Positions 1-64,000 of a stretch of DNA of 64,000 bases are shown here, one piece after another. Both the position numbers and the translations under genes were made by a program. The first letter of the stretch is position 1. Every line of letters begins with the position of its first letter. Below the pieces are notes generated by a model, which saw only the letters and a list, made by a program, of their open reading frames with translations, did no database searches and was not told where the DNA came from. This stretch comes from a virus: the IMG/VR virus record IMGVR_UViG_3300033144_005375, positions 1-64,000 of that record, one strand, 5' to 3'.

Positions 1-37
1 AAGTCCCAACGAAAGGACGCTTCTCGATGTTAGACAT
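1..37 (-). CDS. 5' end of a further minus-strand gene (partial)
   Basis: An ATG at 37-35 opens a frame beginning MSNIEKRPFVGT that runs off the start of the window. It follows the stop of the 483-residue tail protein after two bases. A purine-rich Shine-Dalgarno candidate (AGAGGAAA) lies just upstream inside the end of that gene. Only 12 codons are visible, so no function can be given. Its place directly downstream of two baseplate-like genes suggests another baseplate or tail-tip component. Confidence 0.55.
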   Translation of the reverse strand, partial: MSNIEKRPFVGT

Positions 38-39
38 GG

Positions 40-1491
40 CTAGAGGTTTCCTCCTCTTGAGGTCCGCCCCGGCGCCAAGAAAACGTTCGGGGCGACTTCC
101 TCCCCCTGAGACGGGTTTCGTCTCGATTGGAACGGATTACACTGAGGGTCCAAGATGCACGTCGCAGAAGCGCCCCCAACACCGTCCGGAATCGTCTGGG
201 TGTAAGTGGCGTTCGCGCCTTGTCCAATGATCGACTCGAACTCCGCGTTGACCCGAGTCTGGAACTCCTCACTGGGAGAGGGGGTCGGGGATTTCCACTT
301 CTGGATCTCACCCGCCTGCGCACGGTCAAACATGAACGAAACGACAAAATCGAAACTGAACTCGACACCGCCTTGCTGCTTGTCTTCGGTGTACTGGTAC
401 GAGAAGTTCTCGAAGTTGCCGACGTAGACCCACTGGTCATACGTGATCTCGATGCTACCGATGAACAGGTGTGCTTCGGACGGCCCGCCCCCAGCGCCAC
501 CGCCGTCGTAGATGTAGCCGTTGTTGCGATAGAACGCGAACAGGCTCATCAGGTTCTGCCACGCGATGGAGTCCCACTTCGACGCGTACTGATAGCCGCT
601 AGGCTCGTCAGTAGCCGTCGGCTGGAGACCATCATTTGTTCGCTGAACTTCCCCGGCCCCTCCGACAGCACCGACCACGAAACCACCGGATTTCCCGGTC
701 ACGTTGAGACGCACCTGCTCTTCGCCCCAGCTCTGGAAAATGTAGTTGAACCGGTTGCGATCCGTGTAAATCTGCTTCTTACCGTACGTGATCGTGAGCT
801 GCTCGGGATTGATCAACAGGGTGAGCGGGGGAGCGGCCAGCATCTTGTTGAGCTGAACGAGCACATCACGGGCTTGGGCCAGGTCCGAAAACGCGGGCTG
901 ATTCGCCGAACTGCCCTCGATCTTGTCGGGGTTGAACTTCTCACCGTTGCCCGCAATCAGGTCGTCCGGTCGTGAAACCCCGGACCCTTGTGTGTCGCTG
1001 CTCGGGGAGAAACTCCGGGCATCGAACGAAGCTTGAGCCTTCAACTGTCGGCTGAAATTGTTGTTCGCCGCCTGCGCGGTCTCGATGATGTTGATGTTCT
1101 GGTTGGGCGCGGGACGACCACCGAGAAGGGCATTTCGAGCATCTTCAACCTCTTGCGCTGTGGCCAACGGCGGGGTCTCTGCGAACCGTTGCTCGACCAC
1201 CGCGAGCTGGTTCAGGGCGTCGTCAAAAACCTTCCGAAGATGCGGGTCGAAGGGCCCTTTCGTCACCGCGGCCCCCTGTCCCAACAGGGCATTCACAAGC
1301 GTCGCTGGAGGGCGCACCCGAAACGTGAAAGGAGACCCAAGGTTGGGGTCTCGAAGTTTCTGGTTCGTCCCATCGACACCCGCAGACTGCGACCCACGAT
1401 TTTGAGGTCTGAAATGGGGCCCATACCGCAGCCCCCGATAGTTCGAGAGCGGCTGGATGCCGGGGTAGTCTTCTTCGGTAAGGTCCGCCAT
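40..1491 (-). CDS. Baseplate/tail-tip-like structural protein, paralogue of its upstream neighbour
   Basis: 483 residues. The N-terminal half is polar and low complexity. The C-terminal half (about 225-400) holds a domain with the elements LLINPEQLTITYGKK, then a Y..L.SLFAFYRNNGYIYD block, then VYVGNFENFSYQYTEDKQ and FSFDFVVSFMFD. The same succession (MHVNPRSMQFSYAKQ, LLSLFHNNGAIYD, VHIGWFDGQFTVTES, FELSGRFIIDEE) is seen in the next gene at 1498-2355, so the two are paralogues. Downstream of the tape measure gene this is where myoviruses keep baseplate hub and LysM-type adaptor genes; I see no LysM or lysozyme motif. The ATG at 1491 lies seven bases after the previous stop, with a GGGAGTG ribosome site. 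Structural role is inferred from position and paralogy. Confidence 0.7.
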   Translation of the reverse strand: MADLTEEDYPGIQPLSNYRGLRYGPHFRPQNRGSQSAGVDGTNQKLRDPNLGSPFTFRVRPPATLVNALLGQGAAVTKGPFDPHLRKVFDDALNQLAVVEQRFAETPPLATAQEVEDARNALLGGRPAPNQNINIIETAQAANNNFSRQLKAQASFDARSFSPSSDTQGSGVSRPDDLIAGNGEKFNPDKIEGSSANQPAFSDLAQARDVLVQLNKMLAAPPLTLLINPEQLTITYGKKQIYTDRNRFNYIFQSWGEEQVRLNVTGKSGGFVVGAVGGAGEVQRTNDGLQPTATDEPSGYQYASKWDSIAWQNLMSLFAFYRNNGYIYDGGGAGGGPSEAHLFIGSIEITYDQWVYVGNFENFSYQYTEDKQQGGVEFSFDFVVSFMFDRAQAGEIQKWKSPTPSPSEEFQTRVNAEFESIIGQGANATYTQTIPDGVGGASATCILDPQCNPFQSRRNPSQGEEVAPNVFLAPGRTSRGGNL

Positions 1492-1497
1492 GTCAGA

Positions 1498-2355
1498 TCA
1501 CACTCCCGCGAAAGGGTCCAAAAGCCTGGACGCGTCTGGGACACGAGCGGCAGCAAGTTGTTGTTGCTGGAACACGCGCTCGGCACTCATAAACGGATCG
1601 ACGATAGGGTCGCGAACAAGGACCAATGCAGGGTTCAAAACCCCAGTAGCAAGACCGGCCGCAGCGGCCAGATCCTCCGCACTCGTCTGAGAAATCGCTT
1701 GTGCATCAAACAACGTCGTTGGTGCTCGATCGAAACGGTCGTTGCGGGTGGCGATGTCCGAACTACGCCAACGCAGGATTTCCTCGTCGATGATGAAGCG
1801 TCCGCTCAGCTCGAACATGTAGGGCTTTTGGGCGGATTCGGTGACGGTGAACTGCCCATCGAACCATCCGATGTGCACGCCACCGTCGAAAGTCATTTTG
1901 ACCTTGCCCTGCACTACGATGTTACCCAGCGAGTCGTAGATGGCCCCGTTGTTGTGGAACAGCGACAACAGGTCGAGGTACTTGTCGTAAGCGATCGTCT
2001 GGCGTCTTCCCTGAGTTCCTGAACCTCCTGTGATGTTCGACAACCCCGAGTAAAGGCGCATGAAGCCTCCCGTCGCTGCGGTGAACGAAATGTCCTCGGC
2101 CGCGTCCCCCCAGTGGAACTCAACGAAGCCACCTCGAGTCTGGGTGCGCTCCGTCTGTTTCGCGTACGAGAACTGCATCGAGCGCGGGTTAACGTGCATC
2201 ACGAGCTTCAACCCTTCCGGCAACAAACTCGTCTGCCGATCCGACGCTTTCACCACATCGAAAATCACGGGACGGTGCCCTCGACGAAGGTTGCCGTAGT
2301 CGGGATCGTCCCCCAACTCCATGAGGGGCTGGAAAATCGGAGTCTGTTCAGGCAT
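1498..2355 (-). CDS. Baseplate/tail-tip-like structural protein, short paralogue
   Basis: 285 residues. Almost the entire protein consists of the domain shared with the C-terminal half of the 483-residue neighbour: a beta-rich segment (MHVNPRSMQFSYAKQ), the LLSLFHNNGAIYD block and a closing FELSGRFIIDEE strand pair. Its ATG overlaps the end of the tape measure gene by eight bases, so translation is probably coupled. Tandem genes of this type after a tape measure are usually baseplate hub or tube-capping proteins; that is inference from order, since no catalytic motif is visible. Confidence 0.7.
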   Translation of the reverse strand: MPEQTPIFQPLMELGDDPDYGNLRRGHRPVIFDVVKASDRQTSLLPEGLKLVMHVNPRSMQFSYAKQTERTQTRGGFVEFHWGDAAEDISFTAATGGFMRLYSGLSNITGGSGTQGRRQTIAYDKYLDLLSLFHNNGAIYDSLGNIVVQGKVKMTFDGGVHIGWFDGQFTVTESAQKPYMFELSGRFIIDEEILRWRSSDIATRNDRFDRAPTTLFDAQAISQTSAEDLAAAAGLATGVLNPALVLVRDPIVDPFMSAERVFQQQQLAAARVPDASRLLDPFAGV

Positions 2356-5300
2356 GACCGAGCACCTTCATCACGCGCATGACTTCGGTGTAGACCTTGT
2401 TCAGATCGCCGCCGTAGATGTTCACGTTCACAACGCCTCCGGCTCCTCCGGCTCCTCCGGCTCCTCCGGCTCCCCCCATCCCGAAGGCGCCCCCAGGCTT
2501 GAACCCCATAATGGTGTCGTTTGGATCCGTGATAATCGGCGCCATCCCAGGACGGAGCAGGAAGTCTCCTGCGTGCCCAGCCCCATCCAGAGTTTCTTCC
2601 GTTCCTTCGGCAGCCTTTGCAGTAGCTTGGGTGTTGCGGTTGATCTCATTCAGGTCCGCCCACATCCCATCGATCAGGGTTTCGAGCTCGCTCTCGTTGG
2701 CCAGCTTAGCGACCTCACGGTTAATGGCTTGCTCGATGACTGGGAATGCCTCTTCCCAGTTCAGGCCACCTTCCTTCGCCGACAGGGCAGCGCGTTCGGC
2801 CGCTTTGCCGATCCCCAGAGACTGATAACCCCCTATGCCGGCAGCTTGAGCGGCGTTGAATCCCACTTGGTGGGCGGTCTCTCCAAAGGCACCAGCATCC
2901 GCAGCGTCTTCATAGTTGTCAGCAAGAGTTGGCCAGAAGTTGTCCATCTCCTCCTTCATTTTGAGGTTCATCTCTCGGGCAGCGTTTTCATCCAGGGTGT
3001 TAACCGAAAGGTCGTACCCCTGGTCCCCCAGCGTTTTTTGGAGTTCCTGCAAGACCTCGGTCTGCGTCATCCCTTCCGTGTCCATGTTCGCCAGAGTCTG
3101 TTTGGCGATGTCATTCACCTCCTGCATCCCCCTAAGCGTTGCGTCGGTCTCTGAGAGGAGCTTGATCTTGGCCTCAAAGTTGGCCTTCATGAGAGGATCG
3201 TCCGTCTCCTCCATCGCCGCCCGAATCCCCTCCATGAACTTCGCGTTCTTATCCAGGTGCTTCTGGATGTCCTGGCCCTCCACGAGCATCCGGTTCTGTG
3301 CCCCGACACGAGCCTGCACTCCGGGGTCCTCCTTAAAGAACGGATTCGATCGCAAAAAATCCATCCAAAAGCCGTAGACGGTGTTGTAGATCTTCTCGAG
3401 CCATTTGAGCATGTTGGCCTCCATCACGTTGGCCAACTTCTCGGTGGAGTGGGCAATCTGTCGCGCGAGCTTGATGTCTTCTGAAACAGCCTCCTCCTCA
3501 GCTTTTTTGTAGCGATCGTTCTGCGCAAGCATCAGGCCAACCTCATCCTGAATTTTGGCGCCCGTCTCAACCTCCCCAGTGGCCAAGTCCGCGGTAGCAC
3601 CAACGATCTCACCCGTCGCCGTTACCGTCGCTCCGTAGAGCTCCGCCATCGACATCTGCTCTGCCTTGGACAGCTTGCGACCGTCCTCCTTCACCTCTTT
3701 TTGGATGCGCGTCAGAGCATTCATATCCGCCGCAGTGCCGCGAGAGGCGTCCACCAACGCCTCGAAGGCTTTGCCCGTCTTCCCGGTAATCTGCTCTGCC
3801 GCAGCTCGTTGGGCGGGCCCTTTGCCTGCAAACTCATGAAGCATCTCGCCACCGAACACTTTGCTTTGCGTCTGCACAGCCAAAGTCCCCGCAGGCCCCA
3901 GGTCGCTCATCGCGTTCACCATGGCACCGAGATCCCCGTTTCCGGCTTTCGCGGTTTCGACAAGGTTATCGAGACGTTGGATCAATTCCGGCGGGTAGCC
4001 CCCGGCTTTGAAATTCGCGAGCATGGCAGTCCGTCCCTCTTCGGTCGCCCCAGCAAGTTTCGCGACAAGATCCTCCCCGCTTGTAGCGCTCCCCTCGTAC
4101 CCGGATTTTTTGAGATCCTTAAAAATCGAATCCGCGTTTGCCAGAGCCTGGTCTGCGAAGACCCTCTGCATCTCGTCCTGACCTGTCGTGAAAATCGTTT
4201 TAAGACGGTCACTGGTCGAGGCTTCGGTGAACGCATTCGTAAGTGACTTGAACAGCTCGGCTCCAGCCGTCTCGCCCAAGATGTTGCCCAAGAACTTGAG
4301 TGTCTTGGCAGCCTCTTCGACTCGCACCGCGTAGGCCCCCATCCCAGAAGTCGCCTCCATGATGGTGCCGACAAAACGCTTCATCGAGAACCCAGACAGG
4401 ACCGCTTCCTGGCGCACTGCGGACAGTCCCTCGTACACGCGCTCGAGGTCTTGCCCGAAGTCGTTGGCCCACCGACTTTGCAGCGTGCCCATCTCAGCGA
4501 TGCTCATCCCCATCAGCTTTGAGTACGCCACCACGTTCTCGGCAGCGTCCCCGTAGTTTTCAAGGTGCTTTGCTCCGCGCGAGATTTCGTCTTTCACCTT
4601 TTCGAATCCGCGACCGAACTCGTTCAAGGCACCGACCGCAGCGAACATGTCGTCCGCCTTAACACGGAAACCACCAGCCGCACTCGCGGCTTCCAGGATG
4701 TCCCCGCGCATCTGTTTCAACTCAGCCCTGAATTTGTCACCGGCCTCCCAAGCCCGACCACCGATCCCCATGTCCGAAACGGTGCCCGTCTTGAGGATGG
4801 AGTTGTTCATCTCAACGATGCGGTCGTTGAGATCCATGAACAGCTTGATCAACATGAGGACCGCACCCGCAACGGCAGCGAGGGTCGCCACGGTTGCTCC
4901 GATGCCTGCCATCATCGCGCCCCTCCCGGCCATTTTACTGGCCGCCCCTGCACTGTCCCCTTCCTTGCCCTCCCCGGCATCTATTCGATCTCGCATGCGC
5001 TGAGCACTCTCCTGCCTGGCTCGGCCTGCTTCCTGAACGCGCCCTCCCATCTGACGCCCGATGTTGAGGTACCCCGAAGGGTCCTTCATGTGCATCGCTT
5101 GGCTGATGCCGCTGAAAGTGTCCTTGAGATCGTCCCCTTGTTTGGCCCACGTTCGAGCCGACCGCTCTTGCATCGACTCCCAGGCATCCCCTTGGGCCTT
5201 GATCTCACGCTCCATCCGACGAGTGCGCTTGTCCAGCAACTTGTCGAGTTTGGCCGCCGCTTCGTAGTTGCCCGCTGCCAGCTCCTTGGTGAATTTGGAG

Positions 5301-5530
5301 TAGACGCTGGTGATGTTCGTCTTGAGGAAGTCCCTGATGGCCGCGCCACCTTGACCTGAGCGAGTTGCGTGCGTGAACCCTGCAACGACGGCACGAGCAA
5401 AGTCATTTTTGACCTGGTCGTTCCATTTGTCGGTTACCTCATTCAGCGCGCCGCCAATCGCATTGCTGAGCTCGCGAACACTCCGGTTGTTGAGCTGGAT
5501 ATCAATTCCAAGTTTGATGTCATCAGCCAT
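2348..5530 (-). CDS. Tail tape measure protein
   Basis: 1060 residues, the longest mostly helical protein of the tail block. The protein opens with a heptad-rich region and has a glycine/alanine hydrophobic stretch around residues 200-235 (GRGAMMAGIGATVATLAAVA followed by GAVLMLIKLFM), typical of tape measure membrane segments. Long coiled-coil-like segments follow to about residue 1000. The C-terminus is a Gly-Ala run (tandem GGAGGA units) and the closing VNVNIYGGD.NKVYTEVMRVM, a pattern common at tape measure ends. It lies between the assembly-chaperone-like genes and the baseplate genes, the standard position. At about 1.5 angstrom per residue the tail would be near 160 nm; that figure is an estimate from the usual rule. 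No muralytic domain is evident. Confidence 0.9.
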   Translation of the reverse strand: MADDIKLGIDIQLNNRSVRELSNAIGGALNEVTDKWNDQVKNDFARAVVAGFTHATRSGQGGAAIRDFLKTNITSVYSKFTKELAAGNYEAAAKLDKLLDKRTRRMEREIKAQGDAWESMQERSARTWAKQGDDLKDTFSGISQAMHMKDPSGYLNIGRQMGGRVQEAGRARQESAQRMRDRIDAGEGKEGDSAGAASKMAGRGAMMAGIGATVATLAAVAGAVLMLIKLFMDLNDRIVEMNNSILKTGTVSDMGIGGRAWEAGDKFRAELKQMRGDILEAASAAGGFRVKADDMFAAVGALNEFGRGFEKVKDEISRGAKHLENYGDAAENVVAYSKLMGMSIAEMGTLQSRWANDFGQDLERVYEGLSAVRQEAVLSGFSMKRFVGTIMEATSGMGAYAVRVEEAAKTLKFLGNILGETAGAELFKSLTNAFTEASTSDRLKTIFTTGQDEMQRVFADQALANADSIFKDLKKSGYEGSATSGEDLVAKLAGATEEGRTAMLANFKAGGYPPELIQRLDNLVETAKAGNGDLGAMVNAMSDLGPAGTLAVQTQSKVFGGEMLHEFAGKGPAQRAAAEQITGKTGKAFEALVDASRGTAADMNALTRIQKEVKEDGRKLSKAEQMSMAELYGATVTATGEIVGATADLATGEVETGAKIQDEVGLMLAQNDRYKKAEEEAVSEDIKLARQIAHSTEKLANVMEANMLKWLEKIYNTVYGFWMDFLRSNPFFKEDPGVQARVGAQNRMLVEGQDIQKHLDKNAKFMEGIRAAMEETDDPLMKANFEAKIKLLSETDATLRGMQEVNDIAKQTLANMDTEGMTQTEVLQELQKTLGDQGYDLSVNTLDENAAREMNLKMKEEMDNFWPTLADNYEDAADAGAFGETAHQVGFNAAQAAGIGGYQSLGIGKAAERAALSAKEGGLNWEEAFPVIEQAINREVAKLANESELETLIDGMWADLNEINRNTQATAKAAEGTEETLDGAGHAGDFLLRPGMAPIITDPNDTIMGFKPGGAFGMGGAGGAGGAGGAGGVVNVNIYGGDLNKVYTEVMRVMKVLGHA

Positions 5531-5532
5531 GG

Positions 5533-6789
5533 CTAGCTACCCCCCTTCCCGTCGTCGTCGTGAAAATGGGCGGTAGGTCGCCGAGCGGCAATTTTCTCTT
5601 GTAGTGTTTTCCCCTCTTCTGAATCCTCGTCTGGGCGAAGCATCATGTTCACCATGTCGGGGTCCACGGGCTCCGTGGACATGATGCGACCTTCGTCGTC
5701 CACGATCAGGTTCCCGACCTCGGGATTCTTCGCGATGTACTTGTCGTAGGCGCTGTTGTGACCGCTGTCCTGGATGACCTGGGAAGTTCCCGGCATCCGG
5801 GCCTGCACACGATCCAGGAAGGCTTGCCCGGCTTGCCCAGCGATCGGCACAAGTTGGGTTCCGACGATCCCCTCTTCTTCCATCGCGGCGCTGAGAGCCT
5901 TGCGTTGCGCTGCCTGCTTGAGATCGCGTTGTTGGTGGTCGTGCTTGATCCGTGCCTTGGCGCCGTCAACGACGCTGTCGTGGTCGTCCTTGATCCCCTC
6001 CACCCAACGACGCATGACTTCCTGGAGCTCCTCTTCGGTCTCCGCCATGTGCACGTCTTGCCAAGGACCTCGACGACCCTGCCGCTGCTCATCGGAGGAA
6101 AGTTTCGCAATGACTCCCGTGGCTTCGTAAAAAATGCGGTCTTGGATTTGCTGACGATGACGAGACTCGTCACCCTTGGCCTTCTGATCCTGGGACTGCA
6201 GCTTCTTCACCCCCTTGGGGGCGTGCGGACTTGCCTGGAACTTGGCCAACGACCAGAGGTAGTCGTTGTGGTCTCGCTGATCTTGAATATCGTTGAAGTA
6301 CGACCAAATTCGACGAACCGGGTTGGCGCCCACCTGCCGACCGTAAAAATACGAGTCGAGTTTGGCCCCTCCTTGCGACTTCCACATCAATCGAGATTCG
6401 TCTTCGTACATGAACGCCTCGACGACATGAGCCGCCTCTGATACGCGTTTCATCAAAGCACTAACGAGCATCTCGAAATCCTCGAGGATGCTCATCGGCA
6501 TCGTCATGCACATCTCGAAAATCCGGTACGAAACCTCATCCTCCCCGAGAAGGATCTGACCATCCACCATCCAAATCGCAGAACTCACCAGCCACGCCTT
6601 CCACTCCCTCGCCTCAGCACCCCACGTTCGTGTACGCAGAACGAACCAATCGTCGTCGCCCAAAGAGCGCAAGACGAATCGCGAACCGTTAACCGATACG
6701 TGATGGACGAGGAAGCCCGGAGTCACGAGCGCACGCACGTCGTTGTAGACGACGGATCGCTGCTCCGGTGTGGTCGTGACTAGTGGCAC
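5533..6789 (-). CDS. Tail assembly chaperone-associated protein (second gene of the pair)
   Basis: 418 residues, GTG start at 6789 with an AAGGGG ribosome site. The N-terminal 220 residues form an alpha/beta and helical domain (FVLRSLGDDDWFVLR, then AWLVSSAIWMVDGQILL); the remainder is a charged, Gln/Lys/Asp-rich helical tail. It starts a few bases after the PQ-rich gene upstream and ends three bases before the tape measure start. In many tailed phages two genes at this place (G/GT of lambda, XkdN/XkdO-like) form the tape measure chaperone. I do not see a classic slippery heptamer linking the two here, so it appears to be separately initiated. Confidence 0.6.
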   Translation of the reverse strand: MPLVTTTPEQRSVVYNDVRALVTPGFLVHHVSVNGSRFVLRSLGDDDWFVLRTRTWGAEAREWKAWLVSSAIWMVDGQILLGEDEVSYRIFEMCMTMPMSILEDFEMLVSALMKRVSEAAHVVEAFMYEDESRLMWKSQGGAKLDSYFYGRQVGANPVRRIWSYFNDIQDQRDHNDYLWSLAKFQASPHAPKGVKKLQSQDQKAKGDESRHRQQIQDRIFYEATGVIAKLSSDEQRQGRRGPWQDVHMAETEEELQEVMRRWVEGIKDDHDSVVDGAKARIKHDHQQRDLKQAAQRKALSAAMEEEGIVGTQLVPIAGQAGQAFLDRVQARMPGTSQVIQDSGHNSAYDKYIAKNPEVGNLIVDDEGRIMSTEPVDPDMVNMMLRPDEDSEEGKTLQEKIAARRPTAHFHDDDGKGGS

Positions 6790-6792
6790 CCG

Positions 6793-8148
6793 CTAGGACC
6801 CCTTGGGGCGATAGTTCGGGTTACGTGCCCCAGAGGTGGGGTTCATCTTCACAGGCCCCGCTGCGGGTTGCCCGTGCTGGCGTGCATCCTCCGGCCGCTC
6901 CAACGTCTGAGTCGGCATCTTGTAGACAGGCTTTCCATGAAGCTGGGCCGGCTGTCCTCCTCCAGCAGCTTGGGGCTGTGCACGTTGTGGACGGCCAGGT
7001 CGCACTGCGCCGCCCCGAGTATCCGGAACCGCATTTTGGAGGTTGGCAGCTTGACGCAAACTGCCTACAGCACCCCCAGGCGAAGGCCCGGACAAATCCA
7101 CAGCCTTGGGACGGTTGGCTTCACGCTGCCCTTCTGCGACCTGGGCGGCGATCTCCTGCTCCGAGGGGATCCCAGCCTCACGACGCAGCCGTTCCTGCTC
7201 CTCCTGAGCCCGCTGTCGAGCGACGTGCTGTTGATGCAACATCGCCTGCCGACGAGCCTCGATCTCCATCGCCTGACCAGGATCCGACGGGTCAAAGAAC
7301 GAGTCGCCCTCGTTCGGAAGCATGATGCCGGCCTCATCGTGGTACTGGGGTGCCCGCTGCTCCTGGGGGTTCTCAGGAGCCGTTTGCTGAGGCTCCCGCT
7401 CCCGAGGCGCGGCGGCTTGTGGAATCGAAGAGGAGCGCCCCTGTGGGTTCTGAGGAGCCTGTGGGTTCTGAGGAGCCTGTGGGTTCTGAGGAGCCTGCGC
7501 CTGTGGCTGCGGGGGCTGCGGAGGAGCGGCCTGCTGTGGAGGCTGCTGCTGCTGCTGCTGCTGCTGCTGTGGCGGCTGCTGCTGCGGCACTGGACCTCCA
7601 GCAACTTTGCCGTCCCGCTTGGTCCTGGCACTACGGAGGTCCTTGAGTCGCGCCTCGACCCGATCGATCTCCGCATCGAAGTCCACAGCGTCGTACTTCA
7701 CCACCTTGGCGGCATGAATTTCAGCCAGGTCCACAAGGTCGCCGTACCGCTGCGACACTTCGCTGAGCATGTGCTGCCCCCACTCTTTCACGAGGCCGGT
7801 GATCGCTTCCCACTTGGGGAGCGAAATAGGGTTGCCGGCGTTGTCCCGCTCCTCGGTCTCGATGAACTCAACTTTGCGTAACTCAAGATCCCCGATACGC
7901 ATGATCGAGAACCCAAGCGTGGCTTGGCGCATCCGGTTCATGAGATCCATGTACGCCCCCTGATCTGGGGTCTCTGTTGGACCGACTGTTTCCAACGCGA
8001 CTTGCGCGTACTTCTGAACCTCGGCCTCTTCTTCAGGACGAAGGATACGAAGCGTAATTTTCTGACCATCCACCTCGAACGTAAGTTCGTGCTGGCGGAC
8101 GTTTTCGACTCGATTGATGGCGGCTTCTAGAGCCTTGAGATTGACCAT
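6793..8148 (-). CDS. Tail assembly chaperone-like protein with PQ-rich tail
   Basis: 451 residues from the ATG at 8148, chosen because GGAG lies eight bases upstream and because the preceding 17 in-frame codons are Cys/Pro-rich and unlike a protein start. Residues 1-190 form a compact domain (VDGQKITLRILRPEEEAEVQ) that resembles XkdN/gp24-type tape measure chaperones in size and charge. From about residue 200 the protein is a low-complexity linker: a Q-run encoded by CAG triplets, then three exact copies of APQNPQ, then a charged region and a second Pro/Gly/Gln-rich tail. The direct follow-on to the tube gene and precedence to the tape measure fit the chaperone role. The long disordered tail is unusual for the family. 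Confidence 0.6.
   Translation of the reverse strand: MVNLKALEAAINRVENVRQHELTFEVDGQKITLRILRPEEEAEVQKYAQVALETVGPTETPDQGAYMDLMNRMRQATLGFSIMRIGDLELRKVEFIETEERDNAGNPISLPKWEAITGLVKEWGQHMLSEVSQRYGDLVDLAEIHAAKVVKYDAVDFDAEIDRVEARLKDLRSARTKRDGKVAGGPVPQQQPPQQQQQQQQQPPQQAAPPQPPQPQAQAPQNPQAPQNPQAPQNPQGRSSSIPQAAAPREREPQQTAPENPQEQRAPQYHDEAGIMLPNEGDSFFDPSDPGQAMEIEARRQAMLHQQHVARQRAQEEQERLRREAGIPSEQEIAAQVAEGQREANRPKAVDLSGPSPGGAVGSLRQAANLQNAVPDTRGGAVRPGRPQRAQPQAAGGGQPAQLHGKPVYKMPTQTLERPEDARQHGQPAAGPVKMNPTSGARNPNYRPKGS
7441..7497 (-). repeat. Three 18-bp tandem repeats coding APQNPQ
   Basis: Three consecutive identical copies of an 18-base unit (plus-strand CTGTGGGTTCTGAGGAGC) encode the hexapeptide APQNPQ on the minus strand. 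Perfect identity at nucleotide level indicates recent slippage or unequal exchange in the linker of the chaperone-like gene. Confidence 0.9.
7542..7570 (-). repeat. CAG trinucleotide run (poly-Gln)
   Basis: About nine uninterrupted CAG codons on the minus strand encode a glutamine run inside the chaperone-like protein, flanked by further PQQ codons. Such pure triplet runs are prone to slippage and are likely length-variable between isolates. Confidence 0.9.
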
Positions 8149-8243
8149 GACTGTCTCCACTGGTGTGGAGCATGTCGGTGGGTCGGGGTCACAGCGCAAA
8201 CTTGATATGTGTGTTCGATCCCATTTTCATCTTCATTTGACCG

Positions 8244-8255
8244 TCCCCGAAGGGA
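8244..8255 (-). promoter_or_regulatory. UUCG-tetraloop hairpin with conserved 3' flank, copy 1
   Basis: On the minus strand TCCC-TTCG-GGGA forms a small hairpin followed by CGGTCAAAT. The same hairpin plus flank is found at 19651-19664 and, more weakly, at 19732-19745 and 41007-41019. It lies between the tube gene terminator and the chaperone-like gene start. No U-tract follows, so a processing or regulatory RNA element is as likely as a terminator. Confidence 0.45.
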
Positions 8256-8346
8256 GGAAGGGGGAACAGCTCGAAAGGTCCGTTCGTGCCCATCTTTTTC
8301 ACATTTAGTCTGCGTCAGAGACGCGTTCCACCGATTGCTCGGGTTG

Positions 8347-8376
8347 CACAAAAACCACTCCCCTTGCGAGGGGTGG
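8347..8376 (-). terminator. Rho-independent terminator after the tail tube gene
   Basis: Read on the minus strand, CCACCCCTCGCAAGGGG is followed by AGTGG and TTTTTG: a GC-rich stem (AGGGG/CCCCT core plus outer CCA/TGG pairs around a two-base bulge) with a short loop and a run of five T. It lies about 50 bases past the stop of the tube gene, as expected for an abundant structural message. Confidence 0.75.
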
Positions 8377-8426
8377 CACTCAGGGTGGGTGGGAAATTCA
8401 TCCTCACCCTACCCAGGAAAACTCAC

Positions 8427-9218
8427 CTAGGAAGTGATGAAGTCAGAACCGCCACGGCCAGAGCCATTGTTGAAGCGCACAGAGCCAAGCTGGTTGATCG
8501 ACGGATCGTTGCCTGTCGCCAGGAATTCGCCGTACTCGGAGGAGAAATCGTGCACGTCAGAGATCGTCACATCGCCGGTCTCCATCAGCATGCCCGTGTC
8601 GCGGCTCAGGTTCGTCAGAGACCAGGAGTTGAACCAGCAGGTCTCGTAGAGCGTGATGATCGCCGTGTGGCTACGTGCGTCTCCAGGGACGCCCTGGGGG
8701 TCGTTGGTGACCGTGGGGTATTTGATCGACTTGACGCCACCGTCAAAAGTGCCGCCGCCGCCGTTGAAGCCCTCACCCGGTTGACCCGTGAGGTCCAGAT
8801 CAGCCACCGTCGAAAACACGAGCTGCTGCTCGATGTCGAAGGGCCAACGGTGATGTCGAAGGGATCGAACCGGTCCACTCGCACCACCAGCGTAACCAGT
8901 GGCCTGCCACAGGTTCGAGAGGTAGAGGAGCGCGCGCTCGAACCCGGCCGTCATGGCCTCGGTCACGGACGGTACGAGCTCGGCGATCATGTCGCCGAAG
9001 CCAATTCCACGAAGAGTGTCGATCGTACGAGTCTCGTTCGGCGTGAACGAACTCAGAACGCCCATCTGGAACAGGAGTTTGGCGTCGGTGCCGTACGCGG
9101 GGGTCAGAAGGCGGACCTTCTGAGAAACGGCAGTACGCGTCTGGGGCGACGTGCCGAAATCGTAGATGTAACTGGAACCCTGGACGCCATTGGCAGGCGC
9201 ATTGTCTGTATTGGCCAT
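8427..9218 (-). CDS. Putative tail tube protein
   Basis: 263 residues from the ATG at 9218, which has a strong AAAGGAAAG ribosome site; an earlier in-frame codon at 9251 would add 11 implausible residues. The protein is beta-rich with no low-complexity tail (GSSYIYDFGTSPQTR, ETCWFNSWSLTNLS, METGDVTISDVHDF). Its identity is inferred from order: sheath, tube, chaperones, tape measure is the usual myovirus arrangement and this is the only structural gene between sheath and chaperones apart from the nuclease insertion. A strong terminator follows, fitting a highly made protein. A stretch near residues 120-130 may be read in a locally shifted frame (see findings). Confidence 0.65.
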   Translation of the reverse strand: MANTDNAPANGVQGSSYIYDFGTSPQTRTAVSQKVRLLTPAYGTDAKLLFQMGVLSSFTPNETRTIDTLRGIGFGDMIAELVPSVTEAMTAGFERALLYLSNLWQATGYAGGASGPVRSLRHHRWPFDIEQQLVFSTVADLDLTGQPGEGFNGGGGTFDGGVKSIKYPTVTNDPQGVPGDARSHTAIITLYETCWFNSWSLTNLSRDTGMLMETGDVTISDVHDFSSEYGEFLATGNDPSINQLGSVRFNNGSGRGGSDFITS

Positions 9219-9397
9219 GTGCTTTCCTTTCGGTAAAACGGCTGGCCCCAACTCGGGGATCCAGAACCGCGCAAAATGGGACTAATTTGGTCCCTCTACT
9301 AATTGCGCTGGCTATAGGGAGACAAACGAAGCCAATCACAAGCGCGCAATGCGCGGACCCTACCGAAAGGAATTCGTGAAAAAGAGACCTCGCAACT
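9219..9397. other. Hairpin-rich gap between nuclease-methyltransferase gene and tube gene
   Basis: This 179-bp gap contains a CGCGCAATGCGCG stem near 9344-9356, a GGGAC...GTCCC stem near 9278-9294, and a CCCC...GGGG stem near 9246-9258 just before the tube ribosome site. A palindromic CTATAG lies at 9312-9317. On the minus strand these would act as terminator, processing site or promoter for the tube gene. No coding frame is convincing here. Confidence 0.5.
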
Positions 9398-11995
9398 TCA
9401 CCGACGAAACACCAAAAGAGGGTCTGCCCGAAGAGCTTTCGATCTCAACCTACGCACAGGCATGTACACAGGTGGTTGGATCGAAAACCCAATCGCCGCG
9501 GCAAGCCTTACGGCCTCATCCGCCAAAACAAGGCCATCCAAAGGCTTGGCTGGAAGATTCAAAACCAAATGCCCCCCTGAACGCAACCGTGAAAAAGCCG
9601 TCTTGATTAGAGGCGCCAGAAAAGCGCCCACCCAGTCGTTAATGTTCGAGTAAGAGAGCGCTTTTTTTGAACTCTCTCCATACACCTCCAAATCGAAATA
9701 CGGAGGGGACGTAAACACCAAATCCAAAGGCACCTTTGGGTCAAAAGTCTCCGCGCGGGCATGCACCAATTTGCACTTCTCTGAACAACTCAGTGCTTCC
9801 GCCAGCGCACGGTTGCCTTCGATAGTAGCAGGCTCCACATCCGTTCCGATGTAAAGGCCCATACCCGAGGCCATCACACCAAAAAGACGACCCCCGTATC
9901 CGGCACACGGGTCCCACATCACGCCTCCAGGAACGCCATAACGATCACATACGAACTTGGTGACCCCAGGACGGAACACGGAAGGAGTACGGCAAAGCAT
10001 CATCAGAGCCTTCAAAACCCTTGGACCGGTTGTTGGGTGCCCCGCATTGAGCTGAACCTTGATTGCAGATTTCAGCTTGGTATCGTCTTGCCAAGCTTCT
10101 CGTAGGCTAAGCGCTCCCCGGTACCGGGCATCCGCACGGTTCGGGAAAAACGAAGCACACACCGTAGTTCCGCGATACGTGTACGGTCGAACAAACCCCT
10201 CGGGGTCTACGTGCATCGTCTGTGAGCTTAACTTGGTGAATTCCGCTTTGGTTTTTTTGGAAGGCTCAAGCTTAGGGAACCCCTCCTCCCTCAATCGTTG
10301 AAACACGTGGTCAATGTCCTGCGCGCGTAACTCCGGGTTTTTGTTGGCCCACAAAGAAGCGTCTCCCCCAAAAAGCTTTTTCCAGAAACGCACGTCATGA
10401 ACAGGGTCCTGATATCGGACCACCTTGACCTCGTAACCTAACTTCCGAGCTCGGGCAATTTTGAACCGGTCAAGTTCTTGAAGACGCTCAAACTCCTCAT
10501 GGGTTTTATGCCAAGACTCGATGAAGTAGAAGTGCTGTTCCCCATGGGCCTCAAGAATGAGAGACTTCGCAGAAAAATACCCATCAAAATGAAATAGGCG
10601 CCCGGTCATCTCATTGAAAATTCGAGGGTCTGTCCACTCCGACTCATACTGGGTTCCTAGGGCCGAGGCAGCGTTATCCAAAACTAATTTCTGCCAACCC
10701 AACCTACTACGTGTTTTCAGACCTAGGTCCGCACAGTTACGGCGAATTTGCCACTGCGCACAATTCAATGCCTTAGCGGCTGCCGCTGCGATCACGCGTC
10801 CCTCTTTATCCCGAAAAGGGCGAAGCTGGAGTTCCGTCAATACCAGCTTGTTTGCAGGGATAAACCTTTGTCCTGCTCGCAAAGCTGTAAAAGGCGCTTC
10901 TGGGTGTTCTTTGCAGTAGCGCTCAAAATCATGGGCAGATCGTAGATGCGAAGTCAAGTTCTCAGCACGGTGCCCACACTCTCGACAAGACACATAGTCA
11001 GCAGGCTCCTTTTTCCCTTTCCACAAGATGAGTTCGTCTTCTGCTTTGCAGTCATCACAACGCAAGTCATGAAGGGACCCCGCAAATAAAGAGACCTCAA
11101 GCTGCTGACCACAAGTTGGACAGTTCACCTCTTTCTGCGCTCCTTTCCAAAAGTCATTTTTCGCACGGCCCTCTAAGGAGGCGCTTAACCGCTTCTGTTC
11201 GACACGTTCAATGCGCCAGCAAGCCCCAGGCCATTTGCGAACATAAGAAGAAGGGGTCATGTCGTGGGCAGTTTCAAGATGTTTCCACAAGTTCTTCGCA
11301 CGATGCCCACACTCTCGACAAGACACGTGATCCGTACCAAGGTCTCCCAGCTTCTCTTCTGCTCTCTCACTCCTCCATGCTTGATGTTCTTCATCTTGAG
11401 CAGAGTGGAGATGGGCGGTTAGCCCTCGAGAACCAACGCACATCAAACCACAAATAGGACACGCGGTATCCGCTCCCCGACGCTTTTGATCACAAGGAGC
11501 ACAGAAGAAGTGGTGACGTTTGGCCGCGGAAATCGCAGACACCTCCAAGTCAGTGCCGCAAGTCTCACAAGGAACCTCGACCTTTCGGACTTGATGTTTC
11601 TGTCCTTTATGCTTCTTAGCGTTTTCAGCCGACCGGATTTTTTGTAACCGGGATCCTCGTGCCCGCACGTTTTGGTCCCCGTGTTCCGCTCCCCACCATT
11701 CTCGAATTTTCGCATAGTGCACCCCTAGCCGAAGCGCCACTTTCTTCATGGGTTCTTCCGTCGAAAACGCACTCAACGCCTTAGCTCGAACTTTAGGATC
11801 TGCTGCGTTCCCCGTCTTGGATTTAGCTAATCCACGGAGACGATTTGCGCGCTCTCGAACGCTGTCTTTCCCAAACACCTCTTTCCATGTTCGAGTAACC
11901 CGATCACGACCAACACCGATGTGCTTGGCCGCTACAGCCACAGCATCATCGGTGTTGAACGCGTCAAGAATCTTTTGACGAAGCTCCGGGGACAC
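9398..11995 (-). CDS. Zinc-finger/HTH homing-type nuclease fused to a DNA methyltransferase
   Basis: 865 residues, GTG start at 11995 inside a large hairpin. Domain order: two helix-turn-helix-like segments (about 15-45 and 70-105); zinc-ribbon or finger motifs at 143-168 (CETC...CAPC), 179-198 (CPIC), 226-245 (CREC...H..TAH), 292-316 (CPTC...CDDC) and 337-356 (CREC...H..SAH); another HTH near 400-430; a PD-(D/E)XK or Vsr-like nuclease near 468-530 with D471 (FHFDGY), E482, H484, E486 (LEAHGEQH); and an amino-methyltransferase at about 670-865 with motif I DPCAGYGG (695-702) and motif IV TSPPY (762-766). The TSPPY form fits N6-adenine or N4-cytosine methylation. It sits between sheath and tube genes, a common place for free-standing homing endonucleases. 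Joint nuclease and protective methylase action is inference. Confidence 0.8.
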   Translation of the reverse strand: MSPELRQKILDAFNTDDAVAVAAKHIGVGRDRVTRTWKEVFGKDSVRERANRLRGLAKSKTGNAADPKVRAKALSAFSTEEPMKKVALRLGVHYAKIREWWGAEHGDQNVRARGSRLQKIRSAENAKKHKGQKHQVRKVEVPCETCGTDLEVSAISAAKRHHFFCAPCDQKRRGADTACPICGLMCVGSRGLTAHLHSAQDEEHQAWRSERAEEKLGDLGTDHVSCRECGHRAKNLWKHLETAHDMTPSSYVRKWPGACWRIERVEQKRLSASLEGRAKNDFWKGAQKEVNCPTCGQQLEVSLFAGSLHDLRCDDCKAEDELILWKGKKEPADYVSCRECGHRAENLTSHLRSAHDFERYCKEHPEAPFTALRAGQRFIPANKLVLTELQLRPFRDKEGRVIAAAAAKALNCAQWQIRRNCADLGLKTRSRLGWQKLVLDNAASALGTQYESEWTDPRIFNEMTGRLFHFDGYFSAKSLILEAHGEQHFYFIESWHKTHEEFERLQELDRFKIARARKLGYEVKVVRYQDPVHDVRFWKKLFGGDASLWANKNPELRAQDIDHVFQRLREEGFPKLEPSKKTKAEFTKLSSQTMHVDPEGFVRPYTYRGTTVCASFFPNRADARYRGALSLREAWQDDTKLKSAIKVQLNAGHPTTGPRVLKALMMLCRTPSVFRPGVTKFVCDRYGVPGGVMWDPCAGYGGRLFGVMASGMGLYIGTDVEPATIEGNRALAEALSCSEKCKLVHARAETFDPKVPLDLVFTSPPYFDLEVYGESSKKALSYSNINDWVGAFLAPLIKTAFSRLRSGGHLVLNLPAKPLDGLVLADEAVRLAAAIGFSIQPPVYMPVRRLRSKALRADPLLVFRR

Positions 11996-11996
11996 C

Positions 11997-12027
11997 CACG
12001 GGTCCTACCCTATCAGTAGGACCCGTG
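11997..12027 (-). promoter_or_regulatory. Perfect 12-bp hairpin at the 5' end of the nuclease-methyltransferase gene
   Basis: CACGGGTCCTAC pairs perfectly with GTAGGACCCGTG around a seven-base loop. It lies between the sheath stop (12042) and the GTG start at 11995; the only Shine-Dalgarno-like AGGA is inside the 3' arm. There is no following T-run, so translational control, RNA end formation after the sheath message, or an element boundary are more likely than a simple terminator. Confidence 0.7.
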
Positions 12028-12041
12028 CAACCTCTGGTCGC

Positions 12042-15000
12042 CTAGGCGCCCAGATTACTGCGAAGATTGAAAGTTATAACGATGTATAAAAGGGGAAATA
12101 CAGGCTGGTAGAATGCTTCCACCTCGACGATGGTGGGATCGTTGGTCGTACGAGCCTGGATCCCGGTGAACGCCGTGATGATTTCCTGGTTCTTGAGCGC
12201 CTTCATCGTTGTCGAAAGCTGACCCTCGATTTGGGACAGAACGCCCGGCAGGAACTTGATGCCAACGAAGCGATCGAGGTCCCGTCGAGACGCACGCTGC
12301 ACCTCGTCCGCGATGGTGATCACGGTCGGCAGCTTCGTCAGAATGTTCGACGGGTCCGTGGTGAGGCCCTGACGGACCCGAATCACGGTGCCCCGCTGGT
12401 CAAGGATGGTGACACCCTGGACAGCGATCTGGTTCTGTTCCACCGCATCCAACGTGCGTGCCAGAGCATCGAACCCAACAATGCGTGCCCGTGTCCACGG
12501 GGTTGCCACATCGATGTTCGGGCTCGCCCGGTTGGCAGCCATGGCCGCAGCCAGGAACGTGCCGTCCACCAGGAACTGCTTGTCGTTGCCGAGAGCATCC
12601 TGGATCGTGAGCGTCACGATATCCGGGTACACCAGCCGGATGCGGGTGTTCTGGATCTGCTGCGCAATCCCACCAACGTCCGTCGGCTGAGTGCCCGACG
12701 AGACTCCGATGATGCCCGTACGCTCGGCCCGGAAGCGAATACTGGACTGAACGTCGCAGTGGTTCGACAGGGCAAAGAACAGGTCGATGTCATCACCCTT
12801 GAGCGGGGTGATGGTATCGAGCACCGAACCGCCAGGCAGCGGCCCACGAAGGTCGTTGAGCGCATCGATGTACGAAGCGGTGCTTGCCTGGTTGCTACCA
12901 GGAATCTTGGGCACCTGATTGATGGCGATGACCACCGCGCCGTTCAAGAACGCCAGGAACGCTGCCAGAGAAACCGGGTTGTCCGGGTTGATCTGACCGT
13001 AGTTCCGCTCCACCACCCGTTGGCTGGTGAAAAGCAGCGTCTGGAAATCAGCTTCCGTCTTGGAGTAGTTGTAGGTGATGAAGTACGAATCACCCACCGC
13101 CGGCTCCTGACCGCCACGATCGAAGGTCTCGATGATGGCCGTGTCGCCCGTCGGGATCGTGGACCCCTCAGTGTTGGCCACGGTGACCTCCACGCCGGGG
13201 ATCGAGTTGATCGGCACGTTGGCATCCGTCGTCACCAGTTTGCGCACCTCGAAAGTGAAGTAAGCGCCTGCACCCGTCGGGTAATCAGCCCCACCATCAC
13301 GCTCGAGGATGGTGAAAATCAGACCGGTAACCACATCGCGGTAGCTCTGACCGAGGACGCCGTCCTGACCCACGCCGTTGTTGAGGCAGGAGGTGTTGGC
13401 CGAACCGGACCCGTCGATGGGATCCGAGCTTGTGACGTAGAACCCCTGGAAGCCCGTCTCACCGGACGCGCCTGCACCCGCTTGTTCGAGCAACCCGGTG
13501 CCCGTACGGAGCCATGAGTCCGAAGTGGCGTCCAAGAACACGATGTTCGAGGAGGCGCCCAGACCGACGATGTTGTTGGCCTGTGACTCGATGAACAGGA
13601 ACTCCGCGTTGCTCGAGTCCACCACCTTGGCGGCCAGAGCCTGATCCGCGAACCAGGTCGCGTCGGGGCTCTGGTAGTCGAGGAGGACACCGTTGATGCT
13701 CGAGCTGTGGTGCATCATCAGAGCCGATGCCACCTTCTCGACCTCTACGGTCTCCCGATTCGCCGTGGCGTCCTCGGAGAACCCGAGAGAATCGTTAGCG
13801 TTTCCGCCATCGATCGTGACCGCCGAAGTGGTGTCCACCACCTGCGACACGAGACGGAAGCCTGCACCCTCGGGCGCGATGGCCGAAGCTGCCAGACCCG
13901 AACCGACGATGGCGGTCTGGATCTGCTCCATGATCGTGTTGGGAACCCCGATGGGCCCGAGCGGAACCGTTGCCGAGCCCGCAGCAGGAATCGCGGCACC
14001 GAATGCGTCCGTGAACACCACGGTGATGGGAGTCCCATCGATGTTGAACTTGAACACGTTGTTCTGTGGGTTCAACCCGTTGGCGCCGTAGAACTGAACC
14101 TGCGGCTGACCATCACGGTCATCCGTGTACGTTCCCGAAGGCACCTGACCGTCCGCGAAGCCAGTCTCGCCAACAAGTGACGCCGGCTGCAGGACCGCTC
14201 CGATACCCGCCTGACCAAAGGCCAGAGAAGTCAGACCCGTCTCGGTCTGTGCGTTCGTACCCTGGACGATCAAGTTGGTCTGAGCCACCTGACTCTCGGG
14301 CCGCATGGAACCGGTTCCGGGAGTGATGCGGTTGCGCAGGATGATACGGTCGTAAATCAGACGACCGCTGGTACCCGATACCGAGAACCGACGAGCCACA
14401 TCACCATCGGTGATCTTCGTCTGCTCCTGACTCGGAAGCGCATCCGTGGAGATCCCCGCGAGAACCGCGAAATCCGCTCCCAAACTGGCAGCATCGAGGA
14501 ACTCGAAGATACCGCCGCCGAGACCGGAACCACCCGTGAGGGTAGCTGCGGAGACCGGGAGACGGACCCCATCGCTGGAGATCAGCGTGATGAAGTTCCC
14601 CTGGGGCCCAGGATCGGCCGCGGTGATGTCCACCGTGGACGAAGTGCCCGAGCTGTTGTCCGCCGTGACCAGAACATCGAGCCCGTTGAGGGGATCGGTG
14701 ATCGCCGTCACGATGGTTGTACCCACACCCACGTCGGTCAAACCGCCGCCGAACGTCGCACCCGAAAGCGGGAGACGGACGGGATTGGAGCTGGCCATCG
14801 TGATGCCGTTGCCCAGAACACCAGGCACGTCAGCCCAGATGGTCACGATGGTGGAGGTCCCACCTGCGTTGTTCGCCGAGATGTCGGCTGCCAACCCGTT
14901 GCCCAAATCGTTGACCGCCGCAGCGATCGAACTGGCCACCGAGAAGTCTGTGCCCACACCACCCGCGAGGGTGAGGCCAGCCATGATCAGACGGATCGAG

Positions 15001-18000
15001 GTCGAACTCGTCGTATCGATGATGTTGCCGGAGTTCCCTGGCGTCACCGCGGTCATCGTCACCACGTTGATCGCTGCCAGCGCAGTCACGGTGACGACGA
15101 TGCCGTTACCAGCATCGTTGATCGCAGCCGCGACGGAGAGCGCCACGGTCGTGTTGTCTCCGATACCACCCAACAGGGTGGCCGCGGAAAGTGCGATGCG
15201 AACACCACCGGTGGACTCTGCCATCGTGATGCCGTTGCCCACCGTACCTGGTGTGAACGCATCGATATCGACCGTAGCCGAGGTGCCACCCGTGTTATCA
15301 GCGAGGACACCACCGAGACCGTTGGCGGCATCCAAGATCGCCGCCACCAAACTCGTGGCTGCGGAGATGTCGTCGCCCACACCACCGGTGAAGGACGCGC
15401 CCGAAAGGACGAACCGACCCGCTGCCGTGGTGCTCAGGGTGAGCAAATTGCCGGCCGCTCCGGGAATGACCGCCGTGAGATTCACGGTGTTGCCAACCGC
15501 AACTGCGGTGGTAATCGTGTCGAAGGCATTGGCAACATCGTTGATGGCAGCCGTGGCGTCCGTTGCCGCAGTGAGATCGTCACCGATACCACCCGCCAAT
15601 GTTGCGGCACCCCAGGTGATTCGAGCCGGCGCGGTCGAAACCGTGCTGATCGAGTCGCCTGCAAGCCCAGGCGTAAGGGCCTGAATATCAACTGTGGCCG
15701 AAGCACCGGCCGTGTTGTGTGCCTGAACGAGACCCGTGAGTCCGTTGAGGACATCCGAGATCGCGGCCACGATGGCCGTGGCCGTGGTGATCTCGGTTCC
15801 CACGCCAGCGATCGTGGCTCCGAAACCACCAGCGGTGGTCACGGTTCCGTCAGAGCTCATGTTGGTGATGACGTTGGCAAACGCGCCCGGAACCGTCCAG
15901 GTCAACGTCACATCCGAAGGACCGGGGCCCACCGCGGCGCTCATGAACGTCGCGAAGGCATTGGCCGGATCGTTGATTGCCGAAGCAATCTCAGCCGCGA
16001 TGGCTGCCGTGGTACCGAGCGTCTCGTCGTAGTCATTCGCACCAGAGATACGAGGACCGCCCGCCGGAGTCAGCGGGAATGGCCCACCGTTGGCCGCACC
16101 GGTGTCGATGGTGACGGTTGCGCTCGAGGGAGCTGCCGTCACGACCAAGGTGTCAGTAGCCTGAGTACCAGCGTCGAAGTTGAGACCACCAGGAGTGGTC
16201 ACATCGTCAGCCGTGAGTGCGATGCCTCCGATGGTGATCGTGTCACCGTAGAGGACACCCGTGCTGGGAGCCAACGAATCAGCCACGACGACCATGGCAC
16301 CGAGCGAACGCGTACCCGCATCGAAATCATCCGAACCGGGGGTACGAGCACCTTCGACCGGAGTCAGCGGTGCGCCATCGATGGTCACCGTGTCCGCCGG
16401 AGTTACCGGGAACGGAGCGATGGTTTCGGGACGAACACCCATCGTCATGAAGTCGGCGAGGGCCGATGTACCGACGTTGAAATCGAGACCGCCTGGGGTC
16501 AGCACGTTGCTGGCCGTCAGGATGACGGGACCACCGCCCACTGCGGAGGTATCGACGGTGATCGTGTCACCGTACTCGACCGAAGCCAGGGTAGCGGTGC
16601 CAGTGGCTCGCGTTCCTTCGTCGAAATTGAAACCACCAGGAGTCTGAGCTCCCAGTGCGGTCAAAGTGACGCCGTCCACCACGATGGTGTCGCCCGGAAC
16701 CGGACCAACCACCGTGAGGCTGCCCGTTGCAGCGGTGCCCTCGTTGAAGTTCAAACCACCAGGGGTCTGAGCGCCAGCCGCGGTCAGGACCACAGGTCCG
16801 CCACCAACAGCAGTCGTGTCGATGGTGATCGTGTCACCCGACTGGACACCCGTCGCAATGACGGTGCCTCGAGCCTGTCCGGTGTCGTAGTTCAGGCCAC
16901 CCGGAGTGACGCCCAGCGAACCGGTGAGCGTGATGCCGCCGATCGCAATGGTGTCGTTCAGGAGGGACCCGACGTTCGTGACGGTGCCCGTGGCGAACGT
17001 ACCGAGGTCGGTGTCTGCACCTTGGAAGGTGAAGCGAATGCCACCATCAGCGTTTGCCGTGGCAGTCACATCGATGCCGTCGTACGCAGCCGGGAGGGCC
17101 GCGATGGCGGTGTCGATGGCGGTGTCAATGGCAGCCGCCAAGAAGTTCGGCGAAACATACGTTCCCGGTGCGATGGTCGCCGTGACAGGACCGGTCGAAC
17201 CGTTCGTGATGCCCGTGTAGTTGAACACGAGCTGGTCGTACTCGCCGGCCGTGATGATCGTGGTTCCAAGGAACCGAGTCACACCATCGTAGTAGGCTTC
17301 GTTGCCGGTGAGTTTCGCCTCGGCGTTGATCGCCTCGACGTACGCATCCGCATCGACACCCGTTTGACCAGGCACGTTGACCGTGACGACGACGTTGTCC
17401 ACCGTGAACGACACGTTGTCGTTGATCCCGGCCAGGATGTCGTACGTGGTCTTGCCCGAATCGTCGGTGTACTCGATCTCATTGCTCAAAAGAGACGCGT
17501 TGAAACCGAGACCGGAGATGCCGTGTGGGGCCGACAGATCGATACCTGCCGTGCCACCCGCCAGCAAAGTGCTGTCGATGGTGAACCGAGCCCGATCGGA
17601 CTCGCTTTCCACGAAAGCGTAGGGGCCGGAGCCGGCCACCGTGAACTTGGCGATCGTGGCGTCCTTATCCGCGAACTGAACGGTGACGGTCTCCTCGACC
17701 GGACCATCCGTCGAGCCCTCGAAGTGGACATCAGGGGTGATCTCGGAGCCCGAGGGGAACTGGATCGTGACGCCAGTGAGCGCCGGTCCCTTGGAACCGA
17801 ACTTCGGCGTGTAGATCGGATTCCCGTTGCTGTCGAACAGGAAGTAGGACCCAATACCGGAAGGACCGCTGACCTGGACTTCGACCGTGTACTCCTGATC
17901 GACCAGGATGTTGTACCAGAAGGTCGCGAAGACCTCAGCACCCACGGGCACCGAGTTCTCGAGGGTGATCTCGACCCCGTTCACCTCAGTGACGTTGACT

Positions 18001-19508
18001 TGACCACGCTGGAGAGCGTCTTGGATCCCGAAGCCCCAGTACGCCTTGACGAGATTGGGGTTGTTCGTGGGAAGGTCCCGACGATTGTTGCTGATCGACA
18101 GGAAAGTTTCGGTGCCAAGCGGTGTGTCACGACCGTTACCCGTGGTGGGCTGAGCCGGCAACGTGAACTTCGTGCGATCTTCGATGGGCGGCGTGACCGA
18201 ATCGTCGATGACGACATCAGTGGAGGCCAAGAACCAACGGTTGTCGATGAGCAGACCACTGATCTGCGTGGCACCGAAAGGAGGAGCTCCCGTGCTCGTG
18301 ATTCCCGAAGAAATCAGGAAAGCGGTTCCCCAGACGACGAGGTCGTCCTTGAGGATGAAATCCGCGCCTTCGATGAAATCGTTGTTGAGCGGAACGATGC
18401 CGCACCGGATGACTTCCGTGACGTTGATGTTCGCCAGGTAGTCGAAGGTGTCCTGCCAGGTGTTGAAGTAGTACTCGATCGTGACGCTGGCACCGACCTC
18501 GGGTGCGAACGGAAGAGTCACGGCCCGGTTTTGACCATCAACCTCGGTCGGGATGACCTGGATGCCATCCACCCGAACCGTCACTTTTGACGTATCGGTG
18601 GTGGTGATGCCGCCATTGGTGCCATCGACGATGGGACCGTTGAACGTGAAGTAGGTCTGGTTGCGGTTGGTGTCTTGACCCTGCGTGAAGCCCAAGATGA
18701 CGTTGGAAGAGCCGTCACCCATGAGCAGATCGCGGTCTGCAACGAGTCGAACAGCCGTGAGGCCGAAGTTGTTGGTGTACTCCGAGGCCACCAAGGAGGT
18801 GCCCGTAGCAGCACCATTGATCAGCGAGACAATGGTGGCAGCGGTGACAGAGCCCGTGGGGAAGACGGTTGTGACGATCTGCTGAGTAGCCAGCGTCGAG
18901 TCAAAGTCCACGGTGACACTGAACTGGTTGGTCTCCGAGGTGAACTCGTACTGGTTGCCGATCGCACCATCGAGGATGGCGCTGATCTGAGTCGTCTGGT
19001 TCGACAGGTCATCAGTGACCAGCGTGTCCGTGCGCTTGAAGAAGTACGTGATCCGCACATCGTCCCCAAAATTGGGGGCGGTGCTGATCTCGATGACTCC
19101 AACGTCTGCGCGGGCCACGCTCAGGACCACGTCGGCCTGACCGTTGATCGTGACGAAGATCGAGCTTGGGTCTGTGGCGATGATGCCGGCGCCGTCCCCG
19201 TTGGTGATCGGGAAGTTGCGCACCTGGATGCGACGACGCTCACCGTTGAAGTCACCAAGGAGGACCTCACCCGTGTCGGTGATCTGAACGACCGAACGGC
19301 CGGTCTCGTCTTCTTGTGGGACCTGCTGGTCTACCGAGCTCGATGAGCCACGGATGATCTCGAGGTCTTGCTGTTGGAGAAGCTCATTGCCCGTCCCGAT
19401 GAGTACCGGAATGCGTACACCAGCCAGCACCGCAGAGACAGGGCTCTGGAATAGCGTTCTCGTGTAAATTCCTGGTGGCGAATAAATGTTGCCCGGAAAA
19501 TCTGCCAT
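12042..19508 (-). CDS. Giant tail sheath protein with repeat insertions
   Basis: 2488 residues; typical sheath proteins are about 400-700. The N-terminus (FPGNIYSPPGIYTRTLFQS) and the C-terminal part (about 2100-2488, ending FYQPVFPLLYIVITFNL, after TVITIADEVQRASRRDLDRF) match the conserved ends of contractile-tail sheath proteins. Between them lie beta-rich domains and two repeat arrays: seven units with PGG-NFD-GT cores (about 855-1160) and seven units with A-IND--NGL and PG--GN cores (about 1175-1660). The ATG at 19508 has an AGAGGT ribosome site. The insertions probably form outward-facing Ig-like or lectin-like decorations on the tail tube; that location is inferred. The frame is intact over 7.4 kb, so the length is selected rather than decaying. 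Confidence 0.85.
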   Translation of the reverse strand: MADFPGNIYSPPGIYTRTLFQSPVSAVLAGVRIPVLIGTGNELLQQQDLEIIRGSSSSVDQQVPQEDETGRSVVQITDTGEVLLGDFNGERRRIQVRNFPITNGDGAGIIATDPSSIFVTINGQADVVLSVARADVGVIEISTAPNFGDDVRITYFFKRTDTLVTDDLSNQTTQISAILDGAIGNQYEFTSETNQFSVTVDFDSTLATQQIVTTVFPTGSVTAATIVSLINGAATGTSLVASEYTNNFGLTAVRLVADRDLLMGDGSSNVILGFTQGQDTNRNQTYFTFNGPIVDGTNGGITTTDTSKVTVRVDGIQVIPTEVDGQNRAVTLPFAPEVGASVTIEYYFNTWQDTFDYLANINVTEVIRCGIVPLNNDFIEGADFILKDDLVVWGTAFLISSGITSTGAPPFGATQISGLLIDNRWFLASTDVVIDDSVTPPIEDRTKFTLPAQPTTGNGRDTPLGTETFLSISNNRRDLPTNNPNLVKAYWGFGIQDALQRGQVNVTEVNGVEITLENSVPVGAEVFATFWYNILVDQEYTVEVQVSGPSGIGSYFLFDSNGNPIYTPKFGSKGPALTGVTIQFPSGSEITPDVHFEGSTDGPVEETVTVQFADKDATIAKFTVAGSGPYAFVESESDRARFTIDSTLLAGGTAGIDLSAPHGISGLGFNASLLSNEIEYTDDSGKTTYDILAGINDNVSFTVDNVVVTVNVPGQTGVDADAYVEAINAEAKLTGNEAYYDGVTRFLGTTIITAGEYDQLVFNYTGITNGSTGPVTATIAPGTYVSPNFLAAAIDTAIDTAIAALPAAYDGIDVTATANADGGIRFTFQGADTDLGTFATGTVTNVGSLLNDTIAIGGITLTGSLGVTPGGLNYDTGQARGTVIATGVQSGDTITIDTTAVGGGPVVLTAAGAQTPGGLNFNEGTAATGSLTVVGPVPGDTIVVDGVTLTALGAQTPGGFNFDEGTRATGTATLASVEYGDTITVDTSAVGGGPVILTASNVLTPGGLDFNVGTSALADFMTMGVRPETIAPFPVTPADTVTIDGAPLTPVEGARTPGSDDFDAGTRSLGAMVVVADSLAPSTGVLYGDTITIGGIALTADDVTTPGGLNFDAGTQATDTLVVTAAPSSATVTIDTGAANGGPFPLTPAGGPRISGANDYDETLGTTAAIAAEIASAINDPANAFATFMSAAVGPGPSDVTLTWTVPGAFANVITNMSSDGTVTTAGGFGATIAGVGTEITTATAIVAAISDVLNGLTGLVQAHNTAGASATVDIQALTPGLAGDSISTVSTAPARITWGAATLAGGIGDDLTAATDATAAINDVANAFDTITTAVAVGNTVNLTAVIPGAAGNLLTLSTTAAGRFVLSGASFTGGVGDDISAATSLVAAILDAANGLGGVLADNTGGTSATVDIDAFTPGTVGNGITMAESTGGVRIALSAATLLGGIGDNTTVALSVAAAINDAGNGIVVTVTALAAINVVTMTAVTPGNSGNIIDTTSSTSIRLIMAGLTLAGGVGTDFSVASSIAAAVNDLGNGLAADISANNAGGTSTIVTIWADVPGVLGNGITMASSNPVRLPLSGATFGGGLTDVGVGTTIVTAITDPLNGLDVLVTADNSSGTSSTVDITAADPGPQGNFITLISSDGVRLPVSAATLTGGSGLGGGIFEFLDAASLGADFAVLAGISTDALPSQEQTKITDGDVARRFSVSGTSGRLIYDRIILRNRITPGTGSMRPESQVAQTNLIVQGTNAQTETGLTSLAFGQAGIGAVLQPASLVGETGFADGQVPSGTYTDDRDGQPQVQFYGANGLNPQNNVFKFNIDGTPITVVFTDAFGAAIPAAGSATVPLGPIGVPNTIMEQIQTAIVGSGLAASAIAPEGAGFRLVSQVVDTTSAVTIDGGNANDSLGFSEDATANRETVEVEKVASALMMHHSSSINGVLLDYQSPDATWFADQALAAKVVDSSNAEFLFIESQANNIVGLGASSNIVFLDATSDSWLRTGTGLLEQAGAGASGETGFQGFYVTSSDPIDGSGSANTSCLNNGVGQDGVLGQSYRDVVTGLIFTILERDGGADYPTGAGAYFTFEVRKLVTTDANVPINSIPGVEVTVANTEGSTIPTGDTAIIETFDRGGQEPAVGDSYFITYNYSKTEADFQTLLFTSQRVVERNYGQINPDNPVSLAAFLAFLNGAVVIAINQVPKIPGSNQASTASYIDALNDLRGPLPGGSVLDTITPLKGDDIDLFFALSNHCDVQSSIRFRAERTGIIGVSSGTQPTDVGGIAQQIQNTRIRLVYPDIVTLTIQDALGNDKQFLVDGTFLAAAMAANRASPNIDVATPWTRARIVGFDALARTLDAVEQNQIAVQGVTILDQRGTVIRVRQGLTTDPSNILTKLPTVITIADEVQRASRRDLDRFVGIKFLPGVLSQIEGQLSTTMKALKNQEIITAFTGIQARTTNDPTIVEVEAFYQPVFPLLYIVITFNLRSNLGA
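14520..16000 (-). repeat. Seven-copy type B repeat array in the sheath gene
   Basis: Seven units of about 65-70 residues share the pattern A(I/V)(N/S/L/T)D--N(G/A)(L/F), a TVDI or NLTA strand, PG--GN-I and a closing L(S)GAT-(T/G)GG. Examples are AINDPANAF, AISDVLNGL, AILDAANGL, AINDAGNGI, AVNDLGNGL and AITDPLNGL. The boundaries are estimated from the translated repeats. The same unit occurs once in the virion protein at 41756-42805. Confidence 0.8.
16010..16940 (-). repeat. Seven-copy type A repeat array in the sheath gene
   Basis: Seven units of about 40-45 residues share GDTITI(D/G) followed by a strand, then TPGG-NFD-GT (examples TPGGLNYDTG, TPGGLNFNEG, TPGGFNFDEG, TPGGLDFNVG, TPGSDDFDAG, TPGGLNFDAG, ISGANDYDET). 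In single-copy form this unit precedes one type B unit in the 349-residue protein at 41756-42805. Confidence 0.8.
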
Positions 19509-19650
19509 GATGGAGTTACCTCTTCGGTCTTAGGGCGCACGAGTCCAGTGGAGCTCAAAGCCCTGGTTGCAGTCGCTGGTTGCGCTAGAAAAGCGCTGAG
19601 GTTCACATTTGAATCGCGTCCACGTTCGTCTATCGATTTCAATTTGGCCG

Positions 19651-19664
19651 TCTCCCGAAGGAGA
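19651..19664 (-). promoter_or_regulatory. UUCG-tetraloop hairpin with conserved flank, copy 2
   Basis: On the minus strand TCTCC-TTCG-GGAGA is a perfect five-pair stem on a very stable tetraloop, followed by CGGCCAAATTG. It is about 140 bases upstream of the sheath start and matches the element at 8244-8255. Confidence 0.5.
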
Positions 19665-19731
19665 GGAATTCTGCTTGGTGCTCCGAGGAGCTGCGTTTCA
19701 ATTGGGTCTGTGGATCTAGTTCAATCTGGGT

Positions 19732-19745
19732 CCTCCCGAAGGAGG
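19732..19745 (-). terminator. UUCG-tetraloop hairpin after the zinc-ribbon gene, copy 3
   Basis: CCTCC-TTCG-GGAGG on the minus strand forms a perfect five-pair stem 21 bases after the stop of the FmdB-like gene. It is followed by ACCCAGATTGAA rather than a T-run. Phage T4 uses UUCG-capped terminators, so termination or 3'-end protection is plausible. Confidence 0.45.
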
Positions 19746-19766
19746 CCGGGTGTAGCGACAGCTCCC

Positions 19767-20249
19767 TTAAGAAGCAGCCTCGTCTGGAAGCTCAACGGCA
19801 CCGGCGGACCGGCCGCCCTCTCGCTTCCACTCTTGAATTCGTTGCATCGCCTCTTGGTTCTTGAGGCGCGCTTTCTTCGCGCCGATGCGCTCCTGCTCCG
19901 TCATGACGAAGTACTCGCCACCATCGAGGCGGCTCAGGTTGTCGCCAGTCGTTTCGTTGGCGGTAATCACGCGACGCTTGTAGTCGGATCGTTTTTGGAA
20001 CTCGAGCAGGTTGGCCTTGGCGCTTCGGCCGATCACCACATCCACGTCATGATCGACGGAGGTCGCTCCCGTGTTCTGGGGACCTGGGGCACCAGGCCGA
20101 TGCGCGAACGTGAAACTCGGAGCCGAAACTGCTCGGGACGCACTTTCACCGCACCTCTTGCAAGGAAGCGTTTCCTTGGCAGCCGTCTTGGACTGCATCG
20201 ATCCGAACTGCAAACCACAGTCGGAACAGTGGTACTTGAAAATAGGCAA
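19767..20249 (-). CDS. FmdB-type zinc-ribbon protein
   Basis: 160 residues with a TTG start at 20249. The N-terminus MPIFKYHCSDCG...LPCKRCG is the classic FmdB-family zinc ribbon (two CxxC knuckles at about 8-11 and 30-33), which fixes the start because family members begin MP(I/T)(Y/F). A GGAG lies 11 bases upstream. The rest is hydrophilic and ends in a charged helix (QERIGAKKARLKNQEAMQ). A second FmdB-type protein is encoded at 45400-45792. The function of phage copies is unknown; a zinc-dependent assembly or transcription partner is possible. Confidence 0.75.
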   Translation of the reverse strand: MPIFKYHCSDCGLQFGSMQSKTAAKETLPCKRCGESASRAVSAPSFTFAHRPGAPGPQNTGATSVDHDVDVVIGRSAKANLLEFQKRSDYKRRVITANETTGDNLSRLDGGEYFVMTEQERIGAKKARLKNQEAMQRIQEWKREGGRSAGAVELPDEAAS

Positions 20250-20290
20250 CGCGCGCGGGCTCCGTCTATATGTGCGCCTCTATAGGCCCA

Positions 20291-21527
20291 CTATCGAAGC
20301 ATCGGCCCTGTGTTCTTCTTGCCAGAGAACCCAGGCTTGCCTCCGTACCAGGGATCGGAGGTCTGACTCAGACCCAAGTCGGCCATCAGTTTGATGTTGT
20401 CCTGGATCTGAGCGATCTGCTCGTCCGTCAGGCCACCAATCTGCTCGATGAAGGGAGGCGTGAGAGGAGCTTGGCTCGGCCCCGTAAGATCGAGAGGAGC
20501 TCCTCCGCTCGGTTCGACACCACGGATACAGATCCCGAGCGGTACGTGAATACTCCAGTCGGTCTGGAGCTGGAGACTGAAACTGGCGTTGTAATACCAG
20601 TCGTCCGCATTGTCGTCGTAAACCTCTTCCGTCTCCCCACCCATGCTGATCGACAAAATCTCGATCCCGGCCGTCGAAAGTCGAGGACGAGCTTTCACGT
20701 TGAGCCAAAGGGTCCCGAGCGATCACGTCCACGTCCATCGTCAAATCCCAGCGACCCCCGTACTCCATCGCGGAAATCGACCGTTTGCGTTGAACCACGA
20801 CCGCAAGACGGTCTCCCGCCGTGACCCGACGACCAAACGCCAAGATCGCACCCGGGATGGGCTCCGTCAGAGCTCGTTCCTCCATCACCGCCCATGGACC
20901 TGTGGTCTCACCAGGCACCTTGTAGTCGGCTGAAATGAAATCCTCCTCCGACACGAGATCGTCGAGAAGGGTGATCTCTCCAGTCTCGGCATCGACGTTG
21001 TAGTTCACCCCTTCGTACAACTGGATGTTTCCGGGCATCCGGTACAACCGAAGCGTCCCGGCCAGGAAACCTCCGTTTTCGAGTTGGTACTGCGTGTCGT
21101 TGATCTTGAGCGGGGTTTCGTCCACGACCTCAAGCAACGGGTCAAGGTAAAACGCCTTGTCCGTGGGGTTCCCGTTCGCATCACAGAAATCCACGTAGTA
21201 GATCCCCGGAGCCGTCGGGAAAATCCCTCCGTTGTTCTGGATCGCGACGCTGTTCTCCTTGACCCACTCGATGGAAAGACCAGGCTTCCCTTCGACGTTG
21301 GCCAAATAGATGTAGCTATCGACGTGCCCTTGGAAGTTGTCCGCAGCGAGCTGCACCTGGTTGCCGGAACTGTTCTTGAGAACGATGCCGTACTGCGGGC
21401 GCTCGCGGAACGAGTACTTGCCTTCGATGTGATCGACGATGTCCTGGTACCGAGGGTGGTACGACCAGTAGTTACGAAGTTCTTCGATGAAAACGCGATG
21501 AATTTGTTGGGTGAGGAAATAGTACAC
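20291..21527 (-). pseudogene. Neck/completion-type structural gene interrupted by a +1 frame change
   Basis: A GTG at 21527 opens a frame starting MYYFLTQQIHRVFIEELRNY (KYSFRERPQYG follows). It makes sense up to DVDVIARDPL near 20706; after that the good sequence (LNVKARPRLSTAGIEI...DDWYYNASFSLQLQTDWSIH) continues in the +1 frame to a stop at 20291, about 411 residues in all. The unshifted frame turns Arg/Ser-rich. The site is CGGGACCCTTTGG, with two short homopolymers, so a sequencing or assembly indel, a real mutation or programmed +1 slipping at CCU-U are all possible. The family is not one I can name; the beta-rich content and the place between neck-type genes and the sheath suggest a tail terminator or connector. 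Confidence 0.65.
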
Positions 21528-21595
21528 AGCTCAAAGCCCCCTATAAATTGGGGAGTCCATAGAAGGCTTTGGCATAGGACGAAAACCGTTTCGCC

Positions 21596-22499
21596 CTACT
21601 CGTCGTCCTCGACGTACTCCTGCATGGCCTGCACCAGGAGCCCTCGAGCCACGGCATCCAACGGCTCTTTCGCCGCCCGGACTTCGCTGATCTCGATGGG
21701 GAACTTTTTACGTTTCTCCTTGAAGACCTCAGTGAAGAATTCGAGGAACCCTCCAGCTTTGCTGGTGCCACCCGACACGACGATGGGGATCGGCTTGGGC
21801 AACGAGAACTTGCCTTGGATCTTCTTGAACTCACTCGCCACGTTGTCGATGGAGTACTCAATCAAGTTCTTGTAGTACATGGCCATCGCCTCCTGCTCAC
21901 GCCCCTCGGGACGCATGAGGTTGAGCCCTTTCTCCTTGAGCGTGCACATGCGAGCCTGAGTTGAGTTCACCGACTTCGCAGCACCCCGCGCACTCGGAGT
22001 AGATGATCGCCAACGCCTCGTTGCTCGGGTACGCCTTGTAGCCGCACTCAGTCACGATGCGTTCGAGCACACCACGGTGGTAGACCACGTCGCGATCTGG
22101 GTCATCGACAGGGGCTGCCGGCACCGAGATGTAGCAGACTTCTTTCTCGCTCTTCGGCGTCCCAAGGACGTGCTTGACGAGGATGCCCAGGATCTCGAGC
22201 GCGTCGATCTCCCCGGCCGCGATGAGACCGGACTGGAGAGGGCGCCGCACTTCTCGGCTGAACATGTTCGCCATGTCGTAGGCGGCATCCCCAACGATGA
22301 CGAGACCGTCATCCGTCTGGACATAGTTGACCCCGCTGAGTTTGAGCATCTTGCGGTGCTCAGCAGGAAGATCGAGGAAAGCATCACGAATACGGTTCGT
22401 GATGACGCCCTCTTTGGTGCGTCGGGCGGCCACGATGTTCATCGTGCCCATATCGAGCCCAACTCCCAGGACCAGCTTTTCACTATCGGTTTCGCTCAT
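21596..22499 (-). pseudogene. Actin-like ATPase (ParM/MreB fold), frame-broken with an apparent internal deletion
   Basis: The first frame (22499 to about 21984) starts MSETDSEKLVLGVGLDMGTM, where GVGLDMGT is the phosphate-1 loop of the actin/Hsp70 fold, and reaches SNEALAIIYSECAG (residue 172). The second frame (+1) resumes with AAKSVNSTQARM and contains IPIVVSGGTSKAGGF, the adenosine motif, ending at 21596. The stretch that should follow SECAG, carrying the phosphate-2 loop (DxGxGT-like), is absent, so roughly 40 codons appear deleted along with the frame change. As it stands the product cannot be a complete ATPase. Its ATG overlaps the stop of the upstream gene (ATGA). Intact relatives would form filaments for phage DNA or virion positioning, or act in a virion-associated role. 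Confidence 0.7.
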
Positions 22500-23224
22500 G
22501 ACTTCTCCTCGTTCACATTCTTTTTACCGCGCCGTTTGCTTCGCAGTGCACGGAGAGCTGCATCAGCGTCGTCGAGGTCGCCCGCGCCTTCGCTGGTTTT
22601 CTGTTTCACGTCGATCTTGGCCTTGGTGTCCTTGGACACGATGGTCTTCGGAATGAAGACCGGTTCTGCGGGCCCAGAGGACCTGCGTGCGCCAGGAGCG
22701 GCCCCGGTGCCTCCACTGGGCATCCCCACGCGCCGTAGGACGTTCTCCATGGCCGCCTCAAGCTGAGCGGGGTCCACAGGGGCCGGCGCCGCTAGGGCCT
22801 CCTGGGGCGCCGGTGGGACCATCTGAGCAGCCATCTTCCCCATCTCGGCTGCGATGGCGGATTGAAGTCCTGGCAGGAGATCTCCCAATAGCTCGGCCTT
22901 GAGCTTTTCGGTATCCACCTCCTGGACCACCGTCTTCTCAATCACCGTTTCAGTGTGCTTTTCAACCACCGTGTTGGTCAGTGGAGGGTTGTTCTGTGGA
23001 CGGCTGTGAGCCACGAACGGAGGAGCGGGACGCCTGGGGTTTTGAGTACCCCGACGGGGCTTGCGACTTACGCGGACATTCCCCTTTCCTTGCTCCTTGC
23101 GAAGATCAACCGAAGCTCGAGCCGAGGCTTCGGACACCCAGCGCTGTTCGCCACGCCGCAAACCGACGATCCCCAGATCGGGGATGTCGCAGGGGTGGCA
23201 ACAGATAATCTGGGCTTCGATCAT
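22496..23224 (-). CDS. Unknown protein with Cys/His N-terminus, partner of the actin-like gene
   Basis: 242 residues from the ATG at 23224, chosen because it overlaps the preceding stop as ATGA. The N-terminus (MIEAQIICCHPCDIPDLG) is compact with CC-H--C; a basic stretch follows, then a coiled-coil region (VEKHTETVIEKTVVQEVDTE), a Pro/Ala linker and an acidic-basic tail (ALRALRSKRRGKKN). It overlaps the actin-like gene by ATGA, so the two are probably co-translated and may interact, as ParR-type adaptors do with their filament proteins. That partnership is inference; no ParR motif is recognised. Confidence 0.6.
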   Translation of the reverse strand: MIEAQIICCHPCDIPDLGIVGLRRGEQRWVSEASARASVDLRKEQGKGNVRVSRKPRRGTQNPRRPAPPFVAHSRPQNNPPLTNTVVEKHTETVIEKTVVQEVDTEKLKAELLGDLLPGLQSAIAAEMGKMAAQMVPPAPQEALAAPAPVDPAQLEAAMENVLRRVGMPSGGTGAAPGARRSSGPAEPVFIPKTIVSKDTKAKIDVKQKTSEGAGDLDDADAALRALRSKRRGKKNVNEEKS

Positions 23225-23799
23225 GCAATGGGGGTTTTCGTGAGAACCTTCTTGACCTGCTTGGCGAGCATCTTTTTCATCCGGCGTCGGGCCTTTTCGT
23301 ACCCACGCCGCACGAACGTGTTTTTCTGGAAACCGGGGTGAATCCACGGTGCTTGGTCTTGGCCTGGGGCCATGCGGTATCCTATGTTACCGGAGTTGAC
23401 CACCATGACTCGCTTCCATGCCGGACGGCGTACACCTTTCATTTCAAAGGGTCTACGCCCCTTACCGTCAGAAATGGCACCTGCCACACTGTTGGCAGGA
23501 TCGATCTTCGCTTCGTGTTTTGAGTTGAGGTACGTGTCCCAGTCCGAATAGATCTCGACCACGGTGCCTTTGATCTTGTATTTGAACGAATCGAAAAACC
23601 TAACCGAACGTGGAATTCCTTCCGGACTCCCAACCGGAGTCGGCTTGTTCCCCTGTTTCGCAAAATCCTTAGCCGCCTCGTAGACGATGCTCTCCACGAG
23701 CAGTTTGCCAATCTCGTTCAGGAACGCATCGTCGATAAAATCGTCCGACTCAAGATTCGCCCAAGTTTTGCCCGCAGTTTTCTTGATCCGAAATTCCAT
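23221..23799 (-). CDS. Neck/tail-completion-like structural protein
   Basis: 192 residues, basic. The N-terminal half is helical (DDAFLNEIGKLLVESIVYEA), the middle has beta strands (FKYKIKGTVVEIYSDWDTYL), and the C-terminus is strongly basic (RRGYEKARRRMKKMLAKQVK). The arrangement of helical N-terminus, short sheet with a 'W/Y xYL' strand and PGFQKNTFVRRGYE near the end resembles HK97-gp10-type tail completion proteins, although I cannot run a profile search. The gene lies in the neck region of the cluster. Confidence 0.5.
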   Translation of the reverse strand: MEFRIKKTAGKTWANLESDDFIDDAFLNEIGKLLVESIVYEAAKDFAKQGNKPTPVGSPEGIPRSVRFFDSFKYKIKGTVVEIYSDWDTYLNSKHEAKIDPANSVAGAISDGKGRRPFEMKGVRRPAWKRVMVVNSGNIGYRMAPGQDQAPWIHPGFQKNTFVRRGYEKARRRMKKMLAKQVKKVLTKTPIA

Positions 23800-23802
23800 C
23801 AG

Positions 23803-23997
23803 CTACTCCACGTTGAAAGTCAGGGTGATAAATTCTGCGGCTGTTGGGGCTTTGCCCGTCACATCAGCTCGCAGCACCCCATCCTCCAGGCGGAGATCGC
23901 CTTCAACATCTGTGAAACCGTACTCTCGCATCAGCGACATCTCGTCCCACATGTAGTCGGCTGTCGCCGACACGATCTTCTCGTCTCGCTCGTCCAT
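23803..23997 (-). CDS. Small acidic hypothetical protein
   Basis: 64 residues, acidic, no membrane segment (DEKIVSATADYMWDEMSLM, then DLRLEDGVLRADVTG, ending FITLTFNVE). It fits tightly between neck-type genes: its stop is three bases before the next start. A GAGG lies somewhat far upstream of the ATG. A beta-rich C-terminus suggests a small structural or assembly subunit; no family is recognised. Confidence 0.6.
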   Translation of the reverse strand: MDERDEKIVSATADYMWDEMSLMREYGFTDVEGDLRLEDGVLRADVTGKAPTAAEFITLTFNVE

Positions 23998-24012
23998 GGC
24001 TATTACACAACC

Positions 24013-25459
24013 TCAATAGGTTATGTTTTCGTATACTGGGGTGCGGCCTCTTTGCTCGCGCTCGTTGGGGACGTTGTCCTTCTCGGTTTGCATCGGGGTC
24101 TGCTGGTACTGCGCGCCAACAGGGTACGGACCCTCGGGCGGGTACTCGGTTTCCCAACCGCCGCCTTGCACAACGGCAGGGCGTCCACGACATTCCGGCC
24201 AGCAGAGCTCCGTCGTGTCGAACAACGGGATGGTGTACCTGATGTCGTTCTCATCGAAGTACTTCATCTGGAAGTGCTGCTGCATCGCATTGCCGCGGTT
24301 GGACGGCTTGCGAACAGGGCCAATCGAGTAACGCTCGTTGGTCTGCTTCACGATGAAATCACGCATGGAGAGCATCGGGCTTGGACCGGTCCACACGTCC
24401 TGTGTGTGCTCCACATAGCGCCCAGTGGGACCTTGCTTCACAGCTCGCTCTGCATCATCAGGCGCGACGATGAGATCGTAAGGACCTTCGTAGCCGCCCA
24501 CGAACCCGGTGCCGAAGCATACCTTGCAGCGGGAATCCGGCTGCTGCATGAACTCGAGCGTTTTCGGATCTCGGCGACAGAAGCACCGTTCGCCGCTCGT
24601 CTTTTTCACGAAGATCTTGACGCGCTCGCCACCCTGCTCGAGAATCCAGTTGTTGCGGCGCATGGCCTCACGCCAGATGTAGTCGATACGCTCGACCGTC
24701 CGGTGCGTGATCGGCTCAGTGAAATCGAGAGGGGTCTCGCGGAACCCGGTAGGAGACGCAGGGTCCTGGGCCACCGTCGTGACTCGGTACCAGACTTTCT
24801 TGTCCAGGTCGGTCCTGACCGCGTTCCGGTTGTAGCGGTAACTGATCGACACCGCACTTTCAGGGCCCGTCGGAAGCGTGGGCTCGATCCAGCGTTCCGT
24901 GGCGAAGTTGTAGCCACGCACGTTGATGAGAGTGATCTCCCCGGTGGGGCCGAACACCGCATGGACGGGCACGATCTTGTTGTCGATGACGAGTTGCACG
25001 TCCATCGGGCTGTTGGCCGCGACGGCTTGACCCGAGTTTTTCACGATCGGCAACTTCGACCTCAGAGTCCACGAACGCGTTGTCCGTGAAATCCCGGTAG
25101 AAGGTGCCACCTACAGGAGCGATGTTGAGGCGCTCGTAGGGGCCTCGTTCCGAGGTGTTACTGCGATAGATGTTGACGCCAAGAACGATGAACTTGCTGT
25201 TCTTGGCCAGAACGGCGGGATTGTCCCAACGAATGTCGAGCGTCCCCGTAAACAGCGGGCTGACGACCTCAGCGTTGATCGGTGGGGCCGGACATTCGTT
25301 CGGCCCCACCTCCCAGCCGGGGCAGCCAGGACCGAAAGGCCCTAGCGGCGGATCGACGCATGGCGGCACCAACGGAGGATCTGGCGTAGCACATGAAACC
25401 GGCTCCAGCGGATTCGCTTTTGCAGCCCATGGTTCAGATCCCTTGTTGATGCACGTCAT
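24013..25459 (-). pseudogene. Neck-type structural gene interrupted by a +1 frame change
   Basis: The frame from the ATG at 25459 (MTCINKGSEPWAAKANPLEP) is coherent through a fibronectin-like segment (LDIRWDNPAVL, VLGVNIYRS, YRDFTDNAFVDSEVEV) to about 25045. Coherent sequence then continues in the +1 frame (LPIVKNSGQAVAANSP, then MDVQLVIDNKIVPVHAVFG) to a stop at 24013, about 480 residues together. The joint lies at GAAGTTGCCGATC, where removing one base restores one frame. The second half has a Cys cluster (CFCRR...CKVCFGTG) that may bind zinc, and a Pro-rich tail. It may be an indel in the assembly or a genuine break; each half has the composition of a functional protein. Probable virion protein by context. 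Confidence 0.6.
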
Positions 25460-25472
25460 AGTTACCTACTCA

Positions 25473-25880
25473 TCATGAAGACGCGGGAGCGCCTCCTTGA
25501 GTCTGACCCGCCTGGGGCGGGTTGACCAGTCGAACGGTTCCGTCTTGCAACGCAACCCATTGGGTTCCACCTTCCAAACCGAAACGCTTGGAGATGGCGT
25601 TGATGTGTCCTTGACCCTGCTCGTCGAGTTCGTCAAGTTTCGCGATGACGCGCATCTTGAGAACCTCGTGCTCACCGACCTTGGCGAGGAGCTGTTGGGA
25701 CTGCTGCTTGATCGACATCAGCGCCTGTTGCTCTTCGGGGGTCAGCTTGCCCAGAACTCCGGGCATCTGGGCTTGCGCCTCAGCCGCCGGGGTTTCAGGA
25801 GTCTCCGCAGCCGCTGCCTCGGGAGCAGGGGTCTGGGGGGCGGGATCGGTGTTGGAAGTGGTGTCTTGTTCTGTTTCCAT
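25473..25880 (-). CDS. Small virion-associated or assembly protein with PE/PA linker
   Basis: 135 residues from the ATG at 25880 (GGAG seven bases upstream; a GTG at 25895 is less good). The first 45 residues are disordered and rich in Pro, Ala, Glu and Thr. The remainder is helical (TPEEQQALMSIKQQSQQLL, VIAKLDELDEQGQGHINA) and ends with a short ALQDGTVRLVNPP strand. The helical core resembles a coiled-coil oligomer. No family is recognised. Confidence 0.6.
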   Translation of the reverse strand: METEQDTTSNTDPAPQTPAPEAAAAETPETPAAEAQAQMPGVLGKLTPEEQQALMSIKQQSQQLLAKVGEHEVLKMRVIAKLDELDEQGQGHINAISKRFGLEGGTQWVALQDGTVRLVNPPQAGQTQGGAPASS

Positions 25881-25904
25881 TTGAGTCTCCGGCACGTTCG
25901 TACT

Positions 25905-26144
25905 CTACCCACGCCCCATAACTTTGGCGGCTTCGTCTTCGAGCAGGATCCGACGATGGGCCCGAAGATCCGACAAGAAACTGTCGAAGTGGGTGCCCAC
26001 CCGGTCGCCCAGGGTGAGGGTCCGAGCGTGTTTGACTACACTGGGGAATTTCTCGAAAGACCAGAACACGTTGCCGTCCTGGTCGGTGTACTGGTACATG
26101 CGGAGCCCCTTCGTCGAGGATCCTTCTTTCGTGGAATCCGTCAT
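25905..26144 (-). CDS. Small hypothetical protein
   Basis: 79 residues (MYQYTDQDGNVFWSFEKFPS in the first half). The start overlaps the stop of the lipoprotein gene by ATGA. The first half looks like a small beta hairpin (YQYTDQDGNVFWSF) and the second is helical (FDSFLSDLRAHRRILLEDEA). No function recognised. Confidence 0.6.
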   Translation of the reverse strand: MTDSTKEGSSTKGLRMYQYTDQDGNVFWSFEKFPSVVKHARTLTLGDRVGTHFDSFLSDLRAHRRILLEDEAAKVMGRG

Positions 26145-26749
26145 GGTCTTCCACCCTTCTTGGCCTGCGCTTCTTCTCTCTTTTCGTCTTGAAGCTGTTC
26201 GATCATCTCGTCGAGGTCGTCCTCGGTTTTGTCCATCTGGGCGATCTGCTGTTCGATCAAGTCATACGCAGCGTCCGCAACCTGCTCGGGCTTGTGCGCC
26301 TTCTGGGCTTTGGCCATAGCAGCCAAAGACCGCTCGTCAAGGATCTTGGACACCTTTCGCTTGTCGAGGCACTTGCCTTCAAAACGCATGGAACCGAGGT
26401 AACAACCGTCTTTCTGCTTCCTCTTTTTTTTCTTCTTTGACGCAGTTGGGAGCGGCTCTTCACCAGTAGTCGTTGCCTCTACGGAGCCACCATCGTCGTC
26501 AGCAGCCTCGGGGAACCCAAAAAGCTCTTCGCCAGACTCCCCACCGGAAGACATACCGGCAAGCCCTGCTCCAGCCTCATCCTCGTACGCGTCTTCCGGC
26601 TTGTCACCGTCGTCCGATGAAGCCACCACAGCCGCTGCAGTCGGCGAGTCTCTCTCATCGACCTTCGTGCTCTGCGACGAAAGGCAGGAAATCAAGAGCA
26701 GCAAAAAGCTACTGCCCACGACGGTCGCGTAGTAGCTTTTTGATCTCAT
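26141..26749 (-). CDS. Lipoprotein, candidate outer-membrane spanin
   Basis: 202 residues from the ATG at 26749 (GAGAAG seven bases upstream). Residues 1-22 form a lipoprotein signal ending in the lipobox LISC, with Leu at +2, which favours outer-membrane sorting in Gram-negatives. The mature part is acidic and disordered to about residue 110, then has a KKKKKRKQKDGC patch and a helical C-terminus (LIEQQIAQMDKTEDDLDEM). The first 41 bases overlap the end of the upstream membrane/coiled-coil gene in another frame, as in Rz/Rz1 pairs. It is longer and less Pro-rich than most o-spanins, so the assignment is tentative. Confidence 0.5.
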   Translation of the reverse strand: MRSKSYYATVVGSSFLLLLISCLSSQSTKVDERDSPTAAAVVASSDDGDKPEDAYEDEAGAGLAGMSSGGESGEELFGFPEAADDDGGSVEATTTGEEPLPTASKKKKKRKQKDGCYLGSMRFEGKCLDKRKVSKILDERSLAAMAKAQKAHKPEQVADAAYDLIEQQIAQMDKTEDDLDEMIEQLQDEKREEAQAKKGGRP

Positions 26750-27014
26750 CAATCTTCTCAACCACGTTGTCGAGCTTGCCCTCGAGTCGTACGAGCGCAA
26801 GCGAGTTGTTCTGGACGGAGTCCGTCACATCGGAGAGTTTCATGAAATCCTCCTGGAGTTCCGTGATGCGCTCGTCCTGGATCGCGTTGTTCACCTCCAG
26901 CGTGCCGCCCCAGATGATCAATGGAATGACAAGTGCCGACAGCACCTTCAAGATGATGTCGAGAAACTTCGCTGCGCCGTCTTTTGACGAACTGGAACTA
27001 GAAGAGGAAGGCAT
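26709..27014 (-). CDS. Single-pass membrane coiled-coil protein, candidate inner-membrane spanin or holin accessory
   Basis: 101 residues. A serine run at the N-terminus is followed by one hydrophobic segment (about 17-36, ILKVLSALVIPLIIWGG) and then a coiled coil to the end (ITELQEDFMKLSDV, ALVRLEGKLDNVVEKIDEIK). This N-terminal anchor plus periplasmic coiled coil is the i-spanin design, and a lipoprotein gene starts within its 3' end. A palindromic CTATAG at 27045-27050 lies 31 bases upstream of the ATG. An alternative is an XhlA-like holin helper, although those place the membrane segment at the C-terminus. Confidence 0.5.
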   Translation of the reverse strand: MPSSSSSSSSKDGAAKFLDIILKVLSALVIPLIIWGGTLEVNNAIQDERITELQEDFMKLSDVTDSVQNNSLALVRLEGKLDNVVEKIDEIKKLLRDRRGQ

Positions 27015-27054
27015 GGAGAACCCGTGCTCTGGTAAAGGGGACCCTATAGGGCCT

Positions 27055-27414
27055 CTACCGAGCCTTTAGAATGCTAGCCATCAGGTAGCGCGCAGTGACG
27101 CGTGCCACCTTGTTGAGCTCAAGTTCGTCTCCGTCCGTCTTGACCCAGCCTGACTCCTTGAGCGCGTCCACCGCCTGGCGGAAGAACTCGGGGCCTTCGT
27201 TGTGGAAAGGGTAATGGCGGCTGATGTCGCTGCTCATGGTCTCGAGGTTCACCGTGCCTTGGGCAGGGAGATTCTCGAGATACCGTAGAACGATACTCTG
27301 CGCTTGCTTCATCGAGTCCCCGCCGAAATCGTTGCGGAGATCGGTCCACTCGACGCGACGAGGCTCGAGATCGCCTCTAAGAAATTGCCAGGTTTGTGGT
27401 TCACGAAGTGGCAT
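27055..27414 (-). CDS. Small winged-helix-like hypothetical protein
   Basis: 119 residues from the ATG at 27414 (GGAGACC upstream). The central part is helical (MKQAQSIVLRYLENLPAQG, ISRHYPFHNEGPEFFRQAVD) followed by a short hairpin (SGWVKTDGDELELN), a topology like a winged helix. It may be a small DNA-binding regulator or a virion protein; evidence for either is thin. Confidence 0.5.
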   Translation of the reverse strand: MPLREPQTWQFLRGDLEPRRVEWTDLRNDFGGDSMKQAQSIVLRYLENLPAQGTVNLETMSSDISRHYPFHNEGPEFFRQAVDALKESGWVKTDGDELELNKVARVTARYLMASILKAR

Positions 27415-27488
27415 GGTTGGTCTCCAGTCTGAGGGCCCACTCAAGGGGTTGTGATAGGGGTTTCACCGGCACAGCTCAATACGTGAAA

Positions 27489-27722
27489 TTAGAGGTTTCC
27501 CTCAGCGTGTTTGTAGACGGCATCATGACGTTTGCAGGCCGCATCCAGTTCATCCTTGGCGCCCACATCTGGACCACCATGACCGGGACCGCAATGGTTC
27601 CCGTACCATTGGAAATCAAATCCTTTGGGGACAGCTTCGGTGTAGTCGCACACAAACACACGGACGCTGAACACCACAGCAACTCCGAACGTGGCCCAAA
27701 AAAGCGTCTTGCGACTCCACAC
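27489..27722 (-). CDS. Miniature secreted or membrane-anchored phospholipase A2-like protein
   Basis: 77 residues, GTG start at 27722 with a weak ribosome site. Residues 6-24 form a hydrophobic signal/anchor (TLFWATFGVAVVFSVRVFV). Residues 40-50 read YGNHCGPGHGG, the calcium-binding loop of secreted PLA2 enzymes, and residues 57-70 read DELDAACKRHDAVY, the catalytic helix with the His-Asp pair (H66, D67). C44 and C63 are where the conserved loop-helix disulfide lies. The protein ends seven residues after the helix, so it lacks the second long helix of full-size enzymes. Its place next to the spanin-like pair suggests a role in envelope lysis. Activity is inferred from motifs only. Confidence 0.7.
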   Translation of the reverse strand: MWSRKTLFWATFGVAVVFSVRVFVCDYTEAVPKGFDFQWYGNHCGPGHGGPDVGAKDELDAACKRHDAVYKHAEGNL

Positions 27723-27795
27723 AAGTTTTTCGCTGTTGAAGCCAACTCTTCATCTGACTCCCGCCGCTCCTCGGCTCCTTTTTGACTGATTTTAG

Positions 27796-28434
27796 TCATC
27801 CTTTTGAAAAAATGCTGAAAGACGCGTAGCGAATCTCGGCAGAGGTTGCGGCGGTAACCATCTCCCCCTCGACAAAATATCGCTGAAGATCGAGGACTGG
27901 ATCGGTGTTTGAAATCATCGTGAACGGCACCCAAACGCCCGCAGTGTCGGGCTGCACGAAGTCTGCCGAAAGCGGCACGGTCGGATTGCCGGGCTCGTCG
28001 TCGCCCATCATAAGGCGCAGATTGCAATCGCCGCCCGCTACCTTGATCTCCCCCGTAACGCTACCCACTGCATCCGCCGGATCGTCGAACCAAGTCAAAA
28101 GTCTACTGCGCAAACCGTCCAGGACGACGGTTGTTGTTGTCGTGAGCGTCGCCTCGGTAACAAAGCGAGAAGCCTGAAAAACGAAGGTCAACGGCTTATC
28201 GACTTCGACGAGAACCGGGTCGGGCACCGCGTCTCGGTCGACGTGCCATTGCTTATGGTTAGCCGCGTCAACGTAAGCGGTCCAGGCCGTATCGATCCCA
28301 GCGTAGCCCGTCACGGGCACAGCATGCTCGTTCTCAAATTGTGTCACCGCAGTGGCCACGTCTGCGCGCTTTCGAAATTCCTCTACCCGCACGGTACCTC
28401 CCGCGCCTGCGTCGTTATAGATTGCGACCCACAT
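27796..28434 (-). CDS. Tail fibre or fibre-associated protein
   Basis: 212 residues from the ATG at 28434, which overlaps the previous stop (TGATG). The sequence is beta-rich (EVDKPLTFVFQASRFVTEA, GSVTGEIKVAGGDCNL, TAGVWVPFTMIS) with no membrane segment. It is last in a run of fibre-like genes, where small fibre-tip or fibre chaperone genes are commonly found. No catalytic motif is seen. Confidence 0.5.
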   Translation of the reverse strand: MWVAIYNDAGAGGTVRVEEFRKRADVATAVTQFENEHAVPVTGYAGIDTAWTAYVDAANHKQWHVDRDAVPDPVLVEVDKPLTFVFQASRFVTEATLTTTTTVVLDGLRSRLLTWFDDPADAVGSVTGEIKVAGGDCNLRLMMGDDEPGNPTVPLSADFVQPDTAGVWVPFTMISNTDPVLDLQRYFVEGEMVTAATSAEIRYASFSIFSKG

Positions 28435-29099
28435 CACGAAGGCTCCATGATGAAGTACATTGTGCATTCTCCCGGTTTATCATCATCGTCGTATTCAATT
28501 TCCACGTAATCCCCCGCCACCACACTCACACTGATCGTTTCCACGCCGCCAAAGTTTGCGTTGATGTTGGCGAGCACGACGGTCGCTTCCACGGACCCGT
28601 TGATGTGGACCTTCATTTGGGTCGTACTGGTCGCCTCCTTCGTTTTGTAGACTAACTTAGTCAGCGTCCCGGTGAGCCCGATCGGCTGGCGGGTTTTCGG
28701 CTTTGTGGAATCATCAGCATCGCTTGATTTCCCATTAGCGACTAGAAATTTGGTTGTACTGTCACTTTTGGCTCCAAAGGGACAGCACGCAATGCGGTCA
28801 GTTCCTCCTCCTCCTCCGTTAGCTATCGACGCAGCATCCTCGGGGCTCGGGATGTTTGCAAAAACGTAATCCGTGTCAAACACAAGGATCTCGCCGGTCT
28901 GTGAGCTGGTCAATTCGACGACGACCTCATTGCGCGGGTCACCGATAGATGGCGCGACCGTATTTATGAGGTCGTTCCGCGCGGCGTTTCCAATTCGCAC
29001 GATGATCCCGACCTGCATGCGCCCAAGGTTGTGGGTCACCGTGATGCTACTGACCCCAGAAAAGGTCTGCGAAAACAAAGGATAGAACTGGCCTGCCAT
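28434..29099 (-). CDS. Fibre-like structural protein
   Basis: 221 residues. The N-terminal part (SGVSSITVTHNLGRMQVGII) is a common fibre-end strand motif in phage adhesins (TVTHNLG). A glycine run (GGGGG near residue 95) links to a C-terminal beta domain (KVHINGSVEATVVLANI, VAGDYVEIEYDDDD). It starts one base before the stop of the large beta-helix gene. Likely a short fibre or adapter; the host receptor is unknown. Confidence 0.55.
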   Translation of the reverse strand: MAGQFYPLFSQTFSGVSSITVTHNLGRMQVGIIVRIGNAARNDLINTVAPSIGDPRNEVVVELTSSQTGEILVFDTDYVFANIPSPEDAASIANGGGGGTDRIACCPFGAKSDSTTKFLVANGKSSDADDSTKPKTRQPIGLTGTLTKLVYKTKEATSTTQMKVHINGSVEATVVLANINANFGGVETISVSVVAGDYVEIEYDDDDKPGECTMYFIMEPS

Positions 29100-31655
29100 T
29101 TATAGAGTCCCTCCGTCGCTGAAGGCGACGCCTTCAAGGATCATCGTCCACATCGTTAGATCCTGATTCGGCGTTCCGTCCGAATCTAGCTCGAACCGAA
29201 TCATCACCAGATCGCCGCCGTAATATCCATTAATGTCAAAAGAGCCAAAAACCATTGAAAGAGCAAAATTGCTGGTCGTGGTCGTTCCCGTTAGCGCTGT
29301 CGGGCCAATGGCCTGACCCGCATTTGCGGTCAGCGTGTCGGTGTTGGCGAGCACCCGAGGAATGGGCACGAGTCCGCCTGACGGGTCGGCAACACCTACC
29401 CCTTGCACTTCCACCGGGAGCACAGAAACAGTCCCGGTTGGCGCGGTGGTCACGGGCTGCGAACCCGTAACCGAATACACCGGGGTTATTTTCAAAGGGA
29501 ACGCGGTGCAGAGACCCTCGGGGAGAACCAACTGAGTATATATGGCGTCCCCTGAGCTGTTCATCCGGCTGTTTGGCGCATTCTGCGTCCACCCTGTCGG
29601 CAACCCTCCGCTGCCAACAATGATGTTTCCTGATTGGACGCCGCCGCTCTCACCGAAGACGTTTCCTCCGATGATCAGCGTTTTTCGCCAAAGGGCCAAA
29701 CCTAACGCACGACGACGACCCAATTTGTTGAGTTGGACGTGGCTCGGAGAAAGCCAAACCGTCTCGAAAGTCGGAAGCGTGGTGACCGTGCCGGTGATCC
29801 TCCACCGGACCCAATAGGACGGGCCGATCACAGTGCCAGCCCCGTCCACCGTGGCGAGCCCCCACGTCGTCTCCGTGTCTATTCCGTACTGGAGAAACTC
29901 GCTAGACGCTGCGCGCAGGAATACGTCGCTCGAATAGCGGTAGGTCTCGACCTCTGACGATGCCTGTACACCCACGCCTACCCACGCCGCGCCGTCCCAT
30001 ATCTCGATGGCGTATGTGCCATCGACGCCTGCCGCCACTTGAGCGACCTTGGCGCCCCAGTGTTTCAAGGCTGCGCCGGCCGTTGTCTCGCGCGACGAAG
30101 CGAAGTAGATCGCGTTACCAACTCCGACCCCTTGGAATGTCAGCGTCGAACCCGATCGGCTCTGCGCCGCTGCCGTCTCGTCGGTCTGCGATCCGCCGGT
30201 CACAACTGACCCGACCATCGTCTCGCTGCCGTCCGTCGATATGACTTTTATCCCGTCAGAATAGGACGATCCTTCTCCGACCAGCAGGGCCGACCCGAGT
30301 TCGGGGAATCCCGTCACTAGGTCCGCACCGACAACGCGAGACTCAGCGTCCCGCGTGGACGTGAGCGTCTGGTGGAAAGTGGCGTTTAGCTGCATTGTCC
30401 CGATGGCGGCGGACGGAAAACTAAACAGCGGCTGCACCGTCGTGCCGCTCACCGTAATCGACGTACCTACCCCGGTGAGCGCGGGGTCGACCAGCAGACT
30501 TACGACCGTCGGGTCGATTTTTCCGCCGATCACCGTGACGGCTACGCCGTCCGAGGCAATATGGGCTCCTACGGGAATCCCGAACCAGTTCGGGCTGTAG
30601 ATGATGCAGGTCGATGTTCCTGCTACGTGGATGCAATCACCCACGTTGGAGTTGCCGACGTTATGCGCCTGGCCTTGAAATCGTCCAGTGCCCTCCGTCA
30701 ACGTGACGTTAGCGATCGTGCCCGCCGACTGTGGAACGTGGACATCATCAAGGGCAAGCACTGCCGCGCTCACGCGTAACAGATTCGTCATGCCTCCAAG
30801 CGAGCACCTTATGTTTCCACCTACGACCTTGCCCGTCCCCGTCTTGACGAGGCCATCGCCTGAGCCCGTCGCCCCGTCGCCTCGAAAATCTAGGTTATAC
30901 ACAGTGCCGGTGCCGGCGCTGTGGGCAACGCCTGCCACTGATGCCGTGGTCGGCACCGTGACGGCGAATCCTTGCATGTAGCTGCCATCCAATAGCGTGA
31001 TCACGTGCGAGACCGCAGCGGCATCGCCTAGGGTGGTGACGAGGAAACTACCCTCGCCGATTAGTGACACCCCCACGGGTACTGTGAGGCCGGATTCGGC
31101 ATAGGTCCCAGGCCGCACCATCACCACGTCCCCGGATGTGGATGCCGTGAGAGCTGCGCCGATCGTCAGCCACGGCAGATCGAATCGATCTGATGTGGCC
31201 GTGCCATCGTTGCCAGCCTTGTCGACCCAATTGATCGACGTGGTAGTGATTGCAGGCGGTGGGCCTGCGGGCACCCAAACGGCTGCGCCATTGGTCGCAT
31301 CCACACAGATGTAGGCCGAATCGTTTGTGGTGTCGATCCACATCGACTTTACGCGGTAGCCGGCGTCCGCATCGTCATTGACGGTAGGGGCTGCCGCCGC
31401 CGAATCATTGTCGAGCACGCGGTCATACCCGATGTAAGCCTTGGACTGCTCCTCCGTAAGCACTACGGCGTCCACGGTGAGGGTGATGTCTCCCGCGTCG
31501 ATAAAAGCGTTGAGTTCGGGGTCGTTCACCACGTCATCAACAAGCACGCTGTCCGTTGCCAGAATGCTGCCGCTGGCGGGCACGTCGATCCCAAGCTGTA
31601 CGAGTGGGATGAGCGACGCCGTGGCGTTATCTAGTTGAATAGCTGGGTTCGACAT
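29100..31655 (-). CDS. Large tail fibre/spike with beta-helix region
   Basis: 851 residues. An N-terminal region of about 130 residues (AYICVDATNGAAVWVPAG) is followed by a beta-helix-like segment starting around residue 160 (WLTIGAALTASTSGDVVMVR, then PGTYAESGLTVPVGVSLIGE), the signature opening of pectate-lyase-type tailspike helices. Later beta-rich segments include IYFASSRETTAGAALKHWG and YWVRWRITGTVTTLPTFETV. No catalytic dyad can be placed by eye. It is in the middle of the fibre cluster and is a good candidate for a receptor-binding or glycan-binding spike. Confidence 0.7.
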   Translation of the reverse strand: MSNPAIQLDNATASLIPLVQLGIDVPASGSILATDSVLVDDVVNDPELNAFIDAGDITLTVDAVVLTEEQSKAYIGYDRVLDNDSAAAAPTVNDDADAGYRVKSMWIDTTNDSAYICVDATNGAAVWVPAGPPPAITTTSINWVDKAGNDGTATSDRFDLPWLTIGAALTASTSGDVVMVRPGTYAESGLTVPVGVSLIGEGSFLVTTLGDAAAVSHVITLLDGSYMQGFAVTVPTTASVAGVAHSAGTGTVYNLDFRGDGATGSGDGLVKTGTGKVVGGNIRCSLGGMTNLLRVSAAVLALDDVHVPQSAGTIANVTLTEGTGRFQGQAHNVGNSNVGDCIHVAGTSTCIIYSPNWFGIPVGAHIASDGVAVTVIGGKIDPTVVSLLVDPALTGVGTSITVSGTTVQPLFSFPSAAIGTMQLNATFHQTLTSTRDAESRVVGADLVTGFPELGSALLVGEGSSYSDGIKVISTDGSETMVGSVVTGGSQTDETAAAQSRSGSTLTFQGVGVGNAIYFASSRETTAGAALKHWGAKVAQVAAGVDGTYAIEIWDGAAWVGVGVQASSEVETYRYSSDVFLRAASSEFLQYGIDTETTWGLATVDGAGTVIGPSYWVRWRITGTVTTLPTFETVWLSPSHVQLNKLGRRRALGLALWRKTLIIGGNVFGESGGVQSGNIIVGSGGLPTGWTQNAPNSRMNSSGDAIYTQLVLPEGLCTAFPLKITPVYSVTGSQPVTTAPTGTVSVLPVEVQGVGVADPSGGLVPIPRVLANTDTLTANAGQAIGPTALTGTTTTSNFALSMVFGSFDINGYYGGDLVMIRFELDSDGTPNQDLTMWTMILEGVAFSDGGTL

Positions 31656-31656
31656 A

Positions 31657-32646
31657 TCACGCCCTCCATTTCACACGGGTCCAGACAATCCCGTTGCTCA
31701 ATTGGTTTACTCCGTCATTACGCATCCCCAAAACACCACCCTGACTGAAATCGTCGTTGAGCGTCGTGTCCTGACCAGAGACGGCGGTTGAGGCCACCGA
31801 TGAAATCGTGATGCCGTCTTCAGTTACAGCAAAACTGGCGGCATCCGTGTCCGAACGCGTGTACGCAAGGCTCACCACCGTCCCGTCAAACATAGCCGTG
31901 TATCCACGCGTAGAAGACATACGGAGAGTCCCGACCTGAAAGTAAGACCCGCTGTTGAGACCCCCTTGATCAGAAGCATTGAGAATGCAGGTTTCGACGC
32001 TCAACCATTTTGAGCGGCTGCCGTCGTAACGCATTTCCATTTCAAGGACCGTATTGTAGTAACGGTCTCCTTCCGCCGGGGCTGGAGCTGTTGGATCAGT
32101 TGCAGAATCCGCGTAATGCTTGGGACCGTTGACTTGAACAATGCCGCTGTCCCCTGTCCCGAAACCCGAACCAGGATTGATGACAACATCCCCACCATCG
32201 TTGTTACCGGCAGTGGCATTACCAGCCGTAATGGGGAGGTCACCCCCAGCTCCGGCTCCGTTATCTTCCCCAACGATGGAATCTCCACTGGAAATCTCCG
32301 CGTCCGTCCCCCCAGTTGAATTTCCAATGGCGAGAACAGCGGACCAAGCAGGCGTGGTGCCAGAACTGGTGAGCAACTGGGACCACCCAGTGGTCGTCCC
32401 ATCCGTATTGACCCACGTTTGACCTGTAGACGCCAACGTCCGTTGGTAGATGTCTCCTTCGTTGCCAGCCAGGAGAGCGACGTTAGGATCTGCGGTCCCC
32501 CTCTTGATATTGTCCGCTGTGAGAACACCGCCGGACTGAAGGGTGAGATCGACCGAAATGAACAAGTCATCGGACGACACGTCGATGGTGCGGTTAAGCC
32601 CCAACGTGTCGTCATTGATGACGAGGTTATCGATCTGGTTCGCCAT
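31657..32646 (-). CDS. Tail fibre-like protein
   Basis: 329 residues. The N-terminus (MANQIDNLVINDDTLGLNRT) resembles that of the 960-residue fibre at 32880-35762 (DNLLLLDLTTGLSRT), suggesting a shared attachment segment. The middle has GDIYQRTLAS--TWVNTDG, a motif often seen in phage tail fibre repeats, and glycine-rich stretches. The C-terminus is beta-rich (GGVLGMRNDGVNQLSNGIVW). No enzymatic motif. Confidence 0.6.
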   Translation of the reverse strand: MANQIDNLVINDDTLGLNRTIDVSSDDLFISVDLTLQSGGVLTADNIKRGTADPNVALLAGNEGDIYQRTLASTGQTWVNTDGTTTGWSQLLTSSGTTPAWSAVLAIGNSTGGTDAEISSGDSIVGEDNGAGAGGDLPITAGNATAGNNDGGDVVINPGSGFGTGDSGIVQVNGPKHYADSATDPTAPAPAEGDRYYNTVLEMEMRYDGSRSKWLSVETCILNASDQGGLNSGSYFQVGTLRMSSTRGYTAMFDGTVVSLAYTRSDTDAASFAVTEDGITISSVASTAVSGQDTTLNDDFSQGGVLGMRNDGVNQLSNGIVWTRVKWRA

Positions 32647-32652
32647 TCAGAC

Positions 32653-32868
32653 TCACTTCACCTTGCTTGTTCCTGCAACTTCGACAGCTTTAACTGTCAC
32701 TCCCCAACCCACATCCTTCTGATCCCCACCAAGGTGTTGACCCACCAACGCCCCCAGCCGACGCCGCGAGTAGCGGGCCAACATCCCTGTGATGTTGGCC
32801 TTCTCTTTGGCGGTGAGTTCCGCCTTATCCGGCTCGACTTCAAACTCGACTGTGAGTGTTACTTTCAT
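32653..32868 (-). CDS. Small hypothetical protein between fibre genes
   Basis: 71 residues (MKVTLTVEFEVEPDKAELTA at the start, KAVEVAGTSKVK at the end). Two beta strands flank a helical, basic middle (ANITGMLARYSRRRLGALVG). It is tightly packed between two fibre genes and may be a fibre chaperone or a small capping subunit; that is inference from position. Confidence 0.55.
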   Translation of the reverse strand: MKVTLTVEFEVEPDKAELTAKEKANITGMLARYSRRRLGALVGQHLGGDQKDVGWGVTVKAVEVAGTSKVK

Positions 32869-32879
32869 GGTTCAAACTC

Positions 32880-35762
32880 CTATGGGCGGACAGCAATGAA
32901 CTGTGGCTGGAACAGGACCAGCGGAGAGGTGTCAGCCCCGTCCGCACCCTGGAGGATGCCCAGGAGGTAGATGACGTTGCCGGACCCCGTGGGGGCCGTC
33001 AGCGTGGCTTCTCCGGCCGTAGCGCTGACGAAGACAGGACTTCCATTGCTGGCAGCAGCCGGTGCCGCGGCGAAAGACATCGCCACCAGAGAGCCTGCTA
33101 CGGTGAAGACTTTGACCGGAGTGGTGTCGGCGGCTGTGAAAGCAACGATGCCGACAGCCAGGCCATCCAGGGTCGTACCCGTATTAGAATCCGCCAAAAT
33201 GGCATCACCTGTGGTGGCTTCGATGGTCACAATGTCTCCCACCGTAAGGGCCTCACCTGCGGTAAGGGTGAGTCCGGCACCACTTGCCACGATGTCAACG
33301 AACTGACCCATATCAACGGACGGAGAGGCCGCCGTTGAGTCAAACGTCATGTACGTGTTCGCACCATCGTCGATCACCATTGCCGTTGAGTTGGCAGCTT
33401 CAAATGTGACCGTGATGTCGTCAGCCGAATTGATGTCAATCGTGCCCGACGTGGTGGTTTCCAGGGTCAGGCTGGCAGCAGCAACCGAGAAGTTCGATGC
33501 GGCACCAGCGTCGAGAGAGATGGCCTCCGTGCCAGATACATCGAAATCACCTTCAGCAGCCGAAGTGGTGATCGTGTTTCCAGCCACATACGCCTCTTGC
33601 AAGGTCTCAGTCGTATCCCCTGTTGCAATCTGCTCCCAAGTTGAGCCGTCATCTCCCGCACCGTTGGCATCCACCTGAATGTACGCACGACCACCAGTTG
33701 CAGCAGTCGTTCCGTCGTTGAAGAAGAACACCGAACCAGCAGTTGCTGTGTGACTCGGCACCGTAGACCCGGCATAGAGGTCAGAGTTACCTCCACCCCC
33801 ACTGCCCGTCAGGCCCAGCATGATCTCATCGGCATCGAATGCCCCGGTGATGTCCACGCTTCCGTGAACACCGGTCGTGAAACCATCGCCGGGCGCCAGG
33901 GTGATGCTCGCACCATCCGCAGTGCCAGCCGTCGAGCTACCTGCGGTAATGGTGATGTCGTTACCCGAGGCATCAGCCAGGTCAGCGGTATCCACCGTGA
34001 CGGTCGTGCCGGCGTTGATGTCTACGGTCGTGGCCGCTGTGACATCTACCTCGGCTGCCGAAGACAGAAGCAAATCACCACTTGTTGCGGTGGAGACCGT
34101 CAGGTTGCCGCTTGTGGCTGTGACATTGGATACCCCAGTACCGTCAATGCTGAAAGCGCCCGTCGACAACATGTCGAACGTGCCCGTCACGTCGATGTCC
34201 ATACCCGCACCAGCGTTCATGTCCACCAGAGCGACACCATCAAGGAGAAGCGTTCCACTGGTTGTGGTGCTCAGGGTCAGGGAAGCCGCATCAACCGTGA
34301 AATTGGAGGCGCTAGAAGCATCAAGGCTGATTGCCTCAGTACCAGAAACATCCAGAGAACCATTTACAGCATCCGTGACGATGGTATTGCCCGCCACGTA
34401 GGAGAGCTGAAGCGAATTGCCAGCACCCGTGCCTACAACGGTCCAAGCCGTCGCAGCGGCACCGGTCTTGATGTACATTTCACCGGAAGTGCCGGCGTTT
34501 GCAACATCGCGGTGATAGATCGATCCGACAACGGCTGCGACGCCTGCGGCGGCCGTTGGGTCAACCCCACCAACGAAAACGCTGTAACTGTCTCCGCCCG
34601 TGCCGGAGTTCGTGTAAGTAGCAAACGCCGTCACCTGATCCACGGTGGAGTCAAACGTGAAAGCGCCTGTGCCCGCATCGAAGTTCACCGAAGTAGCGCC
34701 TGTGACGTTACCCATCGTGATGGTTCGTGCTGCGGCCCCAGTGCCGATGTCGATAGCAAAAGCGTCAGCATCGTTTCCGATGCTCAAAGCTCCAGCCGAA
34801 GAGTTGATCTCAACTCCGTCGATGCCATCAATCAGGGCGCTGCCTGATGTGGTCGTCGAAAGCGTTAAATCCCCGGCGTCTACGGTGACGTTTGATGCTG
34901 CCGTACCGTCGATGGAGAACCCATTGGTCCCCGTCATCTGAACATCAAAAATCGTGCTATCGAAATCGAACGGGGAATCGAGATCGATCCCACCCGAAGT
35001 CGTGATGACGAAAGTTTCGGTGCCGGCAAAAGTGACGTTGCCTTCACCCGCCGAGGTGGTGATGGTGTTGCCTTGGATATAGGCTTCCTGAAGGTCCACC
35101 ACCCCCTGCATCGTGATGGTCGTGTACGTGAGGCCCGTGGTCGTGGCCCCTGTGTACGACTCCCAATCTCCACTGGAGTTGCCACGCAAGACGTTGACGT
35201 TGACGAGTGTGATCCCGCCCGCGACCGTCGTGTCCGTCACAAAATCGTTCGTGAACCAATCCTGTGTATTGGCGAAAGTTCCCAGACCGCGAATCGTGAG
35301 GACATTGGCGGCATGGCTCTCGACCTCAAAAAGACCATCGTTGGAGGGGTTATCCGCCCCATCCACCTGGATGATGTCACCCGCCGAGAAAGTCGCACCA
35401 CCCGTCGTACTCACCGTTGCATTCGCAGCGCCCGCACGCGCAACGAAACCAGTAGCCGCCACCGTGTCGGTCGTCGCGGTCGGCAGCACGTTGACGACAA
35501 AACCGCCAGTTTGCGCCACAGCAACGGTGTAGTCCGCATTCAGGTACAGATGGTTGTCTCTGATGTTGACTGCTTCGGAGTGGACCGTGAAAGTCGTACC
35601 GTTGACGGTCAAATTCCCGGCGATGACCACACTCGCCCCGGACACCCACGCCCAGTCATTGCTGGTTTCGATGATGTCAGGTGTTCCTCCCGTCTCAGGA
35701 GTCCGAGACAGACCTGTCGTAAGATCTAAAAGGAGAAGGTTATCGGTTTGTGTGCCAGCCAT
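32880..35762 (-). CDS. Long repeat-bearing tail fibre
   Basis: 960 residues. It has four imperfect repeats built around (A/T)SN(F/V)TV-A--LTLSTTTSG, interleaved with three copies of Y(V/I)-GNTI-T, consistent with a trimeric fibrous shaft. The C-terminal 110 residues (from GDIVTIEATTGDAILADS) end in ILQGADGADTSPLVLFQPQF and are clearly homologous to the end of the next gene, so two fibres share a tip domain. The N-terminus is similar to that of the 329-residue fibre. Start ATG at 35762. Confidence 0.75.
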   Translation of the reverse strand: MAGTQTDNLLLLDLTTGLSRTPETGGTPDIIETSNDWAWVSGASVVIAGNLTVNGTTFTVHSEAVNIRDNHLYLNADYTVAVAQTGGFVVNVLPTATTDTVAATGFVARAGAANATVSTTGGATFSAGDIIQVDGADNPSNDGLFEVESHAANVLTIRGLGTFANTQDWFTNDFVTDTTVAGGITLVNVNVLRGNSSGDWESYTGATTTGLTYTTITMQGVVDLQEAYIQGNTITTSAGEGNVTFAGTETFVITTSGGIDLDSPFDFDSTIFDVQMTGTNGFSIDGTAASNVTVDAGDLTLSTTTSGSALIDGIDGVEINSSAGALSIGNDADAFAIDIGTGAAARTITMGNVTGATSVNFDAGTGAFTFDSTVDQVTAFATYTNSGTGGDSYSVFVGGVDPTAAAGVAAVVGSIYHRDVANAGTSGEMYIKTGAAATAWTVVGTGAGNSLQLSYVAGNTIVTDAVNGSLDVSGTEAISLDASSASNFTVDAASLTLSTTTSGTLLLDGVALVDMNAGAGMDIDVTGTFDMLSTGAFSIDGTGVSNVTATSGNLTVSTATSGDLLLSSAAEVDVTAATTVDINAGTTVTVDTADLADASGNDITITAGSSTAGTADGASITLAPGDGFTTGVHGSVDITGAFDADEIMLGLTGSGGGGNSDLYAGSTVPSHTATAGSVFFFNDGTTAATGGRAYIQVDANGAGDDGSTWEQIATGDTTETLQEAYVAGNTITTSAAEGDFDVSGTEAISLDAGAASNFSVAAASLTLETTTSGTIDINSADDITVTFEAANSTAMVIDDGANTYMTFDSTAASPSVDMGQFVDIVASGAGLTLTAGEALTVGDIVTIEATTGDAILADSNTGTTLDGLAVGIVAFTAADTTPVKVFTVAGSLVAMSFAAAPAAASNGSPVFVSATAGEATLTAPTGSGNVIYLLGILQGADGADTSPLVLFQPQFIAVRP

Positions 35763-35774
35763 GGTCTTGTTCCT

Positions 35775-37463
35775 TTATCGGCGTTGCGCGATGAACTGAG
35801 GACGGAACACGACGGTTGGAGTCGTCGTGGCTCCGTCGGCACCTTGCAAGGTGCCGATGGTGAAAATCGTATTGCCCGAAGTGGTGGGCGGGGTGGGGGT
35901 TGCGAATCCTGAAATTGCTGAGATAAAAACGAGGCTTCCGTTCAACGCTCCTGCGGGAGCGGCGCTGAATCTCACAACCGGGCAAGTGCCTGATTTGGTG
36001 ACAACCTCTACAGAGGCACCTAGAAGAACGGTCTCGTTTGCGACGCCAATCACCTCCCAATTAGCCCCGGCAATAGAGGAATCCGCGCGGATGGCATCTC
36101 CTGCGGCGTCGAGAGCCACCAGATCCCCTATTGTGAGGGCTTCTCCGGCAGTAAAGGTCTTGACCTCCAGATTGCCGAGCGCGTTATCGAGGCCCGCCAG
36201 GTGCGCCGTCAGTTCTTCAACACTCGTGACTTCCGGGGGAGTGGTGTCTCGCGTGTAATTCGTCGGGATATACGTGATGTCGAGGATGTCCCCGTCAATC
36301 TCGTCCGTTCCATTGTGAACATGTGTGGGGGCATGAGGCGCAGGGATCGGATTGCCGAAACTCAGGATCCCAAAACTGTCCGTGATGATGGCTTGCCCCG
36401 CGGTGCCGTCCGCATTCGGCCAAGTCAGCCCATCAATGATCACATTGTCACCAACGCCGGCTCCTGGATCGAGCACCAGATCGGTAACACCGATGATGCT
36501 GTCCCCAGTGGACACGCTAATGTTAGTGCCTCCTGTGACGTTCCCTAGTATGAGCGTCTGAGCCAGAGTCTCTCCGCCACCACCACCACCAGGGATGGTG
36601 ATGTCCACGGCACCAGCACCCGCCGTGCTTGCGGTGACTCCAGCGCCAATGAAATCGAACGACGTGACCGCAGCATCGACAAGGACACCTTCGTCGAACA
36701 CCGCAACCGAACCGCCCCCACCACCTCCAGCGTTGGGGAAGAACTGGCCGCCGATGTAACCGAAGACGTTGGTCCCGAAACCCCCAACATCCCCTGTCGA
36801 GTTGAACTGGGAAACGACCCGACCTTCGGTGAGGCACAGATTGATCCCCGTGAGCGTAACCAAAGGGAGAGGAGCTCCCGTTGGGAGGGGAACTTCAATG
36901 AGGTAAGAGCCCGGATCAGCACCACTCAAACCGTCCCCTGGAATGGCTGCCGAGATGACGTACTCGCCGTCGAACTCCCGATACGCAGCCGGCACCCCTG
37001 GGGCCGAGAACCCAGTGATGGTGACGGGCTCGCCGACCATGAACCCGATCGAGTCAAGGAGGGTGGGGATCACGTTGTCGGGAATGACGAACCGAAGCGT
37101 CTCCGCCCCTCGTTCGACATTGAGAACCGCAGGCCGGAGGGCTTGCCCCGTTCCTGCTGGGCCGCCACAATTCCCTTTGTCACGAAACTGGAGGATGATC
37201 TCCGTCGTGATCAGCCCCTGCTTTGTGAAAATGCAGATGTCCCCTTCGTGCCAGGACACGAAAGTGCGCGTGGACATGGGGATGTCCACCGGTGGCAACG
37301 TCGTACCGGCGCCAAACGGAATTGGAACCGCTCGAGTACGATTCTTCTGAATCGTGATCTCGTCGAGATCGTAAAGAGTCACCGACGCCGGATTAGGGCG
37401 CCCGTCGGCGTAGACCCCTGTGTGGGTACACCGGACGATCAGAACGGCGACAATGTTGCTCAT
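35775..37463 (-). CDS. Tail fibre with shared C-terminal tip domain
   Basis: 562 residues. The N-terminal 260 residues form a distinct beta-rich domain (MSNIVAVLIVRCTHTGVYAD, VSWHEGDICIFTKQG). A glycine-rich linker (GGGGGSVAVFDEG) leads to a middle segment with HAPTHVHNGTDEIDGDILDI, a fibre motif whose HxH can bind metal in trimeric needles. The last 110 residues (EALTIGDLVALDAAGDAI to QGADGATTTPTVVFRPQF) match the tip of the 960-residue fibre. First gene of the fibre run on this strand. Confidence 0.7.
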   Translation of the reverse strand: MSNIVAVLIVRCTHTGVYADGRPNPASVTLYDLDEITIQKNRTRAVPIPFGAGTTLPPVDIPMSTRTFVSWHEGDICIFTKQGLITTEIILQFRDKGNCGGPAGTGQALRPAVLNVERGAETLRFVIPDNVIPTLLDSIGFMVGEPVTITGFSAPGVPAAYREFDGEYVISAAIPGDGLSGADPGSYLIEVPLPTGAPLPLVTLTGINLCLTEGRVVSQFNSTGDVGGFGTNVFGYIGGQFFPNAGGGGGGSVAVFDEGVLVDAAVTSFDFIGAGVTASTAGAGAVDITIPGGGGGGETLAQTLILGNVTGGTNISVSTGDSIIGVTDLVLDPGAGVGDNVIIDGLTWPNADGTAGQAIITDSFGILSFGNPIPAPHAPTHVHNGTDEIDGDILDITYIPTNYTRDTTPPEVTSVEELTAHLAGLDNALGNLEVKTFTAGEALTIGDLVALDAAGDAIRADSSIAGANWEVIGVANETVLLGASVEVVTKSGTCPVVRFSAAPAGALNGSLVFISAISGFATPTPPTTSGNTIFTIGTLQGADGATTTPTVVFRPQFIAQRR

Positions 37464-37526
37464 GAGAGGGTCCGAAGGCGGGATACACGAATCCCTACCT
37501 ACGCCCTGCTATCGAGCGAAAACCGA

Positions 37527-37547
37527 GCAAAACGGCCCTTGCGGGCC
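37527..37547 (-). terminator. Rho-independent terminator after the second nuclease gene
   Basis: On the minus strand GGCCC-GCAA-GGGCC forms a perfect five-pair stem with a tetraloop, followed by GTTTTG. It lies about 20 bases after the stop at 37567, so it would end the nuclease message before the fibre genes. Confidence 0.65.
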
Positions 37548-37566
37548 AGGCGCATTCTAGAGCGAC

Positions 37567-39249
37567 TTACGTCAAGAATTCAGCCAACCGTGTTTTCACG
37601 TTCCCAGGAACGGTCTTGACCTCGGATTCCCAGATCACCAGGCACTCGAGCCCAACCTCAGCGTACGCCTCGATGAGTTCTTGCTCGTGCTCCTCGGGCC
37701 ACATATCGGTGAACTTTTCACTATGCCAGTAGTCCCCGTTGACTTCCACTACCTTGCGGAGATCGCGAAAAGGGTGATCAGGGACCGGTCCGCGCAGCAC
37801 AAAATCAGGGTTCTTGTGTCGCCCTAGCCGCGGGAGCCATCGCCAAAACCTCCGATCTCCCGTGTACATGAGCCGAGGTTCGAGCTCTTGGACTAAGCGT
37901 TCCGGAACGTTTGGGCCTCGTTGATTGGCCTGGGCATGCAACATCAGTCGAGCGTATTCCCGATCCTGCATCGGGTGCGTCATCCCGTAACGCTCAACCA
38001 GGTCCTCAACCGTCTCGGCGTCCTCGTCGTACGTGGGGAATTCGTGGCCTACTTTGGAAAAGCACTCCCGCAGGATCTTCTCCTTCACCCGCGGCCATGC
38101 AAACGGGTTGTCGTCTCCCCGAAGAACCGGACGCTTGCCTACCAACGCTTCTTGAATCTGGACATAGAGCCGAGATCCCCGCGAGAAGATCTCGGGATCT
38201 CCATATCGTTCAGTGTTTGTCCGACCAGTCTTCCCTCGTGTTTCTTTGTCTTGCTGGGGGTTCTCAACTCCCCACCGGTCCAACATCGTACGCATTCGAC
38301 GAAACCGCGCCACGGCACCAAAATCACGCACCATCCACGCGATACATATCTGCCGGTGACGCTTCATCTGCGTGAGACTTGTACTCTCGTGGCCGCACAG
38401 GCACAGCTCAGGGACCTCTGTGTTAGGCCACCCCTCACAAATCGCCTTGTGGCGACTCGTGACCTTCGTGAAAGCCTCGTCGCAGTGAGGGCAAATCTCG
38501 TAACTCCCAGAAGCAATCAGGGCTTCTCGATGACGCCGCTCACGCTCGCCACGTTTCCGCGACAACTCCAGAAACCATGCAGGAGCCCGTAAGAAAGACC
38601 GCGCCCCGTGGCGCTCCAAGGTGGTCTGCTCGGTACGTGCCCGAATCTCAGGTACCTGCTGGGGATTCTCGGCGCCGTGCCGCTCCTTCATGGTGCGCCG
38701 GATCTTGGTTTTGATCGGTTCAGAGGCGAAGACGTTCTCGGCCCCGTACCGCTCGAGGTTCGTCTTGGCTCGGCGCCGCTTCACCGCCTTCGCCTGAAGA
38801 TGGTGATCGACGCCGTACTTCTTCTGCGCGGCCTGACGGGTCTTCTCTTTAACCTCGTCACTTTGACCGACGTTATCGACGCCGTACTTCTTCTGCGTCG
38901 TCTTCTTACGCTTGGCGCCTGACGACCGAGCAACGACAGGAGCCCTGGGGAACTGAGCTTCGTACTCTTTCCGTTTCATGCCCTCGTGGGCCCGTTTGAG
39001 ATGATCACTCAGACGTTTCACACGAATTTGTGTGCCCTCAGCCGCACAGAGAAGGCACCCGACGTAGTCCTCGTTCTCGACCTTCTCAGAAGCCCACAGG
39101 CCGCGCTGAAAGTGCCTGTCGAAGTTGAACTCCGACGGAGACACCCCAATCACCTCGTCCCATTTGGAGCAGCCGTTCGTGTGCTTCGGGATAGCCTTGG
39201 AAGACGAAAGGACTTTCTGACAAGCGGGGCAGCACACTACCGAAAGCAA
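37567..39249 (-). CDS. Zinc-finger homing-endonuclease-like protein (Vsr-like nuclease)
   Basis: 560 residues, TTG start at 39249. The order is: zinc finger at the N-terminus (CPAC...H..GC), a second finger (CLLC...HLKRAH), then four 25-30-residue repeats with (K/R)YG(V/A)(D/E)N---SDEVK cores as seen in NUMOD-type DNA-binding arrays of phage homing enzymes, further C2HC fingers (CPHCDEAF, CLCGHESTS), a fifth repeat, and a C-terminal nuclease core: NPDFVL (D482), VVEVNGDYWHS (E502, H509). That core fits the Vsr/MutH-like PD-(D/E)XK fold. It lies alone between fibre and neck-type genes and has its own terminator, as a free-standing mobile gene would. Confidence 0.75.
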   Translation of the reverse strand: MLSVVCCPACQKVLSSSKAIPKHTNGCSKWDEVIGVSPSEFNFDRHFQRGLWASEKVENEDYVGCLLCAAEGTQIRVKRLSDHLKRAHEGMKRKEYEAQFPRAPVVARSSGAKRKKTTQKKYGVDNVGQSDEVKEKTRQAAQKKYGVDHHLQAKAVKRRRAKTNLERYGAENVFASEPIKTKIRRTMKERHGAENPQQVPEIRARTEQTTLERHGARSFLRAPAWFLELSRKRGERERRHREALIASGSYEICPHCDEAFTKVTSRHKAICEGWPNTEVPELCLCGHESTSLTQMKRHRQICIAWMVRDFGAVARFRRMRTMLDRWGVENPQQDKETRGKTGRTNTERYGDPEIFSRGSRLYVQIQEALVGKRPVLRGDDNPFAWPRVKEKILRECFSKVGHEFPTYDEDAETVEDLVERYGMTHPMQDREYARLMLHAQANQRGPNVPERLVQELEPRLMYTGDRRFWRWLPRLGRHKNPDFVLRGPVPDHPFRDLRKVVEVNGDYWHSEKFTDMWPEEHEQELIEAYAEVGLECLVIWESEVKTVPGNVKTRLAEFLT

Positions 39250-39287
39250 ATCTAGCTTGCTTCTAAGTTGTTGAAATCATTGAGTTT

Positions 39288-40196
39288 TTACACAAACGAG
39301 CGGGGCGATAAAATTCCCCGGCCGACCTGGGGACCGAAGGCAGATCGCACACCGAAGCCAAACTTCGGCTGCTGCAACCCACGAATGAATTTCACGGTAC
39401 GCGCCTTGGCCTCTGTGGCCTTGTCGAGCTGCCCCTCAGCGTTCTGCTTCAAACTCTCGTACTTGCTAGACTTCTCGATGCTGAGGCTGATCCCGCCAAT
39501 GCTGTAGTCAAACTCGTCGTGCACCCAATTGATGCTGAGCGCGAACAGGGCATGGACGGCAGCACCCCACAGGATGAACGTGCGCCACACCGGCTTGCGG
39601 GCGCACAGATCGTTCAGGGTGCGGATACCCTCCGTCTCCGGCGGCATCGCGTTGAACCAGTCCAGGGCCATCTCGAGGTAGCACAGAAGCTCGTGGTCCT
39701 CCCAGACGTACCCGAAAACCCGGTTGTACTTCTTGATGACCCCCTCCTGCGTAGGAGGGCGGAAATGGTAGTTCCGGTCGGGGTTATTGTCCCGAAGCAT
39801 GATCCGGAGTTTTTCGATCAAATCCTTCTCGCACTTCGACAAAAGTCGCTGCCCCAAGGTGCTGGTCGCAGGGTCGATGACCCCAAACTCCTGCACGACC
39901 TCTTGGACCTCATCCATCAAGGACTTGCGGAACGACCAACGGATTCGGTAGTCGCCCGCAGTGACCCCAGGAGGCACCATGATGGCCGCGTAGTACTCGC
40001 CCACCGCAGGGTTCTGAGGAGCCCTCTCGGCCGGTCCTACGAGCACCTCGATGCCTGGTGGGCCCTGGCTCTGATCCACGTAGTACAGCGCGTAGTTGAT
40101 TTCGGCCGCGTTGCAAGGGACGCCGAGTTCGTCCACCAGGAAGATCTTGAGATCGTTCCTACCGAGTTCTTGCCCAACAGTGAAGCATACGGCCAC
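39288..40196 (-). CDS. Neck/adaptor-like virion protein
   Basis: 302 residues. The N-terminal 110 residues are a beta domain (NDLKIFLVDELGVPCNAAEI, YYAAIMVPPGVTAGDYRIRW). The middle is helical (CEKDLIEKLRIMLRDNNPDR, CYLEMALDWFNAMPPETEG) and the C-terminus is basic. The beta domain followed by a helical adaptor-like segment resembles proteins found next to head-tail connectors in large myoviruses; no exact family is assigned. ATG at 40196, three bases after the upstream stop. Confidence 0.55.
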   Translation of the reverse strand: MAVCFTVGQELGRNDLKIFLVDELGVPCNAAEINYALYYVDQSQGPPGIEVLVGPAERAPQNPAVGEYYAAIMVPPGVTAGDYRIRWSFRKSLMDEVQEVVQEFGVIDPATSTLGQRLLSKCEKDLIEKLRIMLRDNNPDRNYHFRPPTQEGVIKKYNRVFGYVWEDHELLCYLEMALDWFNAMPPETEGIRTLNDLCARKPVWRTFILWGAAVHALFALSINWVHDEFDYSIGGISLSIEKSSKYESLKQNAEGQLDKATEAKARTVKFIRGLQQPKFGFGVRSAFGPQVGRGILSPRSFV

Positions 40197-40199
40197 GGC

Positions 40200-40715
40200 C
40201 TACAACCTTATGTCGCCGAGCTCGAAAGTGTCGGCCACCGAGATCGGCAATTCTTCGCCACTCGAGGTGTCTTTCACTTCAATTTCGACCCCTTTCCCGG
40301 TTTCGGTTTTCACGTTGACTTCGGATTCGACCTCGATCTTGACCTTCATCTCGTGAGGTGCGGCCGGAGGGCCGTCGTCGAGGAGGTTCTTGCTCTTGGT
40401 CACCCACTCGTCCATGACGTGCAGGAGGTCGTCCAGGAACTGCTCGTCCGATTGGTCGATCGATTTGTACTGAATGAGCCGCGTGTAGATCTCGGTCTTC
40501 CCTTTGAAGGCCGCCTCGATCCCTTCTTTGGTGGTCTTCCCGAGGTCGTCGATCACACCCACGCTTGTCACAGCCGCATCAAGCTGGGGGAGAACTTCTT
40601 GCTCGATCGCCTTGCGCGCCAAAGGTGACACGGCCAGAAGCGCCGTCTTCTCCCGTTCGGAGGCGACGTGCTGCTGGACCGAATCGTCCCCTTGGATGAA
40701 CTGCTCAAGGCGCAT
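40200..40715 (-). CDS. Hypothetical virion-block protein
   Basis: 171 residues. Residues 1-110 are helical and acidic (ALLAVSPLARKAIEQEVLPQ, DQSDEQFLDDLLHVMDEWVT). Residues 125-171 form a beta segment with alternating charges (KVKIEVESEVNVKTETGKGV). It is tightly coupled to both neighbours. No recognised family. Confidence 0.55.
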   Translation of the reverse strand: MRLEQFIQGDDSVQQHVASEREKTALLAVSPLARKAIEQEVLPQLDAAVTSVGVIDDLGKTTKEGIEAAFKGKTEIYTRLIQYKSIDQSDEQFLDDLLHVMDEWVTKSKNLLDDGPPAAPHEMKVKIEVESEVNVKTETGKGVEIEVKDTSSGEELPISVADTFELGDIRL

Positions 40716-40721
40716 TGAAAA

Positions 40722-40970
40722 TCACTTGTCCTCGTGAGTCAGGGCCTTCATGACCTTGATCTCGTCAGCGTACGTGAGAGCCGAGACCTTGCTGGTGCGG
40801 TTGTAATACTGATCCCGAAGGTCACGCATGGACGCGCTGTCCGCTTCCCCAAAAAGGAAGTAGACACGTCCCCCATCTCGTTGCGTGCCAGTCAGTTTCA
40901 CTCCTGCGACCTTGAGGTATGCGCCGTAATACAGGTCCGAAGTCCTGTAGCCGGTCTTTTCGTCTGTCAT
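40722..40970 (-). CDS. DUF5659-like small protein
   Basis: 82 residues: YRTSDLYYGAYLKVAGVKLT, then a turn and RVYFLFGEAD, ending ADEIKVMKALTHED. The sequence of Y.T.DLY-A-YL---G--L, a YF-F strand and a C-terminal helical segment is that of the DUF5659 family, which is found in phage neck regions and whose role is unknown. I assign this from memory of the pattern. It is preceded by a UUCG-like hairpin in the gap upstream. Confidence 0.6.
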   Translation of the reverse strand: MTDEKTGYRTSDLYYGAYLKVAGVKLTGTQRDGGRVYFLFGEADSASMRDLRDQYYNRTSKVSALTYADEIKVMKALTHEDK

Positions 40971-41006
40971 TTTCCATCTCCGTTCGTATGTTTGGTTATT
41001 TGACCG

Positions 41007-41019
41007 TCCCAGAAAGGGA
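41007..41019 (-). promoter_or_regulatory. Hairpin related to the UUCG element, copy 4
   Basis: On the minus strand TCCC-TTTCT-GGGA is followed by CGGTCAAATAACC, matching the 3' flank of the other copies even though the loop differs. It lies in the 72-bp gap after the 230-residue virion protein gene and before the DUF5659-like gene. Confidence 0.4.
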
Positions 41020-41042
41020 GGAAGACGTAGGCCGATGACGAC

Positions 41043-41735
41043 CTACGGGAAGACCGTGCCGGTTTCGTCGTAGACCCCGACAGCCGACCCCGTGGTGGGG
41101 ACGCCGAGCACGTTGTCGTACGTGAAATTCGCGGACTTGAGCAGCGAGATATTGCCGTTCAAGTTCGAGACCTTGAACCGACCAATGTCGTAGAGCGGCG
41201 TGTAGGTGCCTTGCACGAAAGCGCCAGCGCCTCCGTCAAAATCACCAGCGCCGTCAGAGATCGCCGCACCCGCCGGAATCACGTACTGATTGCCCGCCAA
41301 GACGCTCAAAAGCTCGCTCAGAACACCCGTCGAGCCTCCACCGGTCAAAGAGGTGCCGCCCACAACAGCCGCCAGGACGACATTCACAGCCGCGAGATCC
41401 AGAATGGTGCCCGCCTGTGCGATCACCACGAGCGCCGCCGCAGCAGTGTCAGCTTCGGTACCGCTGAACACGGCAGAAGTCGCAACACCAGTCGTGTCGA
41501 TGTTGCCAATCAGATAGGCCGCGACACCTGTCAGATCGACGGCCGCAACGAGCGGAGGACCGGCCGTAACACCAGCCGCGATCAAAGGCTGCGGGATGTT
41601 GTGGATGTACCCCGTCTGGCCAGGACCAGGCGTGTAGATCTGGTTCCGGCTCGAGGTGTTCGGCCAAAGGTCGACCACCTGGAGAGTCCCAGAGGGAATG
41701 TCAGTCCGACGCATGATGAGAAACATTTGGGCCAT
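41043..41735 (-). CDS. Virion protein, paralogue 4 of a tandem family
   Basis: 230 residues. The N-terminus (MAQMFLIMRRTDIPSGTLQV, VDLWPNTSSRNQ) matches those of the next three upstream genes (MPYII(M)(K/R)R(S/T)D(I/V)P-G-LQ). The middle is alanine-rich and helical, the end beta-rich (FKVSNLNGNISLLKSANFTY, VYDETGTVF). The family's conserved N-terminus suggests a common docking site in the virion; the variable middle suggests different exposed domains. It is last and followed by a hairpin. Confidence 0.65.
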   Translation of the reverse strand: MAQMFLIMRRTDIPSGTLQVVDLWPNTSSRNQIYTPGPGQTGYIHNIPQPLIAAGVTAGPPLVAAVDLTGVAAYLIGNIDTTGVATSAVFSGTEADTAAAALVVIAQAGTILDLAAVNVVLAAVVGGTSLTGGGSTGVLSELLSVLAGNQYVIPAGAAISDGAGDFDGGAGAFVQGTYTPLYDIGRFKVSNLNGNISLLKSANFTYDNVLGVPTTGSAVGVYDETGTVFP

Positions 41736-41755
41736 TGTCTTGTCTCCTTGGGTTT

Positions 41756-42805
41756 TTACGGGGTGAAAAAGGTTCCGTCGTCGTTGTAAACGACTACAGC
41801 TTCGCCATTGGGGTTTCCGGCTACACCCCCGTAGACGAAACCATTGTCAGTGAACCCGAGAAGTTCACCTTGTGCGAAAGAAAGAGGGAGCCCGTCATTG
41901 AGGAACAGAGCTCGTAGGGTGCCAACGATGAAACCAGGACCCCCTGCCGTGCCGACCGGAGGTTGCACATCGAAAGTCGTGCCATCCGAATCGATCTGGG
42001 TGTTGTTGGGGACGAAGTACTGACGCCCCGCAAGGATGTCGAGAACGTCATCGAGCTGCACTGCCGTGATGGCACCCGTAGTCAACGCACCATTGATCGC
42101 ACCCAAAGTGAGAACACCAGCCGCTGAAGTCAGGTCACCAAAAGCGAGAAGCCCCAACACGTCCGACGCATTGGCGTTGGCCTCCACTGCCGTGAGGGAG
42201 TCCGCATCCGCACCACCAGCCATCGGCGTGGAAGTCAGGCTCGCGCTTGTCTGTGCAATCGCAATACTGTTGCCGGCGGTCCCCACAACGTTCGCCGTGA
42301 TAGTCACAACGCCCGCAACAGGAACTGCCGTAACGAGCCCCGTCACGGTGCCTGGAGGCGTGCCGTTCAGAGGATCGTTGATGGCTGCAGCGATCTCCGT
42401 CGCAATAGCTGCGACGGAGCCACCGGAAGTGTCCCAGTCATTCGACCCCGGCGTACGTGGAACCGCAGCTCCAGTGTAAAGCTGACCATCCACCGTGAAC
42501 GTGTCACCGGGCATCGCAGGGAACGCAATGGCGGTGATGTCACCAACCGCCGCCGCACCGCCCCCATCGTTGACGTTCGTGGCGAACCACCCCGCCAACC
42601 CACGCGCCTCCCGACGCATGATAATGGGTGTGCCGCCGCCTCCCGGCTGCATCACGACGACCGGGTCGTTCTGAACTGGGTCCACGTACTTCGTCTGGCC
42701 TACTGGCTCGAGCGTCAGGTTCCGCAACGAAGTGTTCGGGTCCATATCCAGAATCTGGAGAACCCCAGCCGGAACATCGCTCCGTTTCATGATGATGTAC
42801 GGCAT
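41756..42805 (-). CDS. Virion protein, paralogue 3, with sheath-type A and B repeats
   Basis: 349 residues. The N-terminus MPYIIMKRSDVPAGVLQILD is shared with the tandem family, and the C-terminus ends VVYNDDGTFFTP. Residues about 95-200 hold one type A unit (GDTFTVDGQLYTG, RTPGSNDWD) and one type B unit (AAINDPLNG, GTAGNSIAIAQ), the same units that form seven-copy arrays in the sheath. It shares a 107-bp identical stretch with the next gene. Probably a decoration or head-fibre protein; the location in the particle is not known. Confidence 0.65.
   Translation of the reverse strand: MPYIIMKRSDVPAGVLQILDMDPNTSLRNLTLEPVGQTKYVDPVQNDPVVVMQPGGGGTPIIMRREARGLAGWFATNVNDGGGAAAVGDITAIAFPAMPGDTFTVDGQLYTGAAVPRTPGSNDWDTSGGSVAAIATEIAAAINDPLNGTPPGTVTGLVTAVPVAGVVTITANVVGTAGNSIAIAQTSASLTSTPMAGGADADSLTAVEANANASDVLGLLAFGDLTSAAGVLTLGAINGALTTGAITAVQLDDVLDILAGRQYFVPNNTQIDSDGTTFDVQPPVGTAGGPGFIVGTLRALFLNDGLPLSFAQGELLGFTDNGFVYGGVAGNPNGEAVVVYNDDGTFFTP
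42087..42193. repeat. 107-bp direct repeat, copy 1
   Basis: Identical, base for base, to 43146-43252 in the adjacent paralogue. It encodes part of TAVEANANASDVLGLLAFGD and the following residues. The surrounding gene sequences have diverged far more, so recent gene conversion or selection on RNA or DNA is indicated. Confidence 0.9.
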
Positions 42806-42817
42806 TGTCAGGGCTCC

Positions 42818-43864
42818 TTACGGCGTGAAGATGGTTCCGTCGTCGTTGTAAACAGCCACCGCTTCCCCGTTGGGGGTCCCTGCGACGCCTCCGTAAACGA
42901 ACCCGCTGTCGAGGAAACCCTCGAGCTCCCCAACGGCGACCGACAGAGTCAGGCCATCGTTCAGGAACAGCACTCGGTTGGTCGCATCGATGAACCGAGG
43001 CCCCTCGGGCGTACCCACTGCGGGAGCGATCTCGTAGACACCAGCATCTTCGACCAGCGTATCCGCAGGAACGAAATACCGACGCCCAGCCAGGATGTCG
43101 AGGATATCCGTGAGTTGCCCGGCGACGATGGCACCAGCCGTCAGTGCACCATTGATCGCACCCAAAGTGAGAACACCAGCCGCTGAAGTCAGGTCACCAA
43201 AAGCGAGAAGCCCCAACACGTCCGACGCATTGGCGTTGGCCTCCACTGCCGTCATGCCGCCTGCGTTGACACCACCCGAGAGAGCGGCACCAGACACCGT
43301 GAGGTTGGCACCCGTCTCGGCCAGCGTGATGCCGTTGCCTGCCGCACCGTCTTGAACTGCGGTGAGATCACAGGCTCCAGAACCACCGAACACCGCCGTC
43401 ACGTAAAGAGACAGACCGACAGGGATGTTATTGATAACACCGGTGAGGTTGGCAGCAGTTGCGTCCTCGGTACTTCCGATCTGCACCTCGAAAATCGAAG
43501 CTGGTGCATCCCGAAACGTGAGAGTCACATTCGGGCCACCCACAGTAGAAGTTCCGACGGTGGCAGTGTCGCCGTCGATCGCATTGCCAGCCCCTACCGT
43601 GATGTCACCACTGGCCGCAGTGCCGGCTACGTCAGGGACATTGGTGAAAAACCAGGCAGCAAGTCCTTGAACATCACGGAACACGGTGCGCTCCATCCCT
43701 GTCGGGATATACGCGACGACCGTTTCGTTGACGACAGGATTGACGTACTTGGTCTGGCCTGGAACGTCCAAGGTCAGGTTCCGGAGGGACGTATTGGGGT
43801 CCAGGTCGAGGACTTGGAGAGTGGCTCCCGGGATGTCACTCCGCTTCATGATGATGTACGGCAT
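42818..43864 (-). CDS. Virion protein, paralogue 2
   Basis: 348 residues. N-terminus MPYIIMKRSDIPGATLQVLD and C-terminus VYNDDGTIFTP are nearly the same as in paralogue 3. The central domain differs: GDTATVGTSTVGGPNVTLTF followed by GVINNIPVGL and DGAAGNGITLAETGANLTVS, a diverged A+B repeat pair. The next 35 residues are encoded by the 107-bp exact repeat. The gene order and spacing (12-20 bp) suggest a single message. Confidence 0.65.
   Translation of the reverse strand: MPYIIMKRSDIPGATLQVLDLDPNTSLRNLTLDVPGQTKYVNPVVNETVVAYIPTGMERTVFRDVQGLAAWFFTNVPDVAGTAASGDITVGAGNAIDGDTATVGTSTVGGPNVTLTFRDAPASIFEVQIGSTEDATAANLTGVINNIPVGLSLYVTAVFGGSGACDLTAVQDGAAGNGITLAETGANLTVSGAALSGGVNAGGMTAVEANANASDVLGLLAFGDLTSAAGVLTLGAINGALTAGAIVAGQLTDILDILAGRRYFVPADTLVEDAGVYEIAPAVGTPEGPRFIDATNRVLFLNDGLTLSVAVGELEGFLDSGFVYGGVAGTPNGEAVAVYNDDGTIFTP
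43146..43252. repeat. 107-bp direct repeat, copy 2
   Basis: Second copy of the stretch at 42087-42193. Both copies are in the same frame of paralogous genes, so the repeated peptide is the same in both proteins. Confidence 0.9.
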
Positions 43865-43873
43865 CGTGTCTCC

Positions 43874-44539
43874 TTAGAGGACCGCACCATTGTCTGCGAG
43901 GATGGTGAGGGCCGGCCCGATCACTCCGTTATATTCGAAGTCCGCGCGTTTGTAGTTGAACAGGTCCCCCGCGCCGTTGGACACGTTGAAAGCACCTGTC
44001 GCCAGGATGTTCTTGACGCCGGGCAGCGTCGCGAAGAAACCGTTCCGAACGGGGTTGAACACGTTGCCACCATCTTCAACCGTGCTGCCAGCCGGAAGTT
44101 GATACTTCGCTCCGGAAAGGATCGACAGCACTTCCGTCAAAACACCCGTCGAAGGACCGGCCGTGAAATCGGTACCGGCGGTGGCGCCTGCAGCAATGAG
44201 TGCAGCATTCACGTCCGCCACCGTGATCGAAAGGCCGCCTTCCGCGCGACCGATGACCGCAACCGCCGCATCGTTGGCGTCCGTAGCAGTGATCGCCGTG
44301 CCCGACGAATCCTCGGTGTTATCGATAAAATAGGCCCCGAGACCGCACGAGTCGCGCAGAGTCAGGATCGGGCCTGCGCCCGTCGTGAGCACTGCGACCT
44401 CGGTCGGAATGTCGCGGACATACCCGCTCTGACCTGGAGGATCGAGCGTGTAGTTCCGCTGGGAGTCGTTTGGCTTAAGGTCATCGACCTGAAGCACCCC
44501 ATTCGGGATGTCGGTCCGGCGCATGATGATGTATGGCAT
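43874..44539 (-). CDS. Virion protein, paralogue 1
   Basis: 221 residues. N-terminus MPYIIMRRTDIPNGVLQVDD, then SQRNYTLDPPGQSGYV as in the other three. The middle region (AYFIDNTEDSSGTAITATDA) is shorter and lacks the A+B repeat pair; a GVLTEVLSILSGAKY(Q/V)-P segment matches the 230-residue paralogue (GVLSELLSVLAGNQYVIP). It is first in the tandem series and follows a gap with a CTATAG motif. Confidence 0.65.
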   Translation of the reverse strand: MPYIIMRRTDIPNGVLQVDDLKPNDSQRNYTLDPPGQSGYVRDIPTEVAVLTTGAGPILTLRDSCGLGAYFIDNTEDSSGTAITATDANDAAVAVIGRAEGGLSITVADVNAALIAAGATAGTDFTAGPSTGVLTEVLSILSGAKYQLPAGSTVEDGGNVFNPVRNGFFATLPGVKNILATGAFNVSNGAGDLFNYKRADFEYNGVIGPALTILADNGAVL

Positions 44540-44617
44540 CGTGAAAATTCCTCCGGTACCCGGGTTGGGGGTCTCTCTATTGGAGAGGGCTATAGACAGA
44601 TAACCGATAGAGCGCTG
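44540..44617. other. Gap with hairpin and CTATAG motif upstream of the tandem virion genes
   Basis: A CTCTC-TATTG-GAGAG stem-loop (44575-44589 region) is next to CTATAG at 44590-44595, 51 bases upstream of the start at 44539. This is a likely promoter/terminator junction between the 261-residue gene and the paralogue series. No coding frame. Confidence 0.45.
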
Positions 44618-45403
44618 CTAGCGCAGACCGGTCACGGTTGAGATCAGAAGCGAGAAATTGGGATTTCCGCCCGTAGAGCACAGGACGAGGTCGTCCTTCA
44701 TGCCCGAAGCATGGGAAATACTGGTTGCCGGGTCGATCTGGATCAGAGGCTGATCTTCGGCAACGGCGAAATACAGCGGGAGGGCCGCATCGTGATTCGT
44801 GATGACGATGGCATCGGCAAAAGCTGGGACACCGAACACCATGGCCCCTTGAGGAGCCGGGAGACCAGGTACAGCGGTGCCCAAGCTCGGAGCTGTCCCA
44901 TACAGCGAAAGCGCTGGGCGTGGCACGCTCTGGAAATCGGGATCCCGCATGATGAGGATCTTCGACTGGTTCGTCCCGCTCGCCGTTCCTGGGAAAACGC
45001 CACCAGGGTAGCCAGCAGGAACGCTGCCTGCCGCTGCCGCCGAAGCCACCGTGGAAACCTGAGTCCGAACGAACCAGAGGTTGTTGTCGGGTGGGACTTC
45101 CGGACTCAAACCGAAGAATTCATTCGGGTCGAACGTCGCTCGAGTCTGACCACGCGTGATGTCACCGGAGATTGCCGTTCCCTTTTGCCGGATCTCCTTG
45201 CTGATGAAGGTGCGGTCCCGAAGCACCTCGAACAGTGCAGTCGTACCCACACCACCAACACCGTTGAAAGCTCCGTAGGCGTTGTCCAACGTGTTGGCTA
45301 CGCGAATTCGGTAGCCAAGGATGTCTTCATTGTTGATGAACTGGATCAGAGCGAACTGCTTCGCACGATCCAGAATGTTGGGAATAGGGATGCCGCTGCT
45401 CAT
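44618..45403 (-). CDS. Virion structural protein of unknown type
   Basis: 261 residues. N-terminal helical segment (IPNILDRAKQFALIQFINNE), a central domain with NLWFVRTQVSTVASAAAAGS, and a C-terminal beta domain (GAMVFGVPAFADAIVITNHD, NPNFSLLISTVTGLR). The composition (Ala/Gly-rich, beta, no Cys pairs or enzymatic motif) and place before the four tandem paralogues fit a capsid or decoration subunit. ATG overlaps the FmdB-type gene's stop (ATGA). Confidence 0.55.
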   Translation of the reverse strand: MSSGIPIPNILDRAKQFALIQFINNEDILGYRIRVANTLDNAYGAFNGVGGVGTTALFEVLRDRTFISKEIRQKGTAISGDITRGQTRATFDPNEFFGLSPEVPPDNNLWFVRTQVSTVASAAAAGSVPAGYPGGVFPGTASGTNQSKILIMRDPDFQSVPRPALSLYGTAPSLGTAVPGLPAPQGAMVFGVPAFADAIVITNHDAALPLYFAVAEDQPLIQIDPATSISHASGMKDDLVLCSTGGNPNFSLLISTVTGLR

Positions 45404-45792
45404 GCCGAACTAGCCTTGTCTTTCCGAGCCAGCCGCTCGTAGCCGCTCGAGTCTTTGCCTTTGGACTTCGCGAGCTTGGCAGCATCGCTCCAAGAATCGG
45501 TACGCTCACCACCCACGTTGGGAGCCAGCTTCGGGATCGCCCCGTCCATCTTCAGCTCATGTTGCTTGGCACCGGCACGTTTGCGGTTCGCAGCCATCTG
45601 ACCCGCGACCCGACCATTCTTGGTGCCCCACGAATCCCCTTTGAAAATGGTGCCAGGGAAACGATGGCCCAAAATCCGCTTCGACATCGTCTCGCACTCG
45701 GGACAAGGCTGAGGATCTTGGTAAAACTTCAAAGGAACGAGTTCGTCGAACTCGATCTCACAGGCTTCGCATTCGTAGGTGTAAGTCGGCAT
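45400..45792 (-). CDS. Second FmdB-type zinc-ribbon protein
   Basis: 130 residues from the ATG at 45792, fixed by the family N-terminus MPTYTYECEACEIEFDE and a GGAATCC upstream; a longer in-frame extension exists but is not needed. The zinc ribbon has CEAC (about 8-11) and CPEC (about 32-35). The C-terminal part is basic with a helical end (SDAAKLAKSKGKDSSGYER). It is related only in the ribbon to the protein at 19767-20249. Role unknown. Confidence 0.75.
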   Translation of the reverse strand: MPTYTYECEACEIEFDELVPLKFYQDPQPCPECETMSKRILGHRFPGTIFKGDSWGTKNGRVAGQMAANRKRAGAKQHELKMDGAIPKLAPNVGGERTDSWSDAAKLAKSKGKDSSGYERLARKDKASSA

Positions 45793-45793
45793 C

Positions 45794-47575
45794 TCAGGAT
45801 TCCTTTCCTTCAAAATACCGACGAAGCACACGACGACTGATCTGTCGTTCCAAATGCCGTTGCGCCACGCGCGCTGCGATTCGTGCTTCCACAGGTTCGA
45901 TCTCAATTTGGTAAGAGCTATCGACGAAAAACCGCGAACCCAGCTTCCGGAGCGGGCTCTTCTTGGGTCGCACGAAAAAGTCCTGGGATTTATCCAGCAC
46001 CGCGTAGGCGTGCTTGCAGACCGGTCTCCAACGCGCAGGGTCTCGAATCTTGGGGTAGGCGGCCGTCCCCTGGAGTTTCCCCTTCTGGTAGTCGCTTTTG
46101 GTTCCCCAGTGCTCAGGGCCCCACCAACGCCAGAAGGGGCAACTACATGAAATTCGCAGATTGAGTTTCGGGAAATTAGTCGCGTTGCCCCGTTTGAACG
46201 CCTGGACCTTCACCGTGTGGTCCCCAGACTTCCATGTCCAGATCCAGTTCTTGGTGTCGATACGGCTCAGCTTGGGGATCCGCTTCTTCGCCCGCTGTTT
46301 GATCTTCTTGTCGCACCGCTTGAGGATGTCGCCGACCGTGAAAGCCTTCCGTTCGAGCCCGAACTTGCCACGCTCACCAACACCGAAGTGCGGGTGCGTG
46401 AGCTGGTGGATGAACTGCGCCGTGGCCTGCTTCACCTGGAAGTTGTTGTTGCGCTCGTAGCGATCCTGGCGACCGTCAGGAATGGCCTGGGTGTTGTTGA
46501 CCATGTCCGTGTACCAGGACATCGGCAGGACCTTCCCTGAACCATCCGTCGGGTTCGAGGTCGAAACATCCGGGTAATCAAGACCTCCGGACGCTGGCGG
46601 CTCGAGCTGCCACTGGAGACCCTTCTGCTCTTTCCCTGGTAGATCAGGAGCCCGCAACGACTCGCCCTGCTGCACGGCCTTGTCCTTGCGCGGGGTGCCG
46701 ATGTCACGGCTCTGGCCTTTCCCGAAGTTCTGGTCGAGTTGTCCAGGGGGCACCGTCTTCTTGGTGTGCGTGTTCCAGTTGGAGGGCCAGTTGGCCGCGT
46801 CCAGCTCGATCCCCAGCATCTCCATCACTTCGCCCAGGAGCTCCATCCCGGCCTGCCTCTGTCCCTCCTCGATACGCCACTCCTTGGTCTTCTGGGCCGG
46901 CGTACGCGGATCGATGCCTCGACGCGTGTACCGCGTCGGGTACTCACGCCGGTACTTCCGCTCGAGCTTCTCCTTCGGGAGCCGTTTCCCCCGAGTTTGG
47001 TACTCTACCCTCTCCTCGCGCTTCTTCTTGGGGTTGCGCGCGTACCAACGCTTGGAACGCAAACGTCCTACGTTGCCCTGGTTCTTCTGACGCTCATCCG
47101 GGAAAATCCCCCCGGTCGTAAGCTGATCGTCGATCGGGTCCTCTTCGTAGATGTCGTCTACGGGTCCAAGCTCGAAGGAATCCTCGCCGGGATCCTCCGA
47201 CATACCGAGCGTCTCGTTCCGACGCGTTGGCATGTTGTAGTCGAACTTGGTCGGGTGCCCGTACTCCTCACCAGGAACGGACAGGGTTCGGTCCGGAACC
47301 TTGCGAGGCTTGTTGTAAGTGGTCGGACCGATCCGCTTCTCTCGCTTCTTGTCGTGGTTGGACGGAAGCGGGAGGGCGCGTTGTTTCTCGTGAGACTGTG
47401 GGAGTTCGACGGGCCACGTCGAATCCAAATTCGACTGGCCTTGATCGATCGAACCGTTGTCGAACTGAGCAGGGAAAATCCCATCATGGGAGTCCTGATC
47501 GACAACGGTTTGGTAGCCAGGAGTATCCTGCCACCGAGGGCGATACGCCTTCTTCTTGATGCCAAAGTCGGGCAC
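45794..47575 (-). CDS. Large basic protein with a SWIM-like zinc-binding domain
   Basis: 593 residues. About 1-330 is a disordered, strongly charged region with many KK/RR and Pro (KREKRIGPTTYNKPRKV). From about 430 a compact domain appears: DHTVKVQAFKRGNATNFPKL, ISCSCPFW, then RWRPVCKHAYAVL. The CxC...CxH arrangement is that of a SWIM zinc finger. The C-terminus is helical and basic (ARIAARVAQRHLERQISRRV). It lies among virion genes and may be an internal or DNA-contacting protein; SWIM fingers usually bind nucleic acid or protein. That function is inferred. Confidence 0.6.
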   Translation of the reverse strand: MPDFGIKKKAYRPRWQDTPGYQTVVDQDSHDGIFPAQFDNGSIDQGQSNLDSTWPVELPQSHEKQRALPLPSNHDKKREKRIGPTTYNKPRKVPDRTLSVPGEEYGHPTKFDYNMPTRRNETLGMSEDPGEDSFELGPVDDIYEEDPIDDQLTTGGIFPDERQKNQGNVGRLRSKRWYARNPKKKREERVEYQTRGKRLPKEKLERKYRREYPTRYTRRGIDPRTPAQKTKEWRIEEGQRQAGMELLGEVMEMLGIELDAANWPSNWNTHTKKTVPPGQLDQNFGKGQSRDIGTPRKDKAVQQGESLRAPDLPGKEQKGLQWQLEPPASGGLDYPDVSTSNPTDGSGKVLPMSWYTDMVNNTQAIPDGRQDRYERNNNFQVKQATAQFIHQLTHPHFGVGERGKFGLERKAFTVGDILKRCDKKIKQRAKKRIPKLSRIDTKNWIWTWKSGDHTVKVQAFKRGNATNFPKLNLRISCSCPFWRWWGPEHWGTKSDYQKGKLQGTAAYPKIRDPARWRPVCKHAYAVLDKSQDFFVRPKKSPLRKLGSRFFVDSSYQIEIEPVEARIAARVAQRHLERQISRRVLRRYFEGKES

Positions 47576-47578
47576 GGG

Positions 47579-47995
47579 CTACCCCTCTCCGAGGTGCCGT
47601 CGCGCAACTTGACGCGCCATGTGTCGCTCCAACACCCGCTGCGTAGTTTGTCGAAGCATGGGAGCCGAAAAGGAACTCGTGCCTTCCACCGTCTCATCGA
47701 CACGGTTACGTCGGGTGATCGGGAGACGCTCACGAAGATGGTCCTTGCCCATCAAAGAGAGCGCGTAATTGATCTCGTCGAGCTGCTCCTCAAGGATCTC
47801 GAGCCGCTTCGGAAAGTTCACGATGATGTCCCCGGCAACCTGATAGAGATGCTCTTTTTCTGGGGAACTCTCGACGAGCTTGAGCACTTTCGACAAAAGT
47901 TGGTGCAACCGGTGGGCTTCCACCCGTGCGGCACTTACGCCTCCAGTGATCAGGGCCCAGCCGGCCTGGCTTCCTGCGCTTCGTGAAATCGACAT
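47579..47995 (-). CDS. Small helical protein with hairpin-controlled start
   Basis: 138 residues, largely helical (HRLHQLLSKVLKLVESSPEK, PKRLEILEEQLDEINYALSL) with a basic C-terminus (VLERHMARQVARRHLG) resembling that of the SWIM-like protein next to it (AQRHLERQISRRVLRRYF). The ATG at 47995 directly follows a GGCGCC...GGCGCC hairpin that includes part of its ribosome site. No family recognised. Confidence 0.6.
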   Translation of the reverse strand: MSISRSAGSQAGWALITGGVSAARVEAHRLHQLLSKVLKLVESSPEKEHLYQVAGDIIVNFPKRLEILEEQLDEINYALSLMGKDHLRERLPITRRNRVDETVEGTSSFSAPMLRQTTQRVLERHMARQVARRHLGEG

Positions 47996-48016
47996 GGCGC
48001 CTTCACAAGGGGCGCC
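47996..48016 (-). promoter_or_regulatory. Hairpin over the ribosome site of the 138-residue gene
   Basis: GGCGCC at 48011-48016 pairs with GGCGCC at 47996-48001 around a nine-base loop that holds part of the GAAGG Shine-Dalgarno. The start codon follows the stem immediately, so folding would reduce translation. An upstream CGGTTTTCG motif is also present (about 48024). Confidence 0.5.
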
Positions 48017-48042
48017 TCATTGGCCGAAAACCGAAACCCAAC

Positions 48043-49662
48043 CTAATTGTCGTCTTTTTTGGCCTCAGCCCGCTTTTTGAGGGCCGCTGCCATGGCCTTC
48101 TTGATGTCCTCACGGGCCAAGTTCGTCTCCACGGCCAGAATCCCCTTGAGATACTGAGGATCCTTCGTCAGATACTTCAAAGCAGCAGCGACGCGCACCT
48201 TGACCGGCCGATCCTTGTCCCAGTTGAAATCGGGGATCAGCATCTTCACAGCCTCGTAGGCCGGATCGTGTTCCGGACGCCGATGGACCTCCGGCACAGG
48301 ACTGCTCACAGCGTCTGGGAGCACATCTTGAAGCGTCTCCCCACTCTGGGCCTCCTGCACGTCCCCAGTGGCCACGACCGTCACTGGGGCTCCCTGGGAC
48401 ACGTTCCCAACGACCACCCCATCCTCTTCGTACTTCTCGACCCGAAGGCGCTTGCCACCGGCGGCACGCTCGATCGCAGTGCTCGAGGTGTTCGCATCGC
48501 TGGCCACGAAACTCTGCTTGGCTGGCGAAAGGATCCGACTCACGGCAACCCCACCGTCGATGGTGACAGGAGGCGCAGCACTGGCTGTCTTCCGAGTACC
48601 GACCTGCGCGCCATCGCCCATCATGATCGACTCTCGGTTCCCCGAGGTGACCTTGGCCGACTCGTCCAACCGAATCGGGGCGCCCGCGGTATTGGACAAT
48701 TTGATCCGAGAAACTTCACGTTGCTCGTCCACGACAATCGCACCGCTGATGCCGGGGCGCTTGGGGGCGCGTGCCTTTTGGGGGACCGCAGGACTCACAC
48801 GCATGGCGATCTCCTCCTCACGCTCGATGATGGTGCGCTTCTGGTCACCAACGTTTCCGACGACGGTGCCTTCGGTCTCCGTCGTGTCCTGCACGATAGG
48901 CATCGTCAGACGCTCATCCTGCATGTCCACGGGAAGGCGACGAGCGCTCGTAGGTTTGGCAACGGCCTTGCGCTTCGCGACCTTCTTGGACTTCCTCTTC
49001 AGAGGGGGCGCCGGATCGTCTTCCGCCCAGTTGAGGAGCGCGATGATGTCGGAATCGACCTCGGCCCTCATCTCGGCCTGTCGCTCTTCCTCTTCGGTGT
49101 CGTCCTCTTCCTCGGGCTCCGTCTCGAAGAGAATCATCTCCTCTTCGATCTCGCTGAAGATCTCGTCAAGCTCTTCGTCACCGGTGCTCTCGACGTAGTA
49201 CTCCTCGCCATCCGCCACGGCTTCACGAGCTTCCGGACTTTCGAGTGGCACCCGTCGCGTCGCCTCGAGATTGGTAGCTTCACGCGCAGCCTTGCGATCT
49301 GCGATCGAACCCACCATGCGCTCGTCGTCTTGCTCGAGAGTGATCGTGGTGCGAACCACCCGCTCATCACCACGCGTCTCGGTTGGACGCACCTTGATGC
49401 CGGCAGCCTTGGGACGAACACTCATCACCTGCTTGCCGACTGGCACAAGCCAGTTCGAGTTGAGGATCGCAGTACGAAGCTGCGGCACATCAGGGAACTC
49501 CCGGCCATCCTTGAGGATGACGGTGGACCCGTCGTACTTGAGTTCTTCACCGAGCGCTGGCGTGTAGCCACCTCCGCTGGTGTTGATGAATCCGAGGGAC
49601 AGTCCCTCGACTCTCACTTCGTAGGTCCGGAATTCGTTTACTTGAAAGTCGATTGCAGGCAT
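48043..49662 (-). CDS. Large acidic virion-block protein
   Basis: 539 residues. Residues 1-95 form a beta domain (MPAIDFQVNEFRTYEVRVEG, PQLRTAILNSNWLVPVGKQV). A long low-complexity section follows with an acidic stretch (FETEPEEEDDTEEEERQAEM) and a basic one (KRKSKKVAKRKAVAK). Residues about 230-400 hold repeated beta-like turns, and the final 100 are helical (AVKMLIPDFNWDKDRPVKVR, LAREDIKKAMAAALKKRAEA). The charge pattern resembles head scaffold or internal head proteins, but no family is recognised. Confidence 0.55.
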   Translation of the reverse strand: MPAIDFQVNEFRTYEVRVEGLSLGFINTSGGGYTPALGEELKYDGSTVILKDGREFPDVPQLRTAILNSNWLVPVGKQVMSVRPKAAGIKVRPTETRGDERVVRTTITLEQDDERMVGSIADRKAAREATNLEATRRVPLESPEAREAVADGEEYYVESTGDEELDEIFSEIEEEMILFETEPEEEDDTEEEERQAEMRAEVDSDIIALLNWAEDDPAPPLKRKSKKVAKRKAVAKPTSARRLPVDMQDERLTMPIVQDTTETEGTVVGNVGDQKRTIIEREEEIAMRVSPAVPQKARAPKRPGISGAIVVDEQREVSRIKLSNTAGAPIRLDESAKVTSGNRESIMMGDGAQVGTRKTASAAPPVTIDGGVAVSRILSPAKQSFVASDANTSSTAIERAAGGKRLRVEKYEEDGVVVGNVSQGAPVTVVATGDVQEAQSGETLQDVLPDAVSSPVPEVHRRPEHDPAYEAVKMLIPDFNWDKDRPVKVRVAAALKYLTKDPQYLKGILAVETNLAREDIKKAMAAALKKRAEAKKDDN

Positions 49663-49728
49663 GGATGCGCTCCCCTGGGTTGGTGAAAACCGACCAGGAT
49701 TACGTTACCCACCTAGATCGCAAGCGGA

Positions 49729-50025
49729 TCAATGAACTGTTTCCCCGTTTTTCCGCACCAAAACGGCTTTCGGGGGCTCTTCGGGGTCCTGGGCTGGAAA
49801 TTCCTCCATTGCGCAGCTCAGGGTCTTCCGAATGTTGGGCAAAAATTCCCGCCGAACTCGGACTCGAGAGACCACTGTGGCTTCCTGGAGGTCCGCCGAG
49901 TAGATCATGAAATCCAAGAAACAGTCGTCGCCGATCTCTTTGACAACGCGAAACGCATTTGCGTACTGCCCGAACTTCACGTCCTCCTGGACGTTGACCT
50001 TCGTGATGCGTTGAGACTCAGCCAT
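49729..50025 (-). CDS. DUF3467-like small protein
   Basis: 98 residues from the ATG at 50025 (AAGG upstream). The core ANAFRVVKEIGDDCFLDFMI, then ATVVSRVRVRREFLPNIRKT, has the strand-strand-helix layout and the VSRV--(T/R)---(K/P) pattern of the DUF3467 family, small beta-rich proteins of unknown function. The assignment is by eye. Confidence 0.55.
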   Translation of the reverse strand: MAESQRITKVNVQEDVKFGQYANAFRVVKEIGDDCFLDFMIYSADLQEATVVSRVRVRREFLPNIRKTLSCAMEEFPAQDPEEPPKAVLVRKNGETVH

Positions 50026-50059
50026 GCGTAAGACCTTCAAGAACTACTGTACCCGTGGG

Positions 50060-50380
50060 TCAGATATCCACCTCACCAGGTTCGAAGCCCATCTCGAGCA
50101 ACGAGGTGCGGTAACGGCGGGGGATCTGAAAAATGAAAACAAGACTACCATCGCAAAAATGAGTACCGACCGGGAAGGATGCGCTGGGGCATTCTTCAAA
50201 AAGAATAGCTAGATCATCGAACCGCTCTGCCACCCGCTGCATCGCAACCGCAACGTGCGACATCCCGACCGGCACGTCTTCGTGTTCCTGCAAGGTTTCA
50301 CTCACGTTCGGGAACCGAACGTGGCAGGTAATCTTCTCATCCGGGGACGGGAAGCGGAGCACTTGGGCTTCCGATGCCAT
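50060..50380 (-). CDS. Small hypothetical protein
   Basis: 106 residues from the ATG at 50380 (a GTG lies one codon upstream). The sequence is mixed alpha/beta: EKITCHVRFPNVSETLQEHE, AMQRVAERFDDLAILFEECP, SLVFIFQIPRRYRTSLLEMG. A TTATAGGG sequence precedes the start. No family recognised. Confidence 0.55.
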   Translation of the reverse strand: MASEAQVLRFPSPDEKITCHVRFPNVSETLQEHEDVPVGMSHVAVAMQRVAERFDDLAILFEECPSASFPVGTHFCDGSLVFIFQIPRRYRTSLLEMGFEPGEVDI

Positions 50381-50397
50381 CACTGTCTTAGAGGTGG

Positions 50398-50976
50398 TTA
50401 TAGGGTTACAACCGTCGCTTCCCGGAGGAATTCATGGATCTCCTCCGAATTCCTGAACCACTCGGCCTCTAAACGCAGGTGGGAAAAACGCGCGTGTAAG
50501 GCGGCTTCCCGATCCATCGTGCCGGGAACCGTTCCCAACAACGTCAACTTGTGCGCGTTCGCAGTTTGAAGTTCCCCAATGCGTCTTTCGATGTCCTGTG
50601 TCCAACCAATCTTGATCGGCCCACCCATACCGGCCTCGACGAAATACACGAGACCATCTCGATCTTTGAGCGCGATGTACTCTGGCTGGTAGCGGATCGT
50701 TGTGACCCTCACTCGACCATGCACTTCGAATGACTGCCACAGTCCCGTCGAAAGTACGCTGTAGAGCGGCTCTTCCGTGACCGGGCCGTATGCGTACGTG
50801 ACGCCGGAGTTCGTCTTCGTTTCGTCCAGACGAACAAAGTCGGTTCGAAGCACACGCGATGATGCGTGCGTGTCCATCACACAAACGTGATGCGTCGGAA
50901 CGAACTCAGCGCTCACAAGGATGTCGGAGTAACACTCCTCCACATCCGTCCGCGTGTAGATCGGTGGTCGGGCCAC
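50398..50976 (-). CDS. T5orf172-type GIY-YIG domain protein
   Basis: 192 residues. The C-terminal 90 residues (GLVYFVEAGMGGPIKIGWTQ, DIERRIGELQTANAHKLTLL, ALHARFSHLRLEAEWFR) match the T5orf172/Mug113-like branch of the GIY-YIG nuclease superfamily: a VYFV (for GIY) strand, KIGWT, R-x-x-EL-TAN and HARF--R---EWF. The N-terminal 95 residues are a separate small beta domain. It may act as a nuclease on DNA or RNA, or as a mobile gene; the catalytic set looks intact by eye. A GCCTATC sequence lies upstream. Confidence 0.75.
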   Translation of the reverse strand: MARPPIYTRTDVEECYSDILVSAEFVPTHHVCVMDTHASSRVLRTDFVRLDETKTNSGVTYAYGPVTEEPLYSVLSTGLWQSFEVHGRVRVTTIRYQPEYIALKDRDGLVYFVEAGMGGPIKIGWTQDIERRIGELQTANAHKLTLLGTVPGTMDREAALHARFSHLRLEAEWFRNSEEIHEFLREATVVTL

Positions 50977-51009
50977 CCTTCTCTCTACCCACTAGTTGTT
51001 TGATAGGCC

Positions 51010-51654
51010 CTACGGACCTGGACTATCGAGCATCCAAATCTCGATGGCCTTCTCGATCGCGTACTCCTTGGGCATCGCACCCAGTTCGTAGCCCTCGTAA
51101 AGACTCTCGGCGCGCGGGCGCATGTGCCCACGGATCGCTTCTTCGGATGCCCCGAAAAGACGCTTCACCCGGTAGCTCTCTCGGTACGCCTGGACCTCAA
51201 GCGCCCAACGACCTTCGGCGACGACGTACATGAGGCCCATCTTGAGCGGCGTGTGGGCGTCGTACTCACGGACGTGCACGATCTCATGCCACAGGATCTC
51301 GGCCTGCGTGGCCTCCGCCATCTCGTCCCAGTGCTTGGCGACGTAGATCTTGCTGGGGAAGGTCGTCGTGAACTTCTCCCACTGCTCGATCCCCTCGGCC
51401 TTCGGGAGAATGCGGATGCCGTTGTCCTCGATCTCCTGCATGGCGAGCAGCCACGCTTCGTGTGAGTCCGAAGGGATGACCCCTTCTTCCGCCATCTCCG
51501 ATGTACGGTTGGCCAGCTCTTCGTAAAAAGGAGTCGAAGGGACGCCATTTTCGTCATAAGCCGGTGGGCCGACGATGTCGATGGACAGTCCGTGGGGACA
51601 CCCTGTTGCGAAAAGAGTCAGTCCGAGTGTGAGCGACGTGAGTACGGTTCTCAT
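51010..51654 (-). CDS. Lipoprotein zinc metalloprotease
   Basis: 214 residues from the ATG at 51654 (strong GGAGG ribosome site). Residues 1-19 are a lipoprotein signal ending in FATGC. The catalytic zinc-binding motif HEIVH is at 123-127 (ILWHEIVHVREYD), and a plausible third ligand is E153 in WALEVQAY, the spacing of gluzincin-like families. The rest is helical. It would be anchored to a host membrane facing the periplasm. Possible roles are maturing a virion protein, host envelope remodelling during lysis, or superinfection control. A CTATAG at 51677-51682 precedes it. Confidence 0.7.
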   Translation of the reverse strand: MRTVLTSLTLGLTLFATGCPHGLSIDIVGPPAYDENGVPSTPFYEELANRTSEMAEEGVIPSDSHEAWLLAMQEIEDNGIRILPKAEGIEQWEKFTTTFPSKIYVAKHWDEMAEATQAEILWHEIVHVREYDAHTPLKMGLMYVVAEGRWALEVQAYRESYRVKRLFGASEEAIRGHMRPRAESLYEGYELGAMPKEYAIEKAIEIWMLDSPGP

Positions 51655-51737
51655 GATGCCTCCATCGAAGGGGCTCCTATAGAGAGAACAGCGCTTAGGG
51701 TCAAAGACAGCCATGGTCTCAGGGTGTGCCGGATGCC

Positions 51738-53903
51738 CTACACACGCAAAAACCAGCCCGTGTGTTTCTCGAAAGTGGGAACGAGCGCGTCCTTAGCGAC
51801 TTTGTACTGACCCACGACATGCAACGCCCCGGATGCGTCCTTGGCCATGAACAGAATCTCGCATTGTCCCGGCTCATCTTCCATCATGGAAATCCCGCAT
51901 TGGGTTCCCTTAGATGCCGTCCGGTTCGGCCAGCTAAACAGCAGCTCATTTTTGTAGAGTTTGAGGTCGCGAGCTCCAAGCATGCTTTCGAGCTTCCGAC
52001 GACCACCCAAGGCTTCCAGAATTTCGTGGGCCTTCTTGTCACTGCCCCTTTTGAGACGGTCGATCAGTTTGCTGATCTCGGTCTCGGACATCTTCTCCAG
52101 GGAACTCTTGGACGGCGACTTCCGGCCAGCTTGTTCGAGCAAACTGTGGGCATACGAAACCTGCTTCGAGGAAGCAACCGTCTTCTCTCCCTGCATTTTC
52201 TCAATGAGCGAGGAAATCTCAGCCTTGGTCTTTTTGGCCAATTCGGATTTCGTATGGTTTTTGCCCTTCTCCTCCGAGAGATCGAGGGCGAACTGGACCT
52301 GAGCCGCAGTCGCATTGTCGATCTTTTCTTCGGCTTCGGCCGCGAGCTTGGAGTGAACGAGCTTGAGTTTGAGGACCGGAAAACCGAGCCCACTACCAGA
52401 CTCCCACACCAACGGCATTCCCTGACCACGATCAGCCAGCATCTCTTGCTCAGGATTGACGCCCTGCAAAAGAACTCCCGGAATGTCAGGGTCGAAATCA
52501 GAATCCACGAGACGTGTCGCGACCTGTTGGGGGTGAAGCTCGTTGGGCGAGTAGAGGATCTCGATCAGGTCGCCTGCACGGAGGTTCCGCAGCATCTGGT
52601 GCTGGGAGAACTCGTCCATGGCGAAGTCCCGGATGTTGATGTTGATGTTCCCCTCCTTGACGACCTCGCCCAGCAGGGCCTGCCGGAAGCTCGAATCTTT
52701 TTTGGCAAGATCGATGATGGCACGGGTGGCGTTTTTGGTTGTCATGGCTTTATCCTTTTTGCTGCGCTTCTTGGGGAGGCTGTCCCAGATCTTATTCAGG
52801 ATCTGCATCTCAGTCTTGTCGAGCTGTGGCGCACGCTCGACTTTTTCAGAACCCTTGTTCTTGCCTCGGCTCTTCTCCGAAGCGTTGTGGAGAAACTGAC
52901 CGACCGTCTTCCCATCAGCCTTGGCTTTTCGATCAACGTATTTCTGGAGAACCTGGTCCCTACCGACGGGGAGCTCAAGTTCGATCTCAGAACCTTGTTC
53001 GAACCAGTACTTGCGCCCTTCCGGGAAAGACATCAATTCACTGATGCGGAAAGGGTCCCCAGGCTCTGAAAAAGAACTCGTGTCCTCAAGCTCTTCGATG
53101 AGCCACTTCGGCATCTGACTCACGTCGTTCTCTGGGATATCCCCGTCAAACCCGAGCAGAGGCCAGACGTAGTAGCCCACGTAGTCACCGTCAAAGCTCC
53201 CGGCTCCTACCGTCTTGATGTAGCTATCCGGGGCTACTTCTTTCATGCTGGCCACCTGGGTCGCCAACATCCGCGTCCCCATCCCTTTGGGCGCACCACT
53301 ATCAAGCTCCAGGTGCTTATTCTGGATACTGCCGAGACGACCGTTGAGGAAAAACATCTCCCGGTCCATCTCCACAATATCGTCGCCCTCTGCGGTGACC
53401 ATCACAGCAGACCGGTTACCCCTCTTCAAGGTCATGAGTTTCACCGCCTTGAGACCTGGGACGCCGCCGCCTCCGGCCAGATCGAGAGCCAACTGCTCGG
53501 GGGTCATGCCGGCCTTTTTTGCGGCCTCCCCCAAGATGCTGTGAAGCTCCTGTTTGATCTCGTCAGAGTCTTCCCCAAAGGAGCCGTACTCCACCTCGAC
53601 GCCCTTGTACCGGTCAGGGTCCTTGTTGGGCGTGAGAGTCGTAGCCTGGAGGGCCTCTTCCGGGATCTGCCGTTGGGGCTTCTTCGGCTCTTCCTGGGGA
53701 CGCTGACGACTACGCCTCCAGTACTCGTGGATGCGCTGTTGCTCTTCATCCGGCAAAGTTGCGAACGCGACCTCCACCTTCCGACCGTCAGGATTCGGGT
53801 TCCGGAACTTGCGCCCGCGCATCGCCTCCAGAAACTCCGGAGCGTACTTCGCCCTCCGGACCATCCCCGGGGGTCGAGAGAACAGATCGAGCACAGCAAC
53901 CAT
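51738..53903 (-). CDS. Multidomain GNAT-fold protein, member 1 of the LF-motif family
   Basis: 721 residues. It begins VAVLDLFSRPPG, one copy of the LF-RPP motif. A basic helical region (KFRNPNPDGRKVEVAFATLP) follows, shared with member 3. A GNAT-like domain (about 105-300) has the acetyl-CoA-type motif GMGTRMLATQVASMKE and the family signature YYVWPLLGF. The shared helical module lies in the middle (TEMQILNKIWDSL, ATRAIIDLAKKDSSFRQALL). Then a beta segment and two DUF3072-like helical repeats (AQVQFALDLSEEKGK, SYAHSLLEQAGRKSPSK), ending in a beta domain. The acetyltransferase fold is inferred from motif shape; the substrate is unknown. Confidence 0.65.
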   Translation of the reverse strand: MVAVLDLFSRPPGMVRRAKYAPEFLEAMRGRKFRNPNPDGRKVEVAFATLPDEEQQRIHEYWRRSRQRPQEEPKKPQRQIPEEALQATTLTPNKDPDRYKGVEVEYGSFGEDSDEIKQELHSILGEAAKKAGMTPEQLALDLAGGGGVPGLKAVKLMTLKRGNRSAVMVTAEGDDIVEMDREMFFLNGRLGSIQNKHLELDSGAPKGMGTRMLATQVASMKEVAPDSYIKTVGAGSFDGDYVGYYVWPLLGFDGDIPENDVSQMPKWLIEELEDTSSFSEPGDPFRISELMSFPEGRKYWFEQGSEIELELPVGRDQVLQKYVDRKAKADGKTVGQFLHNASEKSRGKNKGSEKVERAPQLDKTEMQILNKIWDSLPKKRSKKDKAMTTKNATRAIIDLAKKDSSFRQALLGEVVKEGNININIRDFAMDEFSQHQMLRNLRAGDLIEILYSPNELHPQQVATRLVDSDFDPDIPGVLLQGVNPEQEMLADRGQGMPLVWESGSGLGFPVLKLKLVHSKLAAEAEEKIDNATAAQVQFALDLSEEKGKNHTKSELAKKTKAEISSLIEKMQGEKTVASSKQVSYAHSLLEQAGRKSPSKSSLEKMSETEISKLIDRLKRGSDKKAHEILEALGGRRKLESMLGARDLKLYKNELLFSWPNRTASKGTQCGISMMEDEPGQCEILFMAKDASGALHVVGQYKVAKDALVPTFEKHTGWFLRV

Positions 53904-53908
53904 CTGGT

Positions 53909-56900
53909 CTAGGAGTCTTCCTTGCTCAGCTCGGTGAGCAACAGCTTACGGAACGCATCGTTGCCTGTAGCGAGATCCACGAGATTCCGCGCGGCCTCCT
54001 TCTTGTGCTTCTTCTTCTTTTTGTTTTTCTTACGAGTTTCGGCACCCATCGCGTCCCAGATGCGGTTAGAAATCTCCTCTTCCTCGGGACCGAAGGTCGG
54101 AGGCTCCTCGACACCCTTCTTCTTGGACTTGCCCTTGGACTTATCCTCGTTCTTGGCCGCCGCGCGGTTCAAGAACTGGTCCACACCGACATCCGCCTTC
54201 TTCTTGGCCACTTCCTGAACGTATTTCGTCAGGTACCCGAGATTCCGAGAACCCTCACTCAAATCGAATTTCATGTTGTCCTCCCCCCTCCCGTGATCTT
54301 TCCACCAGTCTCGAGCTTCTTGACCGGCCTCCATGACATCGATATAGGTCAGACCGCGTGAGCCGGCAGAGTGGACCTCACGAATCGAATCCTTGATGCT
54401 GTCAGGCATGCGGTTAAACTGGTCACTCGGGAAAGATTTGTTATAGCCGAACCGCGGCCACACGTAGTACCCGTTGAACTGACCGTCTCGCCAAGGGCCA
54501 TTGCCGGCCGGCTGAGTCGAAAGGTACTTGAATCCCATCTCCCGAGCGGCAGCGACTTGAGTGGCAAATGCCTTGAGGCCCATCTGTTTGGGGGCCGAAG
54601 GCTCCAGCTTAAAAATGCTGTTGTAAATAGAGGACGGCTTGCCGCCCTCGAACTTGACCACCCGGCTCATCGTTTCGATGTGGGTCCCCCGAGTTCTCAC
54701 AGTGAGCTCTTGGTTCCCACTGTAACCCTCCACAGAGATGCTGACGTGGGTCACCGAATTCGCGAGACCACCCGCGCCAACCAAATCGGCGATCACATGC
54801 TTCGGATCTCTACCCGCAGCTTTGGGGCCCAAAAGATCCCTCAAAGTCTCTTCGGTTGCGCCATACAAAGTAAAACTAACGTCGTCGTAACGAGCCGCCT
54901 GCTGGTTGGTAGTCAGTTCGCCATGACCCGGCTCGGCAAAACCACCAGGAGGGGCCACGAGCGGAGGCAAAAGGGCCTCTGGAAGATTGCCCTTGGTGAG
55001 GTAAGCCCACTGTTTGAGGTCCGCCTTGCTGAGCTCCTCAGAGTCTCCCTCATTTTCTCCCGTGTTAGCGTTAATGGGCTGGAGTTTCATCGAGTCTGAA
55101 CCGATCGACTCGACCCGAACCCACTTGGGGGTCCGGTGGTGCATCGCACGAACCACTTGACCTTGCCGCACGTCCGAAAAGGTCTTGACGCGGTCACCCG
55201 TTTCCGCCTGCTGCGGAGTCACGGCGATCTTGTAGTCACCGTCGAGATCCGCTTTTCGGACCTTCGTGGGACGACCAACTCCTCGACCGTCATGGACATC
55301 CTGGATGTGGATCGCGGTGGGCGTCCGATGAACCACTCGATAGGTCTTGTCGCCCTTGGTCACATAGCTCCCAGGGCCCACGTCCGCAGGTGACGTGATG
55401 ACGTGGCCCGGACCGATCATCCGCGTGTACGGACCGCGTTGCTCGAAAAGGGTTTTGTTGAGGTCACTCGGAGCCGCCCTCTGGTGCCCCTGGGCATCCA
55501 TGACACGGGAAACAACCTGTCCATTCGGTTTGATCGCCACCACCTCACGGTGCTGGTTCTGGTCACGCAAATAGTTGTTCGAGAAAATGTCCCCAATACG
55601 AAGCTGACGCGGTTCCGTGATCGTGTCTCCCACGGGGATGTGGGGGAGTTCCCGCTGCCGTTCTCGTTCTCGGTCCCGCCGTTCTTGTCGCTCTCGTTCT
55701 TCTTGTTGTATGCGTTCTTGACGTTGCTCGCGTTCCCGCTGGTCTCGCGCGGCAGCTCCTGTGGCCGGGTCCGCCACACGCTCGTACTGCCCACGCCCGC
55801 TGAAATCCCCTTCCCGAGTGATCCAGGCACGAGGTGTCGTCCGAGGGTCCCGAAGAGTCGCCCCTGTCTCAGCACTGACCTGCTGGGTCTTCATGTCGCC
55901 GTTCGGCAGCACCTCGAGGATCTTGCGCAGGCGCCCCAGACGGGTCAGCTCATCATTCTGGATGAAATCGCCAGCACGGAGCTGCTTGGTGTCATCGACT
56001 TTGGTGCCGATCTCGACACGCGGTCCCTCATCGGCATGCTTGACAACCTTGTGGTCTTGGATGGAAGTGAATGGAAGGTTGTAGGAGCCATCAATCAGGT
56101 TTCCGTTGTCGTCCACCTTCTGGACCTTAATCACCCGGCCTTCGTGGAGCAGCTCAAGAATCTTGCGACGAGGTTGACCGTCGTTCGCCTGAAGGAGGTC
56201 CCCCACGCGAACCCGGCTAGGCCGTACAGCCTTCTCGCCGATCTGAGCGCGAGGTCCGTCACCGACAGGTGAGTACTCCCTGAACGATGACTCGTTCATC
56301 GTCCGGGCACGTTCGCTCCAGGACCCGTTCTCTTTTTTCCACTGGTAAATAATCTCCCCGTTTGACGCGTCAACACGGGAGATTCGGATTTCGTTGCCAT
56401 CCGAGTTCCGAAGGATGGTGCCAGTCATCATGGCGTCATACGCACTGATACCCTCCGACGGTTGCTGCTGTTCGGGAGCTTCTTGCTTCTTGTACTGCAT
56501 GTTGCGGAAACTGGCTGGGCTCATGGTCCGCGCCCGAGCACTCCAGTTCCCGTCCTCTGTCTTCCAATAGTAACGAATTCGTCCCTCACCATCGATGTTC
56601 CGGAACTTCATCTCGTGGTTGTTCCGGCCCCGAAGGATGGTGCCCATCTCCAACTCATCTGCGTTTTGGAGAACCCCTCCAGACTGCTGCCCTTGCTGCT
56701 GTTTCCAGGCTGCGAATTCACGAGCGATTTCTTGCCGGAAGTTCTCGTAGTTCATCCCAGTGTTGAACCGGACACGAGGCTCTCGGCTGTTACGCCGACG
56801 ACGACGCTGAACTGGATCGGGATGCTCAACAAGCTCACGACCACCCTCATGTTTCTCATCGAGAAACTGTTGCCACAGCTCCTCTCCCTCGAAACCCTCA

Positions 56901-57331
56901 CGGTCACGTCGAGGCCGACGAGCACGTCCCCGTCCTGGGGGAGTCGGGGCCGGCGTTGGGGTTGGGGCGGGCTGAACTGAAGGTCTTTGAGGGGATTCTG
57001 GGGGCGGACTGAACAGGTCGCGACCGCCTGCGGGTGCCTCGGGCGCAGGTGTCGGAGCCGGGGTCGGAGCCGGTGTCGTCGCACCTGGTTCGGGAGGCCG
57101 AGTGAACAGGTCCAGGACCGGTGCCGCCGCAGGGGCAGCAGGAGCTTCGGCAGCCGGCTCCGGGGCAGCAGGAGCCGCTGGTGACGGCGTAGAGGCACCT
57201 GGTTCGGGAGGCCGAGTGAACAAATCGAGCGCTCCGGAAGAGCCGCCAGCGGGGGCCGCTGGAGCGGGCGCAGAACCACCCTGATCGTCATCCCCCGGAG
57301 GAGGTTGAAACAAATTGAAACTAGCGGCCAT
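53909..57331 (-). CDS. Giant GNAT-fold protein with SH3-like repeats, member 2 of the LF-motif family
   Basis: 1140 residues. The first 150 are Pro/Ala-rich and carry FNLFQPPP, LDLFTRPP (twice) and RDLFSPPP. From about 215 to 830 there are many 50-residue SH3-like units (GTILRNSDGNEIRISRVD, YQWKKENGSWSERARTM). A GNAT-like domain at about 840-1010 has APKQMGLKAFATQVAAARE and GYYVWPRFGYN. The end is the conserved helical module (ISNRIWDAMG, AARNLVDLATGNDAFRKLLL). The ATG overlaps member 3's stop region by 11 bases. A charged run rich in RERER is present near 540-565. Probable virion-internal or host-directed effector; no direct evidence for either. Confidence 0.65.
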   Translation of the reverse strand: MAASFNLFQPPPGDDDQGGSAPAPAAPAGGSSGALDLFTRPPEPGASTPSPAAPAAPEPAAEAPAAPAAAPVLDLFTRPPEPGATTPAPTPAPTPAPEAPAGGRDLFSPPPESPQRPSVQPAPTPTPAPTPPGRGRARRPRRDREGFEGEELWQQFLDEKHEGGRELVEHPDPVQRRRRRNSREPRVRFNTGMNYENFRQEIAREFAAWKQQQGQQSGGVLQNADELEMGTILRGRNNHEMKFRNIDGEGRIRYYWKTEDGNWSARARTMSPASFRNMQYKKQEAPEQQQPSEGISAYDAMMTGTILRNSDGNEIRISRVDASNGEIIYQWKKENGSWSERARTMNESSFREYSPVGDGPRAQIGEKAVRPSRVRVGDLLQANDGQPRRKILELLHEGRVIKVQKVDDNGNLIDGSYNLPFTSIQDHKVVKHADEGPRVEIGTKVDDTKQLRAGDFIQNDELTRLGRLRKILEVLPNGDMKTQQVSAETGATLRDPRTTPRAWITREGDFSGRGQYERVADPATGAAARDQREREQRQERIQQEERERQERRDRERERQRELPHIPVGDTITEPRQLRIGDIFSNNYLRDQNQHREVVAIKPNGQVVSRVMDAQGHQRAAPSDLNKTLFEQRGPYTRMIGPGHVITSPADVGPGSYVTKGDKTYRVVHRTPTAIHIQDVHDGRGVGRPTKVRKADLDGDYKIAVTPQQAETGDRVKTFSDVRQGQVVRAMHHRTPKWVRVESIGSDSMKLQPINANTGENEGDSEELSKADLKQWAYLTKGNLPEALLPPLVAPPGGFAEPGHGELTTNQQAARYDDVSFTLYGATEETLRDLLGPKAAGRDPKHVIADLVGAGGLANSVTHVSISVEGYSGNQELTVRTRGTHIETMSRVVKFEGGKPSSIYNSIFKLEPSAPKQMGLKAFATQVAAAREMGFKYLSTQPAGNGPWRDGQFNGYYVWPRFGYNKSFPSDQFNRMPDSIKDSIREVHSAGSRGLTYIDVMEAGQEARDWWKDHGRGEDNMKFDLSEGSRNLGYLTKYVQEVAKKKADVGVDQFLNRAAAKNEDKSKGKSKKKGVEEPPTFGPEEEEISNRIWDAMGAETRKKNKKKKKHKKEAARNLVDLATGNDAFRKLLLTELSKEDS

Positions 57332-60152
57332 CGATCATTTCCTTCCGCATCTGCTTCCAGACATTGTCCAGAATCTTCTCGTCTTCATCGTCGAGTTCAG
57401 GGGCCTCTTCGACCTCGGCACCCGACTCGCCATCGTCTTTTTCTTGGGCAGCCAAGAACAGGGCCACCCGGCTCAGGCTCGCGGCACGCTGGAGATATTC
57501 ATCCGCACCAATGCCAGCAGCCTCGGCCTTTTCACGAGCGTACTTGGTCAGAGCCTCCACGCTCAGTGAATCCTCTCCCAACGGGAAAGTCATACCGCGA
57601 CCCGTTCCCCATCGGCGCCACCAATCTCGGACAGGTTTGCCCGCAGCCATGACGTGGACAAACTCCAGTCCGATAGGCATCGCACCCTCCTGCTGATCCG
57701 CCTTTTGAGGGTAAACCTCGAGAACCTTAGCCCTCAACTCTTCCGGCATCGCATTCCAAGAACCACTGGGGTAGTTGGCGTTGTATCCAAGAGCGGGCCA
57801 CGCGTAGTAACCCTTGTAGGTCCGGTCGTAAAAACTACCAGCAGCCGAGGTCGAAAGCTGCTCGAACCCAAGCTCTCGAGCCATCGCCACTTGGGTCGCC
57901 AACATCTTCGTACCGATGCCTCGGCCTTTTCGTCCTTTCACCTTGAAATGAGCATTGCTGATATTAGTCGGTTTCCCGTTGGCATCGAAATTAATGTGGC
58001 GCGTCATCACGCTGACCCCAGGACCCCTCCCCTGGACCGTAATGCTCGAACCGTATGCAGTAATCGTGAGGCTCCGCAAAGAGTTAGCGATACCTCCAGC
58101 TCCGGCCAGATCCGCGGCGACCTCAAGAGGGTCCCGATCACCGAGCTTGTCCCCGAGCAACGTTCGGATCTTAGCCTTCGTCCCCGAAGTCGCGTTGATC
58201 TCCACATCTGCGTAACGATCAGGCTGGAAATTCGGAGTGAGATCTCCTTGACCCTTCTCGGCAAAGGACATCTCCCCACCATCAGGACCAGTGATTTTCT
58301 TGGGAGGGGGTTGGAGTTTCCTGGGAAGCACGTTGATGCGCCGGACGTGGGCCCAATCCGAAAGCTCCGCACCCGTGAACTCTTCGGGCTCCCCGATGTC
58401 GCGACCCGTCCGCGAGTTGACACGCTGGATAGTCATCCCCCCTGTGTCACGCGAAACGGAAACGATGCGAGCCCACGTCGGCTTCTTGTCCGAGTAGATC
58501 TTGACGATCTTCCCTTCCCGCACTCGGTGGTCCAGCCGGGAAAGCCGTGTTCCGGGAGGCTTGCGTTTCAGGGGCAGCGAGGGTTGAACGTAGAAGAACT
58601 CTTTGTCCTTAAGGGCCTGAGCTGGGATCTCTTTGGGACGACCGTAACGACGCTCGGACTTCGGGTCGTACTCCTGCGCCATCATCGTGTCGCCATCCAC
58701 CTTGGTGACGTAATACTGCTTGGCGTCGTCACCCTCCCCGACACGCATGATGCCCTTGCGGCGCATCTGTCGAGGTTCTTGAACGCGCTCATCTTTGATA
58801 GGCGCCAGACCCGACTCGAGCAATCGCTTGAACCGTCCGGTAATTTCTTCGGGCTTGAGGCGCTCCGCTTGGCGATTTGTGAGTAGCGTATCCGTAATCT
58901 CTTGGGGAGGGCCAAAGTTCCCGTGGTTGTACTCGGTGGCTATCAACTTGTCGCCGACACTGCGCACCATGACATACCGAGATTCGCCATAGCGGGCCTT
59001 GAACCTGAGAACGTCACCTTCCGCCACGTCCTTCGGATCTCGGACCTCCCCAAAAGGACGCTCGCGGTCAGGATCAGGCGTCGGTGCAGGCTCGGGCTCG
59101 GGTGTGGATTCTGGTGCCGCTTCCGGAGCAGGCTTCCGAAGGTACCCTCCGCCACGTTGTTTCTCGATTTCGTCCGGGTAGTACCAAGGGCCGCCGTCAC
59201 CACGAATAGCGCCGTCTCGAATTTCCGTGACCTTGAGGAGCTCCTGGCCTCGGAAACCGTCCTCGTAGAACCCGTCGCCTACCTTGAAACCCGATAGGTC
59301 ATCGACGGTATCGAAACCTTCGGGTATTGCCTTCGAGCGAGGCATCTGTTGCCGTTCGGGCTCGGGTGTCTGCTCCGGTTGTGGCCGCTCCTTGAGCGTG
59401 TACTGGTCACGCACAAAAGTGGAGCGCCGCAACGACTGTCTTCTGTTGCTCCACTCCCCGTTTTGCTTTTTCCAGTGGTACTCCACGCGCCCGTCATCGA
59501 ACACGCGAGTCACCTTGATATCTCGACCCGTTCTCGAACGGAGGATATCTCCGCTTTGGACCTGGTGAGGGTCACGAATCGGACCTCCGCCACCAGGAGC
59601 CTGGCTTTGCTGGCTCTGTCGGAACCTCTGCAGCCACTCCTTCCGAACTCGAGCCTGCTCCGGATCTGGGAGCGAACCGAACTGCACGTCCTGTCGCGTG
59701 TCGGGGTTGCGGAATTTCTTGGGAGGCGCCGAGAACTGGTTGAACGCCGCACGCTCCTCATTGGAAAACTCAGCACCGGGTCCCGCCGGCTCACGAGGTG
59801 CACGAGGCGCTTCGGGCTCGGCTGCGGGACTAGATGGCTCCTCTGGAGGTCGGGTGAACAGGTCAGCGACCGGGGTGGGCTCCGGTGTGGGCTCCGGTGC
59901 CGGTTCCGGTGTGGGCTCGGGCTCCGGGGTGGGTTGAGCTTGAGACGGTTCCTCTGGAGGTCGGGTGAACAGGTCAAGAGGCTCGGGGGCTGCTTCCGGT
60001 TCTGGAGCTGCTTCGGGCTCGGGGGCTGCTTCCGGTTCCGCGTCGGAAGGCGGACGTGTAAACAGGTCCAACCCTCCCGATGGCGCCGAAGGAGGGGGCG
60101 ACGCAGGAGGAGCCTCCGAAGTCGGAGCCGGCTGGAACAGGTTGAACGCCAT
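57321..60152 (-). CDS. GNAT-fold protein with SH3-like repeats, member 3 of the LF-motif family
   Basis: 943 residues. N-terminal 130: FNLF (3-6), LDLFTRPP (28-35 and 59-66), ADLFTRPP (96-103) in a Pro/Glu linker. KKFRNPDTRQDVQFGSLPDP (about 146-165) matches member 1. SH3-like units run from about 200 to 600 (GDILRSRTGRDIKVTRVFDD, EYHWKKQNGEWSNRR). GNAT-like domain about 640-810 with GRGIGTKMLATQVAMARELG (742-761) and GYYAWPALGYN. The final module DEDEKILDNVWKQMRKEMID (from about 922) is cut short compared with members 1 and 2. The start codon overlaps the stop of the small gene upstream (TGATG), so the group is translationally linked. Confidence 0.65.
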   Translation of the reverse strand: MAFNLFQPAPTSEAPPASPPPSAPSGGLDLFTRPPSDAEPEAAPEPEAAPEPEAAPEPLDLFTRPPEEPSQAQPTPEPEPTPEPAPEPTPEPTPVADLFTRPPEEPSSPAAEPEAPRAPREPAGPGAEFSNEERAAFNQFSAPPKKFRNPDTRQDVQFGSLPDPEQARVRKEWLQRFRQSQQSQAPGGGGPIRDPHQVQSGDILRSRTGRDIKVTRVFDDGRVEYHWKKQNGEWSNRRQSLRRSTFVRDQYTLKERPQPEQTPEPERQQMPRSKAIPEGFDTVDDLSGFKVGDGFYEDGFRGQELLKVTEIRDGAIRGDGGPWYYPDEIEKQRGGGYLRKPAPEAAPESTPEPEPAPTPDPDRERPFGEVRDPKDVAEGDVLRFKARYGESRYVMVRSVGDKLIATEYNHGNFGPPQEITDTLLTNRQAERLKPEEITGRFKRLLESGLAPIKDERVQEPRQMRRKGIMRVGEGDDAKQYYVTKVDGDTMMAQEYDPKSERRYGRPKEIPAQALKDKEFFYVQPSLPLKRKPPGTRLSRLDHRVREGKIVKIYSDKKPTWARIVSVSRDTGGMTIQRVNSRTGRDIGEPEEFTGAELSDWAHVRRINVLPRKLQPPPKKITGPDGGEMSFAEKGQGDLTPNFQPDRYADVEINATSGTKAKIRTLLGDKLGDRDPLEVAADLAGAGGIANSLRSLTITAYGSSITVQGRGPGVSVMTRHINFDANGKPTNISNAHFKVKGRKGRGIGTKMLATQVAMARELGFEQLSTSAAGSFYDRTYKGYYAWPALGYNANYPSGSWNAMPEELRAKVLEVYPQKADQQEGAMPIGLEFVHVMAAGKPVRDWWRRWGTGRGMTFPLGEDSLSVEALTKYAREKAEAAGIGADEYLQRAASLSRVALFLAAQEKDDGESGAEVEEAPELDDEDEKILDNVWKQMRKEMIDGR

Positions 60153-60403
60153 CAGCCTTTCCTCGTTTCCTTGAGGAGAGCTTCACGAAGTTCTGTATTT
60201 TCACGAGCGAGGTCGAGGATCAAGCCAGCCGACTTTTTACGATTCCGGGCCTCCTCACGACGACGCTTCTGGATGATCTCCCGACGCATCTGGTCCCACA
60301 CCGAATCGAGGATCTTCTCGTCTTCCTCGGTTAGGACGATCTCCTCCACCAGCTTGCGCATCTGTGGCTTCGTCTTGGGGCGCGGTTTTCGGGAGTTGGC
60401 CAT
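60152..60403 (-). CDS. Stand-alone copy of the helical C-terminal module of the LF-motif family
   Basis: 83 residues from the ATG at 60403. EEDEKILDSVWDQMRREIIQ, a basic stretch and AGLILDLARENTELREALL align with the ends of members 1 and 2 and the truncated end of member 3. It is the first gene of the group and starts the TGATG-linked series. A small free module shared with three large proteins suggests it pairs with them through the same partner. A GAGAGG-TGTTT-CCTCTC hairpin lies just upstream (about 60420-60436). Confidence 0.65.
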   Translation of the reverse strand: MANSRKPRPKTKPQMRKLVEEIVLTEEDEKILDSVWDQMRREIIQKRRREEARNRKKSAGLILDLARENTELREALLKETRKG

Positions 60404-60477
60404 TGGATCGGGTCCAGCGAGAGGAAACACCTCTCCCGTCCATGGAAGACCGATAGCCCGAAAACCACGCCCGACGA

Positions 60478-60675
60478 CTATTGCGCGTCTTGCGTCAACC
60501 AGTTTTCACGATCGAGTATCTCAAGCTCGACCTCTCGGTGCCACTGGCGCTTGAGATCGGCCTTGTACTTGCCCTTGAATCCTCGGGCTACCTTCTTGCC
60601 ACACACCTCCTTGATCCAAACCCATCGGCAGCCCATGGTGGTGCACTGTTCTTTTCTCTTGTTGCTTTGTTGCAT
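60478..60675 (-). CDS. Small basic Cys-containing protein
   Basis: 65 residues, ATG at 60675 with an excellent GGAGGA ribosome site seven bases upstream. The sequence (MQQSNKRKEQCTTMGCRWVW, then GKKVARGFKGKYKADLKRQW) is basic with three Cys. It is divergently arranged to the plus-strand sulfotransferase gene. No family recognised. Confidence 0.6.
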   Translation of the reverse strand: MQQSNKRKEQCTTMGCRWVWIKEVCGKKVARGFKGKYKADLKRQWHREVELEILDRENWLTQDAQ

Positions 60676-60802
60676 TGCTGAATCCTCCGGCCCCTGCGTC
60701 GCAGCAGGAAGGCGGAAAGAGGTCGTCGAAGATTCAGCAGCCGCGGTCCTACGGGAGGGCGCGACCCGGGGAAACTACCGGATCCCTGGGTACGATGCAA
60801 GC
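60676..60802. other. Divergent intergenic region
   Basis: This 127-bp stretch separates the minus-strand small gene from the plus-strand sulfotransferase-like gene. It holds a CCTGC...GCAGG hairpin (60690-60710 region) and must contain the plus-strand promoter, but I could not recognise -35/-10 boxes. An in-frame extension of the plus gene through it is open but lacks good start signals. Confidence 0.35.
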
Positions 60803-61450
60803 GTGGCCACCATCCTCCCCGGCAAATTCATCTTCCTCGCGCAGCCACACACGGGCTCGAGCGCCATGGTCCTGGCTTTCCAGGACGCTTTTCCCGAAGC
60901 CCTGGACCTGCGCCCTCATCACATGAGTATCTCCGACGTGAGGGGCCTTCCCGGGGCCACCCGGATGCAGCAGATCAGCCGGCAACGCACCCGCGTCTGG
61001 GACCACCGGCCCGCGAAACGAGCATCGATGTCTTCGATCAACGGGAGCGTCGATCCCGACATCGTGCACAAGTACATCACCGGGAAAGAGCATGTTTTCA
61101 CGGTGATCCGAAATCCCTACGACTTCCTGGTGAGCTGTTTCGTGCGTCGGGGACAAGGACAGTCGTTCGAGTCCTTCGTCCGCAGCTACCACGCGTCTCC
61201 CTACATCGAAAACGGGAAACTCTACTACCACGCGCCCAACTGCAACTCAGTCCTGTATTGGGAGAAGATGCCGCTGTGCATCCACCGGATGATGCGCAAG
61301 CTCGATCTACCCGAGTTCGAGATCGGCACCCACAACGTCACCAAAGACAAAGAGCCCTGGCCGAGCTACTTCACGCCCGAGGCTTTCGAGATCGTGAACG
61401 AGCGCTTCGGCAAGGAGTTCTCACCGCACTACAAGATGCGGCACGCCTAG
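60803..61450 (+). CDS. Sulfotransferase-like protein
   Basis: About 215 residues if the GTG at 60803 is used; the frame is open further upstream (ATG at 60635 would add a hydrophobic, signal-like segment that overlaps the opposite gene and is less likely). The core has GKFIFLAQPHTGSSAMVLAF, the 5'-phosphosulfate-binding loop of PAPS-dependent sulfotransferases, and HVFTVIRNPYDFLVSCFVRR, the 3'-phosphate motif (RNPYD..VS). Both key sites are intact. It is the only plus-strand gene in the window. Phage sulfotransferases may modify surface glycans or small molecules; the substrate is not evident. Confidence 0.7.
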   Translation: MATILPGKFIFLAQPHTGSSAMVLAFQDAFPEALDLRPHHMSISDVRGLPGATRMQQISRQRTRVWDHRPAKRASMSSINGSVDPDIVHKYITGKEHVFTVIRNPYDFLVSCFVRRGQGQSFESFVRSYHASPYIENGKLYYHAPNCNSVLYWEKMPLCIHRMMRKLDLPEFEIGTHNVTKDKEPWPSYFTPEAFEIVNERFGKEFSPHYKMRHA

Positions 61451-61995
61451 GGAACGACCACGTCTTTGCGTTCGTACGCGAACGCAGAAGGGGGCTCCGA
61501 AGCCATCGCCCTCCGTTGCCAGTCATCAGGCTCAGACGGCTCCATCATGCGCAGGAGGGCTCCTTCGTAGGCGACCGCTCGCGAACGTAGCTCATCTTGT
61601 TGGCCCAACTTGCCGTTGTACGCATCCACAGCCTGGGAGACCACGAAAGTCACAGCCCCCAACTGTCGAGTTGGGTCCTCTGCCGCCATCACGGCCCAGT
61701 TGGGTGGGATCAAAATGACCGACTGCTGAACACCATCCCGGGCAATGACCGCCATGGTCAACGTCGTAACCTCGGCATGGATCGCTGTCAGGCAGTGCTC
61801 GTGTTCGATAACTTTCCAAGCATAAGCGCCCAGGTCGCTCAGGTCCGCGAGCTCAAGGCTACGGAGAGTCTCCACGCAACCGGTGAAAATACGCTCGACT
61901 CGGTGTGCCTGAGCACGCACGCCAGCATCCGGGCTGTCGTCTGCCTGGATGGCCTGGTCCCCGAAGAGATGGGAAATGATGTTCGTTGCATTCAT
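61447..61995 (-). CDS. Hypothetical helical protein
   Basis: 182 residues from the ATG at 61995 (GGAGCACATCT upstream). Mainly helical (FTGCVETLRSLELADLSDLG, AWKVIEHEHCLTAIHAEVTT) with a hydrophobic strand segment (QSVILIPPNWAVMAAEDPTR). Its start overlaps the kptA-like stop. It converges with the sulfotransferase gene, overlapping it by four bases. No family recognised. Confidence 0.55.
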   Translation of the reverse strand: MNATNIISHLFGDQAIQADDSPDAGVRAQAHRVERIFTGCVETLRSLELADLSDLGAYAWKVIEHEHCLTAIHAEVTTLTMAVIARDGVQQSVILIPPNWAVMAAEDPTRQLGAVTFVVSQAVDAYNGKLGQQDELRSRAVAYEGALLRMMEPSEPDDWQRRAMASEPPSAFAYERKDVVVP

Positions 61996-62576
61996 AGATG
62001 TGCTCCGTAACGGGGGTCTTCTGGCCACACGAGGAAATCAGTCGGGACGTGGTCCGTGTACCAAACGTCGTTGGCCGTCAGAAAAAACTGGTGGCCGTCA
62101 TCGTGCATCTTCTTGGCCTCGACCTTGATGATGACGGGCTTGCCCCTGCGCTGCCCCACGTTCACCGCCGTCGCGTAGTCCCCAGACAGGTGGACCGCGT
62201 GCCGGTTCATCTTGAGCAGGCCAGCCGACTTGATCGGTGTGACGAACTTGGTCGGCGTCCCATGGTACAGGGTCTCCGGCGGCTCGGTAGGCTTGTTCCC
62301 GAGATCGACCTGGACGCTGTGTCCCTGTCGAGCCCGGATCTTGGTGCCGTCTTCGCTGTACTCGAACCGCTTCTTGTTGTTGTCTCGAACGACCTCATCC
62401 ACGATCTCGCGGTTGAGACCACGAGCTCGCTTCACCACCTGGCACTCCCGAAGGAGCGTCTTCACATCAGCCCAGCCGTTCTTGTCCAACTCGATCCCGA
62501 TCTTGCCGGGGTTGTGCCGCAGCACGAGGCTCAAGAACTTCGAGTACCCCTTTAATTGATTCTCTCTCGTATCCAT
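61992..62576 (-). CDS. kptA: RNA 2'-phosphotransferase (Tpt1/KptA family)
   Basis: 194 residues, full family length. N-terminal winged-helix part: YSKFLSLVLRHNPGKIGIEL with the catalytic Arg-His pair (R20, H21). C-terminal ADP-ribosyltransferase-like part: KIRARQGHSVQVD, LYHGT, NRHAVHLSGDYATAVNVG and VWYTDHVP. All these blocks are hallmarks of Tpt1/KptA, which removes an RNA 2'-phosphate using NAD+. In phage it could repair RNA damaged by host nuclease defences or ADP-ribosylate nucleic acid ends. A sigma-70-like promoter is seen upstream. Confidence 0.9.
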   Translation of the reverse strand: MDTRENQLKGYSKFLSLVLRHNPGKIGIELDKNGWADVKTLLRECQVVKRARGLNREIVDEVVRDNNKKRFEYSEDGTKIRARQGHSVQVDLGNKPTEPPETLYHGTPTKFVTPIKSAGLLKMNRHAVHLSGDYATAVNVGQRRGKPVIIKVEAKKMHDDGHQFFLTANDVWYTDHVPTDFLVWPEDPRYGAHL

Positions 62577-62596
62577 GTCTTTCTCTTTTCGGGCTG

Positions 62597-62623
62597 ACTA
62601 TACGCGGATTATGGTCGAGTCAA
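62597..62623 (-). promoter_or_regulatory. Candidate sigma-70-type promoter for the kptA-like gene
   Basis: On the minus strand TTGACT (62623-62618) and TATAGT (62602-62597) are separated by 15 bases, slightly short, about 20 bases before the kptA-like start. It lies in a 134-bp gap with no gene. It is the clearest bacterial-type promoter in the window and suggests early expression by host RNA polymerase. Confidence 0.45.
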
Positions 62624-62710
62624 CTCTAATCATGGACAGGAGTGTCTTGATGGTCAGGACGTAGGGAGGGTCGAGCTCCGACAACTCCCAGCGTTATACG
62701 CTTGCGGGAT

Positions 62711-63040
62711 CTACGCGTCGGGTTCCAACGAACACATGAGCGGATGCCCGTGCTCGGTAGCGAAACCGTGGACCACCGAAACCTTCGTTTCGGCGATTTC
62801 ATGGGTGTAGACACCCGCGATGCCGACACCCTGTTTGTGGACCTGCATGGTGATCCTCATGGCCTCGTCCTCGGCCTTCCGAAACACATGCTTGAGCATG
62901 CCAGCGACCCACTCTACAGGAGTGAAATCGTCGTTGTGGATGAGGACCTTGTACATGGGCGGCCTGCGAGTCTTCTGCTCCTCGCGCTCCTTGAGCCCAA
63001 CGCCGCTTTTTCGTTCTTCGTCCCGATCTCGTTCCGACAT
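62711..63040 (-). CDS. clpS: ClpS-like N-end-rule adaptor
   Basis: 109 residues. MYKVLIHNDDFTPVEWVAGM, then EAMRITMQVHKQGVGIAGVY, then THEIAETKVSVVHGFA and GHPLMCSLEPD match ClpS along its whole length. The N-degron pocket residues are present (N36, D37/D38 and H68). ClpS hands substrates with N-terminal bulky residues to ClpAP, so a phage copy may redirect host proteolysis, for example against restriction or stress proteins. The first 28 residues are a charged, flexible tail, as in cellular ClpS, and are needed to regulate ClpA. ATG at 63040. Confidence 0.9.
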   Translation of the reverse strand: MSERDRDEERKSGVGLKEREEQKTRRPPMYKVLIHNDDFTPVEWVAGMLKHVFRKAEDEAMRITMQVHKQGVGIAGVYTHEIAETKVSVVHGFATEHGHPLMCSLEPDA

Positions 63041-63076
63041 CTCTCTACTTCTACCCGATCGATAGGCTCGTCACCG

Positions 63077-63292
63077 TCACATGCGCCGAGCGATGGAGGC
63101 GTTGGCCCACATGCGGGTCTCCTCCAAACGCTCCATCGCCAGTGCCTGCTCATGAGAATCCGGGCACACCTCGGCGATGAGGTCCGCCAGTTCACGGATC
63201 TTCGTACCGAGCTTCGTGTACCGCTCCTGCTGATCCCCCTTGGGAGGATGGTAAGTGAAACGGATGTCGAGTTCTTCCTTGGTGAGGGCCAT
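63077..63292 (-). CDS. acb2: Acb2/Tad1-hairpin family protein, anti-CBASS nucleotide sponge
   Basis: 71 residues. The sequence FTYHPPKGDQQERYTKLGTK, then LADLIAEVCPDSHEQALAM and MWANASIARR is the helical-hairpin signature of Acb2 (T4 Vs.4) proteins: FTYH-P-G-Q--RY, CP-S-E---A-- LE, and the C-terminal MWANASIARN-like end. Characterised members form hexamers that bind cyclic di- and trinucleotides made by CBASS and so block the defence. This copy has all the signature residues I know of. Which signals it binds cannot be told from sequence. Confidence 0.85.
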   Translation of the reverse strand: MALTKEELDIRFTYHPPKGDQQERYTKLGTKIRELADLIAEVCPDSHEQALAMERLEETRMWANASIARRM

Positions 63293-63300
63293 GCCCCACC

Positions 63301-63819
63301 CTACCCGAACACGTCAAACGCCGAAGGCTGATTCTCCCCAACGCCTTCCCGAATCTCATGTTCGGAAGCGACGGTGCCGTCCTTGAGGACATGGGCCAGC
63401 TCGATTCCGCGGTCTATGAGATCGGCCCCCACCAGACGGCGCCTGTGGCACCCAATGGGGTCGGCTTCGCTGCACATCAGGGCGACGGCCCCGAGCGCAG
63501 CATTCTTCTCCACGCCGCCCAGGAGCTCCTCGAGCGCTTCCTGGTACTGGGACGACGCCCGGATCTTGTCGTAGTCGATCTTGCCGTTGGTCAGAAGCGC
63601 CTTGTCCTCTGGAACGCCTCCCAGGGAGTGGCCCATCCACACGTAGGGAATCCCGGCTTCCTGGAGGTCTTCGGCGATCACGTACCGGTTGAACTGCGGG
63701 TTGTAGCGACTGAACGGTTTGCTCCGCACGTCCACCACGACGCCGATGCCGTTCTGCTTGAGCCGCTGGATCAGGTTCTCGGTGGGCACGTTGCTGTGCC
63801 CGATCGTGAAAAGTCTCAT
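63301..63819 (-). CDS. DUF488 family protein
   Basis: 172 residues from the ATG at 63819, which overlaps the upstream stop (ATGA). Signature segments: MRLFTIGHSNVPTENLIQRL, VVVDVRSKPFSRYNPQFNRY, VWMGHSLGGVPEDK, and ALMCSEADPIGCHRRRLVGA with the conserved C-x-E...CHR. DUF488 proteins are widespread in bacteria and phages; the fold is known but the reaction is not. The CHRR motif suggests nucleic-acid or metal chemistry. It lies next to anti-defence genes, which may be a clue. Confidence 0.85.
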   Translation of the reverse strand: MRLFTIGHSNVPTENLIQRLKQNGIGVVVDVRSKPFSRYNPQFNRYVIAEDLQEAGIPYVWMGHSLGGVPEDKALLTNGKIDYDKIRASSQYQEALEELLGGVEKNAALGAVALMCSEADPIGCHRRRLVGADLIDRGIELAHVLKDGTVASEHEIREGVGENQPSAFDVFG

Positions 63820-64000
63820 CCGTTGAGCAGGTCCATGATGTTGGGGCCCTCGATCACCTTGGGCTTCTCGCGCCACGTCCAGGACTTGCGAGCCTCGAAT
63901 GGCAGCTTCCCGTGTTTCTCTTCGTAGACCGCCAGGAAAGCACGAGTCCCCTTGTTGACGTAGCCGCCGCCAGTGATCTTGCCGAACTCGGGCTCGTACT
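63816..64000 (-). CDS. 3' end of an upstream gene (partial)
   Basis: The window's right edge cuts a minus-strand gene of which 60 codons remain: YEPEFGKITGGGYVNKGTRA, FLAVYEEKHGKLPFEARKSW and TWREKPKVIEGPNIMDLLNG, then TGA overlapping the DUF488 start as ATGA. The segment is mixed alpha/beta and hydrophilic. Too little is present for a function. Confidence 0.6.
   Translation of the reverse strand, partial: YEPEFGKITGGGYVNKGTRAFLAVYEEKHGKLPFEARKSWTWREKPKVIEGPNIMDLLNG

Follow-up and report, generated by a model that had tools for sequence, protein, structure and literature searches.

What might a protein that joins a nuclease to a DNA methyltransferase be doing between two structural genes of a phage tail? 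The question is raised by a stretch of 64,000 nucleotides (the window), part of an 82,295-bp IMG/VR virus record, in which a gene with a GTG start (9398..11995, minus strand) encodes an 865-aa predicted fusion of helix-turn-helix (HTH) segments, a zinc array, a Vsr-type nuclease and a DNA methyltransferase. It is flanked upstream by the tail sheath gene (2488 aa; 12042..19508, minus strand), which relatives also have adjoining it, and downstream by the tail tube gene (8427..9251, minus strand). The frame comprises 868 open codons with zero internal stops, the GTG at 11995 lying three codons past a stop, and the GC content of the gene is 51.5-54% as against mostly 56-63% in its surroundings. 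A preliminary description of the window had placed a single 865-residue frame between the sheath and tube genes; we confirmed that this frame is open and found it again in relatives. A 100% or near-identical copy of the protein is encoded by a second contig of 23 kb (L004), and full-length relatives occupy the same slot in a 141-kb contig (L005, 67% identity) and in the loci L011 and L012, the longer of which is a 213-kb contig (59% identity). Since the gene recurs across independent contigs, a chance or artefact origin of the frame was rejected, and the fusion gene with its motifs is real, far beyond chance. The full-length AlphaFold2 model of the protein had a pLDDT of 88.4 and a pTM of 0.56.

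The N-terminal half of the protein appears to be devoted to DNA binding. Two HTH repeats (approximately residues 1-65 and 67-128; 11612..11995, minus strand) are all-helical in the model, match Pfam HTH_23 weakly and are kept in L005, L011, L015 and others. They are followed on the same strand by five zinc modules, four of which are assigned from the conservation of their ligands: module 1 (C143/C146/C165/C168; 11492..11569), module 2 (C179/C182/H195/H204; 11384..11461), module 4 (C292/C295/C313/C316; 11048..11122) and module 5 (C337/C340/H350/H355; 10931..10987). Module 3 (C226/C229/H239/H244; 11264..11320) is of the Ros/MucR type according to Pfam (PF05443, E 1.4e-11) and PDB (2jsp, E 1e-5). 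All 20 of the 20 zinc ligands are retained in L005, L011, L015, L188, L193, L187, L029, L206, L212 and L215. A third helical, HTH-like segment (residues 388-430; 10706..10834, minus strand) was recognised in structure models. Thus, the at least five zinc-binding motifs noticed in the preliminary description are five modules with ligands kept in several distant relatives, and the HTH segments that it listed are helical in the model and conserved.

The next domain, at residues 433-545 (10361..10699, minus strand), is predicted to be a Vsr-fold nuclease of the EDxHD type from its invariant residues, its model, Foldseek and PHROG 9084/559. The residues that define it are E453, D471, E482, G485, Q487, H488, D509 and K512, among which E453, D471, H488 and D509 presumably correspond to E25, D51, H64 and D97 of Vsr. 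In the 31 aligned rows D471, E482, G485, H488, D509 and K512 were present in all 31 and E453 in 29, L018 having N at that position; in an alignment of 58 sequences D471, E482, G485 and H488 never varied, and Q487, D509 and K512 hardly did. The core had originally been assigned to D471, E482 and H484, of which the first two hold, whereas position 484 varies between H and Q and the invariant histidine is instead H488. The nuclease-like fold anticipated within residues 440-560 was recovered: in the AlphaFold model of the domain (pLDDT 93.7) the best solved Foldseek match was the Vsr endonuclease 1vsr (E 9.4e-4, probability 1.00; 1cw0 also 1.00), followed lower down by R2 retrotransposon proteins and AbaSI/PvuRts1I enzymes, and the agreement with the Vsr fold was modest (TM 0.42-0.51). 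PHROG 9084, annotated as homing endonuclease, was matched by each of the 12 nuclease sequences that were aligned first. The Pfam search of the domain gave no match, the sequence profile search against PDB chains returned no homing endonuclease (3hrl appeared at E 0.053), and I-Bth0305I was absent among the best 50 Foldseek matches listed. Only the fold search placed the domain; sequence profiles did not. Because the PDB profile searches gave no homing endonuclease, we label the nuclease EDxHD-type rather than a proven member of that family.

Residues 554-865 (9401..10336, minus strand) form a DNA methyltransferase domain, as indicated by conserved motifs and PF01555, which was matched by 9 of 9 aligned members (best E 2.1e-7). 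The complete-looking methyltransferase of the preliminary description was borne out in that motif I (DPCAGYGG, 695-702) and motif IV (TSPPY, 762-766) are present and conserved, aligned relatives sharing DPCAGYGG and FTSPPY. In the full-length model the C-terminus is a class-I methyltransferase, and a viral structure search showed resemblance to the cytosine-N4 DNA methyltransferases of pithoviruses. The combination of a SAM motif I with an S/T/N/D-PPY motif IV assigns the enzyme, by motif, to the N4-cytosine or N6-adenine type. Both catalytic cores are intact in the fused relatives, save at isolated positions. Substitution rates (dN 0.19-0.45 with dS saturated or high; for L005 versus L011 across four domain blocks, dN 0.19-0.38 with dS at least 1.4 or saturated) show that both enzymes are kept by purifying selection, as dN is low beside a high or saturated dS.

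To what extent is the fusion gene tied to its place between the sheath and tube genes? With the tube protein as query we fetched 79 related loci, and wherever both flanks were present the sheath-tube gap was as short as 122 bp in L047 and 190 bp in L083, both counted as empty sites, and at most nearly 6 kb. This gap had been proposed as the place at which to compare relatives, and occupied and empty sites were both found there among close relatives. In L014 and L017, which lack the element, the sheath stop is followed by an S-adenosylmethionine (AdoMet) decarboxylase gene and then by tube; the SpeD-like decarboxylase was identified in L011 by PF02675, and L014 and L017 match the L011 gene by tblastn. 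In L005, L011 and L018 the element sits between sheath and the decarboxylase gene, and in the window, L009 and L013 the element is present and tblastn detected no such gene in the slot. The decarboxylase-like gene lies at L011:5327-5725 and at L005:10606-11067, the latter copy holding an in-frame TTSHLSIH tandem repeat. Other occupants of the slot are zinc-nuclease proteins that have no methylase (L015, L029, L031, L033, L035 and L037) and, in L057, a zinc-only remnant.

The slot also holds further kinds of genes. The methylase-less zinc-nuclease gene at L033:4547-5833 (minus strand) lies in the opposite orientation. In L013 the slot gene is split (L013:1348-5677) into a 325-aa N-terminal piece, a C5-cytosine methylase gene (PF00145, 9e-71) and a 685-aa zinc-nuclease-methylase frame. 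Another slot family, found in L030, L034/L035, L059, L063 and L085, consists of VIT/von Willebrand A proteins of 795-925 aa that are mostly preceded by a small MerR-type regulator. Elsewhere in the window's own record, a 603-aa protein composed of homing-endonuclease-associated repeats (PF18780, 2.3e-15) is encoded at L003:11203-13014 (minus strand), and its gene is overlapped by a ResIII/DEAD-type helicase gene (L003:12921-14945, minus strand).

When the nuclease was searched for independently of the slot, the homologues examined adjoined a sheath gene, with sheath identity down to 36%, a count from which L034 and L035 (loci that begin inside the gene) and the most distant homologues are excluded. 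Distant carriers show no conservation of the intergenic stretch behind sheath, and therefore the homing target presumably lies inside coding sequence. A single copy of the nuclease was detected per genome in 8 of the 8 contigs tested, the largest being 618 kb, so that a dispersed transposon was rejected as an explanation.

The slot content has changed on its own schedule. The sheath and tube proteins of the closest loci are 87-93% identical to those of the window, yet their slot proteins share only 67% (L005), 59% (L011), 37% (L013) or 33% (L009) with the fusion protein; next to the same close flanks a methylase-less version at 38-39% is found in L015 and L188, and nothing in L014. Slot-protein identity so far below flank identity shows that the slot content has evolved separately from its flanks, which is what one would expect of a homing element. 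Such turnover, independent of the tail genes, is the strongest evidence for mobility.

A further feature common to carriers lies at the start of the gene. A hairpin without a T-run, CACGGGTCCTAC..GTAGGACCCGTG (11997..12027, minus strand), directly precedes the GTG, and a hairpin ahead of the GTG or ATG start is shared by the window, L005, L011 and L018; in the window, L005 and L011 the strong hairpin reads GGTCCTAC..GTAGGACC. In the unoccupied slots of L014, L042 and L052 there are T-run terminators where carriers have the hairpin. Hairpins hide the ribosome-binding site of some T4 homing genes and delay their translation, and by analogy the hairpin before the fusion gene could mask its ribosome-binding site with the same consequence.

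How did the nuclease come to be joined to a methylase? Among 36 distinct zinc-nuclease relatives 24 have no methylase and 12 have one, and the 12 make up a single clade (support 89/73; 1 change versus a shuffled mean of 10.2). It is therefore probable that a homing nuclease already in existence acquired the methylase a single time. The reverse course of events, namely that a homing endonuclease invaded in frame a methylase gene that was its host, as in the ShiLan element, has a precedent in endonucleases known to be hidden in phage methylase genes (PMC11855218). However, many phages have the methylase-less nuclease in the same slot, and the nucleases with a methylase are nested among the methylase-less ones, which implies that the methylase joined the nuclease; on the tree and slot evidence we rejected the methylase as host gene and give this course hardly any credence.

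The methylase itself belongs to a lineage with several partners. In a tree of 107 methylase domains, those fused to nucleases fell into one group of 26, with the exception of the long-branched L107 and L093, which fall outside; the support of the group was moderate (SH-aLRT 89, quick method). Every lineage member with a visible N-terminus is joined to a nuclease-type region, whether zinc-finger/Vsr, LAGLIDADG, HNH or unassigned, and nearly all remaining members of the family are stand-alone phage methylases. The LAGLIDADG fusions were identified by PF03161 (E 2e-15 to 9e-27; 1.7e-38 in LR745208) and the HNH fusion by PHROG 374 (E 4.6e-105), while in L093, a 484-kb phage, a methylase of the same family is fused to a Ros/MucR and Vsr-domain protein. 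The lineage methylases of L155 and L258 (an Actinomycetota MAG contig) have an N-terminus unmatched in Pfam and PHROGs, in which two repeats resemble PD-(D/E)XK cores by eye. Two rows of the group that are labelled as methylases alone have N-termini of about 440 aa, and one of them, L256, is a LAGLIDADG protein; the remaining such row is an incomplete copy, without its N-terminus, that lies outside the window where the record ends. This second same-family methyltransferase (record positions 81508-82287; L002, L003:17502-18293) is 48% identical to residues 606-865, groups with the LAGLIDADG-type fusions in the tree and is cut by the contig end.

The same partnership was met in contigs whose zinc-nuclease has no methylase. 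In five of 20 such contigs a methylase of the family is encoded at another place, each time as part of a LAGLIDADG-type fusion protein 659-1279 aa long; for L291 and L295 this was confirmed by Pfam, and for the other three it was read from the sequence. The contig of the 67% relative L005 also carries a LAGLIDADG-methylase elsewhere. Several contigs with a methylase-less nuclease (203-372 kb, possibly incomplete) encode no methylase of this family, the family that the search covered. Since methylase-less nucleases persist in these contigs, protection by the methylase is evidently not indispensable.

These observations bear out in part the preliminary reading of the gene as a self-protecting homing or restriction element; two of its refuting conditions, a missing nuclease fold and a lack of empty sites, were checked and neither held. 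The homing part of that reading is favoured by site-specific occupancy, empty sites and the single nuclease copy. Obligate restriction-modification is unsupported, since the closest nuclease relatives fill the slot with no methylase and several contigs of 203-372 kb that carry such relatives are without its family, which indicates that the nuclease is tolerated alone. A one-chain restriction-modification enzyme similar to type IIG, which would exclude other phages by way of a frequent target and obligate methylation and would not home, is for the same reasons improbable: the union of a nuclease and a DNA methylase in one chain and a weak PADLOC MTase_II match speak for it, but the slot is fixed and has many methylase-less homologues, large contigs hold the nuclease without such a methylase, no type IIG family was matched in Pfam, NCBIfam or PADLOC, the domain order differs and there is no evident C-terminal recognition domain.

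The fold of the nuclease calls for another comparison. Vsr repairs deamination damage at Dcm-methylated sites, and as Vsr itself is the best fold match, the fusion might be a mismatch-repair endonuclease coupled to a methylase whose sites it mends. However, the methylase carries TSPPY, a motif of amino-methylases, in place of C5 motifs, it also pairs with LAGLIDADG nucleases, methylase-less relatives outnumber fused ones, and neither the patchy occupancy of a single site nor the long zinc/HTH array is in keeping with such a role, which we consider very improbable.

It is also conceivable that the methylase is cargo, useful to the phage itself (e.g., against host restriction) and of no effect on the nuclease; its C-terminal placement would then act as insurance, as a stop or frameshift in the nuclease kills the methylase too, so that the selfish gene is kept intact. 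The same family is common as stand-alone phage genes, over whose length the fused part aligns, the methylase has been swapped between nuclease types, and methylase-less relatives thrive in the same slot. However, the nuclease-fused methylases belong mostly to one dedicated clade instead of having been captured here and there from stand-alone enzymes, and the members examined bore no fused cargo of any other kind. Together these two points indicate a specific link between cutting and methylating, and we regard the cargo explanation as possible but rather doubtful.

Taken together, the locus is probably a free-standing, single-site homing-endonuclease element of the EDxHD/Vsr type that acquired a methylase, most likely to mark the DNA of its carrier. 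The HTH and zinc-finger array would bind a long DNA site at the sheath-tube junction, near which the Vsr-fold nuclease would cut the genomes of co-infecting phages without the element; repair by recombination would then copy the element's gene into the cut genome. The fused C-terminal methylase would mark carrier DNA, so that secondary targets in the own genome would be spared and unmarked incoming genomes cut. That the enzyme cuts, that the gene homes and, most of all, that methylation is protective are what we infer here. EDxHD enzymes are described as multi-domain proteins with very long targets that are overall less specific than the homing endonucleases of eukaryotes and archaea (PMC3943268); in a genome of several hundred kilobases, such low specificity could mean many sites that nearly match. 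One methylase lineage that serves nucleases with presumably different targets fits a shared-target protector poorly, unless the DNA-binding part steers the methylase.

Two kinds of selfish nuclease are commonly kept apart: homing endonucleases, which are protected by occupying their target, and restriction-modification systems, which are protected by methylating it. In the present case a single methylase lineage shares its chain with at least three homing-nuclease types, and close nuclease relatives do without it. We tentatively propose, as a possibility, a broader class in which this lineage is dedicated to homing endonucleases, has moved between nucleases of the Vsr, LAGLIDADG, HNH and other types and marks the carrier, so that the nuclease would attack any unmarked relative; if true, homing-modification enzymes would link homing endonuclease genes to restriction-modification systems. 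There is a real chance that homing endonuclease-methylase fusions constitute a recognisable class of their own. Neither such a fusion nor a methylase lineage common to several nuclease types was described in the open-access literature searched, a limited search that leaves the term undescribed unproven. Enzymes with and without the methylase share this slot and can be compared directly for cleavage range, self-damage and spread, and natural zinc-finger/HTH nucleases whose finger number varies at a constant site may help to read the DNA-recognition code.

EDxHD/Vsr homing endonucleases, free-standing zinc-finger phage homing genes and stand-alone phage methylases are all already known. The fusion protein resembles EDxHD homing endonucleases such as I-Bth0305I in the Vsr-type fold, the conserved E/D/xH/D residues, a long multi-domain DNA-binding part, its phage origin and site-specific occupancy (PMC3943268). 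However, profile searches gave no sequence-level match of the nuclease to I-Bth0305I, and the fusion protein differs by its free-standing position between tail genes, its zinc-finger array, the additional conserved E482 and K512 and the fused methyltransferase. With free-standing phage homing endonuclease genes (HEGs), namely T4 seg/mob and those of ICP1 (PMC10448857), it shares a patchy, intergenic occurrence in one slot, and zinc fingers are found in Mob-class HEGs too; no methylase fusion of these genes was described in the literature searched, and the string 'methyl' is absent from PMC10448857. Type IIG enzymes (TspDTI and similar, PMC3384240) likewise have an endonuclease and a methyltransferase in one polypeptide, whereas in the fusion protein the order is DNA-binding part, nuclease and methylase, the genomic slot is fixed and the closest nucleases have no methylase. 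The methyltransferase domain is homologous to stand-alone phage N4/N6 methyltransferases, including those of Twort-like Staphylococcus phages and of Vibrio phage 2.058.O (AUS02009.1, 29% identity to the domain), but these are unfused proteins of about 330-390 aa that lie amid replication and nucleotide-metabolism genes in the annotated phages inspected and not in the tail slot. Finally, the ShiLan element (PMC11855218), in which a phage methylase conceals an HNH endonuclease, also brings a homing-type endonuclease and a phage methylase together at one locus; its endonuclease is inserted out of frame into the methylase, whereas the nuclease in the window is fused in frame to the N-terminal side of the methylase, in a slot between tail genes.
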